NCBI GenBank assembly: GCA_949841045.1
Contig: CATKXS010000001.1
Span: 1 to 60,716, forward strand
DNA length: 60,716 nt
Direction of reading: 5' to 3'
Origin: an uncultured Clostridia bacterium
GTDB taxonomy: Bacteria > Bacillota > Clostridia > Christensenellales > UBA1242
Below the pieces are notes generated by a model. That model was not told the DNA's origin. It saw only the letters and a list, made by a program, of their open reading frames with translations, and ran no database searches. Each line of letters starts with the position of its first letter. Within the stretch, counting starts at the first letter, position 1. Both the position numbers and the translations under genes were made by a program. Below are positions 1-60,716 of this stretch, piece by piece.

Positions 1-59
1 TTGGGGTTAAGTCATAACAAGGTAGCGGTATCAGAAGGTGCCGCTGGATCACCTCCTTT
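1..59 (+). rRNA. rrs: 16S rRNA, 3' end (partial)
   Basis: The sequence matches the 3' terminus of bacterial 16S rRNA: the end of helix 44, the AACAAGGTA segment, helix 45 and the anti-Shine-Dalgarno CACCTCCTTT at 51-60. Helix 45 pairs AGCGGTATC with GGTGCCGCT around the loop AGAA (33-36). Counting from AAGTC as A1492 (E. coli numbering), three normally near-invariant bases differ: position 1491 is T rather than G (base 8), 1497 is A rather than G (base 14), and 1516 is A rather than G (base 33). No 23S or 5S follows. It may be a divergent functional copy or a decayed one; the rest lies outside the window. Confidence 0.93.
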
Positions 60-127
60 TAAAGAGAAAGACTTAAGTCGACAGTGAGAACTGAAGTAAG
101 GTTAGGAGAAAGACCTAACAAGTACAA

Positions 128-151
128 CAATTGTAAACACGTTTACAATTG
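128..151 (+). other. Perfect hairpin downstream of 16S
   Basis: CAATTGTAAAC (128-138) and GTTTACAATTG (141-151) are perfect inverted complements with a two-base centre. The position, about 70 nt beyond the 16S end and before a terminator, fits an rRNA processing or trailer hairpin. Confidence 0.5.
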
Positions 152-190
152 ACCGCTCAAAACTTTAAAAATATTTACTATTTAATTGAT

Positions 191-225
191 AAAAAAAGAC
201 TAGGATTTATTCCTAGTCTTTTTTG
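191..225 (+). terminator. Terminator of the 16S transcript
   Basis: GACTAGGA (198-205) pairs with TCCTAGTC (211-218), with flanking A and T runs. It closes the 16S transcript without a 23S gene. Confidence 0.85.
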
Positions 226-226
226 T

Positions 227-254
227 GTGCAACCAAATGTTGCACGATTATCGT
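227..254 (+). repeat. REP-like palindromic repeat, copy 1
   Basis: GTGCAAC (227-233), loop CAAAT, GTTGCAC (239-245), then a second palindrome ACGATTATCGT (244-254). Identical or related copies lie at 43811-43837, 43878-43899, 43935-43960 and, inverted, 30641-30666. It directly follows the 16S terminator. Confidence 0.8.
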
Positions 255-284
255 TAAATGAAATTAAAACCTAAAGTTATTCCG

Positions 285-547
285 TTCCGTGTGCATTAGG
301 TGCTTCTTGCTCACTGCGTTTATATGTATTTTATCCTTTTGCGCAAGCCAAATGCTTGACTGAAAGTCGTAAGGCGAGATTCAATCCTAAATATGGTTCG
401 TTCCACATCTTAGCCACTTCTTGCTCACTGCGTTGCGGATTATCCGCTTCTTATCGTATACTAAAACTTTAAGATTTTACCTCATTTGTTCCATTTAGCC
501 ACTTTCTGCTTTCTTCGTCGCGCCTTAGGTGCTTTCTGTAAATACAT
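285..547 (+). repeat. Gene-free region of degenerate direct repeats
   Basis: No gene is visible between the 16S terminator and 601. A motif reading CTTCTTGCTCACTGCGTT recurs at about 303-320 and 417-434, and looser relatives of its start (CACTTTCTG, GGTGCTTTCTG) occur near 500 and 530. A palindrome GCGGATTATCCGC lies at 435-447, with a near-identical one at 21682-21694. This looks like non-coding repeat debris. Confidence 0.45.
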
Positions 548-549
548 TA

Positions 550-578
550 TTGACTTATTTTTTATTCTTTGTTATAAT
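550..578 (+). promoter_or_regulatory. SigmaA-type promoter for the gene at 601
   Basis: TTGACT at 550-555 and TATAAT at 573-578 with a 17-nt spacer; the start codon is 22 nt further on. Confidence 0.85.
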
Positions 579-600
579 TATAAAGAAATAGGGGGAATTT

Positions 601-1353
601 ATGGCATCATATTCAATAAATACAAGAAAGGCAGTTAGAATTAACAATTTTGAAGAAAGCGGATTTGACCTTTTCTATGAAACGGGAGTAGGTGCAAAAC
701 TTACTGATGGTTATATGAACGTTCAAATTTTTAAGAAAGGTAGTATCGAAGACTTTGAGAGCAGTTATGATGCTAACCAACAAAAAATGGAATACAAACC
801 AAATGAGGAAATGTTGGTTGCATTTTCTTCAAATATTCAACGTGTTTTATCTTTTGAAAAATTTACTAAATTACAAGAATTAATAAATAAAGTTAAGGTT
901 CTTTTGGAAACAGAAAATGAAAATGAATTGAATAAAATGCAAAAACCTAAGGCTTTGAAAAAGTCAGAAATTGTTGTTGGTGGCGTGTATGAACAAGAAG
1001 ATGGAACAAAAATTTTGTATTTAGGTAGTGGTAAATATTTTAGTGATAGTCACTACGAGGGAAGAACCCCATGTAATAGACAAAGCAGTCAAACAATTCT
1101 TGCGTGGATTAATGACGAACATACAGTTGAATATAATAGTGAAACTAATACTCTTCAATTTGCTGGAGAAATTGATAGTAGAGTAGGAGTCCCAGAGCTC
1201 GTAAAGTGCATTAAAGAGATAGAATTAAAAAACCATAATAATTTAGATTTAATTCAAGTAGATAGTTGGAGTAAAACAGAATATAGTATTTTTTTCAATG
1301 AAGGAAATAACTTTAAAAATGGTTCTGAAAACACTGATGAGACAACATTATAA
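601..1353 (+). CDS. Hypothetical protein, 250 aa
   Basis: I do not recognise a family. The ATG follows a strong ribosome-binding site (GGGGGAA, 591-597) and a consensus promoter, and a terminator overlaps the end, so this is a single-gene transcription unit. The protein is acidic and soluble, without signal peptide or membrane segment. A central glycine-rich stretch (residues ~121-150, VVGGVYEQEDGTKILYLGSG) resembles a small beta-barrel or SH3-like fold, but that is only an impression. The middle third (residues 70-115) is helical and charged. It sits beside other separately promoted unknown genes, a typical accessory-region arrangement. Confidence 0.75.
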   Translation: MASYSINTRKAVRINNFEESGFDLFYETGVGAKLTDGYMNVQIFKKGSIEDFESSYDANQQKMEYKPNEEMLVAFSSNIQRVLSFEKFTKLQELINKVKVLLETENENELNKMQKPKALKKSEIVVGGVYEQEDGTKILYLGSGKYFSDSHYEGRTPCNRQSSQTILAWINDEHTVEYNSETNTLQFAGEIDSRVGVPELVKCIKEIELKNHNNLDLIQVDSWSKTEYSIFFNEGNNFKNGSENTDETTL

Positions 1354-1387
1354 TAAAAGGTACCTAATCAAGGTGCTTTTTTGTTTT
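1352..1387 (+). terminator. Terminator
   Basis: An AAGGTACCT / AAGGTGCTTT hairpin with wobble pairs, then a T run, begins at the stop codon. It is nearly the same sequence as the next terminator at 1757, suggesting the segments duplicated together. Confidence 0.7.
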
Positions 1388-1392
1388 TAATA

Positions 1393-1421
1393 TTGACTTT
1401 TAAGGGTTGCAGTGATATACT
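1393..1421 (+). promoter_or_regulatory. SigmaA-type promoter
   Basis: TTGACT (1393-1398), 17-nt spacer, TATACT (1416-1421), followed by AAGGAG (1428-1433) just before the ATG at 1439. Confidence 0.8.
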
Positions 1422-1438
1422 TTTTGTAAGGAGTTAAA

Positions 1439-1756
1439 ATGAAAGTTATAAAAAACAATGCGAAAAGAGATATGTATACAACTCAAGTTAAATGTACTGG
1501 ACGAGGAAATGATTATATTAATGAATTATTAGAGAAAAAGCCTTGCGGTTCAATATTAAGAATAAATACAAATAACATTCGTCCTATCGTGCATATTGGT
1601 GATATAAATTCATATTGGGCATTTACTTGTCCTTGTTGTGGAGCAACAACTGATTTGCAAGATGATGAATTGCCTTTGGTTTATAGTCAAACTAAAAAGA
1701 AGGTTGCAAAGAAACAACCTGAATTTCAAAATGATGAAGATGAAATAGAAAGGTAA
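1439..1756 (+). CDS. Zinc-ribbon-like small protein A (105 aa)
   Basis: Unrecognised family with a clear metal-binding pattern. Four cysteines align with those of the neighbour at 1849: C19 (in KCTGRGN), C36 (in KPCGS), and C64 with C67 (in TCPCCGATTDL). The pair most likely forms a two-knuckle zinc site. The acidic patch DDELP follows the second knuckle in both proteins. The C-terminus is charged and probably disordered. It has its own promoter, ribosome-binding site and terminator. With the 1849 gene it forms a tandem paralogue pair. A nucleic-acid-binding role is plausible for a zinc ribbon, but nothing here proves it. Confidence 0.75.
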   Translation: MKVIKNNAKRDMYTTQVKCTGRGNDYINELLEKKPCGSILRINTNNIRPIVHIGDINSYWAFTCPCCGATTDLQDDELPLVYSQTKKKVAKKQPEFQNDEDEIER

Positions 1757-1791
1757 TTAAAAGGGCACCTAATCAAGGTGCTTTTTATTTT
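1757..1791 (+). terminator. Terminator
   Basis: AAAGGGCACCT pairs with AGGTGCTTTT around AATCA, followed by a T-rich tract. Confidence 0.85.
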
Positions 1792-1795
1792 TATA

Positions 1796-1823
1796 TTGAC
1801 ATACTTGAATATTATGATATAAT
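1796..1823 (+). promoter_or_regulatory. SigmaA-type promoter
   Basis: TTGACA (1796-1801), 16-nt spacer, TATAAT (1818-1823). Confidence 0.85.
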
Positions 1824-1848
1824 TATTGTAACAAATGGAGATTTTATT

Positions 1849-2184
1849 ATGTTTAAAAAGAAATTTAGTGCTAGCGAATGGCAAAAGGATGTCGAATGCA
1901 CTGGAAAGGGCAATAAAACTAGTAATGCTATTAGAGATAGAAAGCCTTGCGGTGCAAAAATCAACTTAACGATAAATGATGTTTTCACTACTCATAATTT
2001 AGATTATGCTGGTAAAAAACCAATTCATTTTACCTTTAAATGTCCAAATTGCGGCTCGAAAACAGATTTAAATGATAAAGAACTGCCAAGAGAAGTTAAA
2101 AAAGTTAGAATTTTTAAGACAGAAGAAAGTGTTGATAAAGAAAAAACAAAGCATACTTTAGATGAAAATGAAAATGATATGTAA
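1849..2184 (+). CDS. Zinc-ribbon-like small protein B (111 aa)
   Basis: Paralogue of the 1439 gene. The shared signature is C-T-G-[RK]-G-N near residue 17, K-P-C-G at 34, and F-x-C-P-x-C-G-x-x-T-D-L-x-D-x-E-L-P at 64-80, so C17, C34, C65 and C68 form the likely zinc site. No signal peptide or membrane segment is seen. The C-terminus is lysine- and glutamate-rich. It has its own promoter and a GGAG ribosome-binding site. Sequence between the four cysteines has diverged widely, so the duplication is not recent. The family is not known to me. Confidence 0.75.
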   Translation: MFKKKFSASEWQKDVECTGKGNKTSNAIRDRKPCGAKINLTINDVFTTHNLDYAGKKPIHFTFKCPNCGSKTDLNDKELPREVKKVRIFKTEESVDKEKTKHTLDENENDM

Positions 2185-2230
2185 TGAGGCATAATTAAAT
2201 TTATCAAAATTATCCATTTAATTGAGGTTA

Positions 2231-2259
2231 TTGACATTATATAGCAAAAGTTGTATAAT
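2231..2259 (+). promoter_or_regulatory. SigmaA-type promoter
   Basis: TTGACA (2231-2236), 17-nt spacer, TATAAT (2254-2259); AAGGAGG at 2266-2272 precedes the ATG at 2279. Confidence 0.88.
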
Positions 2260-2278
2260 GTAAACAAGGAGGGTTGAT

Positions 2279-3061
2279 ATGGTTGATATTTTTGCAAAGA
2301 AAAACAAATTTGCACAAGAGGCGTTTGAGAGAACTTATTTTCACAGGAAAGACTCTTTCAGCGAGTTTGAAAAGGAAACATTCAATATGAATCTTAAGGC
2401 TTCAAATGCAAGTATTGATTATAGTTATATTTATAAAGAAACACCAAATTTTACATGGCATGACCAAGACTATGAAACTAGAATAAAAGGTGTAATTAAA
2501 ATTGGAAAAGAACAAATTGTAGTGGAAGAATCTACAGGTAGAAGGGTTGAAGATTATAGTAAACTCGTTGAACTTATTTGTGCTTATGATTATGCGAAAA
2601 AACATTTGAATGAAATTATAGTTGACGGAATGACTAAAAAACAATTGAAAGAAATGTCTACAGAAGGCCTTGAAAAGTTGCTTGATAGTAAAAATGTTTT
2701 TATAAATCAAATAAAGAATATGATTATTGATTCTGTTAAAGGAGAAAAAATCGAAAAAACAGGGCAAGAGCTTTTTGATGAAAACTTTGGAAAAGGTATA
2801 GTCAATTTTGATAATGTGGTTGAAGCAAATCTCGACATGGCTCTTAAGGCAAAAGAGAAATTAACAGAACATCAAAATAGAATTGAATCGGTCAAACAAG
2901 GCTTTGCTAGAGTTGGAGATAAGTTAAAGATTATTCCAAATGCAATTGCAAAGAAGATTAAAGAAAACGGCGAATATAGACAGGAAAGAAAAGAACAGCT
3001 AAGACTTGCAAAAGAAGAGAAAGATAGAAGAAGTGAAATTATTGATGAACTTTCTATCTAA
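2279..3061 (+). CDS. Hypothetical protein, 260 aa
   Basis: Not recognised. It has a consensus promoter, an ideal AAGGAGG ribosome-binding site 6 nt from the ATG, and a strong terminator, so it is surely expressed. The protein is soluble and charged. The central part (residues ~60-180) mixes beta and helical segments, and the last ~80 residues (KAKEKLTEHQNRIE onwards) are a basic, probably coiled-coil tail rich in Lys, Arg and Glu. The gene converges with the 3150 gene on a shared bidirectional terminator. Function is unknown. Confidence 0.75.
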   Translation: MVDIFAKKNKFAQEAFERTYFHRKDSFSEFEKETFNMNLKASNASIDYSYIYKETPNFTWHDQDYETRIKGVIKIGKEQIVVEESTGRRVEDYSKLVELICAYDYAKKHLNEIIVDGMTKKQLKEMSTEGLEKLLDSKNVFINQIKNMIIDSVKGEKIEKTGQELFDENFGKGIVNFDNVVEANLDMALKAKEKLTEHQNRIESVKQGFARVGDKLKIIPNAIAKKIKENGEYRQERKEQLRLAKEEKDRRSEIIDELSI

Positions 3062-3067
3062 TATGAA

Positions 3068-3098
3068 TAAAAAAGCATCCAATTTGGATGCTTTTTTT
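3068..3098. terminator. Bidirectional terminator
   Basis: GCATCC (3075-3080) / GGATGC (3086-3091) with A run before and T run after. It serves the + gene ending at 3061 and the - gene ending at 3150. Confidence 0.88.
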
Positions 3099-3149
3099 AA
3101 TTTTAATAGATACATCTTTAGCTCTAAATACTTATTCTAATTAAATATT

Positions 3150-4973
3150 TTACATTTCGTTTTCATCGTCATCGATTGATGTGGCTGGTGTTTCAGGTTT
3201 TACTTTTTTATTTTTAAGTTTGTTAAAAATCCCGGCTTTTTCATTTTTTACCTTTACATCTGTGATTTTGAAAACAGGTGGTTGATTTTTAAGTGGAATA
3301 TCAGTTTCATTTTCCTCTTCTTCGTCTTCTTTTTCTTCTTCAATAGCGATTTCATTTGCAATTGCACCTTGGAGTAAGCGAGCATTTATTGTTTCTTTGA
3401 TTTTGATTTCATGCTCTTTTTGTTTTTCTAAACTTTTTTCACGAGCTAAATCTTGCTCTTTATTGTATTGAGTGACAATTTCTCTTGCTTTGACTTCCAT
3501 ATTTCCATAGAAAGTTTTTATTTCTTCTCTTGAATAACCATATTTTTCAATAAATACATCTAAGTAGTTTTCAATAATTTGGTTGCGAAGGTCAAGTTGA
3601 TATTCAGTCAACATTCTATAACTAATGTCATTAGGTTTAATGTTTTCATCTTTTATTGCATAAAGTTCGCCAATTTTGTCTATCAAGTAACTTTCTTCAA
3701 CTTCTTTGTTTATTTTTTTATCTATATTTTTATTAAGATGGTCTATAACATTATCTAATTCTGAAAATTTTTGTTTAATCTCTTTAAAATCATAGCCTTT
3801 AGGGCGCTTAATTTCAACATAGTTTTTTTCAATGTTGCTATTTTTTTCTATTTTAAAATGTATATCGTTATCAATATTAGACTTTTTTACAAGCATAGAG
3901 AATTGCTCATTTTTAAAGAGAAGCATAAAAGGGTGAGTTGTATCATTTTTGATTGCAAATACCTTTCCAACGAAGTTGTTTTGGTTAAATTCTTCACTTA
4001 AAACATGATAATTATCATTGTTTACTCGTTCATCGATAAAATCTCTAACTTTAAACTTGTTTCCAAATTCTAATATTCCATTTTCGTCTACATGTAAAAT
4101 TCTAACAAATTGTGGACCATCAGTAGTTAGTCCACTGAAACAAAGTTTGTCTTTTTTTGCAAGTAGAGGTGCAACTTCTCCGGCTTTTTCTTTAACTATT
4201 TGTTCTTGTTTTTCAATTTTCTCATTTTCAGAATTTAAAAATTCTTGATATTCTTTTTCAAGTCTTTCCTGTGCTTTTACGGTTGCCTGATTAAAAAGTT
4301 CTTCCTCTTCGGCGAGTTTTTCTGGCGTGTAATTCTCTTTGAGTTTATCATAGAAAGCCTCAAGTACTTGAAGTGCTTTAAGCCTATCGTCCTCAGCAGT
4401 TTTATCAATGCGATACATGTCAGGGTATAAATTTTCAATATTACATGTTGCTATTGTTTCTCTTACTTTCGCAAGAAGTTCTTTTTTGCTGGTAATTCCG
4501 CGTTGCTTTTTGAGAGCTTTAATAACAGTTAAAGGAGATTCTGAATATTTTTCAATTAAGTCCTTTGTTTTTGGAGTGATTTTAAGTTTTGAAGTCTCTT
4601 TCTTGGTAAGAAGAATTATTCTATTCTTTTCTGCTAGGAAAAGTTTAAAAGTGTTAAAGTCAAACAGTATTGATATGTTTGAAGCGGTGAACAATTCAAG
4701 CATTGGCTCATTTTCTCTTTTTACTAATTTTAAACTGGTTTTAAATTGAAGAGCCATCTCATCGAGGATGTTGCTTTGATATGGATTTTCATAATGGTCA
4801 GCAGTTCTAGGAATTATAAAAAAGTCCTTGCCTGCACCTAAAGAGGTGACCATTCCAAATTTATTGACATCGTAAACTATTATTTCAGTACTCAAAAATT
4901 TTTCGCTTTTATCAAACAATAACTTTCCAATCATTCTTTGTGCTAGAGTTTTTTCGTTCTTATCTAAAGCCAT
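3150..4973 (-). CDS. Hypothetical coiled-coil protein, 607 aa
   Basis: No family recognised. The start at 4973 is chosen over the in-frame ATG at 4985 because the run of five G just inside the longer reading (4984-4980) then serves as a ribosome-binding site 5-6 nt upstream; the earlier ATG has none. The protein lacks a signal peptide. The first ~120 residues look globular. Residues ~190-270 form a Glu/Lys coiled coil (EEEELFNQATVKAQERLEKE and similar). A second helical stretch spans ~490-545, an acidic EEEKEDEEEE run lies near 555, and the tail is basic. It is a monocistronic transcript from the promoter at 5005-5032. Confidence 0.72.
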   Translation of the reverse strand: MALDKNEKTLAQRMIGKLLFDKSEKFLSTEIIVYDVNKFGMVTSLGAGKDFFIIPRTADHYENPYQSNILDEMALQFKTSLKLVKRENEPMLELFTASNISILFDFNTFKLFLAEKNRIILLTKKETSKLKITPKTKDLIEKYSESPLTVIKALKKQRGITSKKELLAKVRETIATCNIENLYPDMYRIDKTAEDDRLKALQVLEAFYDKLKENYTPEKLAEEEELFNQATVKAQERLEKEYQEFLNSENEKIEKQEQIVKEKAGEVAPLLAKKDKLCFSGLTTDGPQFVRILHVDENGILEFGNKFKVRDFIDERVNNDNYHVLSEEFNQNNFVGKVFAIKNDTTHPFMLLFKNEQFSMLVKKSNIDNDIHFKIEKNSNIEKNYVEIKRPKGYDFKEIKQKFSELDNVIDHLNKNIDKKINKEVEESYLIDKIGELYAIKDENIKPNDISYRMLTEYQLDLRNQIIENYLDVFIEKYGYSREEIKTFYGNMEVKAREIVTQYNKEQDLAREKSLEKQKEHEIKIKETINARLLQGAIANEIAIEEEKEDEEEENETDIPLKNQPPVFKITDVKVKNEKAGIFNKLKNKKVKPETPATSIDDDENEM

Positions 4974-5004
4974 TTCTGCCCCCATTTAATATATTATATT
5001 ATTA

Positions 5005-5032
5005 ATTATATATAATTAAATAAATTTGTCAA
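5005..5032 (-). promoter_or_regulatory. Promoter of the coiled-coil gene
   Basis: Read on the minus strand: TTGACA (5032-5027), 16-nt spacer, TATAAT (5010-5005), in very AT-rich DNA. Confidence 0.75.
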
Positions 5033-5062
5033 TATATAATTTATTATATTAATTTGACCATA

Positions 5063-5097
5063 AAATAAAAAAGAGGGCCTTAAGCCTCTTTTTATAA
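5063..5097 (-). terminator. Terminator of the IMPase-family gene
   Basis: AAAAAGAGG (5068-5076) pairs with CCTCTTTTT (5085-5093); on the minus strand the stem is followed by a T run. Confidence 0.8.
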
Positions 5098-5129
5098 CAG
5101 TTTTTCTCTTGTTTTTCATGAATTTTATA

Positions 5130-5882
5130 TTATTTTTTGAACTTTTTGAGGATTTTTTTCATAATATCAATATATTCTTCGTTTTGTCCAACAATAACAT
5201 GTCCCTCTTCATTTGTATAGATTTTTGCGCCCGCCTCCTTGCATAAAAGCATGCCTGGAGCGACGTCCCAAGCGGTTGAGGAAAGTATTGTTGTTCCGCA
5301 TAAAGCACCCTTTGCGACATATGCAAAAGAGAGAGAAGTTGAGCCAAACCTTCGAAAATTTGCTGTGATTTTTCTATATTCCTCATAAACTTGAGTAACT
5401 TTGTCGGCCTCATCTCCATGTCCATGAACAGTTGCGAGAGACTTATTTAGGGGAAGTGAACTTACACTAATTTTTTTACCATTAAGATAAGCTCCGCCAC
5501 CTTTGGTTGCCCAGTAAAGTTCTTTAGCGCAAGGGTTATAAATGACAGAAGCTACAATGTTATTTTCTCGAATACACGCTATTTGTATGCTCCAAAGAGG
5601 AATACCATGCGCAAAATTGATGGTCCCGTCTATAGGGTCAATAGTAAAACAATTATTACAAATTTTTGCTTTATTATTGAATTCTTCGCTTACTATTTCA
5701 AAGGTTGGAAAAGTTTTGTTTATCCTTTTTATAATGTGTTTTTCGACTTCTAAGTCGAGGTTTGTGACGATGTCATCTTCGCCTTTATCTTTAACTTCCA
5801 TAACTCCATTTTTGATTATCTTATAGCATTCTTTTGCCACTTTGATTAAAAATTTTAGTTCTTTTTTATACTCTTTTTTCAT
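5130..5882 (-). CDS. suhB: Inositol monophosphatase-family phosphatase
   Basis: Mg2+-dependent, Li+-sensitive-type sugar or inositol phosphatase. All family motifs are present: VTNLD (metal site), VSEE, IDPIDGTINFAHG (canonical DPIDGTTNF box) and AWDVAPGMLLCKEAGA near the C-terminus. At 250 aa it has full family length. The start is set at 5882 because AAGGAG lies 8 nt upstream; the longer in-frame reading to 5921 would bury that site. Substrate cannot be read from sequence: myo-inositol-1-phosphate, fructose-1,6-bisphosphate or PAP-type substrates occur in this family. It has its own terminator and no operon partner. Confidence 0.9.
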   Translation of the reverse strand: MKKEYKKELKFLIKVAKECYKIIKNGVMEVKDKGEDDIVTNLDLEVEKHIIKRINKTFPTFEIVSEEFNNKAKICNNCFTIDPIDGTINFAHGIPLWSIQIACIRENNIVASVIYNPCAKELYWATKGGGAYLNGKKISVSSLPLNKSLATVHGHGDEADKVTQVYEEYRKITANFRRFGSTSLSFAYVAKGALCGTTILSSTAWDVAPGMLLCKEAGAKIYTNEEGHVIVGQNEEYIDIMKKILKKFKK

Positions 5883-6078
5883 TAAAATCTCCTTGTTATT
5901 ATTTATATGATAATAACACATTTTTGTTTAAAATTCAACTAAAAATCAACTAAAAAATAAGATGATTTTTCGTGATTTTTATGGTAAGAATAAAGCTGAA
6001 AATTTGTCTTATATTAAGGTAAAAAAGGCGATTTAAATATATATAATATATTAAATATAATAAAAGACTTTAATTTGT

Positions 6079-6107
6079 TTGCCTAAAAGATTAAAAAATG
6101 TTATTAT
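6079..6107 (+). promoter_or_regulatory. Promoter of the giant lipoprotein gene
   Basis: TTGCCT (6079-6084), 17-nt spacer, TATTAT (6102-6107); a GAAGGGG ribosome-binding site lies at 6120-6126. Confidence 0.65.
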
Positions 6108-6133
6108 GAAAATACTAAGAGAAGGGGCAAAAT

Positions 6134-9100
6134 ATGAAAAAAAAGTTTGTAGTTGTTTTCATGCTTGTATTGTTTTCTGGTTTAGTTATGACTGCCTGCA
6201 ACACGAAGTCAAGTGTTAGCGGGAATTTTAAGCAGAATTTATATAATTTATCTCTAGGAAGTGAACTTGATTTTAGCCAAGAGTTAAACCTTAAAGGTAT
6301 AGAATTTGACAAGGTGAAAATCTATTCTTCAAATGAGGCTATATTAAAATCTACAAATGAATATAGATTTCAAGCGTTATCTAGTGGAAAGGTTTTTGTA
6401 TTTGCTGAGGCTAATGGCAAAACGATAGCTAGGACAACTATAAATGTTAAATATAGACTTGGAGAGGTACAAAATATAAAAGTCGATGATGAGGGCTTAG
6501 TAACTTGGGACGCAAGTCGAGTAGTACTTTTGGGTGGTGAGCTTGTATTTGCTGACAATTATCTTGTTACAACAGTTAATGATAATGGGCAAAGAAGGGA
6601 GTTTGAAACTCAAGAAACTTCATTCTCGCTCGAGAAAGAAGATTGGTATGATGTGATAATTATAGCAACTTCAAATAATGAACTCATTGACAATTCGCCT
6701 TCAACTCGAGTTTATCTAAATTATGGATATGTTGCAAGACCAACAAACTTAAGATTTACATCTAACGAGTTTGCTCAAAGTGGAACTTTAACTTGGAATA
6801 GAATTAGTGGTGCAGAATTTGCAATTTACATAAATGGAATTAAAATGGAAGAAGGTCTTAGAGAAAATAAATTTGATTTTGATTACTCTTCTTATGAAGA
6901 TTCCGTTAGGGTGACAATCGAAGCGAATGATGTATTAGGCAATAAGAAAGCTTCGCAAACTGAGATTACGCTTAAAATATTAAAAACTTCCAATCTTTAC
7001 TATAGTTACGATGGACAGGGGATTCTTAATTGGGATGGGGATAGTGATGCTCTTTCTTACACTATAAAACTTTTAAACCTTGATACTCAAGAAAGTGTTT
7101 ATTACAATGTAAAAAATGACAATCAAACTTTCCTTGAAGGCGTCAGTGAAGGAAATTATGAGGCAAGCATTGTTTTAAATGGTGGAACAAGCGAGAAAGG
7201 TCTATTTATTTCTAGCAAAGAATCTAATATAACCCAAATCTATAAACTTCAAGAGCCAAAACTTGAAATAGATTTTGATGAGAAAAAAGCATATTTAGAA
7301 TTTGATAAGGATATGCAAGTAAAAAATTTCTTGATTAAAATTGATGACGAGGCAAATCTTTATAGTATAAAGGAAGGGAATTTAATCGAACTTGATTTGG
7401 CAGGTTTAGGAGTTGGGCTTCATAATATCAGCGTTAATGCCGTTGCAAAAAACAGTGACGGGGAAATTGAAGTGGATAGCACGGCTATAACGACAAACTT
7501 TATCATGTCAAATACTTGGTCTTTTGATTTTTATAAACTTGAAGAGCTAGGTGAAGTTTTACACTTTATTGATGACGAATATTCAATGTTTAGTTTTGAC
7601 AGAATTGAAAATGCAACAGATTATATAATCTATGTTGGTGACACGCAAATTTCTGATATTCAGACGATTATAGAGGGAAGACGCGTATATTTAAAAGCTC
7701 GTCTCAGTGACTATGCTCCACAAGACAATCTTTATGATGTAAGGGTTGAAGCTATAGCAAAACGAGATGGAGAGTTAAGTTCTCTTGTTTCAAGCAGACA
7801 AAAAGAGCTTATTGTTTTAAATCCTGCTATAGCAAAACTTGAGCAAAATAACGGCGAGTTTGAATGGCTAGTCCAAGCCGGTTTTACATATTCTTATGCA
7901 GTTTATAAAGCTGATAAAAATTATAATATCCTTTCTCAAACTCCAGTTCTAGCTGGTTTGACAACTCAAGGCAAACTCCCAAGCGTGCTTTCAGAAGGTT
8001 ATTATGTTGTTAGAGTCACAACTCTTTCAAATGATGAAAATATCAACCTTAACTCTGATTTTTATAATAAAAACAATGTTTTATCAGCAAATTTGAAAGT
8101 TACAAAAGTTTTGGAGTCGCCAAAAGCTCAATTCGTTGAATTAAACAGCGGTTATAAACTTTTGATTTATGGTGTTGATAATGGCGGAGAATATGAAGTT
8201 TATGTTGATGGCGTAAAAGACGGAGGAATCGTTCTTAGCGAAAAAATTGAAGGGCCGATTGAGTACATAATAAAAAATCCTCTTAAAGAAGTTAAAATTC
8301 ATTCTGTGGAAGTTGTTGCAAAAGGTGGGAATTTGTTTGACGGAGAAGTTTATCTTCCTTCTGACGCGTTTATTTTGAATCTTGAAAGACTTGCGCTTGT
8401 AGACGAAAAAGTTACTTGCTTATTCTCAAATTCAAATGAACTTCTAGGTGAACAAATAGAAGTTAAAGAAATTGCAGGTGCAAAGAGCGTTGAATTTTTA
8501 TTAAATCACACAAGTATTCAAAATTCTGGCTTCAAGCTTGATATGTCAGACAAATTTAAGTTTGGAAGCGACTTTTTGATAGAAATGAGATATATTGGTG
8601 ATGAAAGCGAAATAGAAAACCATTATTATATTTCAAGTGAACTTAAAGCGGTTGAATTCGCTCGTGTGAGCGCTCCAAGTCAATTAAAATATGAGGACGG
8701 AATTCTTTCTTGGGCAAATGGAGATGTGCTTGGCGAAAAATTGTATATTTCGCTAACCATGAAATCTAATCAAAATCAAGAATACTATCATAGATTTTTC
8801 ACAAATGGGGTGGTAAGTGAACTTGACCTTCAATCTTACATCGATGAGGCAAGACGTGATGCCGAATTTGATACAGCGTTTAGAAATGCTATTGCAATCG
8901 CTATTGAAATAATTTCTTATCAAAATAGTGCAGGAGAAGAAAACGAAGAAGGTTTGTCAGACATATATTATATTCCATCTTTCGTTGGCTCTACAAGTTT
9001 AGGCGAAAAGAGCTTGAATATCGTTCAGCTTGAAGAGGTAGAATTAAAGTTTGATGAAGAGAATTATAACTTCAATTGGGATTATGAAATTGAAGGTACA

Positions 9101-12100
9101 ATATTTGAAATTTATGTAGACGGCAAAAAGGTTTATCAAACTGATGAAAAAAAGGTAAACGTAAACGAGCTTAACATAGATTTTCTCCAAAGACGAGAGG
9201 TGAGGGCTAGAGCAATTCATTCAAATCATCTCAAATCTGATTTGTCTGAGCCAATTTATCTAAAACAAATTGAAACGCCAGAGAGACTTACAATTGAAAA
9301 TAGTATAGTCATGATTAATCTTTCTTCTGACACGTCTTACATTGATAGAGTCCTTGTAAATGGAAGCGTGGCAAATGTAAATTATATCAAAGGTGGAAAT
9401 ATCATAACCTTTGATTTGGAAAATTTTGAGACGAATGAATTCAATATTATATTTAAGTCAGTTACAGGTGGGGTAAACACATATTACCTTGATAGTAGAC
9501 AAATAAATTTAACGCTTATAAATCTTAATGCAGTAGAATTTAATAGCACAATTGATGGCGATGAGTTATCATGGGATAAAGTGGCTTCTGATATTAATGG
9601 AAACAACATTGACCCAATATTATATCAAATTTCAGTAAAAAATAATGAAAAAACATATATTTTAGGTTATAGAAGTAAAAATAACATCAAATTAGACGCT
9701 CTTGAAAATGAAATTAAAGCATCGCTTTCTGGCAATGTTGAACTTAGTTTGAGAGCAAAAGTAGACGGAAGTTATACACTCTCGCTTAATGAAGAAAATA
9801 TTGTTGGCTACTATGGACAGACAATAGAGTCTACAAATGAAACAAAAAAACTTGAAAAAGTAGAGAATATAACTTCGCGTGTTGTTGACAGTACTCGATA
9901 TGCGACCTTACTTGACAATAAAATGAATGCAACTCTTGATATTACTTTTGAGGATATTTGGGAAAGTAGTGAAGTTAAGTTTATATTCACTTTGAAGGGT
10001 GAAAGCGAAAGAATATTTGAGATTAGTGCTTTAGGTGATTATGAAAATTATTCATTTGCAAAACAAGAGGGGAATTATCTCCTTACTATTAAAAATAATC
10101 TTTTAAAACTATTCAGCGAAGAAGAATTTGATTTTGAAATATTTGTTGCAAGTGATAGGCTTATAAGCAGTGACAAGAGTCTTATAAAGCTTCAAAGATT
10201 TACAAGGCTTGGTGGCGGTGAGTTGTCACAAGACGGAACACTTACTATTTTAGACGAGCAAAATGCAAGTTACCTCGTTGAAGTAATGATAGAAAATACA
10301 AAATATGAAAGAATTCTTTCTGGAGAAAAAACTCTTTCACTCATCACTTCTGACCTTATGGGCGGGAAATATGATGATTACACAATCAAAATAATTGCCT
10401 TTGACGAAAATGGTTTAGTTCTCCCAAGTCCTACCATTTTTGCGCTTACTGGTCACAAAATGAAGGGAATAAGCAGTGTTACAATAGATGATAATGGCAA
10501 TGTCAATATGTCCCTTTATGTTGATAATTATAGTAGTATTGTCTTTGTCGCAAAACGCGGAGATGAAGAAGTAGATTTCATAGGCGTGGAAAGTGAAGAC
10601 GAACCAAATGTGTTCTACATTTCAATGATTGACCTTATAAGCCTCTTTGAGAAAGGGCAAAATGTAATAGGAGAGCAGAATATAAGTCTTGCTGTTAAGA
10701 AAGCGGGCTCTATAATGTCTGATTTCGTAGATATTTCCTTCACCTTTGCAAGAGATGCTGAGGTGGAAATTAAGAGGACTGGAACTTTTGATGAAGATTA
10801 TCTTATTCTTCCAGTGCTTGGTGATGATGTTAAATCTTTATCGCTTAGAATTAAAATCAACGCAAACTTTGGCGAGTCTGACCAGCGAATATATTACTTT
10901 TATGCAAATGATGTGCTAGGCTACTGGGCAGAGCTGGCAGATGGCACAAAAGGCAGATTTGTTAAAGAAATTGATAGTGAAAGTGATTTTATTTATACAA
11001 GGGCTTTTGGAATAAAGATAAACGACCTCCTTTCAACCTTGGAAATGGGTGACGTAACGATGACAATATCTCGTGTTGGCTTAAAGGAAGGGCTATATCA
11101 ATATTCATCGGCAACTTTTGATTTTTATAAACTTTGTACATTCCTTACTGACGAGGATAACAAACAAATTTCAATTTCAAACGATATTCTTTCATTCAAT
11201 TGGTTACAACTTGACATGGAGACAGAGCGAGAAATTGAGCCTTCTTCATACATTGTTTATGTTAAAGATGAGGAAGGAATACTAAAACATCAAATTACAA
11301 CTTATGCACCTGGTCTTGACCTTAAGGGCTTAGACATTGTGCCTGGGCAAATTTATTACATTTCTGTAAAAGCTTTAAGCTTCGATGAAAGGGTGATTGC
11401 TTCAGATGTCAGTGATAAAATCACGGTATTAAAGTATACATCTCCAACCCCATTAGAGGTGAAAGATGGCCTCATTCAAATGCGAGAGGAAGATTTCAAA
11501 AAGACAGAATTCTTCAAGGATATAGTTGACTACTTTGGTCAAGAAAATCCAGCAACTCAGTATCATATGGCTGTTTGGAACAAGACTTACTCTGCACCTT
11601 TCTTCTTCAGTCCAGACAACTTTGACCTATATAATCTTATTTTAAACTTTACAAAACTTGATAATGGCGTGATAACAAGCACGAAATATTCAACTGAAAT
11701 CAAGGGATATTTGCTTTTCCCTGATATTGAAATAGAAGTAAAAAATTCTGAGTTCGTTGGTCTTGGCGACAGGCTGTCATATATTTATCTGCTTCAAGTC
11801 TATAGCGAGCGAAAACTGAAAACAAGTTCTACTCAGGAAGCTGTAGTTATCAGAAATATGATTGACAGACTTGTCAGCACTTGTCGTGGAATTGGAGATA
11901 ACACACTTCTGTTTGATGACAAAGGTAGAGCTATTCCAGCAGGCGAGTATAGCTTAAGTATGGCTCAAAAAGCTAATGAAAGTAATCTAACTTCATTAAA
12001 CTCTGAAAGCATAAAAATCTTCTTGGCAACTGCACCAGAATTGACATTAGAAGGGAATGGTGACTACTATGCCCAGATAAATCCTGTTATGACAAGGCTT

Positions 12101-15100
12101 TATACTGGTGAAACTTTTGAAACAATCTCAGCTTTAACATATAAACTTCAACTGAGAAATGCAAATGACGAAGTTGGAATTTACTCAAATTCAGTGATAG
12201 AACTTTTGGCACAATATGACAGTGTAAACGGCAAATGGTATCTCTTGTATGGCGACAATGAACTTGACGTCATTGAGAATGTCGCTATGCCAAGTGGAAT
12301 TGACGGTTTTAAGATAAACATGACAAACCTCAGATGGGCTTTAAGCGAAATTAGTGAGGGACTTATTAAGACAAACCATTCTTATCGCGTTGACATTTTC
12401 GCTTTGGGTGGCGATGAGGTCGTAGCCAATGGTAAGAGCGGTATATTCTATCTCAATTATCTTGATTTGCCTAGTGACCATATTCACTTTATTGATGGAA
12501 AATTCATTGTTGAAAACAACTCCACTGAAGCAGAACAAAACGACATTTTGGTTCGCTATGTACTTGCAGGACAGTCGCAACAGACAACAAGAGCGCCTTT
12601 CGTAGGTGGACGTGCTGAAGTAAAACTCGACAGAGCGGGAAGATACTCAAGTGTTATATTATCTCTCAGCGGTTCGGTTACTCGAAGCTCTATGAGCGTT
12701 GAAAGCTCATCATATCTTATTGAAAACATCTATAAACTTTCAGCTCCAGAATTGAGTGTTGAGGCAAATAATATTTCAATTCGTTGCAATGACAGAAATA
12801 TCACAGGTGGAATTAAATTCTATCTCGGTAATGATGTGAGTCTTGACCTTAATTATGTAGGTGAAGATAAGGGTTATTATTTTGAAAGCGATTTTTCTCA
12901 ATTATCAAGTCTAGAATATATCGCAGGCGCGCTTTTAGATGATACGATTAAAGTAAAATATCCTTCAGAACTTGAAGCAAGTACTTTTACAGCATATCTT
13001 TGTGGAAACAATGGTCAATTTACTCTTGAAAAATGTGAAAAAGATGAGGCCGATTATAGACTTGTATTCCAGTCACTTAATAACTTATATCCTATTATTT
13101 CATCTGATACGAGCATACTTAATGCTAAGATGCTTCCAGAAATCAATTACTTTAATGTGGAAAATGGAAACATAAAGATTTATAATGATAAAGTTTATGA
13201 CAGAATTACTGATAGAAATGGTAGCGAAGCTCAAATAGTTTATGATGTTAAAATTGGTTATTACACTGAAGACAATGTGGAAGATGGAAAATATATTTTC
13301 AATTTTGAAGAAGATATTTACCTTGAAAACTTGGCAGAAATAGAAGAATATCTTGACGGCAAGCTACTTAATGAGCAGTTTAGTTATTTTACTATTTCAG
13401 TTACTGCCGTTAGCGGTGTTCAAGTTGGCGAAGACGATACTTACAATTTTATCAGTACAAATGGAAATTATTTCTCTTGTGCTGGGCTTAAGTATGACGA
13501 TGGCAGTTATGTTTTAAAAAGCTTAACAAATGCGACGCAATACATTTATCAACGCACGCAAAAGGCGTTTGTTCAAAGTGTGTCATCGGTTATCAGAAAT
13601 GGACAGATTAATTTCATCCTTGACAGAGAGTCTATCTATTATGCTGATGAAGGCGAGACGCTTGACCAGTCAACGGCAAAACGTATTTCAATCTATGCTG
13701 AGTACACAGCTGGTGGTGAAACTAAATTTGAAAGACTTGAAGGAACATACAACTTCTCTACCAGCACAAGTGCAGGTGAGGGAAATTATCTCTTTGTAAG
13801 CTTTATTCCTGATGACGGACAGCTCAATGACACAATTAAAGCGTTTACAGTTTACATTTATGCGTATGGCCATGACAGCAAAGGCAACAATGCTATCATC
13901 TCATCTCCGCTTGTAGTAAGCGATATTTACAAACTTCCAAATGTTGACGAATATTACGAGATTGTTCTTAAAGATGGAAAGACAGCAATAGATTTTACAA
14001 ATTATTTCTCTGAAGTCTCAATACTGAGTAATAGAGATTGCTATAAAATAAATGTAAAATATATCTCTCAAAGTGGCGAGGAATATTCAATTGATATTTC
14101 AAGCACAACGCAAAATAAGATATTTGAAATTCCTGAAAATGCAATAAGTGTTACTATTCAGGCTCAAGACGGACAGAGTCTTACACAAATTGACCCAAAG
14201 AGACTTTTCTTTAGTGATAGTAAAGTGCTTGAGATTAAGACGACTTCAGTTGAAGAACTTGAAATAAGTTGGGATAATATTGAGAAACGTTTTGTTTGGA
14301 CTTTTGGTAATGACAAAGATGACGAATATGAATATTATGTAAGCCTTTCTATTGCAGGAAATGAAGAGCGTGAATTTGTAAATGACAATTTCTATTGTCC
14401 AAGAAATAGAGGAAGAATTCTTTCAGGCGCCTTCAAAATCAGAGCAAGACTAAAGGGTGATTATGATAATATGCTCTTTGTTTATAGCGAAGAAAAGGCA
14501 TATGTAAGCGATGAGATGATTGAATACAATCTCTTCTCTGGCGGAAATGGAAGTGAAAATAATCCATATATCATAGCAAATATTGATGACTTTAAAAACA
14601 TGGCACTTAGAAATACAAATGATTTCTACTTTAGGCTTAATAGAAATCTTGATATTGATTTAAGTGAACTCGCAAGAGAAGAAGTCATGTTTGATGAGTT
14701 TAATGCTCACTTAGACGGTGGCGGTTATAGTCTTTCAGTTACTTTAAACAGCGTTTATTCACTTAAAGATAAGTTTGTGAGAACCCTTATTGGTTATAAC
14801 AAAGAACAGCTTACATTTACTTCTGCAAGTGCAATCTTTTACACCCTTTCAAGCGGTGCTTCAGTAAGTAATATGAATATCTACTATTCACTTGAACTTT
14901 CAGATATTGATACAATAAGTATTATGGTTGCACCAATTTGTGTTTACAACTATGGCAGTATTGAAAATGTTAATATTAGACAATTTGATATTGCTGTTAA
15001 TGGAACAGGTACAAGCAATGATATATTTGTAGCAGGACTTGCGTGCGTAAACTATGGGAATATAAGTTTTTGTACAAACTATAGCGAATTTGATTATAGC

Positions 15101-15709
15101 ATGCAACAAAGACTCGAAATGACCTTTGGTTATGCTGGAATTACACTTTTCAATCAAAGTGAGGGCGGTTACACTGGAAACATTACAAACTGCTTCAATA
15201 AGGGAGAGAAGGGCATTACTTCAGCAACAAACAATGTTGTTTACCTAAGCGGTATCGCTCTTCAAAATAGCGGAACAATTTCAATGTGTGGAAATGATGG
15301 CAATATGAATCTTGCAGTTAAAAATACCGAACTTAGAGTTAGCGGTTATTATGCTGGAATTGCAATCGCAAATATAAGCGGAACGCTCGAATATCTTTAT
15401 AACAACGGTTTGTTTACTTGCAAATCTAGTCCATTTAGAGGGACATTTAGATATGCCGGTATCGCTATTCAGTTGAGGGGCGGAAGCATTTCCAATCTCG
15501 TCGAGACAAAAGCTCAACCTTTGATTAGAAATTGCGAAGGTGCATTCCTTGATGGTGGAAACAATTATGTTGCGTCTGGTTCTGGCACAGACCCAAATGT
15601 ATCTTCTACTATTGAAATTACCGGAAACTTTACACTTGAAGGCAGAAATGGCTATAAGCTTATTGTGACAGGCGGTGAAGATGGGTATAATGCAAGAATT
15701 GCAAAATAA
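6134..15709 (+). CDS. Giant multidomain surface lipoprotein, 3191 aa
   Basis: A secreted, lipid-anchored protein. The N-terminus is a lipoprotein signal (MKKKF, hydrophobic core, then LVMTAC, with C22 the expected lipidation site). Next comes a BIG2-like module (residues ~25-110), followed by a very long series of fibronectin-III/Ig-like beta modules. Several boundaries are marked by Y-K-L (near 368, 465, 1664, 2199, 2599), and modules often start with a strand like LSWD or FNWDYE. Residues ~2800-2880 carry the GGNGSENNPYIIANIDDFKN signature with NLDIDL and HLDGGGYSLSV, as in bacterial surface proteins with GLUG-type repeats. The rest (NYGSIENVNI, NYGNISFCTN, NSGTISMCGN) looks like a right-handed beta-helix. 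No sortase motif, no catalytic motif and very few cysteines. Likely an adhesin or polysaccharide-binding stalk; the ligand is unknown. The frame is intact over 9.6 kb. Confidence 0.88.
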   Translation: MKKKFVVVFMLVLFSGLVMTACNTKSSVSGNFKQNLYNLSLGSELDFSQELNLKGIEFDKVKIYSSNEAILKSTNEYRFQALSSGKVFVFAEANGKTIARTTINVKYRLGEVQNIKVDDEGLVTWDASRVVLLGGELVFADNYLVTTVNDNGQRREFETQETSFSLEKEDWYDVIIIATSNNELIDNSPSTRVYLNYGYVARPTNLRFTSNEFAQSGTLTWNRISGAEFAIYINGIKMEEGLRENKFDFDYSSYEDSVRVTIEANDVLGNKKASQTEITLKILKTSNLYYSYDGQGILNWDGDSDALSYTIKLLNLDTQESVYYNVKNDNQTFLEGVSEGNYEASIVLNGGTSEKGLFISSKESNITQIYKLQEPKLEIDFDEKKAYLEFDKDMQVKNFLIKIDDEANLYSIKEGNLIELDLAGLGVGLHNISVNAVAKNSDGEIEVDSTAITTNFIMSNTWSFDFYKLEELGEVLHFIDDEYSMFSFDRIENATDYIIYVGDTQISDIQTIIEGRRVYLKARLSDYAPQDNLYDVRVEAIAKRDGELSSLVSSRQKELIVLNPAIAKLEQNNGEFEWLVQAGFTYSYAVYKADKNYNILSQTPVLAGLTTQGKLPSVLSEGYYVVRVTTLSNDENINLNSDFYNKNNVLSANLKVTKVLESPKAQFVELNSGYKLLIYGVDNGGEYEVYVDGVKDGGIVLSEKIEGPIEYIIKNPLKEVKIHSVEVVAKGGNLFDGEVYLPSDAFILNLERLALVDEKVTCLFSNSNELLGEQIEVKEIAGAKSVEFLLNHTSIQNSGFKLDMSDKFKFGSDFLIEMRYIGDESEIENHYYISSELKAVEFARVSAPSQLKYEDGILSWANGDVLGEKLYISLTMKSNQNQEYYHRFFTNGVVSELDLQSYIDEARRDAEFDTAFRNAIAIAIEIISYQNSAGEENEEGLSDIYYIPSFVGSTSLGEKSLNIVQLEEVELKFDEENYNFNWDYEIEGTIFEIYVDGKKVYQTDEKKVNVNELNIDFLQRREVRARAIHSNHLKSDLSEPIYLKQIETPERLTIENSIVMINLSSDTSYIDRVLVNGSVANVNYIKGGNIITFDLENFETNEFNIIFKSVTGGVNTYYLDSRQINLTLINLNAVEFNSTIDGDELSWDKVASDINGNNIDPILYQISVKNNEKTYILGYRSKNNIKLDALENEIKASLSGNVELSLRAKVDGSYTLSLNEENIVGYYGQTIESTNETKKLEKVENITSRVVDSTRYATLLDNKMNATLDITFEDIWESSEVKFIFTLKGESERIFEISALGDYENYSFAKQEGNYLLTIKNNLLKLFSEEEFDFEIFVASDRLISSDKSLIKLQRFTRLGGGELSQDGTLTILDEQNASYLVEVMIENTKYERILSGEKTLSLITSDLMGGKYDDYTIKIIAFDENGLVLPSPTIFALTGHKMKGISSVTIDDNGNVNMSLYVDNYSSIVFVAKRGDEEVDFIGVESEDEPNVFYISMIDLISLFEKGQNVIGEQNISLAVKKAGSIMSDFVDISFTFARDAEVEIKRTGTFDEDYLILPVLGDDVKSLSLRIKINANFGESDQRIYYFYANDVLGYWAELADGTKGRFVKEIDSESDFIYTRAFGIKINDLLSTLEMGDVTMTISRVGLKEGLYQYSSATFDFYKLCTFLTDEDNKQISISNDILSFNWLQLDMETEREIEPSSYIVYVKDEEGILKHQITTYAPGLDLKGLDIVPGQIYYISVKALSFDERVIASDVSDKITVLKYTSPTPLEVKDGLIQMREEDFKKTEFFKDIVDYFGQENPATQYHMAVWNKTYSAPFFFSPDNFDLYNLILNFTKLDNGVITSTKYSTEIKGYLLFPDIEIEVKNSEFVGLGDRLSYIYLLQVYSERKLKTSSTQEAVVIRNMIDRLVSTCRGIGDNTLLFDDKGRAIPAGEYSLSMAQKANESNLTSLNSESIKIFLATAPELTLEGNGDYYAQINPVMTRLYTGETFETISALTYKLQLRNANDEVGIYSNSVIELLAQYDSVNGKWYLLYGDNELDVIENVAMPSGIDGFKINMTNLRWALSEISEGLIKTNHSYRVDIFALGGDEVVANGKSGIFYLNYLDLPSDHIHFIDGKFIVENNSTEAEQNDILVRYVLAGQSQQTTRAPFVGGRAEVKLDRAGRYSSVILSLSGSVTRSSMSVESSSYLIENIYKLSAPELSVEANNISIRCNDRNITGGIKFYLGNDVSLDLNYVGEDKGYYFESDFSQLSSLEYIAGALLDDTIKVKYPSELEASTFTAYLCGNNGQFTLEKCEKDEADYRLVFQSLNNLYPIISSDTSILNAKMLPEINYFNVENGNIKIYNDKVYDRITDRNGSEAQIVYDVKIGYYTEDNVEDGKYIFNFEEDIYLENLAEIEEYLDGKLLNEQFSYFTISVTAVSGVQVGEDDTYNFISTNGNYFSCAGLKYDDGSYVLKSLTNATQYIYQRTQKAFVQSVSSVIRNGQINFILDRESIYYADEGETLDQSTAKRISIYAEYTAGGETKFERLEGTYNFSTSTSAGEGNYLFVSFIPDDGQLNDTIKAFTVYIYAYGHDSKGNNAIISSPLVVSDIYKLPNVDEYYEIVLKDGKTAIDFTNYFSEVSILSNRDCYKINVKYISQSGEEYSIDISSTTQNKIFEIPENAISVTIQAQDGQSLTQIDPKRLFFSDSKVLEIKTTSVEELEISWDNIEKRFVWTFGNDKDDEYEYYVSLSIAGNEEREFVNDNFYCPRNRGRILSGAFKIRARLKGDYDNMLFVYSEEKAYVSDEMIEYNLFSGGNGSENNPYIIANIDDFKNMALRNTNDFYFRLNRNLDIDLSELAREEVMFDEFNAHLDGGGYSLSVTLNSVYSLKDKFVRTLIGYNKEQLTFTSASAIFYTLSSGASVSNMNIYYSLELSDIDTISIMVAPICVYNYGSIENVNIRQFDIAVNGTGTSNDIFVAGLACVNYGNISFCTNYSEFDYSMQQRLEMTFGYAGITLFNQSEGGYTGNITNCFNKGEKGITSATNNVVYLSGIALQNSGTISMCGNDGNMNLAVKNTELRVSGYYAGIAIANISGTLEYLYNNGLFTCKSSPFRGTFRYAGIAIQLRGGSISNLVETKAQPLIRNCEGAFLDGGNNYVASGSGTDPNVSSTIEITGNFTLEGRNGYKLIVTGGEDGYNARIAK

Positions 15710-15724
15710 CAAACTTAGTTTGTT
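15708..15724. repeat. Palindrome AACAAACTTAGTTTGTT
   Basis: Perfect 17-nt palindrome overlapping the stop codon. The core AAACTTAGTTT recurs at 43735-43749, 43789-43800 and 30582-30596, next to REP-like copies. It may also act as a weak transcription stop. Confidence 0.5.
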
Positions 15725-15828
15725 AGTCTAATTAAATTCACTCGTTGCGCAAGCTTATACGTGCATAATGCACCATAAGATTTTATTTCATAAGTACTAA
15801 TAAAAAAATAAAGAGAATATCTTAATAT

Positions 15829-16710
15829 ATGAAAAAATTTATTTTGGTTTTCATACTAGTATTCTCTTTATCTTTTTTTTGTGGTTGTTCAAGAGAAGAA
15901 ACGCCACAAATCAAAGATGATTTTGTGGTGCTTGGACTTGAAAACTTTTCAAATGGAAGAATGGTGCAAACACTTAGATTTTCTTGTAATGGCAAGCGTT
16001 TTGATGAAAAGAATGCTCCTCTAAAAGAAAAACTTGAGTTTAGACAAAATTTGGTCGATATGATTTCTGAAATTCGCAATCAATTTCTATTTTCCTTTGC
16101 TTTGACTTATGTTCAAAACCCAAATGATGAATATAAGATAAATAGCGGTGTCATTCTATCGCCCGCCACCTATGACGAAAAAAATGATAGTGTTGGATTT
16201 AATATAATATTTACCTCGCTTGGCGCTTGGAATTATTATCATAAATCTGGTGAAGAACAAGAGGTCAATGCAGGCAATAAGAATGGAAATATATTTTATA
16301 GAAAGGTTGTTTCAAATGGCGAAAATCCTTATTTAAGCGTTAACTCTTCGGGTGAAAGTGCAATGGATATTTACAAGGCAAAATATCTTTCGGCATTGAA
16401 AGGGCTGTCGATTGAAGAGGAAGTAAAAAGCGAATATGCGCCTCAGTTTATTTACAATTATGCCACTCCACAGCAAGCAGTAAAGTCAAATTCTGATTTG
16501 ATGTATAGGGGAAGAGAAGGACTTTATCACCACGTATGGATAGTGGAAGAGGGCGATAAGGCAGAAGACAATAAGATTACTCTAAGTATAACTTATGTCT
16601 TTAAGGCATGGTGGATATTCTTTGCACTTTTAATAATACTTTCAGTATGCTTAATTTCCATTATTATAGTAAAAATAAAAGACACAAAACTAATAAAAAA
16701 GCCAAGATAA
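15829..16710 (+). CDS. Small lipoprotein with C-terminal membrane anchor, 293 aa
   Basis: Not recognised as a family. The N-terminus is a lipoprotein signal (MKKFILVFILVFSLSFFCGC, C20 the likely modified residue). An extracytoplasmic region follows, and one membrane helix lies near the C-terminus (WWIFFALLIILSVCLISIII, ~residues 262-281) with a short lysine-rich cytoplasmic tail. It therefore spans from lipid anchor to transmembrane anchor. It follows the giant lipoprotein after 119 nt in the same direction and may assist it, but this rests on position only. The ribosome-binding site is weak (AGAGAA). Confidence 0.78.
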   Translation: MKKFILVFILVFSLSFFCGCSREETPQIKDDFVVLGLENFSNGRMVQTLRFSCNGKRFDEKNAPLKEKLEFRQNLVDMISEIRNQFLFSFALTYVQNPNDEYKINSGVILSPATYDEKNDSVGFNIIFTSLGAWNYYHKSGEEQEVNAGNKNGNIFYRKVVSNGENPYLSVNSSGESAMDIYKAKYLSALKGLSIEEEVKSEYAPQFIYNYATPQQAVKSNSDLMYRGREGLYHHVWIVEEGDKAEDNKITLSITYVFKAWWIFFALLIILSVCLISIIIVKIKDTKLIKKPR

Positions 16711-16723
16711 TCTCTTGGTTTTT
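16695..16723 (+). terminator. Terminator with embedded stop codon
   Basis: CCAAGA (16702-16707) / TCTTGG (16713-16718) then T run. The stop codon of the preceding gene (16708-16710) lies in the loop. Confidence 0.85.
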
Positions 16724-16809
16724 TAAATGTGATTAAATAAGAAAACACTCGATAAAACTCGTGCTATTCTTGCGTACCTAAAAAAGCGAAACTATCTTCG
16801 CTTTAATTT

Positions 16810-17016
16810 TTAATATTCCCTTCCAAGTAAATAATCTGTGGTTACACCGAAAAAGTCAGCAAGTATTATTAAATTGTCACTACTAATATCAGTTGTATTA
16901 TTCTCCCATTGACAAATTGCAGTGGTACTTAATCCTGTTTTTATGCTAAGGTCTTTCATTGACAAATTCTTTTCTCTTCTTAATTCTCTTAATTTTTCTG
17001 CAAATTTTCTTTTCAT
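16810..17016 (-). CDS. XRE-family (Cro/CI-type) repressor, 68 aa
   Basis: Almost the whole protein is one helix-turn-helix domain: LRELRREKNLSMKDLSIKTG with recognition helix STTAICQWENN, ending with FGVTTDYLLG. Single-domain proteins of this size are typical phage-type or toxin-type regulators. It is transcribed divergently from the 17119 gene. The 102-nt gap carries two perfect 18-bp palindromes, which are the obvious operators. No ribosome-binding site precedes the ATG, and a TATAAT (17029-17024, minus strand) lies only ~8 nt upstream, so the mRNA may be leaderless. It probably represses the neighbour and possibly itself. Confidence 0.88.
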   Translation of the reverse strand: MKRKFAEKLRELRREKNLSMKDLSIKTGLSTTAICQWENNTTDISSDNLIILADFFGVTTDYLLGREY

Positions 17017-17050
17017 ATTTTATATTATATTCTTTTTTACGAATAATTTG

Positions 17051-17079
17051 TTGACATTCTTTATAAAGAATGGCATTAT
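17051..17079 (+). promoter_or_regulatory. Promoter of the cysteine-rich gene
   Basis: TTGACA (17051-17056), 17-nt spacer, CATTAT (17074-17079). The spacer is almost filled by operator O1. Confidence 0.7.
17055..17072. promoter_or_regulatory. Operator O1 for the XRE repressor
   Basis: Perfect 18-bp palindrome with core TTCTTTATAAAGAA, lying between the -35 and -10 boxes. Confidence 0.75.
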
Positions 17080-17084
17080 TAAAC

Positions 17085-17102
17085 CGTTCTTTATAAAGAA
17101 CG
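17085..17102. promoter_or_regulatory. Operator O2 for the XRE repressor
   Basis: Second perfect 18-bp palindrome with the same 14-bp core, centred exactly 30 bp from O1 (about three helical turns), just downstream of the -10 box. Confidence 0.75.
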
Positions 17103-17118
17103 TAAACAAGGAGGTAAT

Positions 17119-17397
17119 ATGATTGAAGAATTTAAAGGAAACTGTAAGTTTTTTGTGCAACATTATAGTTATAACGCTGAAAGAAAAAGACTTTCAAAAA
17201 TTTCATTCGGGCATTGTAGAAAAACTCTTAGAAGTAAATGTAAAGGATGTCCATACTATCAACCGCACGATATTTCAGAGGAAATAATTTGCTTGTCGGT
17301 CTTTCGTATGTTTTGTCACTTCAATTATTTATTGAAGCAGTATCAACAACAACTTACAGAAGAACTTGAAATATGCAAACAAAAAAATACTGACTAA
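17119..17397 (+). CDS. Cysteine-rich small protein, 92 aa, under XRE control
   Basis: Unknown family. Cysteines at 9, 33, 41 and 44 (GNCKFF, GHCRKT, SKCKGCPYY) suggest a zinc site; C58, C66 and C86 are additional. The C-terminal third is a Gln/Glu helix. An AAGGAGG ribosome-binding site precedes the ATG. Its promoter overlaps both operators, so expression is likely switched by the 68-aa repressor. No terminator is obvious before the tRNA-Met remnant. Confidence 0.75.
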   Translation: MIEEFKGNCKFFVQHYSYNAERKRLSKISFGHCRKTLRSKCKGCPYYQPHDISEEIICLSVFRMFCHFNYLLKQYQQQLTEELEICKQKNTD

Positions 17398-17427
17398 AAT
17401 CTTGGCTTTTAAATAATTTAAATTAAA

Positions 17428-17445
17428 AAAACGGCATAATGCCGT
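17428..17445 (-). terminator. Terminator after the tRNA-Met remnant
   Basis: ACGGCA (17431-17436) / TGCCGT (17440-17445); on the minus strand followed by T7. Confidence 0.7.
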
Positions 17446-17464
17446 ATGGTAGCAGCAACTGGGA
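17446..17464 (-). pseudogene. tRNA-Met 3'-end remnant
   Basis: These 19 nt repeat exactly the 3' end (acceptor strand, CCA and part of the T arm) of the intact tRNA-Met at 17597. The 5' part is missing and replaced by a 32-nt palindromic element. A terminator follows, as for a real tRNA. Confidence 0.75.
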
Positions 17465-17469
17465 TAAAG

Positions 17470-17501
17470 CCCTAAAAATATAAATATTTTCAGGGAACCC
17501 G
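17470..17501. repeat. 32-nt palindromic element, copy 1
   Basis: CCCT and AGGG flank AAAATAT / ATATTTT arms, followed by AACCCG. It is identical over 32 nt to 31588-31619, where it interrupts a tRNA-Leu copy. The rest of the gap to 17566 shows no gene. Confidence 0.85.
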
Positions 17502-17565
17502 TCCATTTAAAAAATTTGAAAATCTTTCGCTTTTCAAAAAATTGGTTCGCTCCCAGAAATTACAA

Positions 17566-17592
17566 TAAAAAAGACAACTTCCCGTTGTCAGT
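17566..17592 (-). terminator. Terminator of tRNA-Met
   Basis: GACAAC (17573-17578) / GTTGTC (17584-17589) with T6 on the minus strand. Confidence 0.85.
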
Positions 17593-17596
17593 GTCA

Positions 17597-17673
17597 TGGT
17601 AGCAGCAACTGGGATCGAACCAGTGACCTCACGAGTATGAATCGTGCGCTCTAGCCAGCTGAGCTATGCTGCC
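17597..17673 (-). tRNA. tRNA-Met (CAT), elongator type
   Basis: A 77-nt cloverleaf with encoded CCA. The acceptor GGCAGCA pairs with TGCTGCT, the anticodon stem CACGA/TCGTG encloses TTCATAC, and the T loop is TTCGATC. There is no GGG/CCC anticodon stem or C1-A72 mismatch, so it is not the initiator. The layout resembles Bacillus elongator tRNA-Met. tRNA-Ile2 (lysidine) also carries CAT and is the alternative. Confidence 0.93.
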
Positions 17674-17688
17674 ATAATTTACTAGGCA

Positions 17689-17718
17689 AGTATACAACAA
17701 GGATAATTATTTTGTCAA
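17689..17718 (-). promoter_or_regulatory. Promoter of tRNA-Met
   Basis: Minus strand TTGACA (17718-17713), 18-nt spacer, TATACT (17694-17689), 16 nt before the tRNA. Confidence 0.8.
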
Positions 17719-17743
17719 GTAATTTTTAAAAATTATTTTACTA

Positions 17744-17772
17744 TTGACAAAATTTGAAGTTTGGTATATAAT
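17744..17772 (+). promoter_or_regulatory. Promoter of the 66-aa gene
   Basis: TTGACA (17744-17749), 17-nt spacer, TATAAT (17767-17772): fully consensus. Confidence 0.9.
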
Positions 17773-17798
17773 AAAAGTAATTAAAGGAGATTAAGCTC

Positions 17799-17999
17799 AT
17801 GAAAAAAGAAAATATACATTTTACATTATTAAATAAAAGACCTACTTTGACACAAGCTGTTGTTAAAGACCTCTTTGCTCCAGTTGATTTTGCTGAAGAT
17901 TATGTTGAGAAAGTCAAGATTTTCAGAAACCTTAAAATGAGAGATTTGACAGCAGAAAAAGCAGAAGTTACAACTGAAGAATTTGAAACAGTAATGTAA
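17799..17999 (+). CDS. Small protein, 66 aa
   Basis: Unknown, but clearly a gene: a perfect consensus promoter, AAGGAG (17784-17789) and a terminator. The protein is charged and soluble, with no cysteine or membrane segment, and has a short predicted helix (DFAEDYVEKVKIFRNLKM). The strong promoter suggests high expression. Confidence 0.75.
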   Translation: MKKENIHFTLLNKRPTLTQAVVKDLFAPVDFAEDYVEKVKIFRNLKMRDLTAEKAEVTTEEFETVM

Positions 18000-18036
18000 T
18001 AATTTTGTTTAAAATTTCACTTTAAAAACAACAATT

Positions 18037-18068
18037 AAAAAAAGGTCAAAAGTTTTTGACTTTTTTTT
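18037..18068 (+). terminator. Terminator
   Basis: GTCAAAA / TTTTTGAC hairpin (18045-18060) then T8. Confidence 0.8.
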
Positions 18069-18108
18069 ATATCTATTATATACTTGAGTTACATTTGTGA
18101 GGTAAATT

Positions 18109-18531
18109 ATGATTTATGACGAAATTAAAAAAGCCAATGTTCAGGCTATGAAAGATAAGGACGCTGTTGCTAGGAGCTTTTATAGCGTTCTTCTCAACAA
18201 AATTAAACTTGAAGAAATAAGAAAACGCGAAAAAGGCGAAGAAATCGTTGACGCCGACATTATTTCAATCATTCAAAAAACTATCAAAGAGCTTGGCGAT
18301 GAGCGTGACGGCTATCAAAAAGTTGGAAATAGCGAAGAGGTAGAAAACATTTCTGCTCAAATAAAAATTGCGGAAGGTTATCTTCCTAAGATGATGAGCG
18401 ATGACGAAATCAAAGAGGTTATCCTGTCACTTGACGATAAAAGCGTTCCAAATGTGATGAAACACTTTAAGGCAAACTATGCTGGTAAGTGTGATATGAG
18501 AAAAGTTCAAGAAGTATTAAAAGGACTATAA
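18109..18531 (+). CDS. yqeY: GatB/YqeY domain protein
   Basis: Matches the stand-alone YqeY family (about 147 aa; here 140): helical N-terminal half (AVARSFYSVLLNKIKLEEIRKREKGEE), the core VDADIISIIQKTIKELGDERDGYQK and a GatB-like C-terminal domain (KHFKANYAGKCDMRKVQEVL). The GatB tail domain binds tRNA in the amidotransferase; the job of the free protein is unsettled. Its stop codon abuts the ATG of the next gene, so the two are co-translated. Confidence 0.9.
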   Translation: MIYDEIKKANVQAMKDKDAVARSFYSVLLNKIKLEEIRKREKGEEIVDADIISIIQKTIKELGDERDGYQKVGNSEEVENISAQIKIAEGYLPKMMSDDEIKEVILSLDDKSVPNVMKHFKANYAGKCDMRKVQEVLKGL

Positions 18532-19227
18532 ATGAAAATTTTTGCAATCAGCGATTTGCATTTGTCAGTAAACAATCCTAAGCCTATGGATATTTTTGGA
18601 CCAGTATGGGAGGGCTACCTTGACAAAATCTTCACTCAGTGGAAAGAAAAGGTAAGTGGTGACGATATTGTTCTTATGGCTGGGGATTTTTCTTGGGCTA
18701 TGAAACTTGACGAGGTAAAAAGCGACATTGATATTTTTCGTGAGCTTCCAGGAAAGAAGGTGATAATAAAGGGCAACCATGACTATTGGTGGAAATCTAT
18801 TTCTTCGCTTAGGGGAATATTACCAGAAAACTTTTATGCCATTCAAAATGATGCAATACGCTTTGACGGATTTGTTGTGTGTGGTACAAGAGGCTGGAAG
18901 GGAGTGGAGAATATTGACGGACTTTCGCCCGAAGATAAAAAGATATTTGACCGTGAAGTCCTTAGGCTTGGCATGACACTTGAAAATGCTCAAAAAATGC
19001 GTCAGGAGGGGGATAAACTTATCTGTATGATTCATTATCCACCAGTAGATATTTTTCACCATGACAGCCCTTTTAGCGAGCTTATAGAAAGATATAATGT
19101 TGATGCGGTTGTTTATGGGCATCTTCATGGATACAAACGCGGGGATACGCAATTTGTTAAGAATAATATTCCATATTATTTAACCTCTTGCGACATGGTG
19201 GATAATAATTTAATAGAAATATTTTAA
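18532..19227 (+). CDS. Calcineurin-like metallophosphoesterase
   Basis: A 231-aa phosphoesterase with all dimetal motifs: D-L-H (residues 8-10), GDFSW, GNHDYWW, IHYPP and YGHLHG. No signal peptide, so it is cytoplasmic. The broader family hydrolyses phosphomono- and diesters; the substrate here is unknown. It starts directly at the yqeY stop codon with no gap, the ribosome-binding site (AAAGGA) lying inside yqeY. Confidence 0.9.
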   Translation: MKIFAISDLHLSVNNPKPMDIFGPVWEGYLDKIFTQWKEKVSGDDIVLMAGDFSWAMKLDEVKSDIDIFRELPGKKVIIKGNHDYWWKSISSLRGILPENFYAIQNDAIRFDGFVVCGTRGWKGVENIDGLSPEDKKIFDREVLRLGMTLENAQKMRQEGDKLICMIHYPPVDIFHHDSPFSELIERYNVDAVVYGHLHGYKRGDTQFVKNNIPYYLTSCDMVDNNLIEIF

Positions 19228-19250
19228 AAAACGTTTATATAATAAAAGGT

Positions 19251-19279
19251 TTGACAATTATTTAAAAGTATAGTAAAAT
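19251..19279 (+). promoter_or_regulatory. Promoter of the propeller-like lipoprotein
   Basis: TTGACA (19251-19256), 17-nt spacer, TAAAAT (19274-19279). Confidence 0.8.
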
Positions 19280-19303
19280 TTTTTAAGATAAAAGGTGACA
19301 AAA

Positions 19304-20680
19304 ATGAAAAAGAATGTTTTAAAAGTTATGGCAACCATTTTCTCGGTTGCATTTCTAATGGCAGGTTGTGCAACCGTTTCAAATGTTAAAATCGGTGGCA
19401 AAGATGCCAATTTCAAAGAGCCAGTGTATAATCAAGGACAAGTTCTTGTCATAGGCGATTATCTCTATTATGGAAATGGATACACAGCTTCTAATAGCGA
19501 TGGTTTTAATTATAACAGTGCAGCTAAATCAGGTTATTTGGCAAGAATTGACCTTTCAAAAGGTTTGACTTTCGCTGATGACGTGAAAGACGATGTTAAA
19601 GCTTATACAAGTCCAAAAAATATTGAAAAAGTGGTTAAAGATAGACTTATTGGCTATCAAGCACAAGACATGTTTGCTCTCGGTGAATATATTTATTTCT
19701 CATCTCCAAACACGCATAAAACCACAGAACTTCAAAACGACTATACTCAAGTCTCTCTTTATAGAGTTAAGTTTAATGGTGACGGCCTTAAAGAACTTGT
19801 TAAAAACAGTGCTTTCAAACAAGGTGAAGGCTCTACAATAACAATGCAAAAAGGAAGCGATAACAACTATTATTATATTATCGTTGAACCAGGCGAAAAT
19901 AACACATTTACTATCAAATCACTTAAAATAGGAAACAAAATTGGCAAGATTAAAACAATTGCAGAAGAGGTTACTTCATATGCAATTGCCGATAGTGATT
20001 CAGTTCAAAAAAATATTATCTTTACGACTGCTTCAGAACAGGCTACTGCAACAACGGCAGTTAAGTCAGTTGATTATGCAACTGGTGAGGTGACAGATCT
20101 CGATAACGGCGTTACTGGTTCTACTGCAAAAATGCTTGACAGAGCTGGAGACATTGTATTCTATTCTTACTCAAATCCAAACAATAAAGTTGAAGAGGTT
20201 TATTATAAAGACCTTTCGCTCGGTGGAAGTTATTTTAACACTTCTATGACTGCTTTCTATAATGCAACTTCGATAAGTGACGTTAAACGCGTTGGCGAGG
20301 GCTATGTATTTAAAACTGCCGGTGGCGCGCTTATGTATAAAGAATTAAACCGCATAGGCGATTCTAATCGTCTTATGAAAGATGATGAATTTACAGATAT
20401 TTTATTTGTAAATGGTGACGTAGTTTATACCTCAACAGACAAGACTATTAAAAGAGTTGACACTGTAAGTAAAAATGTTGAGGTGATTGTAACTCTTGAA
20501 GATACCAGCTTAATTTCAGGTCAATGTGGTTATGATGGTGAATATATTTACTTCTATTCAAACCTTCCAACATCTCTTTTTGAAAATGAAGAGGGCGAAA
20601 CGAATGACGCAGATTCAAACTATTATTTATTCAGAACTGACATGTTTGGCAACTGCCAAATAGTCGGAAAAAGAGTTTAA
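19304..20680 (+). CDS. Lipoprotein with beta-propeller-like repeats, 458 aa
   Basis: The signal ends in LMAGC, so the mature protein is lipid-anchored outside the membrane. Repeated strands of the kind GDYLYYGNGY, GEYIYFSSPN, GDIVFYSYSN, NGDVVYTSTD and GEYIYFYSN, each followed by a RIDL- or RVD-type strand, suggest a six- or seven-bladed beta-propeller as in DUF5050-type proteins. The start is placed at ATG 19304 because the upstream in-frame GTG (19295) is part of the ribosome-binding site AAAGGTG. Own promoter and terminator. Ligand or partner unknown. Confidence 0.82.
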   Translation: MKKNVLKVMATIFSVAFLMAGCATVSNVKIGGKDANFKEPVYNQGQVLVIGDYLYYGNGYTASNSDGFNYNSAAKSGYLARIDLSKGLTFADDVKDDVKAYTSPKNIEKVVKDRLIGYQAQDMFALGEYIYFSSPNTHKTTELQNDYTQVSLYRVKFNGDGLKELVKNSAFKQGEGSTITMQKGSDNNYYYIIVEPGENNTFTIKSLKIGNKIGKIKTIAEEVTSYAIADSDSVQKNIIFTTASEQATATTAVKSVDYATGEVTDLDNGVTGSTAKMLDRAGDIVFYSYSNPNNKVEEVYYKDLSLGGSYFNTSMTAFYNATSISDVKRVGEGYVFKTAGGALMYKELNRIGDSNRLMKDDEFTDILFVNGDVVYTSTDKTIKRVDTVSKNVEVIVTLEDTSLISGQCGYDGEYIYFYSNLPTSLFENEEGETNDADSNYYLFRTDMFGNCQIVGKRV

Positions 20681-20724
20681 AATATAGCAAAGAAGAGCGT
20701 TCTACAAATTCCGACAAATAAAGA

Positions 20725-20765
20725 CATAACTCGCAAAAAATTCACGCGAGTTATGCTTTTTTTTG
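20725..20765 (+). terminator. Terminator
   Basis: CATAACTCGC (20725-20734) / GCGAGTTATG (20746-20755) followed by a C and a T run. Confidence 0.92.
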
Positions 20766-20832
20766 TAAAATTTATGTGCTATCTTTTATATATCAAGGTT
20801 GCGAAAGAGCAATTTTAATGAAGGAGATATAA

Positions 20833-21582
20833 ATGGAAACAAAAAATAAAATCAAAATATATTTAGCTGATTCAGAACAAGACGAACTTGACAAAATGAA
20901 CGCATACTTTAGTGAGAACGAAGATTTTGAGGTTGTAGGCATGGCGACTGACGGCATGACTGTTGCAAGTGACGTGATTAGATTGAAACCTGAATTTTTG
21001 GTTACTGAAGTTTTACTTTCTGGTGCTGATGGCTTTAAAGTTATGGAATCTTTAAAGAGGGAAATGAGTGCGAGAATGCCTAAAATTATTTTTGTTTCAA
21101 ATCTTTCACATGCTGGTTTTATTTCAAAAGCAATGAAAGATGGTGCAAGTTATTTTATGGTTAAGCCTGTATCTTATGATAATCTTGTAGAACGAATAAA
21201 AGACCTTGTAAATCCTCTTCTTAGTGCTGATAGTGACAAAGCTCTTGATGAAAAGATTGCAAATATCTTCATTAGCATTGGAATCCCTGCACATATTAAA
21301 GGTTATCAATTCCTTCGTGAAGCAGTCAAACTTGCTGTTGTTGACCCAGACATAATTGCTTCAATTACAAAGAGACTTTATCCAACTATTGCTGAGAAAT
21401 TTTCAACAAGTTCTTCAAAGGTAGAACGTGGAATGCGTCATGCTATTGAGGTTGCTTGGAATAGGGGAAAGATTGAAAACATCAACAGTCTTTTCGGACT
21501 TCAAATCTATGGAGCAAATGACAAGCCAACCAATGGTGAACTTATTGCGTTAATAGCAGACAAGATGATTATGGAAGGGTAA
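20833..21582 (+). CDS. spo0A: Spo0A-family response regulator lacking the phosphoacceptor Asp
   Basis: The C-terminal half (residues ~140-249) is unmistakably the Spo0A DNA-binding domain: ISIGIPAHIKGYQFLREAV, YPTIAEKFSTSSSKVERGMR, HAIEVAWNRG, KPTNGELIALIADK. The N-terminal half is a receiver domain, but the residue aligned with the phosphoacceptor Asp (LVLDIIMP in Bacillus) is Glu59 in LVTEVLLS; the codon is GAA at 21007-21009. The following Pro is Ser. Of the acidic pair only D13 aligns (LADSEQ). S89 and K111 (YFMVKP), which complete the active site, are kept. The family controls entry into sporulation and related transitions after phosphorelay input. This protein may be constitutively active or respond differently. 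AAGGAG precedes the ATG. Confidence 0.92.
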   Translation: METKNKIKIYLADSEQDELDKMNAYFSENEDFEVVGMATDGMTVASDVIRLKPEFLVTEVLLSGADGFKVMESLKREMSARMPKIIFVSNLSHAGFISKAMKDGASYFMVKPVSYDNLVERIKDLVNPLLSADSDKALDEKIANIFISIGIPAHIKGYQFLREAVKLAVVDPDIIASITKRLYPTIAEKFSTSSSKVERGMRHAIEVAWNRGKIENINSLFGLQIYGANDKPTNGELIALIADKMIMEG

Positions 21583-21746
21583 GTGGCTTAGCCACTTTCT
21601 ATTAGGAATTAGAAAATGCATGACATCCAAATATAAATTATAAAGGTGGCAATAGAGTCCACCTTTTTTACATTTATTTTTGCGGATAATCCGCCCTTGC
21701 CTTGCTTGTTTCTTGGCAGACTGAGTGGCTTAGTCACTTTCTAATA
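21582..21746 (+). repeat. Non-coding repeats after spo0A
   Basis: AGTGGCTTAGCCACTTTCT near 21583 recurs as GAGTGGCTTAGTCACTTTCT near 21723, each a small hairpin. The palindrome GCGGATAATCCGC lies at 21682-21694 (compare 435-447). Confidence 0.5.
21642..21671 (+). terminator. Terminator of spo0A
   Basis: AAAGGTGG (21642-21649) / CCACCTTT (21659-21666) with T run. Confidence 0.85.
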
Positions 21747-21754
21747 AAAAGTAT

Positions 21755-21788
21755 AAACAAAAAAGGGCGTTATGCCCTTTTTTGTTGT
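21755..21788. terminator. Bidirectional terminator
   Basis: AAAGGGC (21762-21768) / GCCCTTT (21774-21780) inside A and T runs. It serves the minus-strand operon ending at 21814. Confidence 0.88.
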
Positions 21789-21813
21789 TTGAAAATTGTT
21801 TAAATGATTAGTC

Positions 21814-22149
21814 TTATCTTAAAATTATTGATTTGAAAAATTGCTCTTGAAATTCTGTCAATGCTCTGATTTGCTCATCAGAGTATGTGCGACCTTCTTT
21901 CATGACTACAAGTTTGTCATCGTCATCATCGGTTCTATGAATGATTGCTATGACCACGCCTTCGAATTCATCGAGAGGTGAGTGTTCGCCCAGAACATAT
22001 GCGTCAAGTTCTTCGCCGTCACCAGATATTGTGCCAGGAATATATCCATAATTTACAGGATAGATAAAACCATGTTTTGGATGTTTGCTTCCAAGTGGTC
22101 TATCCATTTTGACTTTAACTTTTTTACCTAAATAATCTTTACTTTCCAT
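21814..22149 (-). CDS. Short inorganic-pyrophosphatase-like protein, 111 aa
   Basis: Resembles the core of family I pyrophosphatase: PVNYGYIPGT then DGEELDAYVLG, matching the YGYIPGT / DGDPLD box, a later DDDDDKLVV and the C-terminal EQFFK helix. Family I enzymes are usually ~170 aa. Here the N-terminal strands are cut short and the middle Asp of the DGDPLD triad is Glu, so activity on PPi is uncertain. It overlaps the upstream gene by 11 nt (ATGGAAAGTAA), implying translational coupling. A role in nucleotide or pyrophosphate cleanup is an inference. Confidence 0.8.
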   Translation of the reverse strand: MESKDYLGKKVKVKMDRPLGSKHPKHGFIYPVNYGYIPGTISGDGEELDAYVLGEHSPLDEFEGVVIAIIHRTDDDDDKLVVMKEGRTYSDEQIRALTEFQEQFFKSIILR

Positions 22150-22441
22150 CTTTATTTTCCACCTTTAATCCATTTATATATATGCGTTTTTCATTAATTT
22201 TCATCTTTTTGAGTATCTCTTCTTCAAGATTTATTCCAAGAATTTCAGAAAGGCCAAATAGATAGATTGCCACATCGGCAAGTTCTAATGGAAGGTCCTC
22301 CTTGTTTTTCAAATATGCGTCATAAGCTTCAGCCACTTCGCCATATAAGTAACAAAATTCTTGTGGAATGTCTGTAACATTAAAGTTATGGTTAACTTTA
22401 TTTTGATATATATCTTTTTGTACTTTTTTTAAATCAATCAT
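22139..22441 (-). CDS. MazG-like nucleotide pyrophosphohydrolase
   Basis: A 100-aa all-alpha NTP-PPase fold. The metal-binding pattern is EVAEAYDA (E-x-x-E) followed by LELADVAIYL (E-x-x-D), then a helix LGINLEEEILKKM. The family hydrolyses (d)NTPs to NMP and PPi, so coupling to the pyrophosphatase-like gene it overlaps makes biochemical sense, although that link is inferred. It follows the kinase gene by 15 nt, so three genes form one minus-strand operon. Confidence 0.82.
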   Translation of the reverse strand: MIDLKKVQKDIYQNKVNHNFNVTDIPQEFCYLYGEVAEAYDAYLKNKEDLPLELADVAIYLFGLSEILGINLEEEILKKMKINEKRIYINGLKVENKDGK

Positions 22442-22456
22442 TTTTTTCTCCTGCTA

Positions 22457-23428
22457 TTAAATAAAATTATGTTTAAGTACTATGCTTAGTCCTTGTTTGC
22501 CTTTTGCAAAGAATTTTTCATTTTCTTCACTATTATTTCCATTATGCTTTTCTTTGGTTGTTTCAAGAATTGTGATTGCTTGGTGAGCTGCTAAGAAAAT
22601 GTTTAGAGAGTACTTTTCGTAGGCTGTGAGAGGGCTCTCTTTTTCATAAGCATGTAAGAAATGTTTAATTCGTTCTTGAGATTTTTTAAGGTTATTTAAA
22701 TCTAAGCACATATCACAAATAAATATTGCGAGGTCAACAATTCTAGGTTGATAATTTGAAACGGAAAAGTCGATAAAATATAAATCGCCATTTTGTGCGC
22801 GAATGAGATTTGTTTCAATAATATCTCCATGAACAAAGCCATACTTGAGTTTTTTAAGGTCGATATTTTTAAAGTTTTGATAAACTTCATTTACAAGAAT
22901 TCTTTCGCCCTCTTTCAAGAGGTTGACATTTTCGTTAAATTCTTTTTCAAAGTTTATAATTGCCCAGTGGTCATATATAAAAGGTGGGCGATAATCGAGC
23001 TTGTTTAACTTTGCAATGCTTTTTGCTATTATTTTAAGTTCATTCTCGGTTGGCAGGGCTTTAAGATTATAAAAATTTTCACCTACAATTTCTTCCATGA
23101 GCATAATTCTATATTTTACGCCATTAATTTCTGTTACAAATAAGGCTTTGTCATCAGTCAAAAATATTCTTGGACAAAGAGCGCCGCTTTCATATGCTTT
23201 TAGTGCACGCTCGGCAAGATAGAATGCCTCTTCATCACTTCTAAAGGTGGAAAAGATTTTGCATACAAATCTGCCAAACTCTGTTCTTAGTTTGAAATTA
23301 AAATCCTCATAGCCTATTTCAATAAGCTCATAACTGAATTTTTCTGAAAGCCTATAAGCTTTACATATTTCTTTGCAGATGTCGTCAAGTGGAACATTTA
23401 AATTTATCCTTTCTTCAAATGAATTCAT
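22457..23428 (-). CDS. APH/choline kinase-fold phosphotransferase
   Basis: Protein-kinase-like fold of the aminoglycoside phosphotransferase, homoserine kinase and CotS group. Catalytic loop FVHGDIIETNLI (H-G-D-x4-N), metal site YFIDFS (D in place of DFG) and N-lobe lysine in FVCKIF are present. The small-molecule substrate cannot be told. The start at 23428 follows GAGGAG by 7 nt; the upstream in-frame TTG (23443) is inside that site. First gene of a three-gene operon with the MazG-like and pyrophosphatase-like proteins. Confidence 0.82.
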   Translation of the reverse strand: MNSFEERINLNVPLDDICKEICKAYRLSEKFSYELIEIGYEDFNFKLRTEFGRFVCKIFSTFRSDEEAFYLAERALKAYESGALCPRIFLTDDKALFVTEINGVKYRIMLMEEIVGENFYNLKALPTENELKIIAKSIAKLNKLDYRPPFIYDHWAIINFEKEFNENVNLLKEGERILVNEVYQNFKNIDLKKLKYGFVHGDIIETNLIRAQNGDLYFIDFSVSNYQPRIVDLAIFICDMCLDLNNLKKSQERIKHFLHAYEKESPLTAYEKYSLNIFLAAHQAITILETTKEKHNGNNSEENEKFFAKGKQGLSIVLKHNFI

Positions 23429-23536
23429 CTTTTTTCTCCTCAAGTCTATTTTATCATATTTTTTTAAAAACAGAAAATGTTTGAATGGGGTTGTAATAAA
23501 AACTTTTATATGTTACAATAAGTGCAGGAGAAATTA

Positions 23537-24127
23537 ATGAATAGATTGATTGTTGCGTCAAATAACGAAGATAAGATAAAAGAAATGAGACGAATTTTAA
23601 AAGACTTTGAGATTTTGTCTCTAAAAGATATAGGATTGCTCGATGATATAGTAGAAGACGGAAACACTTTTGAAGAAAACGCTCTTATTAAAGCAAGGGC
23701 GACCTACGAGTTTTTATCAAACAGAGCATGGGTACTTTCTGATGATAGTGGGCTTTGCGTAAATGCTCTTGGTGGAGCTCCGGGAATTTATAGTGCGCGT
23801 TATGCTGGTAACCATGACTTTATGGCAAATAGAGCTAAATTATTAGAAGATATGAAGGACAAAAAGGATAGAAGTGCATACTTTTATTGTGCTATGGCAC
23901 TCATTTCGCCAGATGGGGAAGAAAAGTTGTTTTTTGGAAAGAGTGAGGGCGAAATTCTTTTTGAAGAAACTGGCAAAAATGGATTTGGCTACGATTGTCT
24001 GTTTTTCTCAAAAGATTTGAAAAAGAGTTTTGGAATTTGCAACAAAGAAGAAAAGGACAGCGTTTCTCATAGGGGAAGAGCGCTAGAAAAAGTTGCAAAG
24101 TATTTAAAGGAGAATAGTGATGAATAA
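23537..24127 (+). CDS. rdgB: XTP/dITP diphosphatase (RdgB/HAM1)
   Basis: House-cleaning enzyme converting XTP, ITP and dITP to monophosphates. Motifs: IVASNNEDKIKEM (substrate loop), LSDDSGLCVNALGGAPGIYSARYAG (catalytic Asp region), GFGYDCLF and VSHRGRAL. Start ATG 23537 follows GCAGGAGAA; the in-frame GTG at 23522 lies before that site. 196 aa is full family length. The last 8 nt overlap the HAD gene. Confidence 0.94.
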   Translation: MNRLIVASNNEDKIKEMRRILKDFEILSLKDIGLLDDIVEDGNTFEENALIKARATYEFLSNRAWVLSDDSGLCVNALGGAPGIYSARYAGNHDFMANRAKLLEDMKDKKDRSAYFYCAMALISPDGEEKLFFGKSEGEILFEETGKNGFGYDCLFFSKDLKKSFGICNKEEKDSVSHRGRALEKVAKYLKENSDE

Positions 24128-24734
24128 AACAAAAGTAGTTGTCTTTGATTTTGATGATACACTTTACTCAGGTGCAGACTGGACGCCTTGGGAAGAGTTT
24201 TGCAAAGTTGGACTCAGAAAAATGTTTGAAGAGCTAAGCGATGAAGAGTTTAAAGAGATTGAAAAGAAATATTACTCTGACGGCGCAACTGACGAAAGCA
24301 TTGCCGGAATTATGCTTGCAGAGGGGAGAGACCCAAAAAAGTGGCTCAAATATAGAGAAGAGAATGTTTGTGAAATAGATTATTCTAATTGCAAAGTGAC
24401 TTCCAATGCAACTTTAAAAGCATTTGCAAATAGGTACACTTTATATATTGTTTCAAATTCGACTATTAAAGAAATTGAAGAGACTATTGAACTTTTTAAT
24501 ATTAATAAAAAATACTTTAAAGCTATTTATTCAAATCAATTTGAGTCTGAACTTCCAACAAAGAGAAAATTGTATGGGAAGATTATTGAGCGTGAAAAAA
24601 TAAAGCCAGACGAATTGTTTGTAATTGGAAATAGTTATAAGAAGGACGTCTTGCCAGCACTTGAAATGGGGGCTAAAGGAAAAGTTATTTCAGAAGCCGA
24701 TTTTGAACTTGAAGATTTTGAGGAGTTAAATTAA
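24120..24734 (+). CDS. HAD-superfamily hydrolase
   Basis: Class I HAD phosphatase with motif I FDFDDTL (nucleophile Asp), motif II VSNST, motif III lysine (PTKRK) and motif IV GNSYKKDV. The helical cap lies between motifs I and II. Substrate unknown; sugar phosphates and nucleotides are common. It starts inside rdgB (overlap of 8 nt) after AAAGGAG, so the two are translationally coupled, and its own terminator closes the unit. Confidence 0.88.
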   Translation: MNKTKVVVFDFDDTLYSGADWTPWEEFCKVGLRKMFEELSDEEFKEIEKKYYSDGATDESIAGIMLAEGRDPKKWLKYREENVCEIDYSNCKVTSNATLKAFANRYTLYIVSNSTIKEIEETIELFNINKKYFKAIYSNQFESELPTKRKLYGKIIEREKIKPDELFVIGNSYKKDVLPALEMGAKGKVISEADFELEDFEELN

Positions 24735-24739
24735 AAATA

Positions 24740-24767
24740 GCCACCTTAAGCAAGGCGGCTTTTTTTG
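24740..24767. terminator. Terminator between convergent genes
   Basis: GCCACCTT (24740-24747) / AAGGCGGC (24752-24759), T8 downstream and A-rich upstream. Confidence 0.88.
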
Positions 24768-24830
24768 TCAACAATATTAAATTTTTTATTAAGAAAATAA
24801 ATCTTGGCTGGAAGTGCGATGAGTTTGAAT

Positions 24831-26549
24831 TTACTTTATTCCTTCAACGCGATAAACATATAAATTTGTGTTGTCTCCAATATTTGAACTTACCGTTTTT
24901 GCACTTACATTTAATGTCCAAGTGGCTGTCATTTGCACTCTGAAAGTGGTTAAGTTTGACAAAATATAGGCATGTACAGCATGTATAACAGAGCCGGTTG
25001 AACTTATAACCATTAATGTCATGTCATATTTTAGTCTTTCATCCATTTTGAGTACATATTGCTGGTCGAAAGTGTTTAAGTTTGCGAAAACTCTTACAAA
25101 TCTATATTTTGTAAAATCAGCGCTAAATTGTTTTCCGTAGCTCATTCCTCCAGTAAAACCTCTATTTATAGCGCTATTTGAACTTCTCATATCATAAACG
25201 ACCTCAATGTCTTCCTCATTACTGCCACCACTAGAATTTTTGAGAGTATTGACCTCTGTCTGCAAACTTGAGACAGTAGAGTTGAGAGAGGTGATTGTGG
25301 ATTGAAGAGAGGTAAGGCTTGATTGAAGTGATGAAATATTGGTCTGTGCTTTTGATATGTTTGTATCATGAGTAGATGTCAATTGCTCAAGATTGAAAAT
25401 GTCACTGTCTTGTGCCTTGTTTTTAAGCAGTATATCTGCAAATTGGTCTGTGATGGTTGCCATATCTTTATTTGCACTTTCAATATCAGCATTGACGCTG
25501 GTAATATCTTTTTGAATGGCTGTGATTGAGGTTGTGTGTCCAGATGTGGTGCTTTCAAGAGCACTAAGTCGCGATTCGTGTGCAGTGTCAGCCTTTTTTA
25601 AATTACTTATATCTGTCGTGTGTGAAGAGATGGTTGTTGAGTGCGAAGAAAGTGAGTTTGTATGCGAGGCTAGAGTGTTTCCTTGTGCTTCAACTTTTTG
25701 TTCAAGATTAAAAATATCGTTGTCTTGCGCTTTGTCGGTGAGCAGTATATCTGCAAATTGGCCGGTGATGGTTGCCATATCTTTATTTGCGCTTTCAATG
25801 TCTGCATTGACGCTTGCTATATTTTCTTGAATTGAAGAGATTGAGTCGTCATGCTGTTTAGATGTGTTTTCTAGAGCTGTCAAGCGAGCGGCTTGAGAAG
25901 TGTCAGTATTCTGCAGATTGGTAATTGAGGTCTCGTGCGAGGCAAGGGTGTCATCATGTGAAGCCGTTTTTTGTTCAAGGTTGAAAATGTCACTGCTTTG
26001 TCCCTTGTCTGTCAATAAAATATCGGCAAATCGGTCTCTAATGCTTTGCATATCAATATTGGCAGAGTCAACGATTTCAGTCATATCAGCCATTTGGTTA
26101 TTAAGGCTGGAAATATCTTGTTCATTTGCATTGGTGCGACTTTCAAGCGAAGAAACTCGTCTTTCGTGAGAGGTGATTGCATCGCCGAGTTCGACAATAT
26201 CAAGATTTAGGCCTGACAGGTTGTTGTTAATAATTGCAATCTTGTTATTAATTGAATTGATGTCGGCTGTATTAGAACTTACAATGGCGTCCAGTTCATC
26301 AAAGGCGCCTGTAAGAAGGCTAACGTTAGAGGAAATAGTGCTGATTTGCATTGTGCATTCGTTGACTTTTGGCGATATTTCTTTAAGCGATTTTGACAAT
26401 TCGTTCAACTGTTTTTTAATATCGTCAAAAGCAGAGGCGTTTCCGCCAGTTAGTAAATTAATTTTTTCATTTAAAGATGGAAGAGTGACTGTTTTTAAAT
26501 ACCACACTTCCTTTTTTAGTTTTTCAATATCATTCATATTTTTGTCCAT
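24831..26549 (-). CDS. Phage-fibre-like coiled-coil protein, 572 aa
   Basis: Residues 1-440 are an almost unbroken coiled coil of short Ser/Thr/Asn-rich heptads, with three long internal repeats marked by SAN-x-DM ... FADILL ... DIFNLEQ (FADILL at 174, 265 and 370; spacing 91 and 105). After a Gly-Ser linker (~439-444), the last ~130 residues form a beta-rich domain (YRFVRVFANLNTFDQQYVLKM and others). This stalk-plus-head plan is that of phage tail fibres and trimeric receptor-binding proteins. No signal peptide, cell-wall motif or other phage genes nearby. The start has AAGGAG 8 nt upstream, buried in a hairpin. It may be a domesticated fibre or a bacteriocin-type part; both are inferences. 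Confidence 0.78.
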   Translation of the reverse strand: MDKNMNDIEKLKKEVWYLKTVTLPSLNEKINLLTGGNASAFDDIKKQLNELSKSLKEISPKVNECTMQISTISSNVSLLTGAFDELDAIVSSNTADINSINNKIAIINNNLSGLNLDIVELGDAITSHERRVSSLESRTNANEQDISSLNNQMADMTEIVDSANIDMQSIRDRFADILLTDKGQSSDIFNLEQKTASHDDTLASHETSITNLQNTDTSQAARLTALENTSKQHDDSISSIQENIASVNADIESANKDMATITGQFADILLTDKAQDNDIFNLEQKVEAQGNTLASHTNSLSSHSTTISSHTTDISNLKKADTAHESRLSALESTTSGHTTSITAIQKDITSVNADIESANKDMATITDQFADILLKNKAQDSDIFNLEQLTSTHDTNISKAQTNISSLQSSLTSLQSTITSLNSTVSSLQTEVNTLKNSSGGSNEEDIEVVYDMRSSNSAINRGFTGGMSYGKQFSADFTKYRFVRVFANLNTFDQQYVLKMDERLKYDMTLMVISSTGSVIHAVHAYILSNLTTFRVQMTATWTLNVSAKTVSSNIGDNTNLYVYRVEGIK

Positions 26550-26555
26550 AATAAA

Positions 26556-26589
26556 TCTCCTTGCAAAGATATTACTTTATGCAAGGAGA
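26556..26589 (-). promoter_or_regulatory. Hairpin sequestering the ribosome-binding site of the fibre-like gene
   Basis: On the minus strand TCTCCTTGCA (26589-26580) pairs perfectly with TGCAAGGAGA (26565-26556) across a 14-nt loop. The AAGGAG ribosome-binding site is inside the 3' arm, so the folded mRNA should block translation. Confidence 0.65.
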
Positions 26590-26615
26590 CAAATTCAATT
26601 ATGACTGACAAATTT

Positions 26616-27254
26616 TTATGAGTTTTTTACTTTTTTAGTTTGACCTTTTTTCTTTTTAATAAATATTAAAGATAAAATTATGGTTACAGAAGCGACTATA
26701 ATAGTAATTCCAGCAATAAGCAGTCCGCTAACACCGTCTGGATTGATGTCCTCTGTTTTAATATAACCATTAAAAAGCTTGCCATCTTCCAAAACAACTT
26801 GAACAGCGGTGTATTCTTTTTTATTATCGAAACCGCCATAGATGTAAATTCTTGAGTTCTTTTTTGCAACAAAACCACTTTCTTGAAGGTTTAAATCATA
26901 AATTTTTGTATCTCTTCGAAGTTTAGCATTTGTAATAGGATAAACATCTTGGCTTTCATTTTGTGAAAGATAAAATTTATAAACATAACCTTCGGTGTCG
27001 TCATTATAAGAAATATGAGCAAAATCACCTTCAAAATTCTGAATTTCTACTTGTTCACCATGCTTCAAAGAGATTTCAAGTTTTTTAGATGCAAAATCTG
27101 CACTTTCATAAATGTCACAGCGAGAGGTGATGACATAAGCTTTGCCTATGGTTAAATCAAAGGAAAGGGCGGAGGAATAATAAAGAGGAGTTGCACATAA
27201 AAGCATGGCAATTATAATGATAAATATAGGGATTGATAAAACCATTTTTTTCAT
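26616..27254 (-). CDS. Membrane-anchored SH3-like protein, 212 aa
   Basis: The N-terminal hydrophobic segment (residues 4-25) acts as signal anchor. The extracytoplasmic part starts with a bacterial SH3 pattern (AYVITSRCDIYESADFASKKL ... GEQVEIQNFEGDFAHISYND-EGYVYKFYL) and a second, weaker copy follows. A C-terminal membrane helix (~178-200) ends in a lysine-rich tail. Such modules often bind peptidoglycan; no hydrolase domain is present. It lies directly upstream of the fibre-like gene on the same strand with a 66-nt gap. Confidence 0.78.
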   Translation of the reverse strand: MKKMVLSIPIFIIIIAMLLCATPLYYSSALSFDLTIGKAYVITSRCDIYESADFASKKLEISLKHGEQVEIQNFEGDFAHISYNDDTEGYVYKFYLSQNESQDVYPITNAKLRRDTKIYDLNLQESGFVAKKNSRIYIYGGFDNKKEYTAVQVVLEDGKLFNGYIKTEDINPDGVSGLLIAGITIIVASVTIILSLIFIKKKKGQTKKVKNS

Positions 27255-27345
27255 ATAATAATTATCTTCTTTTAGTCTCTTTTTGTCAATATCTATTGCG
27301 GATTTTTTAAAATATATTTTTTAAATAATTTTTGATTTTATTTTA

Positions 27346-27373
27346 GTAAAAAAGAATGACTTCTGTCATTCTT
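27346..27373 (-). terminator. Terminator overlapping a stop codon
   Basis: AAGAATGAC / GTCATTCTT (27352-27360, 27365-27373) with T run on the minus strand. The TGA of the preceding gene is inside the stem. Confidence 0.85.
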
Positions 27374-27737
27374 GTGAATCTTTTGTTTTTTCAATTTCAT
27401 CAATGTTTTTTGTTTCTTTAAGCTTTTCTTCAGCCTCTTGGGTCACCTCTTCGTTATAATCGTTTAAATTCAATGCGTCACCAATTCTGGCTAGTACAGA
27501 ACCAGGAACAATCATGACAAGGAAAGGCACAGCAACTTCCCAAGCAATAAAAGCGTCGTCCGTTTTAAATTTAAAGAAAAGCACCATGAATGTAATGAAA
27601 GAAGCAATAAATCCAGCAAGCCCTAGAGCAATTAAAAATCCGCCCACGCCTTGATAAATCATTTTAGCCCTTTTTGCTGATTTTAAGTTTTTTCTTTTGA
27701 TAAGTTTTTCTTTGATTTTTTTAATATAGTTTTCCAT
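27366..27737 (-). CDS. Small membrane protein, 123 aa
   Basis: Two membrane helices (residues ~32-56 and ~66-86) joined by a short loop FKFKTDDAF, with a basic N-terminus (KKIKEKLIKRKNLKSAKRAK) and an acidic helical tail. Topology is N-in/C-in by the positive-inside rule. GAGGAAA precedes the ATG. No family recognised. Confidence 0.75.
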   Translation of the reverse strand: MENYIKKIKEKLIKRKNLKSAKRAKMIYQGVGGFLIALGLAGFIASFITFMVLFFKFKTDDAFIAWEVAVPFLVMIVPGSVLARIGDALNLNDYNEEVTQEAEEKLKETKNIDEIEKTKDSQE

Positions 27738-27900
27738 TGTTTCCTCTAAAGTATTTTACACGAGGAGTATATCATAAAATAACCAATTTTTCAACAATTT
27801 TTTTAAATTTTATTTACTTCTTTACAATCATGTGTTAAATTCCGCAATTTAGATTGCATTAAAAATCTCAATGTGCTAGACTACTATTAAGGGGATAATT

Positions 27901-28551
27901 ATGGAATACTTAGATATGTCAAAACTACACAGAGAAGAACAATTTAACTGGTTTAAAAATATTTCAAATGCAACTTATAGTTGCGGAGTTGAGATGGATG
28001 TGACGAAGCTTGTTAAATTTTCAAAGGAAAATAAACAATCTTTCTTTATTGGAATGCTCTATCTTGTCAGCAAAGCCTTAAATAATATTGATGAAATGAG
28101 AATGAGGTTGGTTGACGATAAGCCAGTTATATATGAGACAATAAATCCCGCTTTCACAGTAATGGCGATTGATGGTGTATATAAAAACGCAAGAACGAAT
28201 TATCATGAGGACTATAGCGTGTTTTATAAAGAGTGTAGGGAAGTTATAGATAATACAAAAAATTTAAAGAATATAAAACAAGAATATAATCCGGCAGGTG
28301 TATGGAATGAAATTTATGCAACTTGCATTCCTTGGATTGCTATAACTCAATTTACTCATCCAATACCAGATGATAAAAGTTCTCAAAGCGTGCCAAGAGT
28401 ATGTTGGGGGAAATTTTATGAAAAAGATGGCAAGTATTTTATTAATGTAAGTATTGCGGTAAGTCATGTTTTTGTTGATGGTTATCCTCTTGCAAAAGCC
28501 TTCAATGATTTGCAAGAATTAATAAATAGAGCAGATGAAATTTTAAAATAA
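27901..28551 (+). CDS. Chloramphenicol acetyltransferase-like protein
   Basis: Full-length match to the CAT fold (216 aa against ~219): N-terminal HREEQFNWFKNISNATYS, central NPAFTVM and the catalytic SHVFVDGYP, where H189 is the general base and D193 the structural Asp of the H-x3-D-G motif. The Ser that stabilises the transition state in classical CAT (PWVSF) is Ala147 here (PWIAIT), so chloramphenicol acetylation may be weak or absent and the substrate different. GGGG-rich ribosome-binding site; monocistronic with terminator. Confidence 0.85.
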   Translation: MEYLDMSKLHREEQFNWFKNISNATYSCGVEMDVTKLVKFSKENKQSFFIGMLYLVSKALNNIDEMRMRLVDDKPVIYETINPAFTVMAIDGVYKNARTNYHEDYSVFYKECREVIDNTKNLKNIKQEYNPAGVWNEIYATCIPWIAITQFTHPIPDDKSSQSVPRVCWGKFYEKDGKYFINVSIAVSHVFVDGYPLAKAFNDLQELINRADEILK

Positions 28552-28567
28552 TTTTATTAAAATAAAC

Positions 28568-28597
28568 AAAAAAAACAGCAAATTTGCTGTTTTTTAT
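28568..28597. terminator. Bidirectional terminator
   Basis: Perfect palindrome ACAGCAAATTTGCTGT (28575-28590) between A and T runs. Confidence 0.9.
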
Positions 28598-28624
28598 TGA
28601 GTTTTTCTTGTTTATTACTAAATT

Positions 28625-29017
28625 TTATAACTCCTCTTTAGTTTTATATCCATATAATGGGTCTTCCATTCTAGCAATTGCATTGCCGATAGCAGTTACA
28701 GATTCTTTTACTTTTTGGCAGATTCTATCAAGTTCTCTTTGATATTTCTTCTCTTGAAGTAATAAATTTAATTCCTTTATGCCGTCTTTATCTAATGACT
28801 TATTGAAGAATTTTTTAAGGCTTGTGAAATCGGTGATAACGCAATATTTTTCGGCATCTTTAAATAAATCATATTCTTTATTGTCGAGTAAACCGTCAAC
28901 ATCAACAAGATTAGTAATACCACCATTATTATCAGTGCGGTGTTTGCAGAGAATTATCTCGTCACTTTCTTTAAGTCTTACAACTAATATATTGTTATTT
29001 ATTTTTATATTTTTCAT
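28625..29017 (-). CDS. Hypothetical protein, 130 aa
   Basis: Not recognised. A strong GGAGGAAG ribosome-binding site and the convergent terminator support it. The N-terminal half is beta-rich (NNNILVVRLKESDEIILC), the second half a long charged helix (LNLLLQEKKYQRELDRICQK). Cytoplasmic. Confidence 0.7.
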   Translation of the reverse strand: MKNIKINNNILVVRLKESDEIILCKHRTDNNGGITNLVDVDGLLDNKEYDLFKDAEKYCVITDFTSLKKFFNKSLDKDGIKELNLLLQEKKYQRELDRICQKVKESVTAIGNAIARMEDPLYGYKTKEEL

Positions 29018-29510
29018 ACTTCCTCCATGGCTTTTGTTACATTTATAGTTTAATCTTGCGAGAATGGAAAAGTCAATAGTTTAACCATCGCAATTTTTGA
29101 TGATATATATAAGAATGATTTATAACTAAGTGCGTCAATAAAATATTCAAGTTATAGTGTTTTAAGCGGGGAGAAAAAATAAACAAAAAAAGCCATGCTA
29201 AAAGCAAGGATTTTTATTGTTTACATAGAATGTTCGATTTCGTTGTCGTTATTAATTGAATGTCTGCAGTTTCAAGTATTTGATTTTGTTTTAGGTTTTT
29301 ATTTATTCGAGTTTCAAGCCTTTTTTGCAATCATGAATAGTTGTTCCTTGGTGCAATATATTGAATCGATTTTGTCGCACAAGAAAGCATATAGTTTGCC
29401 AGCGGTTATAATTTTTTTTGGGGGGCTGTTTTTTAAAATTTTCTTGGTAAAATAAAGTTATAAAAAACAGTCAAGGCGGATAAACTTTTAAATCAACAAA
29501 AAAAAGAAAA
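29018..29510. other. Gene-free AT-rich region
   Basis: No gene I can support. A small hairpin with A run lies near 29187-29212. An 86-codon hydrophobic reading frame (29195-29455) lacks a ribosome-binding site. Possibly remnants of a lost gene. Confidence 0.5.
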
Positions 29511-29921
29511 TTAAAACAAATTTTCTTTATTAAAACAATTTAAAATATAGTTGTTTAAAATTTCTTTGGTATCAATAATTAAATCGTTCGTTGAATCAAA
29601 TTCAAATACATTATCGTTACTATCAACCAAGATATATAGCCCGTCTCCACGATTTCCTATAGCATAAAAGTTTTTTGTCAAAGGGAAAAAATTATGTAAG
29701 TATGTCGTTTGTGTGATAAAATCTGACTTCATTCCTTGTCGAGAGTTTATTCCATAAAATTCCATAGATTTAAATATCAAAAAGCCATATTTTAAAATAT
29801 ACGTTTTTAATTGTTCTCCCATTTTTAGTCCAGTTAATTCTTGAACTTTTTTAAGAAATTCTATGTTTATAAGATTATTGGTTTTTAAGACATCATTGTC
29901 AGCAATAAACTTATCCAACAT
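29511..29921 (-). CDS. SMI1/KNR4 (SUKH) family protein, probable orphan immunity protein
   Basis: 136 aa with the SUKH pattern: an N-terminal helix, the strand block LKTYILKYGFLIFKSMEFYGI and the signature FYAIGNRGDGLYILVDSNDNVFEFD. SUKH proteins are common immunity partners of polymorphic toxins. No toxin gene with nuclease or deaminase features is adjacent, so it would be an orphan. GGAGGAG lies just upstream. Confidence 0.82.
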   Translation of the reverse strand: MLDKFIADNDVLKTNNLINIEFLKKVQELTGLKMGEQLKTYILKYGFLIFKSMEFYGINSRQGMKSDFITQTTYLHNFFPLTKNFYAIGNRGDGLYILVDSNDNVFEFDSTNDLIIDTKEILNNYILNCFNKENLF

Positions 29922-30230
29922 TTAAAACTCCTCCTTTTGTTTTACATATTTTCTTATTTTTTAACTTTTTAAAGTGGTATTCATTTTTACATACATTGCA
30001 CAAAAATAGGCGTTTTTGAATTGCAGATTAAAAATCTTTTTCATTATTTTTCTTCTTGATAAGTAAATTATGTTTACTGTCGGAATGTATAAGAGTCAAT
30101 TTTACAATACATCCAACGATAGTTGCCCAGCGCTTGGGGTGGTGCACCAAATGGTACCTAAATTGAATGGGTTAATCTTTGTTCAGTTTAAACACTCTTT
30201 TATTTTTATGTAAACTTTATATTATATGTT
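29922..30230. other. Gene-free region with partial repeat
   Basis: AT-rich. It holds a degraded relative of the REP-like family around 30105-30155 (CCAACGATAGTTG ... GGTGCACCAAATGG), inverted relative to copy 1. No gene seen. Confidence 0.5.
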
Positions 30231-30563
30231 TTAATTTTGTTTCTCGAAAATGGTAAAAGGATTTCCATTAGCAGGATTAAATTCTGGCTCAGTAAAAAGT
30301 GAGACATCTTCTTTACCTGGCAAAAGATAAAATGATGTGTGGTATTTTTCTGGAAAGTTTCTAGAATAAGCAACAAATACATGGGTTGGCTCTTCAGAAA
30401 TATCTAATACAATAGATTTCCCATTTTTTAATTTGCCCATAAGTTTGCAAGGAATGTTACCAAGGGTTCTTTCTGCTTTTTCCTTTTCGCATGAAATATA
30501 AACATAAATCGAACATAAACAAGCAATAAAACTCTTTTTTCTTTGTAAAGTAAGTTTTCTCAC
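30231..30563 (-). CDS. Conserved hypothetical protein, 110 aa
   Basis: Begins RKLTLQRKKSFIACLCSIYVYI and ends EPEFNPANGNPF. I recall similar proteins in clostridia without assigned function. Beta-rich and cytoplasmic. The start is GTG (30563), 4-5 nt after AGGAGGA; there is no competing ATG. Confidence 0.75.
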   Translation of the reverse strand: MRKLTLQRKKSFIACLCSIYVYISCEKEKAERTLGNIPCKLMGKLKNGKSIVLDISEEPTHVFVAYSRNFPEKYHTSFYLLPGKEDVSLFTEPEFNPANGNPFTIFEKQN

Positions 30564-30581
30564 GTTTTCCTCCTAAACAAT

Positions 30582-30666
30582 ATTGATGCAAACTAAGTTT
30601 GCTAGTGGAGTGTATAAATAAAAAACTTTCAATACACCCAACGATAATCGTGCAACATTTGGTTGC
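30582..30666 (-). repeat. REP-like repeat, inverted copy, with AAACTTAGTTT palindrome
   Basis: On the minus strand: GCAACCAAATGTTGCA (30666-30651), ACGATTATCGT (continuing to 30641), a spacer, then GCAAACTTAGTTTGC (30596-30582). The same two palindromes are neighbours between secY and adk. Confidence 0.7.
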
Positions 30667-30689
30667 TGTGTCAACAACCAACGAAGTCT

Positions 30690-30812
30690 TTTTTTTGATT
30701 TCTCATTTTTGATTTTGCGACGGCAATTTTTTGATTAAAAAATCAAAATAAATCAAAAATAATCAAATTTTGATTTCGCGATCGCGCTTTTGATTTCGCG
30801 ATAATCAAAATT
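30690..30812. repeat. Cluster of TTTTGATT / AATCAAAA repeats around CGCGATCGCG
   Basis: At least seven copies of TTTTGATT or its complement in ~120 nt. Minus-strand direct repeats of GCGAAATCAAAA flank CGCGATCGCG (30777-30786), a GC-only palindrome unusual in this AT-rich DNA. It lies just downstream of the HAD gene. Confidence 0.65.
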
Positions 30813-31374
30813 ATAACAATAACTCTGCAATTTCAAACCATGAATTAACACGGTTTATGTTCTTCTCTTTCAATTCCCTATCATCTATTTTTTTGTTATG
30901 ATAAGCTGTTAGCATTAGTTTTTGTTTAATATGTTTTCCAAAATTTGTTGGTTTATCGTCTATCATTATATCTGCATGCAACAACTGTTTTCTTCTCATA
31001 AATATAAATTGTTTCGGATTTAGATAAGAAAATTTTTCTCTAAGCATATTAAATTTACTTATAAATTCTTTATCCGCTTGCCACTCATAATTTGGTATCA
31101 AGAAATCAGTACATAACAACAAGTCATATTTCTCGTTTAGTTTGGGCAAAACCTCTTGAACTCCTTCCTTAATAGGGATATCTTTATACATGTCTTGTGT
31201 AAAAATAAAATTATAGTATTCATCTAATTTTTTAGGGTCTTTAATAGCATCTTCAAGATAATAATCAGAAAAGTCTTCTTCCTTATAATTTGTTCCTAAA
31301 AATTTGTTAAGCATGATAAACATATAGCTATCAACTAACACATCATCAATATCAATTACTAATACTTTTTTCAT
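30811..31374 (-). CDS. HAD-family 5'(3')-deoxyribonucleotidase-like protein
   Basis: 187 aa with motif I VIDIDDVLVDSY, motif II LLCTDF and motif IV MIDDKPTNF, the layout of the NT5C-type nucleotidase family that dephosphorylates nucleoside monophosphates. The start at 31374 follows GCGAGG; the longer frame begins with TTG within that site. Monocistronic; substrate inferred only from family. Confidence 0.78.
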   Translation of the reverse strand: MKKVLVIDIDDVLVDSYMFIMLNKFLGTNYKEEDFSDYYLEDAIKDPKKLDEYYNFIFTQDMYKDIPIKEGVQEVLPKLNEKYDLLLCTDFLIPNYEWQADKEFISKFNMLREKFSYLNPKQFIFMRRKQLLHADIMIDDKPTNFGKHIKQKLMLTAYHNKKIDDRELKEKNINRVNSWFEIAELLL

Positions 31375-31409
31375 AAAACCTCGCAAAAAGACTTTTTAGT
31401 TAGTATATT

Positions 31410-31491
31410 TGGTGCGGATAACAGGAGTTGAACCTGCACCCTTTCGGACTGGAACCTAAATCCAGCGCGTCTGCCATTCCGCCATATCCGC
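31410..31491 (-). tRNA. tRNA-Leu (TAG)
   Basis: 82 nt with encoded CCA. Acceptor GCGGATA/TATCCGC, anticodon stem CTGGA/TCCAG enclosing TTTAGGT (anticodon TAG), a short variable arm TCCGAAAGGG typical of a class II tRNA, and T loop TTCAACT. Confidence 0.94.
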
Positions 31492-31552
31492 ATACTTTGT
31501 TAAAACAAGTTAGATTTGAATTTGGCGAAATGTCAGACGCTTAATTCTTTGT

Positions 31553-31634
31553 GCTGGAACCTAAATCCAGCGCGTCTGTCACTGTCACCCTAAAAATATA
31601 AATATTTTCAGGGAACCCGCTCCGCCATATCCGC
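31553..31634 (-). pseudogene. Interrupted tRNA-Leu copy
   Basis: The 5' acceptor and D-stem start (GCGGATATGGCGGA) and the anticodon arm (CAGACGCGCTGGATTTAGG onwards) are identical to the intact tRNA-Leu. About 42 nt, including the 32-nt palindromic element, replace four D-loop bases. The variable arm, T arm and 3' acceptor strand are missing. It lies upstream of the intact gene on the same strand. Confidence 0.85.
31588..31619. repeat. 32-nt palindromic element, copy 2
   Basis: Same 32 bases as 17470-17501, inserted in the D loop of the tRNA-Leu copy. Confidence 0.88.
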
Positions 31635-31941
31635 ATGTTTTAATAACTTTAATATTTTACACTATTTTAATTAAATTTGCAAGAGTTTTTATTTATATAT
31701 TTTAATTTTATTTCATGTGAACTTTGTAATATTTTAAAAACATAATAAAAATATATTTTAAAGTAAATAATATAAAAAGTGGCAAAAATTGCTTAAAAAG
31801 TGATATTTTTTCGGTTTTTTAATGAAATTATCATATTTTTTCTATGTTTAGCTATTTTTTTAGAAAAATAGCTAAAATAGTTTTTATGTTTATTTAATTG
31901 TATGATATAATAAGAAGGAAACCAACAATAGTAGGTGGTAG
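31635..31941. other. AT-rich intergenic region
   Basis: No gene. It contains the inverted repeat described at 31847-31876 and a TATAAT at 31906-31911 that could serve the 31942 gene, without a convincing -35 box. Confidence 0.5.
31847..31876. repeat. Perfect 13-bp inverted repeat
   Basis: TTTAGCTATTTTT (31847-31859) and AAAAATAGCTAAA (31864-31876) with loop TTAG, located 30 nt upstream of a TATAAT. A regulator site or bidirectional stop are both possible. Confidence 0.6.
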
Positions 31942-32346
31942 ATGAATTATAATTATAGTAATGTTAACCAATATACAAAAGAATCGCTAAGAAATCATTC
32001 TAAGAATGACTACAAAGAAAGAGTGAAAGTTTTTCTTATCAAGTTAAATAAATATTTATATGGAGACCTTACGTCTGAAATAAAACTAGAGTTTGGTATT
32101 TTTAACGGTGCTTGTATTTATGGGGACAAGATAGGTCTAAAAGCTGAAGCGCTATATTCAGAACTTATTGGTTTGGTATCTAAGTATGTTTATATAACAA
32201 AAGCGGGTCTTGCAGATGATTATCAAAATATTTCGGAAATTGAAAAAGATATTTTTAAAGCAAATAAATTGCGTAAAAACTTAAATGTGCTTATTAAAAA
32301 ATCAAGAATCAAATTTGCTGTAGAAGAAGTTGACCTTATGCTATAG
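31942..32346 (+). CDS. Hypothetical protein, 134 aa
   Basis: Unrecognised. AGGTGG just before the ATG and a terminator after the stop support it. Mostly helical with a basic C-terminal half (KANKLRKNLNVLIKKSRIKF), which would suit nucleic-acid or membrane-surface contact. It sits alone ahead of the ribosomal superoperon. Confidence 0.7.
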   Translation: MNYNYSNVNQYTKESLRNHSKNDYKERVKVFLIKLNKYLYGDLTSEIKLEFGIFNGACIYGDKIGLKAEALYSELIGLVSKYVYITKAGLADDYQNISEIEKDIFKANKLRKNLNVLIKKSRIKFAVEEVDLML

Positions 32347-32359
32347 CAGTTTAATAATC

Positions 32360-32384
32360 GCCTTTTGTAATGAAAGGCTTTTTT
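32360..32384 (+). terminator. Terminator
   Basis: GCCTTT (32360-32365) / AAAGGC (32373-32378) and T6. Confidence 0.85.
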
Positions 32385-32504
32385 ATTATAAATCAAAAAG
32401 GAATTTAGAGGTTCGAAAGAACTGTAAACATGCTTATAAGTTGTTTCTTTATATATTATATATATTATAATACATAGATTATTAACCTTATTTAATATAT
32501 GCGA

Positions 32505-32528
32505 TTTATGGCTTGAAAAAGCCATAAA
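32505..32528. other. Perfect 10-bp hairpin with GAAA loop
   Basis: TTTATGGCTT / AAGCCATAAA around GAAA, upstream of the S10 promoter. No T run follows, so its role is unclear. Confidence 0.5.
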
Positions 32529-32557
32529 ATAAATTTAAAAAATCTTAATAAAAATCC

Positions 32558-32586
32558 TTGACTTTGTTTACTTGATTTGTTATAAT
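32558..32586 (+). promoter_or_regulatory. Promoter of the S10 superoperon
   Basis: TTGACT (32558-32563), 17-nt spacer, TATAAT (32581-32586); expected transcription start near 32593. Confidence 0.9.
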
Positions 32587-32592
32587 AGGGAA

Positions 32593-32848
32593 GCTGTGAA
32601 TTATGGGTTGAAACATAAGGTTACCATTGTTACCTGCAACAATTGGAGAATTTATGTGGACAAGTTCGTGGCATAGACCGCGAGCGACTAACCGAAAAAA
32701 TCACATTTTTTAATTCCTTACAGCGTGACACACATGGGATAGTGTACCATAGTTGTCAATTCGTTTCAGTCTTAAATTATGTTTGCCAAAACTGAGGCTG
32801 AGGGGAGAGGAAAAGGTTAGCATTGCTATTACAGGAGGTATTTATTTA
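32593..32848 (+). promoter_or_regulatory. Structured ~255-nt leader of the S10 superoperon
   Basis: The leader separates the promoter from rpsJ. It contains a hairpin CCATTGTT / AACAATTGG (~32620-32644), a short reading frame with its own ribosome-binding site, and GTGTG/CATAG-type complementary segments around 32726-32760. Ribosomal protein operons are often feedback-controlled through such leaders. I recognise no known leader class, and no terminator-antiterminator pair is obvious. Confidence 0.6.
32654..32713 (+). CDS. Possible leader peptide, 19 aa
   Basis: ATG after GGAG (32645-32648) opens the frame MWTSSWHRPRATNRKNHIF, stop TAA. It is rich in Arg, His and Trp. Translation would affect folding of the leader. 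It is too short to prove from one sequence. Confidence 0.3.
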   Translation: MWTSSWHRPRATNRKNHIF

Positions 32849-33157
32849 ATGGCAACACAAGTAATTAGAATTAAATTAAAGGCCTTTGAACACAGCATCA
32901 TTGATGAAGCTTGCAAAAGAATCATTGATACTGCTGAGAAGTTCGGCGCTAAGGTCGCTGGCCCTATCCCACTTCCAACAGATAGAGAAGTGGTTACCGT
33001 AATCCGTTCACCACACAAATACAAAGACAGTCGTGAACAATTTGAGTCAAGAACTCACAAAAGACTTATTGATATTTACTCACCAAATGCTAAGGCGGTT
33101 GACGCTCTTATGAAAATCGACCTTCCAGCTGGCGTAGATATTAAGATTAAACTATAA
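32849..33157 (+). CDS. rpsJ: 30S ribosomal protein S10
   Basis: 102 aa, full length, opening [20 protein letters not shown]. Head protein of the small subunit; also NusE in transcription antitermination. Start ATG 32849 follows AGGAGG (32833-32838); the in-frame ATG at 32753 would read through the untranslated leader. First gene of the superoperon. Confidence 0.97.
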
Positions 33158-33175
33158 TATGGAGGAAGACAAACA

Positions 33176-33811
33176 ATGAAAAAAGCTATTATCGGTAAGA
33201 AACTTGGTATGACTCAAGTCTTCACTCCAGAAGGCGTGGTTATCCCAGTTACAGTTGTAGAGGCTGGTCCTTGCCCAGTTGTTCAAGTTAAGAACAATGA
33301 AAAAGACGGTTATAATGCAGTTGTTGTTGCATTTGACAAACAAAAAGCTCAAAGAGTTAACAAGCCAATGACAGGCGCTTTCAAGAAGGCGGGCGTAGAC
33401 TCTTATAGAATCGTTAAAGAATTAAGATTCGAAAATGCAAGTGAATATACACTTGGCCAAGAAATCAAAGCTGACATCTTCGGCGAAGGCGACAAAGTTG
33501 ACGTTACTGGTACAACTCGCGGTCGTGGATTTACTGGCGTTATCCAAAGATGGAACCAACACAGACTTAAGATGACACACGGTACTGGCCCTGTTCACAG
33601 AGAAGTTGGTTCAATGAGTGCAAACTCAACTCCATCTAGAGTATTCAAAAACAAAAATATGCCTGGTCACTATGGTGTAGAGCGCGTTACAATTCAAAAC
33701 CTTGAAGTTGTAAAAGTTGACGTAAACAGAAATGTTATTCTTGTTAAAGGTTGCATTCCTGGTCCAAAAGGCTCTGTTGTCACTATTCGTGAAGCAGTAA
33801 AAGGTAATTAA
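33176..33811 (+). CDS. rplC: 50S ribosomal protein L3
   Basis: 211 aa. Opens MKKAIIGKKLGMTQVF; the extended loop FTGVIQRWNQHRLKMTHGTG reaches toward the peptidyl transferase centre in known ribosomes. GGAGGAAG ribosome-binding site; 18 nt after rpsJ. Confidence 0.97.
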   Translation: MKKAIIGKKLGMTQVFTPEGVVIPVTVVEAGPCPVVQVKNNEKDGYNAVVVAFDKQKAQRVNKPMTGAFKKAGVDSYRIVKELRFENASEYTLGQEIKADIFGEGDKVDVTGTTRGRGFTGVIQRWNQHRLKMTHGTGPVHREVGSMSANSTPSRVFKNKNMPGHYGVERVTIQNLEVVKVDVNRNVILVKGCIPGPKGSVVTIREAVKGN

Positions 33812-33824
33812 AGGAGAGTAGGTC

Positions 33825-34451
33825 ATGGCAAAAGTTAAAGTATACAATATGCAGGCTGGCGAAGTTGGTCAAATCAGTTTACCTGACGAACTCTTCGCAG
33901 TAGATTATAATGAAGCTCTTATTCACGAAGTTGTTGTTGCTTACAACGCAAATCAAAGACAGGGTACAAAATCAACCCTTACAAGAAGTGAAGTAAGAGG
34001 TCACGCTAAAAAACCTTGGCGTCAAAAGGGTACTGGCAGAGCTAGACAAGGCTCTAGAAAAGGCCCACAATGGACTGGTGGTGGAGTTGTATTTGCTCCA
34101 AAGCCAAGAGACTTTTCTAAGAAAGTTAATAAGCAGAAGAAGAGAGGAGCTCTCCTCAGTGCACTCAGTGCTAAACTTGCTCAAAACGAAGTTGTCGTTC
34201 TTGACAAATTTGAATTCTCTGCTCCAAAGACAAAAGAAGCTCAAGCATTCCTTAATGCTTTCAAGTTTGAAAAAAGCGTTCTTGTAATCAATGATGCAAA
34301 TGACAAAAATATCAAACTTGCAACTGCAAATATCCCAGCTTTGAGCATTATTGAAGCTGACGACCTCAATGTTTATGCACTCGTTGCAAACAAGAACATT
34401 GTTCTCACAGAGTCAGCTATTAAACAACTAGAGGAGGCATACGCAGAATAA
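33825..34451 (+). CDS. rplD: 50S ribosomal protein L4
   Basis: 208 aa. The basic tunnel loop contains RGHAKKPWRQKGTGRARQ (residues ~58-75), which lines the exit-tunnel constriction. In some bacteria L4 autoregulates this operon; whether it acts on the leader here is not shown. The stop and the rplW start share one base (TAATG). Confidence 0.97.
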   Translation: MAKVKVYNMQAGEVGQISLPDELFAVDYNEALIHEVVVAYNANQRQGTKSTLTRSEVRGHAKKPWRQKGTGRARQGSRKGPQWTGGGVVFAPKPRDFSKKVNKQKKRGALLSALSAKLAQNEVVVLDKFEFSAPKTKEAQAFLNAFKFEKSVLVINDANDKNIKLATANIPALSIIEADDLNVYALVANKNIVLTESAIKQLEEAYAE

Positions 34452-34753
34452 TGGAAGCTAATAAAATCATTATAAGACCACTTCTCACAGAAAAAAGCTA
34501 CGCTGGAATTGCAAACAAAGTTTACACTTTCGTTGTTGCAAAAAATGCAGACAAAGTTCAAATCAGAAACGCTGTTGAAGAACTTTTTGGAGTTAAAGTG
34601 GCTAGTGTCAACACAGTAGTTGTTAAAGGACACAAGAAATCACAAAATACTAAAGCTGGAAGAACAGTTGGCAGAACAAGTGATTACAAAAAAGCAATTG
34701 TAACACTCACTGAAGCATCTAAGTCAATTGCCTTCTTCGATAGCTTATCATAA
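34451..34753 (+). CDS. rplW: 50S ribosomal protein L23
   Basis: 100 aa. [19 protein letters not shown] at the N-terminus and [19 protein letters not shown] are the family blocks. It sits at the tunnel exit, where trigger factor and SRP dock. Start overlaps the rplD stop. Confidence 0.96.
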
Positions 34754-34770
34754 GGATGGAGGGTTATAAA

Positions 34771-35598
34771 ATGGCAATTAAAATTCATAGACCTACTTCT
34801 GCTGGAAGAAGATTTTATACAACCTCTTCCTATGAAGAAATAACAAAGAAAACTCCTGAGAAATCACTTCTTGCTAAGAAAGATAAAAACGCAGGAAGAA
34901 ATGCTCAAGGAAAAATTACTGTTCGTCATCAAGGTGGTGGCAACAGACAAAAATACAGATTAATCGACTTTAAGAGAAACAAAGACGGTATCCCAGCAAA
35001 GGTTATCGGAATTGAATACGACCCAAACAGAACTGCTTATATCGCTCTTGTTCGTTATGCTGACGGTGAAAAGAGATATATCATTGCTCCTGTTGGACTT
35101 AAAGACGGCGACACTGTTATGAGTGGAAAAGACGTAGAAATAAAAGTCGGAAACAATCTTCCACTTTCACAAATCCCAGTTGGTTCACTTATCCACAATA
35201 TCGAACTTGAACCAAACAAGGGTGGTCAACTTGTAAGAAGTGCTGGTGGCGAAGCTCAGCTTATGGCTAAGGAAGGTCGCTATGCAACTATTCGTCTCCC
35301 AAGTGGAGAAATGAGAAAAGTTCTCTTAGTTTGCCGTGCAACTATTGGAACAGTTGGCAATATTGACCATGAACTTGTTTCACTTGGTAAAGCAGGAAGA
35401 AAGAGACACATGGGTGTTAGACCTAGCGTTCGTGGTGTTGCTATGAACCCTAACGACCACAAACATGGTGGTGGTGAAGGTAAGAGCCCTGTTGGTATGA
35501 AGAGCCCTGTTACACCTTGGAACAAGCCTGCTCTTGGATACAAGACTAGAAAGAGAAAAAATCGCTCTAACCGCTTAATGGTTAAGAGAGTTAATTAG
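34771..35598 (+). CDS. rplB: 50S ribosomal protein L2
   Basis: 275 aa from ATG 34771, preceded by GGAGGG; the ATG at 34756 is upstream of that site and adds five unlikely residues. [32 protein letters not shown] and [16 protein letters not shown] are the rRNA-binding and peptidyl-transferase-near segments. Confidence 0.97.
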
Positions 35599-35609
35599 GA
35601 GATAAGATT

Positions 35610-35891
35610 ATGAGTTCATTAAAGAAAAAGCCTTATGTTCATCCAAGTCTGGTAAAAAAGGTTGCCGAGATGCAAGAATCTGGCGTTAAAAGACCTATTA
35701 AAACTTGGTCAAGAGCTTCTACAATTTATCCTGATTTCGTAGGATTTACATTCGCTGTACACAATGGTAAGAAACATGTCCCTGTTTACTGCACAGCTGA
35801 TATGGTAGGTCACAAACTCGGAGAGTTCTCTCCAACAAGAACATACAAGGGACATACTAAAAAGTCGGCTGCAGCGGCAGGCAAAAGATAA
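35610..35891 (+). CDS. rpsS: 30S ribosomal protein S19
   Basis: 93 aa. Contains [20 protein letters not shown] and [16 protein letters not shown]. Binds the 30S head with S13, whose gene lies in the alpha part of this superoperon. GGAGA ribosome-binding site. Confidence 0.96.
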
Positions 35892-35901
35892 GGAGTAACA
35901 A

Positions 35902-36291
35902 ATGGCTACAAGAATTAGACAAAAGGCTGAAAAGCTTGCTAAAAAACAAAAATATCCTTATGCAAAGGCAAAATATGTTAGACTTAGCCCTTCAAAAATT
36001 ACTTACATTCTTGACCTCGTTAGAGGAAAAGGTGCTGAAGAGGCTGTAGCTATTCTTGAAAATATGCCTGACAAGGGCGCTTATGAAAGCTTAAAAGTTT
36101 TAAACAGTGCCATTGCCAATGCTGAAAACAATATGGGTAAAAACAGAGACACTCTTGTTGTTAAAGAAGCTTATGCAACAAGCGGTCCAATGTTTAGAAG
36201 AATGTCTGCAAGAGCAAAAGGCTCTGGTGACATTTTACACAAAAAGACATCTCACATTACAATTGTGCTTGATGAGAAGGTAGGAGGCTAA
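35902..36291 (+). CDS. rplV: 50S ribosomal protein L22
   Basis: 129 aa, with ~20 extra basic residues (RIRQKAEKLAKKQKYPYAKA) before the family start. The tunnel beta-hairpin region GPMFRRMSARAKGSGDILHK is intact. One base separates its stop from the rpsC start. Confidence 0.96.
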   Translation: MATRIRQKAEKLAKKQKYPYAKAKYVRLSPSKITYILDLVRGKGAEEAVAILENMPDKGAYESLKVLNSAIANAENNMGKNRDTLVVKEAYATSGPMFRRMSARAKGSGDILHKKTSHITIVLDEKVGG

Positions 36292-36292
36292 G

Positions 36293-36982
36293 ATGGGACA
36301 AAAGGTTAGTCCAATAGGACTTAGAGTTGGAATTAACAAAGATTGGAATTCAACTTGGTATGCTGATAAGAAAACTTTCGCAGCAAACCTTAAAGAAGAC
36401 CAAGACGTTAAATCTTTCATCTTGAAAAAATATAAAGCTTGTTCTATTTCAAAAGTTACTATTGAAAGAACAGAAAACAAACTCGTTGTGAATATCTTCA
36501 CCTCTAAACCTGGTATGATTATCGGTACAAAGGGTGCTGGTATTGAAACAATCAAAAAAGATATTACAAAACTCATCAGACCTGTTAAATTATTGCTTGT
36601 AAACGTTAAAGAAATCAAAAGACCTGACCTTGATGCTCAACTTGTTGCTGAAAGTATCGCTATGCAACTTGAAAAACGTGTTGCTGCTAAACGTGCTTTA
36701 AAACAAGCTATTGAAAGAGTTATGAAGGCTGGCGCTAAGGGCTGCAAAATGCAGGTTAGCGGTGTGCTTGCAAAAGCTAATGAAAAAGCACAAATCGAAA
36801 AACAATTTAGAGGTTCAGTCCCTCTTCATACCCTTAGAGCAGATATTGATTACGGCGAATATTCAGCATTTACTATGATTGGTAAAATCGGTGTAAAAGT
36901 TTGGATTTACAAGGGTGAAATTCTTGGAAGCAATAACAAGTTGTCTGAACAAAAGGAGGACAAGAAAAATGTTAATGCCTAA
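36293..36982 (+). CDS. rpsC: 30S ribosomal protein S3
   Basis: 229 aa. [18 protein letters not shown] start, a KH domain with the GxxG loop in [13 protein letters not shown], and the C-terminal S3 domain. Forms part of the mRNA entry channel. Its last 14 nt overlap rplP. Confidence 0.97.
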
Positions 36983-37409
36983 AAGAGTTAAAAGAAGAAA
37001 GGTCTTCAGAGGAAGAATGACTGGTAAGGCTACAAGAGGTAACACTCTTGCTTACGGTTCATATGGTATGATTGCCACTGAGCCATGCTGGATTAAATCA
37101 AACCAAATTGAAGCTGCACGTATTGCGCTCACTAGATACACAAGACGTGACGGTAAAGTTTGGATTAAAATTTTCCCAGACAAACCAGTTACAAAGAAGC
37201 CAGCTGAAACTCGTATGGGTTCAGGTAAAGGCTCTCCAGAATTTTGGGTTGCAGTTGTTAAGCCAGGTAGAGTTCTTTTTGAAATCGAAGGCGTAAGCGA
37301 AGAAGTTGCAAGAGAAGCTCTTAGACTCGCTAGTCACAAACTTCCATGCAAAACAAAATTTATAAAGAAAACAGAAGTCGAAAAAGGTGGTGTGAAAGAT
37401 GAAAATTAA
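36969..37409 (+). CDS. rplP: 50S ribosomal protein L16
   Basis: 146 aa from ATG 36969, which follows AAGGAGGA (36953-36960); the longer frame back to 36915 lies inside rpsC in another frame and has no ribosome-binding site. [19 protein letters not shown] and [19 protein letters not shown] are typical. It helps place aminoacyl-tRNA at the A site. Overlaps both neighbours. Confidence 0.96.
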
Positions 37410-37617
37410 TGATATTAAATATTTATCTATTGCCGAGCTTAATGCAAAATTAAAAGAACTTAATAGCGAATTATTTAATCTTCGTTTCTCTCACGCTACA
37501 AGGTCTCTCGCAAATCCTATGGCACTTCATAATGTTAAGAAGGACATTGCAAGAGTTAAAACTATAATTCGTGAAAAAGAATTAGAAGAAAAGGGAGAAG
37601 GCAATGGAAACAAGTAG
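37399..37617 (+). CDS. rpmC: 50S ribosomal protein L29
   Basis: 72 aa, two-helix coiled protein ([20 protein letters not shown]). Starts 11 nt before the rplP stop and ends inside rpsQ. Confidence 0.95.
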
Positions 37618-37867
37618 AAATTCAAGAATTGTACGTCAAGGCGTCGTTGTTAGCGCTGGCAAAATGGACAAAACTGTTGTAGTTAAAGTCGTTTCCAGAG
37701 TTAAAAGCCCAATTTATAGAAAAGTCGTTCAAAAATCAAATACATTCAAAGCTCACGATGAAAACAACCAATGCGGAATGGGTGACACAGTTCTCATTAT
37801 GGAAACTCGTCCACTTTCTAAAGATAAGCATTTCAGAGTTGTTGAAATCGTTGAGAAAGCTAAGTAA
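37604..37867 (+). CDS. rpsQ: 30S ribosomal protein S17
   Basis: 87 aa OB-fold protein. [19 protein letters not shown] and [20 protein letters not shown] are family blocks. Overlaps rpmC by 14 nt; GGAGAAGG ribosome-binding site within rpmC. Confidence 0.96.
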
Positions 37868-37878
37868 GGAGGAAAGTT

Positions 37879-38247
37879 ATGATTCAACCTCAAACAAGAT
37901 TAAAAGTTGCTGATAACACTGGCGCTAAGGAAATAATGTGTATTCGCGTTCTTGGCGGTTCATATAGAAGAAGTGGCAATATCGGTGACATTATCGTAGC
38001 TGCTGTTAAAAAGGCAATTCCTGGCGGCAGTGTTAAAAAAGGTGATGTTGTGAAAGCGGTTATCGTTCGTTCCTCTAAGGGACTTAGAAGAGCCGATGGT
38101 TCTCATATCCGTTTTGATGATAACGCTGCTGTTATCATTGACAACCAAAAACAACCAAAAGGTACACGTGTGTTTGGACCTATCGCCAGAGAGCTTCGTG
38201 ATAAGGGATATATGAAAATTATTTCTCTTGCACCGGACGTTCTGTAA
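37879..38247 (+). CDS. rplN: 50S ribosomal protein L14
   Basis: 122 aa, canonical length. [20 protein letters not shown] start and [20 protein letters not shown] end. Bridges the subunits through 16S helix 14. AAGGAGGAAAG ribosome-binding site. Confidence 0.97.
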
Positions 38248-38259
38248 AAGGAGATTACA

Positions 38260-38988
38260 ATGAAGATGACAATTAAAACAGGTGATAACGTTATTGTAAT
38301 CACTGGTAAAGATAAAGGTAAAACTGGTAAGGTTACTGCTGTTTATGCAGAATCAAACAGAGTTCTTGTTGAAGGCGTTAATGTTGTTTCTAAACACCAA
38401 AAACCAAGGTCTCAACAAGATAAGGGCGGAATTATTCAAAAATCTGCTCCAATCAACGCTTCAAACGTTATGGTAGTTTGCCCAGTTTGTGGTAAGCCAT
38501 CAAGAATTGGACACAGCATTGTTGACGGCAAAAAAGTTCGTGTTTGTGTTAAATGCAAAGGCTCTTTAGATAAAGAATTTGTAAAACAAACAAAGAAAGA
38601 AGCTAAGAAAACAATCAAAGCTGAAGAACTTAAAGGTGCTAAACTTAAATCTGCTAAAACAGAAACAAAAGTAGAAGAAAAGCCAGCTGCTAAAACAACA
38701 ACAAAAACAGCTGCTGCAAAGAAAGCTGAACCAAAAACTGCTGAAACAAAAGTAGCAGAAAAAGCTAAGACTACTGAGACAAAAGCTCCAGCTAAGTCAA
38801 CAGCTAAAACTACTGCTACTAAAACTACAAAGACAGCAACCGAAAAGGCTGAAAAACCAGCTACTAAGACTGCTACAAAAACAACAGCAGCTACAAAGAA
38901 AGCTCCTGCCGTAGCAACTGCAAAAGCAGAGAGCGAAAAGAAAACAACAACTAAAAAGTCGACAACAGCTAAAAAGGAAGTAAAGTAG
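38260..38988 (+). CDS. rplX: 50S ribosomal protein L24 with histone-H1-like tail
   Basis: Residues 1-~107 are normal L24: a KOW motif ([18 protein letters not shown]) and a zinc pair C74/C77 with C96/C99 (CPVCGK, CVKCKG). The protein then continues for ~135 residues of almost only Ala, Lys, Thr, Glu and Pro, with repeats like [20 protein letters not shown] and [20 protein letters not shown]24 usually ends near residue 105. The tail resembles histone H1 or HU-tail sequence and is probably disordered and nucleic-acid-binding. The frame is intact, with the rplE ribosome-binding site right after the stop, so this is not a frameshift. Confidence 0.95.
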
Positions 38989-38998
38989 GAGAAACAAA

Positions 38999-39550
38999 AT
39001 GGCAAAAGAACAAAATAGAATACAAGTTTTATATAAAAACGAAGTAGTGCCTGCTCTTCAAAAAGAATTTGCTTACAAAAATGTTAACGAAGTCCCAAAG
39101 CTTGTTAAAATCGTTCTTAACATGGGACTTGGTGAAGTAAAAGGCAACTCAAAAAGCTTCAACATCGCTGTTGACGAACTTCAAGTAATTTCAGGTCAAA
39201 AGCCTGTTGTTACAACAGCTAAAAAATCAATCTCAAACTTCGGTTTAAGAGAAGGCCAAAAAATTGGTGCTAAGGTTACTTTAAGAGGACAAAGAATGTA
39301 TGAATTCTTTGACAGACTTACTGCAATCGCTCTTCCAAAAGTTAGAGACTTCAGAGGAATTTCTGATAAGTCATTCGATGGCAAAGGGAACTACTCTATG
39401 GGAATTAAAGAACAACTTATTTTCCCAGAAATCGTTTATGAAAAAGTCGAAAAAATCAGGGGTTTTGATATTACTTTTGTTACTACTGCTAAAACTGACG
39501 CAGAGGCAAAATCACTGCTTAAGGCACTTGGCTTGCCTTTCGCTAAATAG
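38999..39550 (+). CDS. rplE: 50S ribosomal protein L5
   Basis: 183 aa. [36 protein letters not shown] and [13 protein letters not shown] are family blocks. Binds 5S rRNA and the P-site tRNA elbow. Follows the rplX tail by 10 nt. Confidence 0.97.
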
Positions 39551-39559
39551 GAGTTAGAT

Positions 39560-39745
39560 ATGGCTAAAAAAGCATTAGTTGAAAAACAAAAAAGAACTCA
39601 AAAGTATAAGACTCGTGAGTATACTAGATGCTCGCTCTGCGGACGTCCTCATGCAGTGCTCAGAAAATACGGAATTTGCAGAATCTGCTTCCGTGAACTT
39701 GCAAACAAGGGCGAAATCCCAGGCGTGAAGAAAGCAAGCTGGTAA
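39560..39745 (+). CDS. rpsZ: 30S ribosomal protein S14, zinc type
   Basis: 61 aa short form with C24, C27, C40 and C43 ([18 protein letters not shown]) forming the zinc site. The zinc form is common in Firmicutes; many of them have a zinc-free paralogue elsewhere for zinc starvation. Confidence 0.96.
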
Positions 39746-39760
39746 GAGAAGGAGAAGAAT

Positions 39761-40159
39761 ATGTTAGTTACAGACCCAATCGCAGATATGCTTACAAGAA
39801 TTAGAAATGCTCTGCTCGTAAAGCATGATAATGTAAGTGTTCCTGCTTCAAATGAAAAACGAGCAATTGCTAAAATCCTTCTTGAAGAAGGCTACATTCT
39901 CTCTTATGAAGAGGTGACTGAAGAAGGACACAAAAATATCAAAATCGCTTTAAAATATGATGAAGTTGGCGAAAGCGTTATCCAAGGTCTTAGAAGAATT
40001 TCTAAACCTGGTCTTCGTGTTTACGCTCAAAAAGATAAACTCCCAAGAGTTATCAGCGGACTTGGAATTGCAATCATCTCTACAAACAAGGGTATTGTTA
40101 CAGACAAGCAAGCTAGAACATTAGGAGTAGGCGGGGAAGTTCTCGCTTATGTATGGTAA
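39761..40159 (+). CDS. rpsH: 30S ribosomal protein S8
   Basis: 132 aa. [19 protein letters not shown] start; [20 protein letters not shown] end. Central-domain assembly protein; a known regulator of the spc operon in E. coli. GGAGAAG ribosome-binding site. Confidence 0.96.
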
Positions 40160-40168
40160 GGAGGAGAT

Positions 40169-40717
40169 ATGTCTAGAATAGGTAAAGAACTTATTGTTAT
40201 GCCTGCTGGCGTAACTGCTAAATTTGAAAATGGAATCCTTACTGTTACTGGTCCTAAGGGAACATTAACTCAAGAGATTAACAGCGTAATCGCTGCAAAA
40301 ATTGATGGTCAAAACCTTTCTTTCGTAATTGCTAAAGAAAGTGATGACGCAAACGCTAAACATGGTCTTTACAGAGCACTCGCAAATAACATGGTTAAAG
40401 GTGTTAGCGAAGGCTTTACAAAGACATTACTTATATCTGGTGTTGGTTACAAAGCCAGTGTTAATGGAAACAAGCTTATGATGAACCTTGGTTTTTCTCA
40501 CCCAGTTGAAGTGGTTATTCCAAGCGACATTACAGTTGCATGTCCAAGCGTTACTGAAATTAGAATTTCAGGTATTGATAAGCAAAAAGTTGGTCAATTT
40601 GCTTCAAATATTAAGGATATTAGACCTGTTGAACCATATCATGGTTACGGCGTAAGATATTCAGACCAAGTAGTTATTAGAAAAGTCGGAAAAGCTGCCG
40701 GTAAAGGTAAGAAATAG
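40169..40717 (+). CDS. rplF: 50S ribosomal protein L6
   Basis: 182 aa, two L6 domains. [15 protein letters not shown] start and the C-terminal [18 protein letters not shown] signature near the sarcin-ricin loop. GGAGG ribosome-binding site. Confidence 0.97.
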
Positions 40718-40728
40718 GAGAACTTGAA

Positions 40729-41097
40729 ATGATTAACAAAACAGATAAAAATCAAGAAAGAGTAGTTCGTCATAAGAGAGTTAGACGCAAAGTTAGCGGT
40801 TCTAGCTCTAGACCAAGACTTTCAGTTTATAGAAGTTTAAGTCAGATTTACGCTCAAGTAATTGACGATAGTCAAGGAATAACTATTACCTCTGCATCAA
40901 CTTTAGACCCAGAAGTTAAGGGCGCTCTCAAAGGCAAAAGCAAATCAGAGCAAGCTAAACTTGTTGGCGAAACTATTGCTAAACGTGCACTTGAAAAGGG
41001 CATCAGCGAAGTAGTATTTGATAGAGGCGGTTACATTTATATCGGACGTGTTCAGGCTCTTGCAGACGGTGCTAGAGAAGCTGGACTCAAATTTTAG
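40729..41097 (+). CDS. rplR: 50S ribosomal protein L18
   Basis: 122 aa. Basic N-terminus ([20 protein letters not shown]) for 5S rRNA binding and [20 protein letters not shown] near the end. Confidence 0.96.
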
Positions 41098-41108
41098 GAG
41101 GAAAAATC

Positions 41109-41702
41109 ATGGCAGAAAACGAAAAAATGGTAGAAGTTGCCGCTGAATCAGCCCCTAAAGGCAGAAAAAACTTTTCTGGCAGAGCTAAGGGCGAAAAGAG
41201 AGAGCCTAGAGAAAAAAGAGATAGAGACGCTGGCGAATTCGAAAAACGCGTTGTTTGCGTAAGAAGAGTTCAAAAGGTTGTTAAAGGCGGACGTACTCTT
41301 AGATTTTCAGCCCTTGTAGTCGTTGGTGACGGAAAAGGCAAGGTTGGACTTGGTATTGGCAAAAGCAAAGACGTAAGTTCAGCTATTGAAAAAGCAACTA
41401 CAATTGCTAAGAGAAACATGAAAGTTGTTCCTATCGTTAACGGAACTATTCCTCATGAAGTTATTGGCAAATTCTCATCTACAAAGATGCTTATGTTACC
41501 TGCTCCAGATGGTACTGGTGTTATTGCTGGTGGTTCTGCTCGTGCAGTTATCGAACTTGCAGGTATCAAAAACGTTGTTATTAAGAAACATGGTTCTTCA
41601 AACAAAATCAACTGCGTAAAAGCTACTATGGAAGGTCTTCTTTCTCTTAAAACTAAGGAAGAAATCGCTAGACGTCGTGGTAAAAGCGTAGAGGAAATCT
41701 AA
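41109..41702 (+). CDS. rpsE: 30S ribosomal protein S5, N-terminally extended
   Basis: 197 aa against about 166 in Bacillus. The S5 domains start at ~residue 47 (RVVCVRRVQKVVKGGRTLRF) and are intact through GTIPHEVIGKF. The first ~45 residues are a charged extension (KGEKREPREKRDRDAGEFEK), probably disordered. S5 helps unwind mRNA at the entry site and affects fidelity. Confidence 0.96.
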   Translation: MAENEKMVEVAAESAPKGRKNFSGRAKGEKREPREKRDRDAGEFEKRVVCVRRVQKVVKGGRTLRFSALVVVGDGKGKVGLGIGKSKDVSSAIEKATTIAKRNMKVVPIVNGTIPHEVIGKFSSTKMLMLPAPDGTGVIAGGSARAVIELAGIKNVVIKKHGSSNKINCVKATMEGLLSLKTKEEIARRRGKSVEEI

Positions 41703-41713
41703 GGGAGGAAAGT

Positions 41714-41917
41714 ATGGCAGGAAAAGCAGTTAAAAAAGATAAAAAGCTTAAAGTTACTTGGGTTAAAAGCTGTATCGGTTACAACAAAAACCAAGCGAAA
41801 ATAATCGAAGCTCTTGGCTTTAAGAAACTTGGTTCTACCAGAATTCTCCCAGACAACGATTCTATCAGAGGAAGTCTCCACCATGTGGCTCACCTCGTTA
41901 AGGTAGAAGAGGAATAG
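41714..41917 (+). CDS. rpmD: 50S ribosomal protein L30
   Basis: 67 aa. KVTWVKSCIGYNKNQAKIIE followed by LGFKKLGSTRILPDNDSIRG, the whole small fold. GGGAGGAAAG ribosome-binding site. Confidence 0.95.
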   Translation: MAGKAVKKDKKLKVTWVKSCIGYNKNQAKIIEALGFKKLGSTRILPDNDSIRGSLHHVAHLVKVEEE

Positions 41918-41926
41918 GAGGAAAGC

Positions 41927-42373
41927 ATGGAACTTAACAATTTAAAACCAGCCGTTGGCGCTACAACTAAGAAAGTTAGAGTTGGTCGTGGTATTGGAAG
42001 CGGAATTGGTAAAACAAGTGGCAAAGGCCACAAGGGACAAAATGCTCGTAGTGGCGGTGGTGTAAGACCTGGCTTCGAAGGCGGAAATATCCCAATGATT
42101 AGAAAAATCCCTATGCGCGGTTTTAATAACAAGAACTTCGCTAAGAGATATGCTTGCGTTAACGTAGGCGACTTAGAAGCTTTCGAGGCAAATGCAGTAA
42201 TTGACCAAGAGCTTCTTTACGAAACAAGATTTATTGGTAAACGTTCACAGTGGGGACTTAAAGTTCTTGGTGATGGCGTTCTTACCAAACCTCTTACTAT
42301 TAAAGCTAAAAAATTCACTAAAGGTGCGAGAGAAAAAATCGAAAAAGTTGGCGGCAAAGTAGAGGAGATTTAA
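41927..42373 (+). CDS. rplO: 50S ribosomal protein L15
   Basis: 148 aa. Glycine-rich N-terminal extension (GRGIGSGIGKTSGKGHKGQ, ARSGGGVRPGFEGG) threads between rRNA helices, then a globular end. The gene ends one base before the secY ATG. Confidence 0.96.
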   Translation: MELNNLKPAVGATTKKVRVGRGIGSGIGKTSGKGHKGQNARSGGGVRPGFEGGNIPMIRKIPMRGFNNKNFAKRYACVNVGDLEAFEANAVIDQELLYETRFIGKRSQWGLKVLGDGVLTKPLTIKAKKFTKGAREKIEKVGGKVEEI

Positions 42374-42374
42374 C

Positions 42375-43673
42375 ATGTTTAAAACGATTATTGACGCTTT
42401 TAAAGTAAAGGAAATAAGGAATAAGATACTTCTTACTCTCCTTTTTCTTTTCATTTATAGACTTGGTTGCTGGATTCCTTGTATTGGGTTTAACACAAGT
42501 GTTGTGTTTGAACAAAGCAGTGGATTTGGATTCTTTGAACTTATGAACCTTGTCAGCGGTGGCGCTCTTCAAAACTGTTCAGTTCTTGCTTTGGGCGTAT
42601 CACCTTATATTACTGCATCAATCGTTATTCAACTTCTGACTGTTGCAATCCCAGCTCTTGAAAGACTTTCAAAGTCAGGCGAGGACGGCAGGCGTAAAAT
42701 CAATTTATACACTCGTATTGCAGCTTTCATTCTTGCAATCGCACAAGCTGTTGGTATCGTTGTTGGTTATGCCAACGTGGAAGGTGGGTTCGACCCAAAC
42801 CTTACAAACGTTATGCCTAAATGGCTCATCGGTGTAGGTGTTGTTCTTATTATGGTTGCAGGTGCAATGTTCACCGTTTGGATTGGTGAGAGAATTACTG
42901 ACCTTGGAATTGGAAACGGAACTTCTCTTCTTATCTTCGTAGGTATCCTTTCATCAGCAGGTACTGCAATAAGCACAATTATAAATGCTTGTACTCAAGA
43001 TATTACCTATATTTGGTATTTGGTTCTCTTCTTTGTTATTATTGTCGCAATCTTCGCGCTCATTGTCTTCATGGACGGTGGTGAACGAAGAGTTAAAGTT
43101 GACTATGCAAAACAAATCAAGGGTAGAAAGATGTACGGCGGTCAGTCAAACTATATTCCTATTAGAATAAACGCGACTGGCGTTATGCCAATTATCTTCG
43201 CGTCAGCACTTCTTACATTCCCTCAGATGATTATTTCAATCTTCTGGCCAAATGTAACTTGGTATAGTGACTGGCTTGGAACAAACTCTTGGCTTTACAT
43301 TGTACTCACAGCACTTCTTATCTTAGCATTTGCTTTCTTCTATTCTAAGATTTCATTTGACCCAAATGACATCAGTAAGCAAATTCAACAAAGAGGTGGT
43401 TTAATACAAGGTATCAGACCAGGAAAAGCAACAGCAGAATATTTAGGGAGAATATCTGGAAGAATTACATTCTTTGGAGCATTATTCCTAGCAGCAATCG
43501 CGCTTATCCCTTCACTTGCTTTCAAGGCAATTGGTGATTATGCAGGAGCTGCAGTTCTTATCAATGCGTTTAGTGTAACTGGACTTATGATTGTTGTTTC
43601 AGTTGCGCTTGAGCTTGAAAAACAATTATCAGCACAAATGTTTATGAGAAATCACAAAGGCTTCCTCGACTGA
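42375..43673 (+). CDS. secY: Preprotein translocase subunit SecY
   Basis: 432 aa with ten membrane helices. SGGALQNCSVLALGVSPYI (plug and helix 2a), the cytoplasmic loop MDGGERRVKVDYAKQIKGRK and the conserved GQSNYIPIRINATGVMPIIF are present. Forms the Sec channel that would export the lipoproteins of this window. Last gene before a repeat-filled 371-nt gap. Confidence 0.97.
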   Translation: MFKTIIDAFKVKEIRNKILLTLLFLFIYRLGCWIPCIGFNTSVVFEQSSGFGFFELMNLVSGGALQNCSVLALGVSPYITASIVIQLLTVAIPALERLSKSGEDGRRKINLYTRIAAFILAIAQAVGIVVGYANVEGGFDPNLTNVMPKWLIGVGVVLIMVAGAMFTVWIGERITDLGIGNGTSLLIFVGILSSAGTAISTIINACTQDITYIWYLVLFFVIIVAIFALIVFMDGGERRVKVDYAKQIKGRKMYGGQSNYIPIRINATGVMPIIFASALLTFPQMIISIFWPNVTWYSDWLGTNSWLYIVLTALLILAFAFFYSKISFDPNDISKQIQQRGGLIQGIRPGKATAEYLGRISGRITFFGALFLAAIALIPSLAFKAIGDYAGAAVLINAFSVTGLMIVVSVALELEKQLSAQMFMRNHKGFLD

Positions 43674-43679
43674 GCCTAA

Positions 43680-43963
43680 CGCTCAAACGACTATCGTGGG
43701 GCGAGAAGAAAGTTTAAGTCTGTAACGTTCCCGCAAACTTAGTTTGCATCATTATCGTGGAGTGTAATTAAAGGGTAAAACTTGTTACGTTCCCGTGAAC
43801 TTAGTTTGCATGCAACCAAATGTTGCACGATTATCGTAATGTTATTATTAACATTAAGCAGAATTGGTTCCGGTGAGTCAAATGTTGCACGATTATCGTT
43901 AAACGAAGTCTTAAGGTCAGGCAACGTCTGTTCCGCAACCAAATGTTGCACGAACATTGTGAA
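43680..43963 (+). repeat. Array of degenerate REP-like units between secY and adk
   Basis: About five units of 55-70 nt. Most contain an ATTATCGT-type palindrome and end in GTTCCG: near 43686, 43749, 43811-43837 (identical to copy 1 at 228-254), 43878-43899 (left arm lost) and 43935-43960. The palindrome AAACTTAGTTT occurs at ~43735 and ~43790. It lies inside the superoperon. Confidence 0.75.
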
Positions 43964-43984
43964 ATTGTTTATAAAAAATGTTAA

Positions 43985-44015
43985 TTTGCTAGCTAATTTT
44001 AAATTAGTTGGCAAA
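43985..44015 (+). other. Hairpin upstream of adk
   Basis: TTTGC / GCAAA and CTAATTT / AAATTAG pair with an internal loop. No T run follows, so it is not a typical terminator; mRNA processing or stabilisation is possible. Confidence 0.4.
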
Positions 44016-44044
44016 CAACAGCATTTTAAAATATGAGGTAAAAA

Positions 44045-44674
44045 ATGAAAATAATTCTTTTAGGTGCACCTGGAAGTGGTAAAGGTACACTCGCAAAAAA
44101 AATTTCAAAAGACTTTGATATTCCACAAATTTCAACTGGCGACCTTTTTAGAGCCATTGTAAAAGATGATAGTCCTCTTGGTAGACAGGTTAAAGAAATT
44201 ATGGAAAGTGGAAGTTTAGTTCCTGATGAAGTAACTATTGAAATCGTGAAAAAAAGAATTAACGAAAGTGACTGCAAAAATGGTTTTATTTTAGACGGCT
44301 TTCCAAGAACAGTGGCTCAAGGTGAGGCACTTGAAAAAATTACTCAAATTGACAGCGTTATTTTAGTAGAATTGCCTTTTGAAACGATTATTGAAAGACT
44401 TTCTTCTAGAAGAACTTGTCCAGACTGTGGCGAAATATTTAATACGAATGATTACGCATCTGCAAATTGTTCGAAATGTGGAGCCACTCTAATTCAGCGT
44501 GATGACGATAAACCTGAGACCATTAAACATCGTCTGGAAGTTTATGAAAATAATACTGCACCACTCATAAACTTCTACAGTGCTAGGCTGTATAAAGTGT
44601 CAAGTGATAAAACACCTGAAGACACATATAGGCCTGTGAAAACTTTTCTTGAAAGTTTGGAGGCAAAGAAGTGA
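44045..44674 (+). CDS. adk: Adenylate kinase
   Basis: 209 aa. P-loop GAPGSGKGT (residues 7-15), DGFPRTVAQGEAL and a zinc-bearing lid with four cysteines (CPDCGEIF, ANCSKCGATL). Interconverts ATP+AMP and 2 ADP. GAGGT ribosome-binding site; the stop overlaps the map start. Confidence 0.97.
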   Translation: MKIILLGAPGSGKGTLAKKISKDFDIPQISTGDLFRAIVKDDSPLGRQVKEIMESGSLVPDEVTIEIVKKRINESDCKNGFILDGFPRTVAQGEALEKITQIDSVILVELPFETIIERLSSRRTCPDCGEIFNTNDYASANCSKCGATLIQRDDDKPETIKHRLEVYENNTAPLINFYSARLYKVSSDKTPEDTYRPVKTFLESLEAKK

Positions 44675-45414
44675 ACAACTTAACTCCTGCCGAGCTTGTC
44701 TATGTTAAAAAAGCTTGTGAGATTACTAGAGATGCTTTAAACTATTGTGAAAAGCAGATTAAACCAGGTATGACCACAAAACAACTTGACAATCTCGTAG
44801 AAAAGTTTATAATAGAAAGTGGTGGTTATCCTGCCTCAAAAGGCTATGAAGGTTTTCCTGGTGCAACTTGCATGTCAGTCAATGATATGGTTGTTCACGG
44901 GATACCAAGTGATGAAGTAGTATTAAAAGAGGGGGATATAATAAGCGTTGACATTGTTGTCCGTTACAAGGGTTATCATGGAGACGCTGCACGTACATTT
45001 GCTGTTGGTAAAATATCTGAAGATAAGCAAAAACTCATGGATGTTACTAGAGAATGCTTCTTCGAAGGTGTTAAAAACCTTAAAGTAGGACATAGACTTG
45101 GTGAATTATCACATGCAATTCAAACTTATGCTGAAAGTCATGGTTACTCTGTTGTAAGAGAACTTGTTGGACACGGCATCGGCAAAGAAATGCATGAGCC
45201 ACCAAATGTCCCAAATTATGGAAGGGTGACTGATGGCCCAATTGTTACTGAAAATGCCTGCCTTGCAATTGAACCTATGATAAATATGGGGAAAAAGGAA
45301 GTTTGGCTTGTTCGTGACGGCTGGGGAGTTGTAACTCGTGACGGCAAATGTTCAGCACACTATGAAAATACCGTTCATGTTACAAAAGACGGCATAGAAA
45401 TATGGACATTGTAG
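44671..45414 (+). CDS. map: Methionine aminopeptidase, type I
   Basis: 247 aa pita-bread fold. Metal ligands lie in ISVDIVVRYKGYHGDAARTF (two Asp), GHGIGKEMHEPP (His), AIEPM (Glu) and AHYENTVHV (Glu). Removes the initiator Met from new proteins. GTG start at 44671 overlapping the adk TGA, with GGAGG 8 nt upstream. Confidence 0.96.
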   Translation: MNNLTPAELVYVKKACEITRDALNYCEKQIKPGMTTKQLDNLVEKFIIESGGYPASKGYEGFPGATCMSVNDMVVHGIPSDEVVLKEGDIISVDIVVRYKGYHGDAARTFAVGKISEDKQKLMDVTRECFFEGVKNLKVGHRLGELSHAIQTYAESHGYSVVRELVGHGIGKEMHEPPNVPNYGRVTDGPIVTENACLAIEPMINMGKKEVWLVRDGWGVVTRDGKCSAHYENTVHVTKDGIEIWTL

Positions 45415-45420
45415 GTGAAT

Positions 45421-45684
45421 ATGATAGGCATTGGTAGTGTTGTGCTGGCTACGGCTGGCAAAGAAAAGGGGGCAATCTTTGTGGTTGCCAAACTTGAAGA
45501 AAATTACGCGTATATTGTAGACGGGAAGAGGCTTAGAACGGCTAAGCCAAAAAAGAAAAGTTTTAAACATTTAAAACTTATAAATGCAGAGCCTTTAAGT
45601 GAAGAAGAAGTTCTTGACAAAAATGAAAGGGCAAATGCAAAAATTAGAAAATTTTTATCAAATCTAAGGAGTGAAAATGTCTAA
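45421..45684 (+). CDS. KOW-domain RNA-binding protein (L14e-like)
   Basis: ~87 aa. An N-terminal KOW barrel ([21 protein letters not shown]) is followed by a basic stretch ([18 protein letters not shown]) and a helical tail. Proteins of this kind occur between map and infA in many Clostridia; a ribosome-linked role is assumed, not shown. Either GTG 45415 or ATG 45421 could be the start; I chose ATG. The tail overlaps infA. Confidence 0.82.
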
Positions 45685-45898
45685 GGAAGATGTAATTGAA
45701 TTTGAAGGAATCGTTGAAGAGGTTTTACCTAATACCACTTTCAGAGTTCGTCTAGCCAACGGACATGAAATCATTACCTATCTTTCAGGCAAACTTAGAA
45801 AAAACTATATCAAAGTGCTTGAAGGAGACAAAGTAAAAATTGAGATGAGTCCCTATGACCTAACTAAGGGCAGAATAACTTGGAGAGAAAAGGGCTAA
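45677..45898 (+). CDS. infA: Translation initiation factor IF-1
   Basis: 73 aa OB fold: [54 protein letters not shown]. The start ATG 45677 has AAGGAG (45666-45671) upstream; the GTG at 45671 is part of that site. Overlaps the KOW gene by 8 nt. Confidence 0.95.
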
Positions 45899-45910
45899 AA
45901 AGGAGAAAAT

Positions 45911-46027
45911 ATGAAAGTAAGAGCATCTGTTAAGCCAATTTGTGACAAGTGTAGAGTAATCAAGAGAGATGGTAAAGTTATGGTCATCTGCTCAAAGAGT
46001 GCTAAACACAAACAAGTTCAGGGCTAA
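45911..46027 (+). CDS. rpmJ: 50S ribosomal protein L36
   Basis: 38 aa: [20 protein letters not shown] and onward to KHKQVQG. Zinc ligands C11, C14, C27 and H33 are all present (zinc form). AAGGAG ribosome-binding site at 45900-45905. Confidence 0.95.
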
Positions 46028-46051
46028 AATTTAAAAATGGAGGATAAATAA

Positions 46052-46429
46052 ATGGCAAGAATTGCTGGTGTAGACCTACCTAGAGAAAAAAGATTAGAGC
46101 TTGGTCTTACCTATATCTATGGAATTGGAAGAGTAACTTCTAATAAAATTTGCGAAGAAACGGGCGTTAGCGCAGACATTCGTGTTAAAGATTTAACCGA
46201 TGACCAAGTAGCTAAACTTCGTAACTATATTGAACACAACCTTATTGTTGAAGGTGAATTACGTAAAAAAGTCGACATGGACATTAAAAAACTTATCGAG
46301 ATAGGCTGCTATCGTGGTGTTCGTCACCGTAAGGGTCTCCCTGTAAGAGGTCAAAGCACAAAGAACAATGCTAGAACTAGAAAAGGACCAAAGAGAGTTG
46401 TTGCAGGAAGCTCTAAGAAAGGTAAGTAA
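46052..46429 (+). CDS. rpsM: 30S ribosomal protein S13
   Basis: 125 aa. [20 protein letters not shown] start and [20 protein letters not shown] end. Contacts the P-site tRNA and forms intersubunit bridges. GGAGG ribosome-binding site. Confidence 0.97.
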
Positions 46430-46444
46430 GGAGAAAAATAAACT

Positions 46445-46846
46445 ATGGCAACAAAACAAGTTTCTAATAAGAAAACAACTAAAAAGAGAGTTAGCAAAAA
46501 TATTTCTGCTGGACAAGTGCATATCAAAACCTCTTTCAATAACACTATTGTATGCTTTACTGACTGTGACGGTAATGTACTTTCTTGGTGCTCTTCAGGC
46601 AAACTTGGCCTAAAAGGCTCAAAGAAAAGCACACCATTTGCAGCTCAGTCTTGTGTAGAAGACGCAGCAAAAGTCGCTAAAGAACATGGTATTACAACTG
46701 TTGAAGTATTTGTTAAGGGACCTGGTAGCGGTCGTGAACTTGCTATTCGTTCACTTGCAAACTGCGAACTCAATGTTACTATGATTAAGGATGTTTCCCC
46801 AATCGCTCATAACGGTTGCAGACCTCCTAAAACAAGAAGAATTTAA
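46445..46846 (+). CDS. rpsK: 30S ribosomal protein S11
   Basis: 133 aa. [20 protein letters not shown] and the C-terminal [12 protein letters not shown], a near-invariant end. Platform protein near the mRNA exit. GGAG ribosome-binding site ~10 nt upstream. Confidence 0.97.
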
Positions 46847-46860
46847 AAGGAGAGATATAA

Positions 46861-47487
46861 ATGGCAAGAACTATTGAACCTGATTGCCGTCAATGTAGAA
46901 GAGAGGGTTGCAAACTCTTCCTTAAAGGCGAAAGATGTACAACTAAGAAATGTGCTATGGAAAGACGCCCAGTTATCCCTGGACAACATGGCAATTCAAA
47001 GAGAAGAGTTGCTTTCTCAGAATACGGCACTCAACTTCGTGAAAAACAAAAGGTTAAAAGAATGTATGGTGTTCTTGAAAACCAATTCAGAGAATATTAT
47101 GAAAAAGCTTGCAAAATGCAAGGTGTTACAGGCGAAAATATGCTTTCTTTAATCGAAAGACGTCTTGACAACGTTGTATACAGAATGGGTATCGGCGCAA
47201 GCAGAAAACAAGCTCGTCAAATCGTAAACCATGGTCTTATCACAGTTAACGGAAAAAGAGTAAACATTGCTTCTTATATGGTTAAAGCTGGTGACGTAGT
47301 TGCAATTAAGGAAAATAAACAAAACAACGAAATGTTTAAGAGCCTTAGAGGCAGCAAAATCGTAATGCCAAAGTGGGTTGAATTTGATACAAACACTTTC
47401 ACTGGGAAAATCGTTACTCTTCCTAGCAGAGAAGATGTTGATGCAGACATCAAAGAACAACTTATTGTCGAATTGTACTCGAGATAA
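46861..47487 (+). CDS. rpsD: 30S ribosomal protein S4, zinc type
   Basis: 208 aa. N-terminal cysteines C9, C12, C26 and C31 (CRQC, GERC, KKC) form the zinc site seen in the zinc form of S4; C17 is extra. The S4 RNA-binding domain is RRLDNVVYRMGIGASRKQAR. Assembly initiator; autoregulates the alpha operon in E. coli. Confidence 0.97.
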   Translation: MARTIEPDCRQCRREGCKLFLKGERCTTKKCAMERRPVIPGQHGNSKRRVAFSEYGTQLREKQKVKRMYGVLENQFREYYEKACKMQGVTGENMLSLIERRLDNVVYRMGIGASRKQARQIVNHGLITVNGKRVNIASYMVKAGDVVAIKENKQNNEMFKSLRGSKIVMPKWVEFDTNTFTGKIVTLPSREDVDADIKEQLIVELYSR

Positions 47488-47505
47488 TAATGGAGGTATG
47501 TTTAT

Positions 47506-48456
47506 ATGGAAATGGAAAGACCAAGAATATCTTGTGAAGAAACAGATAATGGTTCTTATGCAAGATTTGTTGTTGAACCACTTGAAAAAGGTTATGGTAT
47601 AACTCTTGGCAACGCGATGAGAAGAACTCTTCTCTCATCACTGCCTGGCTCAGCGCCTATTGCAATTAGGATTGCTGGGGTGGCTCATGAGTTTTCTACT
47701 GTAAGAGGAGTTACTGAAGACGTTGTTGAGATTATTCTCAACTTAAAAATGCTTGCAGTTAAATGCAAAAATGCAGATAGTGACTTCGTTACTTATCTTC
47801 ATCTTAGAAAGAGCACAGCTGGCGAAGTTACCGCTCGCGATTTTGAAGCCAATTCAGACGTTGAAATCCTTACTCCAGATTTGCACATATGCACAATGGA
47901 TGAAGGTGCAGTCCTTGATTTGGACCTCATGATTGGTAATGGAAGAGGATATGTTCCAAATAGTGAGAATAAAGCTAAGTTTGATAACATTGACTATATT
48001 GCAATGGATTCACTATTCTCACCTGTAAAACGCGTAAATTTCAATGTTGAAAGCACTCGTGTTGGACAAAGCGTGAATTTTGATAAACTTACTCTTGAGG
48101 TAGAAACAAACGGAACAACTCCTGCTAGAGAAATTGTTTCTCTTGCTGGTAAGATTGTTATGGAACATACAAACCTATTTGTTGAACTTTGCTCACAAAT
48201 TGCAAATTCAGACATACTCGTATCAAGAGAAGAAGACAAACAAGTTAAACTCATGGAACTTCCTATCGAAGAGATGGATCTTTCTGTTCGCTCATACAAC
48301 TGCTTAAAAAGAGCGGGAATTAACAATGTTGAAGACCTCACAAAGAAAACTAGAGGAGATATGCTCAAAGTTAAAAATCTTGGTATCAAATCTATTGATG
48401 AGGTTATTGCTAAACTTGAAAGTTATGGACTTTCTCTTCGCAGAGACGAAGATTAA
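47506..48456 (+). CDS. rpoA: RNA polymerase subunit alpha
   Basis: 316 aa. N-terminal dimerisation domain (EPLEKGYGITLGNAMRRTLL) and the C-terminal helix-hairpin-helix domain (SVRSYNCLKRAGINNVEDLT, NLGIKSIDEV) that contacts UP elements and activators. GGAGG ribosome-binding site. Confidence 0.97.
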   Translation: MEMERPRISCEETDNGSYARFVVEPLEKGYGITLGNAMRRTLLSSLPGSAPIAIRIAGVAHEFSTVRGVTEDVVEIILNLKMLAVKCKNADSDFVTYLHLRKSTAGEVTARDFEANSDVEILTPDLHICTMDEGAVLDLDLMIGNGRGYVPNSENKAKFDNIDYIAMDSLFSPVKRVNFNVESTRVGQSVNFDKLTLEVETNGTTPAREIVSLAGKIVMEHTNLFVELCSQIANSDILVSREEDKQVKLMELPIEEMDLSVRSYNCLKRAGINNVEDLTKKTRGDMLKVKNLGIKSIDEVIAKLESYGLSLRRDED

Positions 48457-48477
48457 ACTATTGTAAAGGAGAAAATT

Positions 48478-48987
48478 ATGGCTAATGCAAAACTTGGTAG
48501 ACCAAGCAAAGAAAAAGATGCAATGCTTAGAGGACTTGTTTCTGACCTTCTTTGGTATGGAAAAGTAGAGACTACCGTAGCTCGTGCTAAATCTGTTCGC
48601 AGTCAAGCTGAAAAACTCTTAACTCTTGCTATCAATTCATATGAAGATGTAGTAAAAGTTACTAAGGAAATCAAAGACGAGAAGGGCGTTAAAGTAAAAA
48701 CAACAGTTACAAATGACGGTCCTAAGAAATTACAAGCTCGTAGAGCACTCATGGCTTATCTTATGGACAGACAAGAGCAAAGAAAACCAAAAGAATCTAT
48801 TGAAGCTTTCACTGCAAGAACTAAGGATATTAAACATCCTCTTCTTGAAAAGATGTTCAACCTTTATGCTCCAAAATATGCAGCAAGAATAAAGGAAGTA
48901 GGACAAGGCGGTGGCTACACTAGAATCGTTAAACTCGGCGCTCGTAGAGGCGATGCTGCTGAAATGGCAATCGTAGAACTTATATAA
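48478..48987 (+). CDS. rplQ: 50S ribosomal protein L17, with internal insertion
   Basis: 169 aa against ~120 in Bacillus. The family ends (KLGRPSKEKDAMLRGLVSDL and YTRIVKLGARRGDAAEMAIV) are intact; the extra ~45 residues lie around 58-105 (IKDEKGVKVKTTVTNDGPKK, MDRQEQRKPKESIEAFTART). Last gene of the superoperon. Confidence 0.95.
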   Translation: MANAKLGRPSKEKDAMLRGLVSDLLWYGKVETTVARAKSVRSQAEKLLTLAINSYEDVVKVTKEIKDEKGVKVKTTVTNDGPKKLQARRALMAYLMDRQEQRKPKESIEAFTARTKDIKHPLLEKMFNLYAPKYAARIKEVGQGGGYTRIVKLGARRGDAAEMAIVELI

Positions 48988-48995
48988 TTAAAAAT

Positions 48996-49021
48996 TCACC
49001 TATTTATTAGGTGATTTTTTT
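48996..49021 (+). terminator. Terminator of the ribosomal superoperon
   Basis: TCACCTA (48996-49002) / TAGGTGA (49008-49014) followed by T7. Confidence 0.92.
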
Positions 49022-49026
49022 GTACA

Positions 49027-49118
49027 CACAAGATTGAAGAGAGATATATTTTAGGCGCACAAGATTAAAGAGATTTATATCTTGGGCTTGCATTAATAAA
49101 GAGAGATCTATTGAACGC
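49027..49118 (+). repeat. Three degenerate ~31-nt tandem repeats
   Basis: Units start at 49027, 49058 and ~49091, with shared CACAAGATT-AAGAGA-ATAT pattern, right after the superoperon terminator. Non-coding. Confidence 0.6.
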
Positions 49119-49237
49119 TTTCTTATTTATTTAAATACGTTAATTTTATATTTTAACTTGATTTTTTAGTAAAAACACTAAAAAACTATGAAATTATCAT
49201 AAATTATGCTAAAATTATAAAAAGAGGTAAGAAGTTT

Positions 49238-49798
49238 ATGAAATTAGTTTTGGTGACAGAAAAAAATCTAATTGAAGCCTATAATGTTCAAAAAAGTATA
49301 TTTCCAGAAGAGCCTGATTATTTGTTTTTAAAGAATGCCGTAGATAAAAAGGATAAGGCTTTAAAACACTATTTGGCTTATGACAATGGAAAATGTGTTG
49401 GAATAACAGGAGTTTATGTGGAAAATTGCGACAAGGACTCAATATGGCTTAGCTGGTTTGGAGTACTGAAAGAGAAAAGAAGTAAAGGCTATGGCAGGAA
49501 GATATTGGAGGCGACAAGGGTTATTTGCAAAAAGTTGCCTTTTAAATATTTTCGCTGTTATACCTCGTCTAAATATAACGCATCGGCTCTTCCTCTATAT
49601 AATTCATTTTTTGACATTTCTGAGAAATATGAAAATAGTGAAGATGAAACATATGAAAATACTACAATTATTTATTCTTCCTCTTTAACAAATGAAAAGG
49701 TCAAACCATGGAATAATAAGTATATTGGCATAAAAGAGTATGACGAGTTATGCGTGCAAGGTGAAGAATTTTTAAATAAAAACAGCCTAATGTCATAG
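49238..49798 (+). CDS. GNAT-family N-acetyltransferase
   Basis: 186 aa. Strand and acetyl-CoA loop LSWFGVLKEKRSKGYGRKIL (R-x-x-G-x-G) plus helix ATRVICKKLPFKYFRCYTS; substrate-side N-terminal helices PEEPDYLFLKNAV. Target unknown (small molecule or peptide). AGAGGT upstream of the ATG. Confidence 0.85.
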   Translation: MKLVLVTEKNLIEAYNVQKSIFPEEPDYLFLKNAVDKKDKALKHYLAYDNGKCVGITGVYVENCDKDSIWLSWFGVLKEKRSKGYGRKILEATRVICKKLPFKYFRCYTSSKYNASALPLYNSFFDISEKYENSEDETYENTTIIYSSSLTNEKVKPWNNKYIGIKEYDELCVQGEEFLNKNSLMS

Positions 49799-49806
49799 TA
49801 TTTTGA

Positions 49807-50115
49807 AATGCTGATTTTTCAGGTTCACAAATAACAAGTTTGGGTAAATTAAGGTCGATAGGTGGGTTTGCTAATTTTAGTAATTCTCAAATAACCGATT
49901 TAGGTAATTTAACTAGAATATGTGGAAATCTAGATTTAAGAAAAAGTAAAATTACAGATTTAGGCAAGCTTCAATATGTTGGCGGAGAGGTATTTGTTGA
50001 TAAAAACACTCCAAAATCGATATTAGATAGGCTTATTAAAGATAAAAATGGCAAATATCATTTTTATCTTGTAAAAGTTAATGAAAAATCAAATGAAGAA
50101 GAGACTGAAATTTAA
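49807..50115 (+). pseudogene. 5'-truncated repeat protein remnant
   Basis: The open frame from 49807 encodes three ~20-residue repeats (SQITSLGKLRSIGG, SQITDLGNLTRICG, SKITDLGKLQYVGG), a leucine-rich-repeat-like pattern, and then a normal C-terminus. An in-frame TGA lies just upstream (49804-49806), and there is no ATG or ribosome-binding site, so it is probably the tail of a lost gene. Confidence 0.6.
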
Positions 50116-50200
50116 TGGTAAAATAATAAAATGTTTTAAAAGCGGTGGAATTAATTAATTTTTAAAGTTTTTGAGTTAAAATTATAAAATAGAGGCAAAG

Positions 50201-50668
50201 ATGAGGGCAGTACTGCAAAGAGTTATAAACGCAAATTTAAAAGTTGATGGCAAGCTTATTTCAGAGATTGGAAAAGGTTTGGTTATATTTTTAGGTGTTG
50301 GAAAAGAGGATAGCGAAGTCGATGTGAAAGTACTTTCAGATAAGATTTCAAAGCTTAGAATATTTGAAGATGAAAATGGCAAGATGAATTTATCCATTAA
50401 AGATATTGGCGGGGAAATTTTGCTTGTTAGTCAGTTTACCCTTTTTGCAGATTGCCGTCATGGAAATCGTCCAAGTTTTTTCGATGCAATGAATCCAGAA
50501 GAAGCCAATAATTTATATAAAAATATGGAAAATTCGCTTAAAAATGCTCAAATTTCGGTAAAAACAGGTGTTTTTGGTGCTGATATGAAGATTGCCGTGC
50601 TAAATGATGGCCCAGTAACTATAATTTTAGATAGTGCTAATTTTAAATCAGTATTGACTTTTAGTTGA
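50201..50668 (+). CDS. dtd: D-aminoacyl-tRNA deacylase
   Basis: 155 aa. Opens MRAVLQRVINANLKVDGKLI; the catalytic SQFTLFAD and the cross-subunit NDGPVT motif are both present (Gly-cisPro type motif DGPV). Frees tRNA from D-amino acids. AGAGGCAAAG ribosome-binding site. The promoter of the next gene lies within its end. Confidence 0.95.
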   Translation: MRAVLQRVINANLKVDGKLISEIGKGLVIFLGVGKEDSEVDVKVLSDKISKLRIFEDENGKMNLSIKDIGGEILLVSQFTLFADCRHGNRPSFFDAMNPEEANNLYKNMENSLKNAQISVKTGVFGADMKIAVLNDGPVTIILDSANFKSVLTFS

Positions 50669-50682
50669 TTAGTTGATATAAT
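50654..50682 (+). promoter_or_regulatory. Promoter within the end of dtd
   Basis: TTGACT (50654-50659), 17-nt spacer, TATAAT (50677-50682). Confidence 0.85.
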
Positions 50683-50702
50683 CTTTTTAATTGGAGGAAT
50701 AA

Positions 50703-51305
50703 ATGAAATTTGTCGGCATATTAAAGATGTTGGGAGGAATTTGCTTTTTAGTAGCAGGAACAACATGTACTACATTAGGAGGAACATTTATTGGCGTTGG
50801 TGCTGCAAATAGGAACCAAGTTATAGATACATACAAAACAGTTGAAGAATATAAAGAACAACAAACGAAAGAGGAAGCCAGATTAAAAATTTTAGAGCAA
50901 AAATATGAAGAGGCGCAAGTACTTTACGATACAGGGAATATTTTTGAAAAAGAATTTGAAGAGATAAAAAATGAATATATTTCTTCAATTACAAAAAGCG
51001 AAAACACGTTTGTTGAAGAGTGTATATATAGTGCTAAAGAACCTGAGAATCAAATTTATAAAACTTTATTGAAGAATTCTGATGATTATTTTTTGGCCGG
51101 TACTCTTTCTTTAGCTTTAGGAACTATAATATACTTTTTTAAAGGATTGGCTTTTATGGCTGAAGATTTTGAATCTGTAACGGGCTATTATGCGGTAAGG
51201 AAAATTAAAGAAGGTTGGCAAGATTTAAAAAGTAAAAAACGAGATTCCAAAGTTAAAAGCTTTGCAAATAATGAAATTGAAGAAAACATAATAAAAGAAT
51301 CGTAA
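50703..51305 (+). CDS. Membrane protein with central coiled coil, 200 aa
   Basis: N-terminal membrane helix (GGICFLVAGTTCTTLGGTFIGV), a ~90-residue charged coiled coil (YKTVEEYKEQQTKEEARLKIL) and a second membrane helix (FLAGTLSLALGTIIYFFKGLAF), then a basic cytoplasmic tail. No family recognised. GGAGG ribosome-binding site; the terminator overlaps its end. Confidence 0.75.
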   Translation: MKFVGILKMLGGICFLVAGTTCTTLGGTFIGVGAANRNQVIDTYKTVEEYKEQQTKEEARLKILEQKYEEAQVLYDTGNIFEKEFEEIKNEYISSITKSENTFVEECIYSAKEPENQIYKTLLKNSDDYFLAGTLSLALGTIIYFFKGLAFMAEDFESVTGYYAVRKIKEGWQDLKSKKRDSKVKSFANNEIEENIIKES

Positions 51306-51322
51306 TTTCTACGATTTTTTTT
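51298..51322 (+). terminator. Terminator
   Basis: AATCGTA (51298-51304) / TACGATT (51310-51316) with T8; starts before the stop codon. Confidence 0.85.
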
Positions 51323-51409
51323 AAATTTTAAATTAATAAGGTTATGTTTTGTAACCTATGCAAGTTATATAAAAGGGATAATATCAAACAAAACAAACTA
51401 AATTTATAA

Positions 51410-51438
51410 TTGACATAATAGTAAAAAAAAGATATACT
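51410..51438 (+). promoter_or_regulatory. Promoter of the PHP-whiA-dnaE cluster
   Basis: TTGACA (51410-51415), 17-nt spacer, TATACT (51433-51438). Confidence 0.85.
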
Positions 51439-51461
51439 ATTTTTATATATATGGGGGACTC

Positions 51462-52223
51462 ATGATTTTATACGGCGATTATCATACACATACAAAATAC
51501 TCTAGGCATGGACACGGCAAGGGCACTATCTTAGAGAACGCTTCTGTTGCGCTCAATAAAGGACTTAGACAAATCGCTATTACAGACCATGGCTTCAACC
51601 ATAAATGTTTTGGTGTTCGCAGAAAGGACATGGCAGAAGTTAAAGATGATATTTTAAATGCAAGGGAAGTTACAGGCGTTGACATACTACTTGGCGTTGA
51701 GGCAAACTTAACTTCGCAGAAAGGCGACATTGATATTAAAGAAAGCGATTTTGAATTTTTGGATATACTTTTGATGGGTCACCATAGACTTGTCAAAATG
51801 GAAAGTTATGATGACCAATTCAAACTTAATATTGCAAATATGATTGGCTCTCCATATGCTCCAAGTAAGGAGAGGTTAAATAGAAATACCACAGCTTTTT
51901 TAAGAGCGCTAGATAAATATCCTATTGATGTAATCACGCACTTAAATTATGGGTATCCAACTGACACGCTTGCAGTTGCAAGACTTGCAAAAGAGAAAGG
52001 TACGCTTGTTGAACTTAACGGGAAAAGAATAAATTTTACAGACCGAGAAATGGATATAATGGCAAGTGAAGGAGTTAAATTTATCGTCAATTCAGATGCT
52101 CACAGCCCACAGCGTGTTGGGGAATGTAACAATGCTTTTAACTTAATATTTAGACTTGGTATTCCTCTTTCGCTTATAGTCAACATTGACAAGATACCAA
52201 AATTTTCAACAAAGAGAGGTTAA
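51462..52223 (+). CDS. PHP-domain phosphoesterase
   Basis: 253 aa stand-alone PHP fold. Metal ligands lie in DYHTHTKYSRHGHGKGT, AITDHG, GVEANL, MGHH, THLNY and NSDAHSPQRVG. Related proteins are phosphatases or nucleases of YcdX type. GGGGGA ribosome-binding site; whiA follows after 2 nt, so the two are one operon. Confidence 0.88.
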   Translation: MILYGDYHTHTKYSRHGHGKGTILENASVALNKGLRQIAITDHGFNHKCFGVRRKDMAEVKDDILNAREVTGVDILLGVEANLTSQKGDIDIKESDFEFLDILLMGHHRLVKMESYDDQFKLNIANMIGSPYAPSKERLNRNTTAFLRALDKYPIDVITHLNYGYPTDTLAVARLAKEKGTLVELNGKRINFTDREMDIMASEGVKFIVNSDAHSPQRVGECNNAFNLIFRLGIPLSLIVNIDKIPKFSTKRG

Positions 52224-52225
52224 AA

Positions 52226-53191
52226 TTGAGTTTTGCTAAAGACAGCAAATTGGAGATAATTGAGGAAAAACTTGAGGACGCAGATTGTGCTCAGGCTTTT
52301 TTGTCTGGGCTTTTAAGGGCATGCGGAAATATAAACTTAAATAGCGATGGCATTAGCACTGATATAACAACAGACTTTAAGGAAATTTATGAATTTTTAA
52401 ATGAACTTGTTGAACAGCTTTATGGCGAGAAATTAACGCTTGATATATTCGATGACCATATTATAAACAAAACCATCTATTATAGAATCGCTTTTCCAAA
52501 GGCGATTTCAATGCAAGTGCTTAAAGATTGTTCACTCATAAATAGCGAAGAACAATTTAATTTTGACGGTGAGATTGATGAGAATTTAATTCCCGATGAG
52601 GCAACAAAACTCGCCTTTTTAAAGGGGGCATATGTAGGTTGTGCGACTTCAAGTATAAAACTCAGTGAACTAGGCTCACGCAGTCCTACGACAGGTTATC
52701 ATGTTGAATTTGCCTCTCATCATAATATCTTTCTTGAAGGCGTATGCAAAATTTTAAAAGATTTCAATATTTCAAGTAAGATTGCTTCAAGAAAAAAAAT
52801 ATTTGTTCTTTATATTAAAGATAGTGAAGCTATTAAAGATTTGCTTGCCCTTCTTGGTGCAAATCAAAGCGTGCTTGACCTTTCAGATGAAATGGCAAAG
52901 AGGGACCTGAGAAATACAGTAAATAGACAAGTCAATTGCATAAATGCGAATATAAACAAGACTGTTGAAGCGAGCATGAAACAGATAACTGCAATAAATT
53001 ATATAAACAAAAAAATCGGGCTTGAAAGTTTGCCAGAGGACCTGCAAGAGGTGGCGGTTTTAAGACTTGCTAATCCGCAAGAAAGCATGGAAGAACTTTT
53101 AAAACTTTCAACGATAAAACTTACAAAAAGCGGACTAAATCATAGATTTAGACGAATATTAAAAATTGCCGAATTACTTAAAGACAAATAA
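52226..53191 (+). CDS. whiA: DNA-binding protein WhiA
   Basis: 321 aa. LAGLIDADG-like N-terminal domain (CAQAFLSGLLRACGNINL, KLAFLKGAYVGCATSS, YHVEFASHH) and a C-terminal helix-turn-helix (LPEDLQEVAVLRLANPQESM, KSGLNHRFRRI). Cell-division-linked regulator in Gram-positives. TTG start at 52226, giving MSFAKDSK as in other WhiA proteins, with GAGAGG 6 nt upstream. Confidence 0.95.
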   Translation: MSFAKDSKLEIIEEKLEDADCAQAFLSGLLRACGNINLNSDGISTDITTDFKEIYEFLNELVEQLYGEKLTLDIFDDHIINKTIYYRIAFPKAISMQVLKDCSLINSEEQFNFDGEIDENLIPDEATKLAFLKGAYVGCATSSIKLSELGSRSPTTGYHVEFASHHNIFLEGVCKILKDFNISSKIASRKKIFVLYIKDSEAIKDLLALLGANQSVLDLSDEMAKRDLRNTVNRQVNCINANINKTVEASMKQITAINYINKKIGLESLPEDLQEVAVLRLANPQESMEELLKLSTIKLTKSGLNHRFRRILKIAELLKDK

Positions 53192-53202
53192 ACGGGGGAG
53201 AA

Positions 53203-56200
53203 ATGAAAGATTTTGTTCATTTGCATGTGCATACAGAATATAGCCTTCTTGACGGTCTTGCGCGAATTGAAAAGCTTGTAGATATGGTCAAAGAACGTGG
53301 CTGGAAATCTATTGCGATTACCGACCATGGAAACATGTATGGTACTATAAAATTCTTTGAAGCGTGTGTTACAAAAGGGATTAAACCTATTATTGGCGAA
53401 GAGTTTTATATTTGCCATGATATGAAATCAAGAACAAATAGAAATGATACTGGACACCTTATTCTTCTTGCAAAGAATAATACAGGTTATCAAAACTTAT
53501 TAAAGCTTTCTTCTTATGCATACCTTGACGGTATGTATTATAAGCCAAGAATTGATTATGACCTTCTTGAGAAATATAGCGAAGGTCTTATTTGCCTCTC
53601 TGCCTGCCTTGCAGGGCATATCCCTCAGGCTATTTTAAGACGAGAATTTGAAGAGGCTGACAGGCTTGCACTTTGGTTTAAAAAGCTTTTCGGTGAAGAT
53701 TTTTATCTTGAAATTCAAAACCACAATATTCCAGAGGAGAAAGAGGTCTTAGTCCATCTTGCCGAGATGAGCAAAAGACTAGATATTCCTCTTGTTGCAA
53801 CAAATGACGTTCACTACTTAAATAAAGAGGATAGTGAGCTTCAAGACGTTCTTATGTGCGTTCAAATGGGCAAGACCTTTGATGACCCAGATAGAATGAA
53901 GTTTGACACAGAGGAGTTTTATCTCAAAACCTATGAAGAAATGGAAGAAGCTCTTCCAGGCTTTACTGACGCTCTTGATAGAACGCTTGAAATCGCTGAA
54001 AAGTGTAATATAAATATTAAAACAAAGTCTTTGCGTGAAGCGGCTGAGGCGGGCAATAACTTGGTCCCAGATGAAGATAAACTTGGCGCAACTGACAACT
54101 TCATTCCAAAATACATACCTGATACAGGAGAAACGCCATTCCAGTTTCTTTCTCGTATGGCGTGGGAAGGACTTGCTCGCAATTATAACAATTCAGCACC
54201 AAAAGAGTATGAAGAAAGACTAGAAATGGAGCTTAATACAATCAACAAACTTGGTTATGTTGAGTACTTCCTTATTGTTTGGGACTATATCAATTTTGCA
54301 CGTGAAAATGATATTCCAGTCGGACCAGGACGTGGCTCTGGTGCAGGTAGCTTGGTTGCTTATACCACTGGAATTACACAAGTTGACCCAATGAAGTATG
54401 ATTTATTCTTTGATAGATTTATTAACCCAGAACGTGTATCCATGCCCGACTTCGACGTTGACTTTTGTATGGATAGACGTGGCGAGGTTATTGAATATGC
54501 TAAAAGAAGATATGGCGCTGACCATGTTGCAAACATTGTAACCTATGGAAACATGCAGGCAAAGAACGCCATTAAAGACGTTGCCAGAGTACTCCGTTAT
54601 CCTTACTCTGAAGTAGATAAAATCACCAAAGAAATTCCAGGTAAACCAACACATAAACCACCAGTTCTCGAATACTATTTCGGGAAAACAGGGAAGGAAG
54701 AGGATGAAAAATACATAATTCCTGAACTTAAACAGATGTACGAAAATGACGACCAAGTTAAGCGTATCGTTGATATGGCGATTAAGCTTGAGGGCGTTCC
54801 AAGAAATATTTCAATGCACGCCGCAGGTGTTTTGATTTCGCCAGACCCCGTTTTCGACCATGTTCCTATGGCAAAGAGCGGTAACGATGAAATTACTCAA
54901 TTTGATATGACCGAGCTTGAACACTTAGGACTTCTCAAAATGGACTTCTTAGGTCTTAGAACACTTACTGATATTCACAAAGCTCTTAAGTATATCAAGG
55001 AAGGACACGGCGTAGATATTGACTTTACCAAAATGTCGTATGATGACCCAGAAGTTTACAAGATGATAAGTGCAGGAAGAACTGAAGCCGTTTTCCAGCT
55101 TGAAGGTGGCGGTATGAAGAAGTTCATGAAAGACCTCCAACCAAGCTGTCTCGAAGACATTATCGCCGGCGTGTCCCTATATCGTCCAGGTCCTATGGAC
55201 TTTATTCCAAAGTTCATTAAGGGTAAGAAAAACCCAGAACTAATTTCTTATGAAGACCCTTGCCTTGAACCTATTTTAAGCATGAGCTACGGCTGTATTG
55301 TGTACCAAGAGCAGGTTATGAAAATCTTCCAGGTTATGGCAGGCTTCAGTCTGGGCGGCGCGGACAATGTGCGCCGTATTATGAGTAAGAAAAAGCCAGA
55401 AAAACTTCCACCTGAAAAGAAGAAGTTTATTTATGGCTGGGAAGACCCAGAAGGTAAGCTCAAACCAATTCCAGGAGCAATCGCACTCGGCCATGATAAA
55501 GAAGTATCTGAACGCGTGTTCGAACAAATGGCGAAGTTTGCAGGTTACGCCTTCAATAAATCCCACGCCGCTGCTTACGCGTATGTAACTTATCAGACTG
55601 GCTATTTGAAAGCGCACTATGAGGTTGAATATTTGACCGCCGTTCTTAATAACCGTATTACAAACGCCGACCTTGTAAAGAAATATACCAATTATGCAAG
55701 GGTGGAAGGCTTTGCAATTTATCCACCTGATATTAATAAGTCTGTTACCGAATTCAAGGTTGAAAACGGAAATATTCGTTTCGGTCTCGGCGCTCTTAAA
55801 CATGTAGGTACTGGTCTTATTGACAGCATTGTTGAAGAAAGGGAAAGGAGTGGAGAATTTAAAAGCTTTGAAGATTTCCTAAGACGTGTTACTGCAAACT
55901 CGCTAAATAAAAAATCAATGGAAGCGCTTGTTCTTAGTGGTGCGTTTGACTCATTTGGGCACCCACGTTCTCAACTTATGGAAGCTTTCCCAAAATTTAT
56001 GGAGCTTGTCAGTGCGGATAGAAAAGCAAAAGCTGCAGGACAATTTTCATTCTTTGATACCTTCCAAGAGGAGACAGAGTCGGTAAATAAAATTGACTAT
56101 CCAAACATAAAAGAATTCAATAAAGAGACCTTACTTAAATATGAAAAGGAATTTGTAGGAATTTATCTTTCAGGTCATCCTCTTGATGATTATCTTGATA

Positions 56201-56865
56201 AGTTTGAAAAATTTAATTTTACCTCTGACATGATGCCTGATGTGGGCGGAAATGATATGCCTGGAGGCGGTGAAAACGAAGAAATTGAAGAGCAGTCAGA
56301 AAACTTCGATTATGAGGCTGAGGAAGGCGAAGATGAGGAAAGAGTAGAACAGGTAGACGACAATAAAGTTAAAGACGGCCAGCCAGTGATTGGCGGAGGA
56401 ATTATAAAAGCTGTCAAAAAGATTATGACAAAGACGGGCAATATGGCGTTTCTCACAATTGAAGACCTTGACGGAACATTTGATGTCATGCTTTTCAGTA
56501 AACTCTATAGCCGTTTTAAAGATATTGCAGTCGAAGATAATCTTGTCACTGTTAAAGGCAAAGTGTCAATCAGAGATGGCAAATCTCCTTGTATAGTTGC
56601 TGATTCTCTTTATTCTTGGGAAAGAGCGGAAAACACCGAGGTTGTACAAGAAAAGAAGGTTTATCTAAGGTTTGATACTAAAAATATTGATATATACAAT
56701 AGTGTAAAGAAAATTTCAGCGAGTTATCCAGGAAATTCGCCAATTGTGGTTAAATGCACCTCAACTGGAAAACTTTTCTCATTCAATACAAAAGTTGATA
56801 TAAACAATTATCTAACCAATGAACTCACAGGCCTACTTGGTGAAGATAATGTTGTTATAAGATAA
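53203..56865 (+). CDS. dnaE: DNA polymerase III subunit alpha (DnaE)
   Basis: 1220 aa. PHP domain with its histidines kept (HLHVHTEYSLLDG, ITDHGNMYG, TNDVHYL), palm GPGRGSGAGS (from residue 374) and PDFDVDF (415-421, catalytic Asps), fingers, and an OB fold (~1060-1140, MAFLTIEDLDGTFDVMLFSK). A Gly- and Glu-rich acidic stretch (~1012-1058) precedes the OB fold. No 3'-5' exonuclease domain, so it is not PolC. Follows whiA by 11 nt with GGGGGAG. Confidence 0.96.
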   Translation: MKDFVHLHVHTEYSLLDGLARIEKLVDMVKERGWKSIAITDHGNMYGTIKFFEACVTKGIKPIIGEEFYICHDMKSRTNRNDTGHLILLAKNNTGYQNLLKLSSYAYLDGMYYKPRIDYDLLEKYSEGLICLSACLAGHIPQAILRREFEEADRLALWFKKLFGEDFYLEIQNHNIPEEKEVLVHLAEMSKRLDIPLVATNDVHYLNKEDSELQDVLMCVQMGKTFDDPDRMKFDTEEFYLKTYEEMEEALPGFTDALDRTLEIAEKCNINIKTKSLREAAEAGNNLVPDEDKLGATDNFIPKYIPDTGETPFQFLSRMAWEGLARNYNNSAPKEYEERLEMELNTINKLGYVEYFLIVWDYINFARENDIPVGPGRGSGAGSLVAYTTGITQVDPMKYDLFFDRFINPERVSMPDFDVDFCMDRRGEVIEYAKRRYGADHVANIVTYGNMQAKNAIKDVARVLRYPYSEVDKITKEIPGKPTHKPPVLEYYFGKTGKEEDEKYIIPELKQMYENDDQVKRIVDMAIKLEGVPRNISMHAAGVLISPDPVFDHVPMAKSGNDEITQFDMTELEHLGLLKMDFLGLRTLTDIHKALKYIKEGHGVDIDFTKMSYDDPEVYKMISAGRTEAVFQLEGGGMKKFMKDLQPSCLEDIIAGVSLYRPGPMDFIPKFIKGKKNPELISYEDPCLEPILSMSYGCIVYQEQVMKIFQVMAGFSLGGADNVRRIMSKKKPEKLPPEKKKFIYGWEDPEGKLKPIPGAIALGHDKEVSERVFEQMAKFAGYAFNKSHAAAYAYVTYQTGYLKAHYEVEYLTAVLNNRITNADLVKKYTNYARVEGFAIYPPDINKSVTEFKVENGNIRFGLGALKHVGTGLIDSIVEERERSGEFKSFEDFLRRVTANSLNKKSMEALVLSGAFDSFGHPRSQLMEAFPKFMELVSADRKAKAAGQFSFFDTFQEETESVNKIDYPNIKEFNKETLLKYEKEFVGIYLSGHPLDDYLDKFEKFNFTSDMMPDVGGNDMPGGGENEEIEEQSENFDYEAEEGEDEERVEQVDDNKVKDGQPVIGGGIIKAVKKIMTKTGNMAFLTIEDLDGTFDVMLFSKLYSRFKDIAVEDNLVTVKGKVSIRDGKSPCIVADSLYSWERAENTEVVQEKKVYLRFDTKNIDIYNSVKKISASYPGNSPIVVKCTSTGKLFSFNTKVDINNYLTNELTGLLGEDNVVIR

Positions 56866-56884
56866 ACTAGATAAAGCTTAAAAT

Positions 56885-56910
56885 AGAACTGCATAATGCA
56901 GTTCTTTTTT
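56885..56910. terminator. Bidirectional terminator
   Basis: AGAACTGCA / TGCAGTTCT (56885-56905) with T run. Stops dnaE and the opposing 56912 gene. Confidence 0.88.
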
Positions 56911-56911
56911 G

Positions 56912-57124
56912 TTAGTAGGGTGGAAAATACTGATTGTACTCCTTATCCTCTATATGTATTAAATAAGGATAAACCCTTGATAAAAATTTACATTCAATAT
57001 CTCTATAAGCATCTTTTTCAGTTTTAAAGATTTTAGCGTCCTTAATATTTTTAGTAAATGTGCCAATGCTATCCTTTTTTAAATAGTATTCGTCATAAGT
57101 TTTTATAACCCAAACCTGTTTCAT
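56912..57124 (-). CDS. Small protein, 70 aa
   Basis: Unknown; soluble and aromatic-rich (WVIKTYDEYYLKKDS). GGAGG upstream of the ATG and a consensus promoter at 57195-57167. Divergent from the XRE regulator at 57256. Confidence 0.72.
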   Translation of the reverse strand: MKQVWVIKTYDEYYLKKDSIGTFTKNIKDAKIFKTEKDAYRDIECKFLSRVYPYLIHIEDKEYNQYFPPY

Positions 57125-57166
57125 TTCTTACCTCCATGCAGTTTAAAATCAACTGTCCCGACAAAC

Positions 57167-57195
57167 ATTATAGTCTAAAATAAACTGTTGGTCAA
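57167..57195 (-). promoter_or_regulatory. Promoter of the 70-aa gene
   Basis: Minus strand TTGACC (57195-57190), 17-nt spacer, TATAAT (57172-57167). Confidence 0.8.
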
Positions 57196-57212
57196 CAATT
57201 TTTAGTTAATAT

Positions 57213-57241
57213 TTGAATAATTTTTAATAAAATTGTATAAT
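57213..57241 (+). promoter_or_regulatory. Promoter of the XRE regulator
   Basis: TTGAAT (57213-57218), 17-nt spacer, TATAAT (57236-57241); the ATG is 15 nt further, after a weak AGGTG. Confidence 0.78.
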
Positions 57242-57255
57242 ATGCTAGGTGAAAT

Positions 57256-57555
57256 ATGAATATTAAAAAATATAGACTTTTAAGAGGGCTTTCTCAAAAA
57301 GAAATAGCAGAAAAAATACATACAACACAAAGCAATTATAGTAAATATGAACTAGGTTCTCTTGAACCTAGTATAACAACATTTATTTTGTTATCAAAAA
57401 TATTTAATGTGTCTATTGATGAATTAGTTGGAAATGATAATATTGCAAAGGGGAATAGAAAGGAACTTTTAGAGAAAATAAGCCTTTTGACTGACGAAGA
57501 GTGTAAGAAACTTTGCAATTATGCAGAGGGGATACTTGCCAACAGAAATAAATAA
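57256..57555 (+). CDS. XRE-family transcriptional regulator, 99 aa
   Basis: N-terminal helix-turn-helix (LLRGLSQKEIAEKIHTTQSN, YSKYELGSLEPSI, FNVSIDELVGN) and a ~35-residue helical tail (RKELLEKISLLTDEECKKLC). The intergenic region to the divergent 70-aa gene is the likely target, but I see no perfect operator palindrome there, unlike at 17055. Confidence 0.88.
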   Translation: MNIKKYRLLRGLSQKEIAEKIHTTQSNYSKYELGSLEPSITTFILLSKIFNVSIDELVGNDNIAKGNRKELLEKISLLTDEECKKLCNYAEGILANRNK

Positions 57556-57563
57556 ATCTAAAC

Positions 57564-57591
57564 AAAAAAGATAGCAGAGGCTATCTTTTTT
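57564..57591 (+). terminator. Terminator
   Basis: AAAAAAGATAGC / GCTATCTTTTTT around AGAG. Confidence 0.88.
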
Positions 57592-57698
57592 ACATTTTAA
57601 AACAATTGAAATCTTTAAAAAGTTATTTTACAAAAAAAGGAATAGAGTTTTGGTCATTACAAAAAATTAAATTAGTTTAAATAATTTTAATAAAATTC

Positions 57699-57727
57699 TT
57701 GACAAATACTTTTAACTGTGATATTAT
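57699..57727 (+). promoter_or_regulatory. Promoter of the tRNA array
   Basis: TTGACA (57699-57704), 17-nt spacer, TATTAT (57722-57727), 16 nt before tRNA-Gly. Confidence 0.85.
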
Positions 57728-57743
57728 TTTATAGTTAGTATTT

Positions 57744-57817
57744 GCAGGTGTAGTTCAGTGGCAGAACACTAGCCTTCCAAGCTGGTTGCGAGGGTCCGAT
57801 TCCCTTCACCTGCTCCA
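57744..57817 (+). tRNA. tRNA-Gly (TCC)
   Basis: 74 nt with encoded CCA. Acceptor GCAGGTG/CACCTGC, anticodon loop CTTCCAA, T loop GTCCGATT region. Confidence 0.95.
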
Positions 57818-57820
57818 TAG

Positions 57821-57897
<77 letters not shown>

Positions 57898-58020
57898 ACA
57901 ACCTTTTTCTGAAAGTGCTCTGTAATTTTCTTGTAAATATTGCGGAGTACATAGCAGGGGTCCCCGAATAAATTATAGGGGAGGGAAACAACCGAGCATA
58001 AAAGCAGGTTGTCGCGTTAT
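57898..58020 (+). other. Spacer with hairpins between tRNA-Arg and tRNA-His
   Basis: Contains GGGGTCCCC (57957-57965), a CCCC/GGGG pair around an AT loop (57962-57982) and ACAACC/GGTTGT (57988-58012). No gene. It resembles the hairpin-bearing stretches that interrupt the broken tRNA-Lys copies. Confidence 0.5.
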
Positions 58021-58097
58021 GGTGGTCTTAGTTCAGTTGGCAGAACGCCAGATTGTGGCTCTGGAGGTCAAGGGTTCGACCCCCTTAGATCACCCCA
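58021..58097 (+). tRNA. tRNA-His (GTG)
   Basis: 77 nt including the encoded G-1 (58021) opposite C73 (58094), the His identity pair. Acceptor GTGGTCT/AGATCAC, anticodon loop TTGTGGC. Confidence 0.95.
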
Positions 58098-58113
58098 TAT
58101 TTATCTTTACTAT

Positions 58114-58189
58114 TGGGGTGTCGCCAAGTGGTAAGGCATTGGATTCTGATTCCAACATTGCGTAGGTTCGAGTCCTACCACCCCAGCCA
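58114..58189 (+). tRNA. tRNA-Gln (CTG)
   Basis: 76 nt with CCA. Acceptor TGGGGTG/CACCCCA, anticodon loop TTCTGAT, T loop TTCGAGT. Confidence 0.95.
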
Positions 58190-58209
58190 AAATAAGAGGT
58201 TATTACTAT

Positions 58210-58284
58210 TGGGGTGTCGCCAAGCGGTAAGGCACAAGATTTTGATTCTTGCATTCGTAGGTTCAAATCCTGCCACCCCAGCCA
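58210..58284 (+). tRNA. tRNA-Gln (TTG)
   Basis: 75 nt with CCA. Same acceptor stem as the preceding tRNA-Gln; anticodon loop TTTTGAT. The two genes form a diverged tandem pair that reads both Gln codons. Confidence 0.95.
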
Positions 58285-58311
58285 AAAACTTTTTATAAGT
58301 TTAAAACCTAT

Positions 58312-58400
58312 GGTTTACTAGCTCAGTTGGTAGAGCACTTGACTTAGCGCCAAGACCAAAGGTCTGCGTATGGAGCGTCAGCGGAATTAAATCAAGGGGT
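58312..58400 (+). pseudogene. tRNA-Lys copy interrupted in the anticodon loop
   Basis: 58312-58345 equals the 5' half of the intact tRNA-Lys up to GACTT. About 43 nt (58346-58388, with hairpin AGACC-AAA-GGTCT) follow, then AATCAAGGGGT (58390-58400). The T arm and acceptor 3' strand are absent. Nonfunctional. Confidence 0.85.
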
Positions 58401-58462
58401 GCCGTTTAAATTTTAATAATTAACATTTTCTATTGTCCGCAATGACGAAAAACTACAAATTC

Positions 58463-58538
58463 GGTTTACTAGCTCAGTTGGTAGAGCACTTGACTTTTAA
58501 TCAAGGGGTCCCGGGTTCGAGTCCCGGGTAAGCCACCA
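58463..58538 (+). tRNA. tRNA-Lys (TTT)
   Basis: 76 nt with CCA. Acceptor GGTTTAC/GTAAGCC, anticodon stem CTTGA/TCAAG with loop CTTTTAA, T arm CCCGG-GTTCGAG-TCCGGG type. Confidence 0.95.
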
Positions 58539-58540
58539 AA

Positions 58541-58566
58541 GCACTGGAATTTTCTGGTGTTTTTTT
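58541..58566 (+). terminator. Terminator of the tRNA array
   Basis: CACTGGA / TCTGGTG with two wobble pairs, then T7. Confidence 0.75.
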
Positions 58567-58579
58567 ATATTTAATTTAT

Positions 58580-58736
58580 CCCGGGACTAGCATATCTTCG
58601 ATATGCGATTGCGTCCGCAATCCGAACCCGTGACAGGTCCCAGTCGAAATTTCTTTGTTAAAAAATGTGGTGTGAAATTTGGCCATTCACTGTTGCTCCC
58701 AAGCAACGCTCATAACGAGTCCCGGGTAAGCCACCA
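58580..58736 (+). pseudogene. tRNA-Lys 3'-end remnant behind hairpin-rich DNA
   Basis: 58717-58736 repeats the last 20 nt of tRNA-Lys including CCA. In front of it lie three perfect hairpins instead of the tRNA body: GCATATC/GATATGC (58590-58606), GATTGCG/CGCAATC (58607-58622) and GTTGCT/AGCAAC (58692-58707). Confidence 0.75.
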
Positions 58737-58738
58737 AA

Positions 58739-58764
58739 GCACTAGATTTAACTAGTGTTTTTTT
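58739..58764 (+). terminator. Duplicate tRNA-Lys terminator
   Basis: CACTAG / CTAGTG then a T run; a diverged copy of the terminator at 58541, duplicated with the tRNA-Lys 3' end. Confidence 0.85.
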
Positions 58765-58854
58765 ATTTCTTTTTTGTTCTTAGGTGGTGATAAAATATTA
58801 AAATGCGACCGCATCAAAATTTTAAATTTAAAAGGCTTTATCTTTAATAATTTA

Positions 58855-58901
58855 TAAAAAATAGCTTAAAATTGGTGAAAAATCATCAAAATTAAGCTAT
58901 T
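58855..58901 (-). terminator. Terminator of gpmI
   Basis: AATAGCTTAA (58860-58869) / TTAAGCTATT (58892-58901) with T run on the minus strand. Confidence 0.85.
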
Positions 58902-58915
58902 TTTTGTTAATTTTC

Positions 58916-60418
58916 TTAAAAAAGTGGTTCTTCCATTGTATTTGGAATATCAATATTTAAAAGTTTTAAAACGGTTGGTGCGATATTTGCAATTGACTTT
59001 TTCTTCTTCAACTTTGCCTTTTGGTGTTTTTCACTGACAAGGATTACTGGCACTGGGTTGGTGGTATGTGAAGTTATCTTATTACCTTTCTTGTCAAACA
59101 TTTCCTCAGCATTGCCATGGTCAGCAGTTATTATGCAGTCGCCACCAGCCATAAGGGTTGCAAGGGCAAGAGCATAGGCTTGTTTTTCAACGCATGTGAT
59201 TGCCTCTTTTGCAGAATTGAAATTTCCAGTATGACCTATCATATCAGGGTTTGAATAATTAACTAATATAAAGTCATACTTTGCAGAAGCGATTGCGTCA
59301 AGCGTTTCTTCGGTGATTTCTATAGCTCTCATCTTAGGGTAGTATGAGAAATCCTGAGTATCAATGCTGTCAATAAGTTTTCGCTCTTCACCTTTGTAAG
59401 GTTCTTCAATGCCACCATTAAAATAGAAGGTCACATGTGCATATTTTGTTGTTTCGGCGATATGGAATTGTTTTAAACCATTTTTTGATATGATTGAGGC
59501 TAAATTATCTTCAATTCTAAGAGGAGGGTAAATCACATTAAGCGATTTAAATTCCTCTGAATATTGTTGCATTGGTGAAAATAGTAAGTTCTTAAAGAGT
59601 TTGGTTTTAAAGTGTTCAAACTTATTATTTGTTAGTGCATCAGTAAGTTCTCTTGCTCTATCAGAGCGGTAATTGAAGAAAATCACGCTATCGTTATCTT
59701 TGATTGTTCCTTCCTTTTCAATAAGGGTAGGTACAACAAATTCGTCAAAGACATTATTTTGATAACTTTCTTTTAAGGTGGTGATTGCGTCTTTTCCGCT
59801 GAAATTTTCACCATTTACTAAAACGTTGTATACTTTTTCTATCCTTTCATAGCGTTTTTCTCTATCCATAGCATATATGCGTCCAGATATAGAGGCGATT
59901 TTAAAAGTTGTATCTTTTATTTTTTCTTCGACCATAGTCAGATATTTTATGCCACTATCGACTGGGGTATCTCGTCCGTCAGTGAAGGCATGAATATATA
60001 CTTTTTCAAGTCCCATGTTTTTTGCCATATCAAGAATTGCAAACAGGTGATTTATGTGTGAGTGTACACCGCCGTCAGAAACAAGTCCCATGATATGAAG
60101 GGCAGAATTATTGTTTTTTGCATGATTTATTGCATTTTTTAACTTAATATTCTCAAAAAATTCACCATTTTTAATATCTTTGTCAATTTTAAGTAAGTCT
60201 TGGTATGACACACGACCTGAGCCCAAAGTTAAATGTCCAACCTCGCTGTTGCCCATTTGACCTTCTGGCAGACCAACAGCATTGCCACTTGCTTCTAATA
60301 ATCCATGAGGATATTTCTTGCAAAGTTTGTCTAGTTTTGGTGTTCCGGCAGACGATATTGCGTTGCCAAATTTATCTTTTTTGTAGCCAAATCCGTCTAA
60401 GATAATAAGTGTAACCAT
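58916..60418 (-). CDS. gpmI: 2,3-bisphosphoglycerate-independent phosphoglycerate mutase
   Basis: 500 aa, full length. Metal site LIILDGFG (D8), nucleophile S58 in MGNSEVGHLTLGSGR, DGRDTP, SGRIYAMDR, FNYRSDRARE and ITADHGNAEEM. Converts 3- to 2-phosphoglycerate in glycolysis using Mn2+. No other glycolytic genes are in the window. Confidence 0.96.
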   Translation of the reverse strand: MVTLIILDGFGYKKDKFGNAISSAGTPKLDKLCKKYPHGLLEASGNAVGLPEGQMGNSEVGHLTLGSGRVSYQDLLKIDKDIKNGEFFENIKLKNAINHAKNNNSALHIMGLVSDGGVHSHINHLFAILDMAKNMGLEKVYIHAFTDGRDTPVDSGIKYLTMVEEKIKDTTFKIASISGRIYAMDREKRYERIEKVYNVLVNGENFSGKDAITTLKESYQNNVFDEFVVPTLIEKEGTIKDNDSVIFFNYRSDRARELTDALTNNKFEHFKTKLFKNLLFSPMQQYSEEFKSLNVIYPPLRIEDNLASIISKNGLKQFHIAETTKYAHVTFYFNGGIEEPYKGEERKLIDSIDTQDFSYYPKMRAIEITEETLDAIASAKYDFILVNYSNPDMIGHTGNFNSAKEAITCVEKQAYALALATLMAGGDCIITADHGNAEEMFDKKGNKITSHTTNPVPVILVSEKHQKAKLKKKKSIANIAPTVLKLLNIDIPNTMEEPLF

Positions 60419-60507
60419 GTTTAAAATTCCTTTTAATTTATTAGTTTTTGCTTAAAAATGGCTATTTTTTGCCATTTTTTATTGATTTTTAATGATTTTT
60501 CATAAAA

Positions 60508-60716
60508 TTATTCGTTATTTAAGAGATTATAACGCTCTGTATGAACGATAGCACTAAATAGCATCTCACGGCAGTTTGGATAAAGTTTGTCAAGGTTTTT
60601 CAAAAAGTCTTTTGCCTTTTCTCTTTCAGTATGTTTATCGACAGGGCAGATATTTTTTAAAACTGGGAAATCTTTGCTGACCCTTTGAATATCACTTTCG
60701 TCACAATAGATTAGAG
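60508..60716 (-). CDS. C-terminal part of an unidentified protein (cut by window end)
   Basis: The last ~69 codons are open to the window edge: LIYCDESDIQRVSKDFPVLK at the start of the visible part and HTERYNLLNNE at the end. Soluble and helical, with three cysteines. Too little to name. Same strand as gpmI, 89 nt upstream of it, so possibly co-transcribed. Confidence 0.65.
   Translation of the reverse strand, partial: LIYCDESDIQRVSKDFPVLKNICPVDKHTEREKAKDFLKNLDKLYPNCREMLFSAIVHTERYNLLNNE

Follow-up and report, generated by a model that had tools for sequence, protein, structure and literature searches.

The locus described here raises the question of how a spore former might use Spo0A when the residue at which the protein should be phosphorylated is a glutamate, and whether such a protein still serves sporulation at all. 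The DNA analysed, which we refer to as the window, is a stretch of 60,716 bases (GCA_949841045.1, contig CATKXS010000001.1, positions 1-60,716) from an uncultured Clostridia bacterium (Christensenellales; UBA1242), and the genome to which it belongs is 1.16 Mb in 34 contigs and 95.4% complete. The open reading frame at 20833..21582 (+ strand, 249 aa) matched the NCBIfam equivalog for Spo0A, TIGR02875, over residues 5-247 at 227 bits relative to a cut-off of 200. Its product consists of a receiver domain (residues 9-123, 20857..21201, + strand; PF00072, 49.3 bits, cut-off 30.2) and a Spo0A_C DNA-binding domain (residues 142-244, 21256..21564, + strand; PF08769, 127.9 bits, cut-off 25), the recognition helix of which is almost invariant in the rows read, from the near group through other families. 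With a full-length equivalog match and a Spo0A_C domain carrying the conserved recognition helix, the protein is, judged by its sequence, a Spo0A orthologue.

To place the phosphoacceptor, we aligned the receiver with that of PDB chain 9phz_E, which bears the title "Stage 0 sporulation protein A" and which we take to be the B. subtilis protein; this alignment is gap-free across the site. Glu59 (codon GAA, 21007..21009, + strand) falls on the phosphorylated Asp of 9phz_E. The acidic metal pair is incomplete, with Asp13 on the first acid and Ser14 on the second (codons 20869..20874, + strand), and the conserved Pro is replaced by Ser63 (21019..21021, + strand). The original prediction had described a Glu encoded by GAA at the acceptor, a change of the Pro to Ser and an acid pair reduced to D13, and every one of these details was borne out. 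We also looked for another Asp that might act as acceptor, as the prediction had proposed, and the gap-free alignment to 9phz_E ruled this out; the nearest candidate, Asp66, belongs to a separate conserved DG motif. The Ser/Thr and Lys of a response regulator pocket are both retained, as Ser89 (21097..21099, + strand), the conserved Thr/Ser switch residue, and as Lys111 (21163..21165, + strand), the conserved pocket lysine. The roles of these pocket residues are well established for receivers, in which the second acid of the pair is a metal ligand and Glu is a poor phosphoacceptor. A PF00072 match over the cut-off combined with Glu59 and the lack of an acceptor Asp places the domain among the pseudo-receivers on sequence criteria and, on the same criteria, Glu59 Spo0A is not a phosphorylation-controlled response regulator.

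That codon 59 represents a sequencing error can be rejected, because near relatives have Glu too. Alignment of the receiver across relatives, the check that had been suggested for such an error, gave Glu in 107 and Asp in 4 of 111 full-length Spo0A rows; these rows come mostly from the near group and from genera g20, g13 and g27, with the query in twice and some genomes in duplicate. The codons at this site, without the query, are GAA in 74 rows, GAG in 32, GAT in 3 and GAC in 1. The near group itself comprises 98 rows, most of them from contigs without a genus code that were assigned by an identity of ~64% or more, and among its 84 distinct rows Glu occupies position 59 in 83 and Asp in 1, the Asp being that of one near relative (rows L017 and L100). 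Across the same 84 rows site 59, with an entropy of 0.09 bits, ranks 22nd among the 120 sites of the receiver, within a receiver whose mean entropy is 1.27 bits vs. 0.18 bits for Spo0A_C. Residues D13, D66, G67, Y107 and K111 are invariant (84 of 84), position 89 is always Ser (73 rows) or Thr (11 rows), and position 14, the site of the lost acid, ranks 110 of 120 in conservation at 2.79 bits. The fixation of a Glu pocket inside a fast-evolving receiver suggests a function for the Glu.

The search for kinases that the original prediction had proposed found no histidine kinase in the source genome (no HisKA match by profile search; genome 95% complete), and the one PF00072 match over the cut-off in that genome is Spo0A itself. 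A hidden histidine kinase was also considered and rejected, as all four proteins with HATPase_c matches are other enzymes (GyrB, a second GyrB/ParE-type subunit, MutL, and SpoIIAB). The 5% gap in the source genome is an unlikely cause of the absence, since no HisKA was found in 13 other sampled genomes of the genus that are 97-100% complete. Across the window's family HisKA was not found in 39 of 43 sampled genomes, the source genome included, and was present in the other four (G012, G016, G026, and G029); in other families, examined as a comparison, it was present in seven of seven sampled genomes, with 1 to 29 in each. Exactly one receiver over the cut-off was found in 37 of the 43 family genomes, again including the source, and its location identifies it as Spo0A in all 37. 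Among the remaining six, G002 has two Spo0A copies, the four genomes with HisKA have extra receivers and G058 has none over the cut-off.

The HATPase_c matches of four relatives (G059, G058, G180, and G131) were inspected, while the others, among the matches listed, were judged by length only. In G059, G058 and G180 they are large GHKL ATPases, encoded together with DNA-methyltransferase-like genes in cassettes (L328:767-5072, L330:497-4798, and L331:1441-5488) that consist of the ATPase, a smaller protein and what is, by eye, a cytosine-methyltransferase-like protein. The smaller protein is REC-like, judged in L328 from a PF00072 match below threshold and in L330 by eye, and these defence-like cassettes resemble a kinase and regulator pair in a crude search. 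The match in G131, a close relative, is a HATPase_c protein of 116 aa (L329:2222-2572) that resembles a histidine kinase remnant.

The loss of classical phosphorylation control of Spo0A is well supported, because the acceptor Asp is fixed as Glu, the second metal acid is lost and neither a kinase nor another receiver was found, and on the same evidence the independence from a phosphorelay that had been proposed earlier has gained strong support. Loss of the kinase does not in itself force a change to Glu, since most of the kinase-less genera in the window's family retain the acceptor Asp.

Across the order, TIGR02875 matched in all 297 genomes drawn, 230 of them over the cut-off. The sampling of acceptor states was uneven, 30 loci being the best-scoring, which favour canonical Spo0A, and further loci having been picked among weak-scoring families, so that row counts per family are not frequencies. 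Asp was present in all rows read from families f2, f3, f4, f6, f8, f11, f12, f14, f15, f16, f17, f20, f21, f23, f25, f26, and f27, although in f8 the acid pair is lost despite the acceptor Asp. Glu occurs in genera g1, g20, g6, and g29 of the window's family and, outside it, in f9 and f24 (one row read each), f10 (1 of 3 rows), f13 (1 of 8) and f18 (2 of 7). The acceptor is Ser in four of the eight f13 rows and Asn in one f13 row and in g7, and the receiver of f22 is degraded to a varying degree, with Asp kept in some rows. In g42, g4, and g15 Spo0A is a protein of 173-205 aa without a receiver match, a state read in two genomes of g42 and in one each of g4 and g15, both of these being 83-90% complete. 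The receiver-less Spo0A of g42 differs in its N-terminal segment, which is about 60 residues long, and in L332 and L333 (G058 and G079) is, by eye, convergent beside a CTP-synthase-like gene.

A tree of Spo0A was computed from 114 chosen rows (11 of the near group) with column 59 removed; it omits f22, g4, g15, and g42, in which the receiver is missing or degraded, and g26, from which no full-length Spo0A was recovered. This tree, in which 42 of 111 inner branches are open, L289 and L296 are long and some f18 N-termini are poorly aligned, requires a minimum of 11 switches between Glu and other states at site 59, which we read as about 10 gains and one reversal in the order. Genus g1 (support 99) and genus g20 (with the Asp-bearing g11, support 97) appear to represent separate gains of Glu, and one g1 row has gone back to Asp. 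Of the 14 acceptor losses inferred, about 10 led to Glu, for which the binomial P is about 0.0005 against an expected share of 26%; the counts of gains and the P value are approximate because branch support is uneven. The expected 26% is the share of Glu among Asp-less receivers given in PMC4395418.

Whether the protein still serves sporulation depends on what else the genome has kept. The source genome carries spoIIAA-spoIIAB-sigF, sigK and sigH, and also, by eye, spoIIGA-sigE-sigG after an ftsZ-like gene, SpoIIGA being assigned only by its position before sigE. SigG and SpoIIAB pass an equivalog cut-off, and SigF, SigE, SigK, SigH, and SpoIIAA are best matches below theirs; SigF and SigE, the two for which a search had been proposed, are hence both present as best matches. 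SpoIIE was matched over its length in the source genome (3-764 of 764) and in 21 of 22 genomes searched, under its curated cut-off in all 22, the genome with no match being G019 of the Glu-bearing genus g20. SpoIVA was over the cut-off in 54 of 55 genomes, which span all 42 genera drawn, and partial in the other one. The GPR protease was over the cut-off in the source genome and gave matches in 13 of the 14 g1 genomes sampled, the source included. The genome thus encodes a sporulation cascade, though alpha/beta SASPs (PF00269) were found in none of 24 genomes searched, in a search that matched the B. subtilis control. GPR, which degrades SASPs, was matched in the source genome and in 17 of the 23 other genomes of this SASP-less set. 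A non-sporulating genome was considered, a reading that the SpoIVA, SpoIIE and sigma factor searches do not support. The earlier suggestion that Spo0A is reused outside sporulation is not favoured either, as the sporulation sigmas, SpoIIAA/AB, SpoIIE, and SpoIVA are kept, even though no alpha/beta SASPs were found, and that genomes of 1 Mb still carry these genes speaks for a functional programme. PMC3533761, a paper that mapped spore formers, puts the lower genome limit of free-living spore formers near 2.2-2.3 Mb, Candidatus Arthromitus excepted, and because the 55 sampled genomes of this family span 0.8-1.4 Mb, a family of that size with this sporulation set is unusual.

Tandem 0A boxes with a 10-bp period, TTCTACAA-AT-TCCGACAA, were identified by a scan of the DNA upstream of spo0A (20700..20717, + strand), at a position kept in relatives. 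They are the sole site of their form in the window when one mismatch is allowed, relative to 0.12 expected; a site of this kind turned up in 12 of 100 shuffles too. Single perfect 8-mer boxes are not enriched in the window (2 vs. 2.57 expected). The scan used the known 0A box consensus, and the 10-bp spacing had been noticed in the source sequence before the spacing scan. In the near group a tandem score of at least 13 of 16 was reached in 45 of 98 upstream regions vs. 0.5 expected from dinucleotide shuffles, and a perfect 7-mer box was present in 52 of the 98 vs. 3.65 expected, counts that are not independent because the loci are related (some regions are duplicates, and the proteins include 84 distinct ones). 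The spacing scan of these regions gave 45 at 10 bp and 47 at 20 bp, with no more than 6 at each of the remaining spacings between 8 and 23 bp, and the place and phase of the boxes are conserved within the group. In other genera (35 of 40 fetched loci, the rest being without an N-terminal match or 200 bp upstream) there were tandems in 8 of 35 regions vs. 0.1 expected and perfect boxes in 22 of 35 vs. 0.4, with a blunt spacing peak (6 at 9 bp, 9 at 10 bp, and 5 at 22 bp). The g20, g13, and g27 set (11 of 12 loci, limited in the same way) had three tandems in 11 regions vs. 0.15 expected and no excess of perfect boxes (1 vs. 0.4). At spoIIE the upstream tandem scored 14 in the source genome and 13 in a single relative, the others reaching at most 12, and no tandem above chance was seen upstream of spoIIAA (7 genomes) or spoIIGA (4 genomes). 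Because 0A boxes sit upstream of spo0A, control of Spo0A by its amount alone is plausible.

A terminator-like hairpin with a T run lies at 20725-20764, between the 0A boxes and spo0A, although a stricter scan reports none there; in the near group, 63 of 98 regions have such a hairpin in the 220 bp upstream of the gene, vs. 13 of 98 shuffled ones. Directly upstream of spo0A is a lipoprotein gene (19295..20680, + strand), and the order yqeY, phosphoesterase, lipoprotein, spo0A was seen in several loci among the matches listed. The window also has a lipoprotein-like ORF of 3191 aa at 6134-15709. The source genome has in addition two stand-alone Spo0A_C proteins, one of 136 aa (L228:8857-9267, - strand, contig C15; PF08769, 76 bits) and one of 146 aa (L229:4649-5089, + strand, contig C11; PF08769, 48 bits). 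A perfect TGTCGAA precedes the start of the gene on C11 by about 70-80 bp, and by eye this gene adjoins a LexA-like gene. More than one Spo0A match was found in many relatives.

Because the acceptor has been exchanged and no kinase to phosphorylate it was found, the decision to form a spore would have to be made in another way. We lean towards the explanation that this is a phosphorylation-independent, probably constitutively competent Spo0A that still serves sporulation and is set by its amount or by another input. Whereas the loss of the classical input can be read from the protein and the genomes, we infer the on-state, the dosage control and the new input, as follows. In this reading the Spo0A of a genome-reduced gut clostridium has become detached from two-component signalling. 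Lys111 and Ser89 would hold Glu59, which together with other changes of the receiver would mimic the phosphorylated state, and newly made protein would already be competent for tandem binding to 0A boxes. The sporulation decision may then be set by the amount of Spo0A, through feedback on its own promoter and SigH or, alternatively, by an input upstream of Spo0A transcription or stability. In the reviews PMC12632262 and PMC4395418, Glu is described as the commonest replacement in Asp-less receivers and as able to mimic phosphorylation, and some Asp-less regulators as being controlled by their availability. The Glu may have to be joined by further changes in the receiver, such as Ser63, position 14 and His93, because in B. 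subtilis Spo0A the change from Asp to Glu alone is reported to be insufficient for constitutive activity (PMC4395418, citing Green et al. 1991).

The rival explanations are partly compatible with this one, and not all of them are mutually exclusive. The main rival to a constitutively competent, level-controlled Spo0A is a pseudo-receiver gated by a ligand or partner, in which a small molecule or a protein bound by the pocket D13-E59-S89-K111 would switch Spo0A on or off. We consider it unlikely, even though the receiver is kept in most genera read, the pocket residues are invariant in the near group and tblastn placed the lipoprotein gene directly before spo0A in 61 of 120 loci, many of which have short flanks. 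Known pseudo-receivers can, moreover, be regulated directly, according to PMC12632262. The receiver-less Spo0A proteins of g42, g4, and g15 count against such gating, since their occurrence in three genera indicates that input through the receiver is dispensable in this family. Those same losses would fit a relaxed drift, in which the acceptor stopped mattering after the kinase was lost and Glu is one accident among many; the Ser and Asn acceptors and lost acid pairs elsewhere in the order fit it too, as does the single reappearance of Asp in the near group. Drift would not readily account for a Glu that is almost fixed in the near group and encoded by both of its codons while many receiver sites vary, or for the bias of acceptor losses towards Glu over the 26% expected, and we regard it as quite improbable.

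Decay of the sporulation programme, or its service in some other developmental process in which Spo0A is reused, appears distinctly unlikely to us. It could explain the missing alpha/beta SASPs, the scores of SpoIIE, SigF, SigE, SigK, SigH, and SpoIIAA under their equivalog cut-offs, and genomes so far below the boundary quoted from PMC3533761 (Candidatus Arthromitus excepted); against this stand SpoIVA in nearly every genome, SigE, SigF, SigG, SigK, and SigH with SpoIIAA/AB in the source genome, and the persistence of GPR in g1. Finally, Glu59 or another residue might still be phosphorylated, by a small phosphodonor or another type of kinase, and the retained pocket Lys and Ser/Thr as well as the Asp kept in most kinase-less genera could be taken that way. 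It is nevertheless very improbable for the protein studied here, given how poorly Glu serves as an acceptor and the loss of the second acid of the metal site. Returning to the level-controlled Spo0A that we prefer, and taking the order as a whole, we see an even chance that these gut Clostridia have repeatedly made of Spo0A, originally a switch worked by phosphorylation, a one-component switch set by its level, with kinase-free and possibly hard-wired sporulation near 1 Mb as the end point.

In Bacilli and Clostridia, the key switch into sporulation is described as the phosphorylation of Spo0A (PMC3533761; PMC11210211). A clade in which the programme persists without the phosphate site or, in the sampled genomes, a kinase would show that the decision is possible without phosphosignalling, and the natural series from Asp through Glu and Ser/Asn to no receiver offers a test of what the receiver is for and of pseudo-receiver control. 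The finding also bears on the prediction of spore formation from MAGs, for which the presence of spo0A and genome size have been used as markers (PMC11536998). Among the matches listed from open-access titles and the starts of abstracts there was no report of a natural Spo0A without its acceptor, which is weak evidence of absence.

The source Spo0A shares with the Spo0A of Bacillus and Clostridium (TIGR02875) its domain order, a near-identical recognition helix and 0A boxes near its own gene, and differs from it in having neither the acceptor Asp nor the second acid, in a genome where no kinase was found. The Sad and Sof alleles of B. subtilis Spo0A are laboratory changes that free the protein from the phosphorelay; these are selected mutants in one species, whereas Glu59 Spo0A is a natural, clade-wide state. 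Epulopiscium resembles the source organism in being a gut clostridium with reshaped sporulation, in which the Spo0A kinases known from C. acetobutylicum were not found, yet its Spo0A, unlike the one studied here, keeps the conserved phospho-acceptor residues (PMC3416734). Among Asp-less receivers, ChxR of Chlamydia likewise has Glu at the acceptor site, and its dimers, DNA binding and activation are reported to need no phosphorylation (PMC4395418; PMC12632262; PMC3960148); ChxR is, however, a regulator of the OmpR/PhoB type, whereas here the protein is Spo0A, in a genome in which no two-component system was found. PMC4125116 describes BldM and WhiI of Streptomyces as orphan atypical response regulators critical in differentiation, WhiI up to mature spores. 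They differ from the source protein in their unrelated output family, in the kind of spore made and in not being Spo0A, but they are, in another lineage, its nearest precedent in function.
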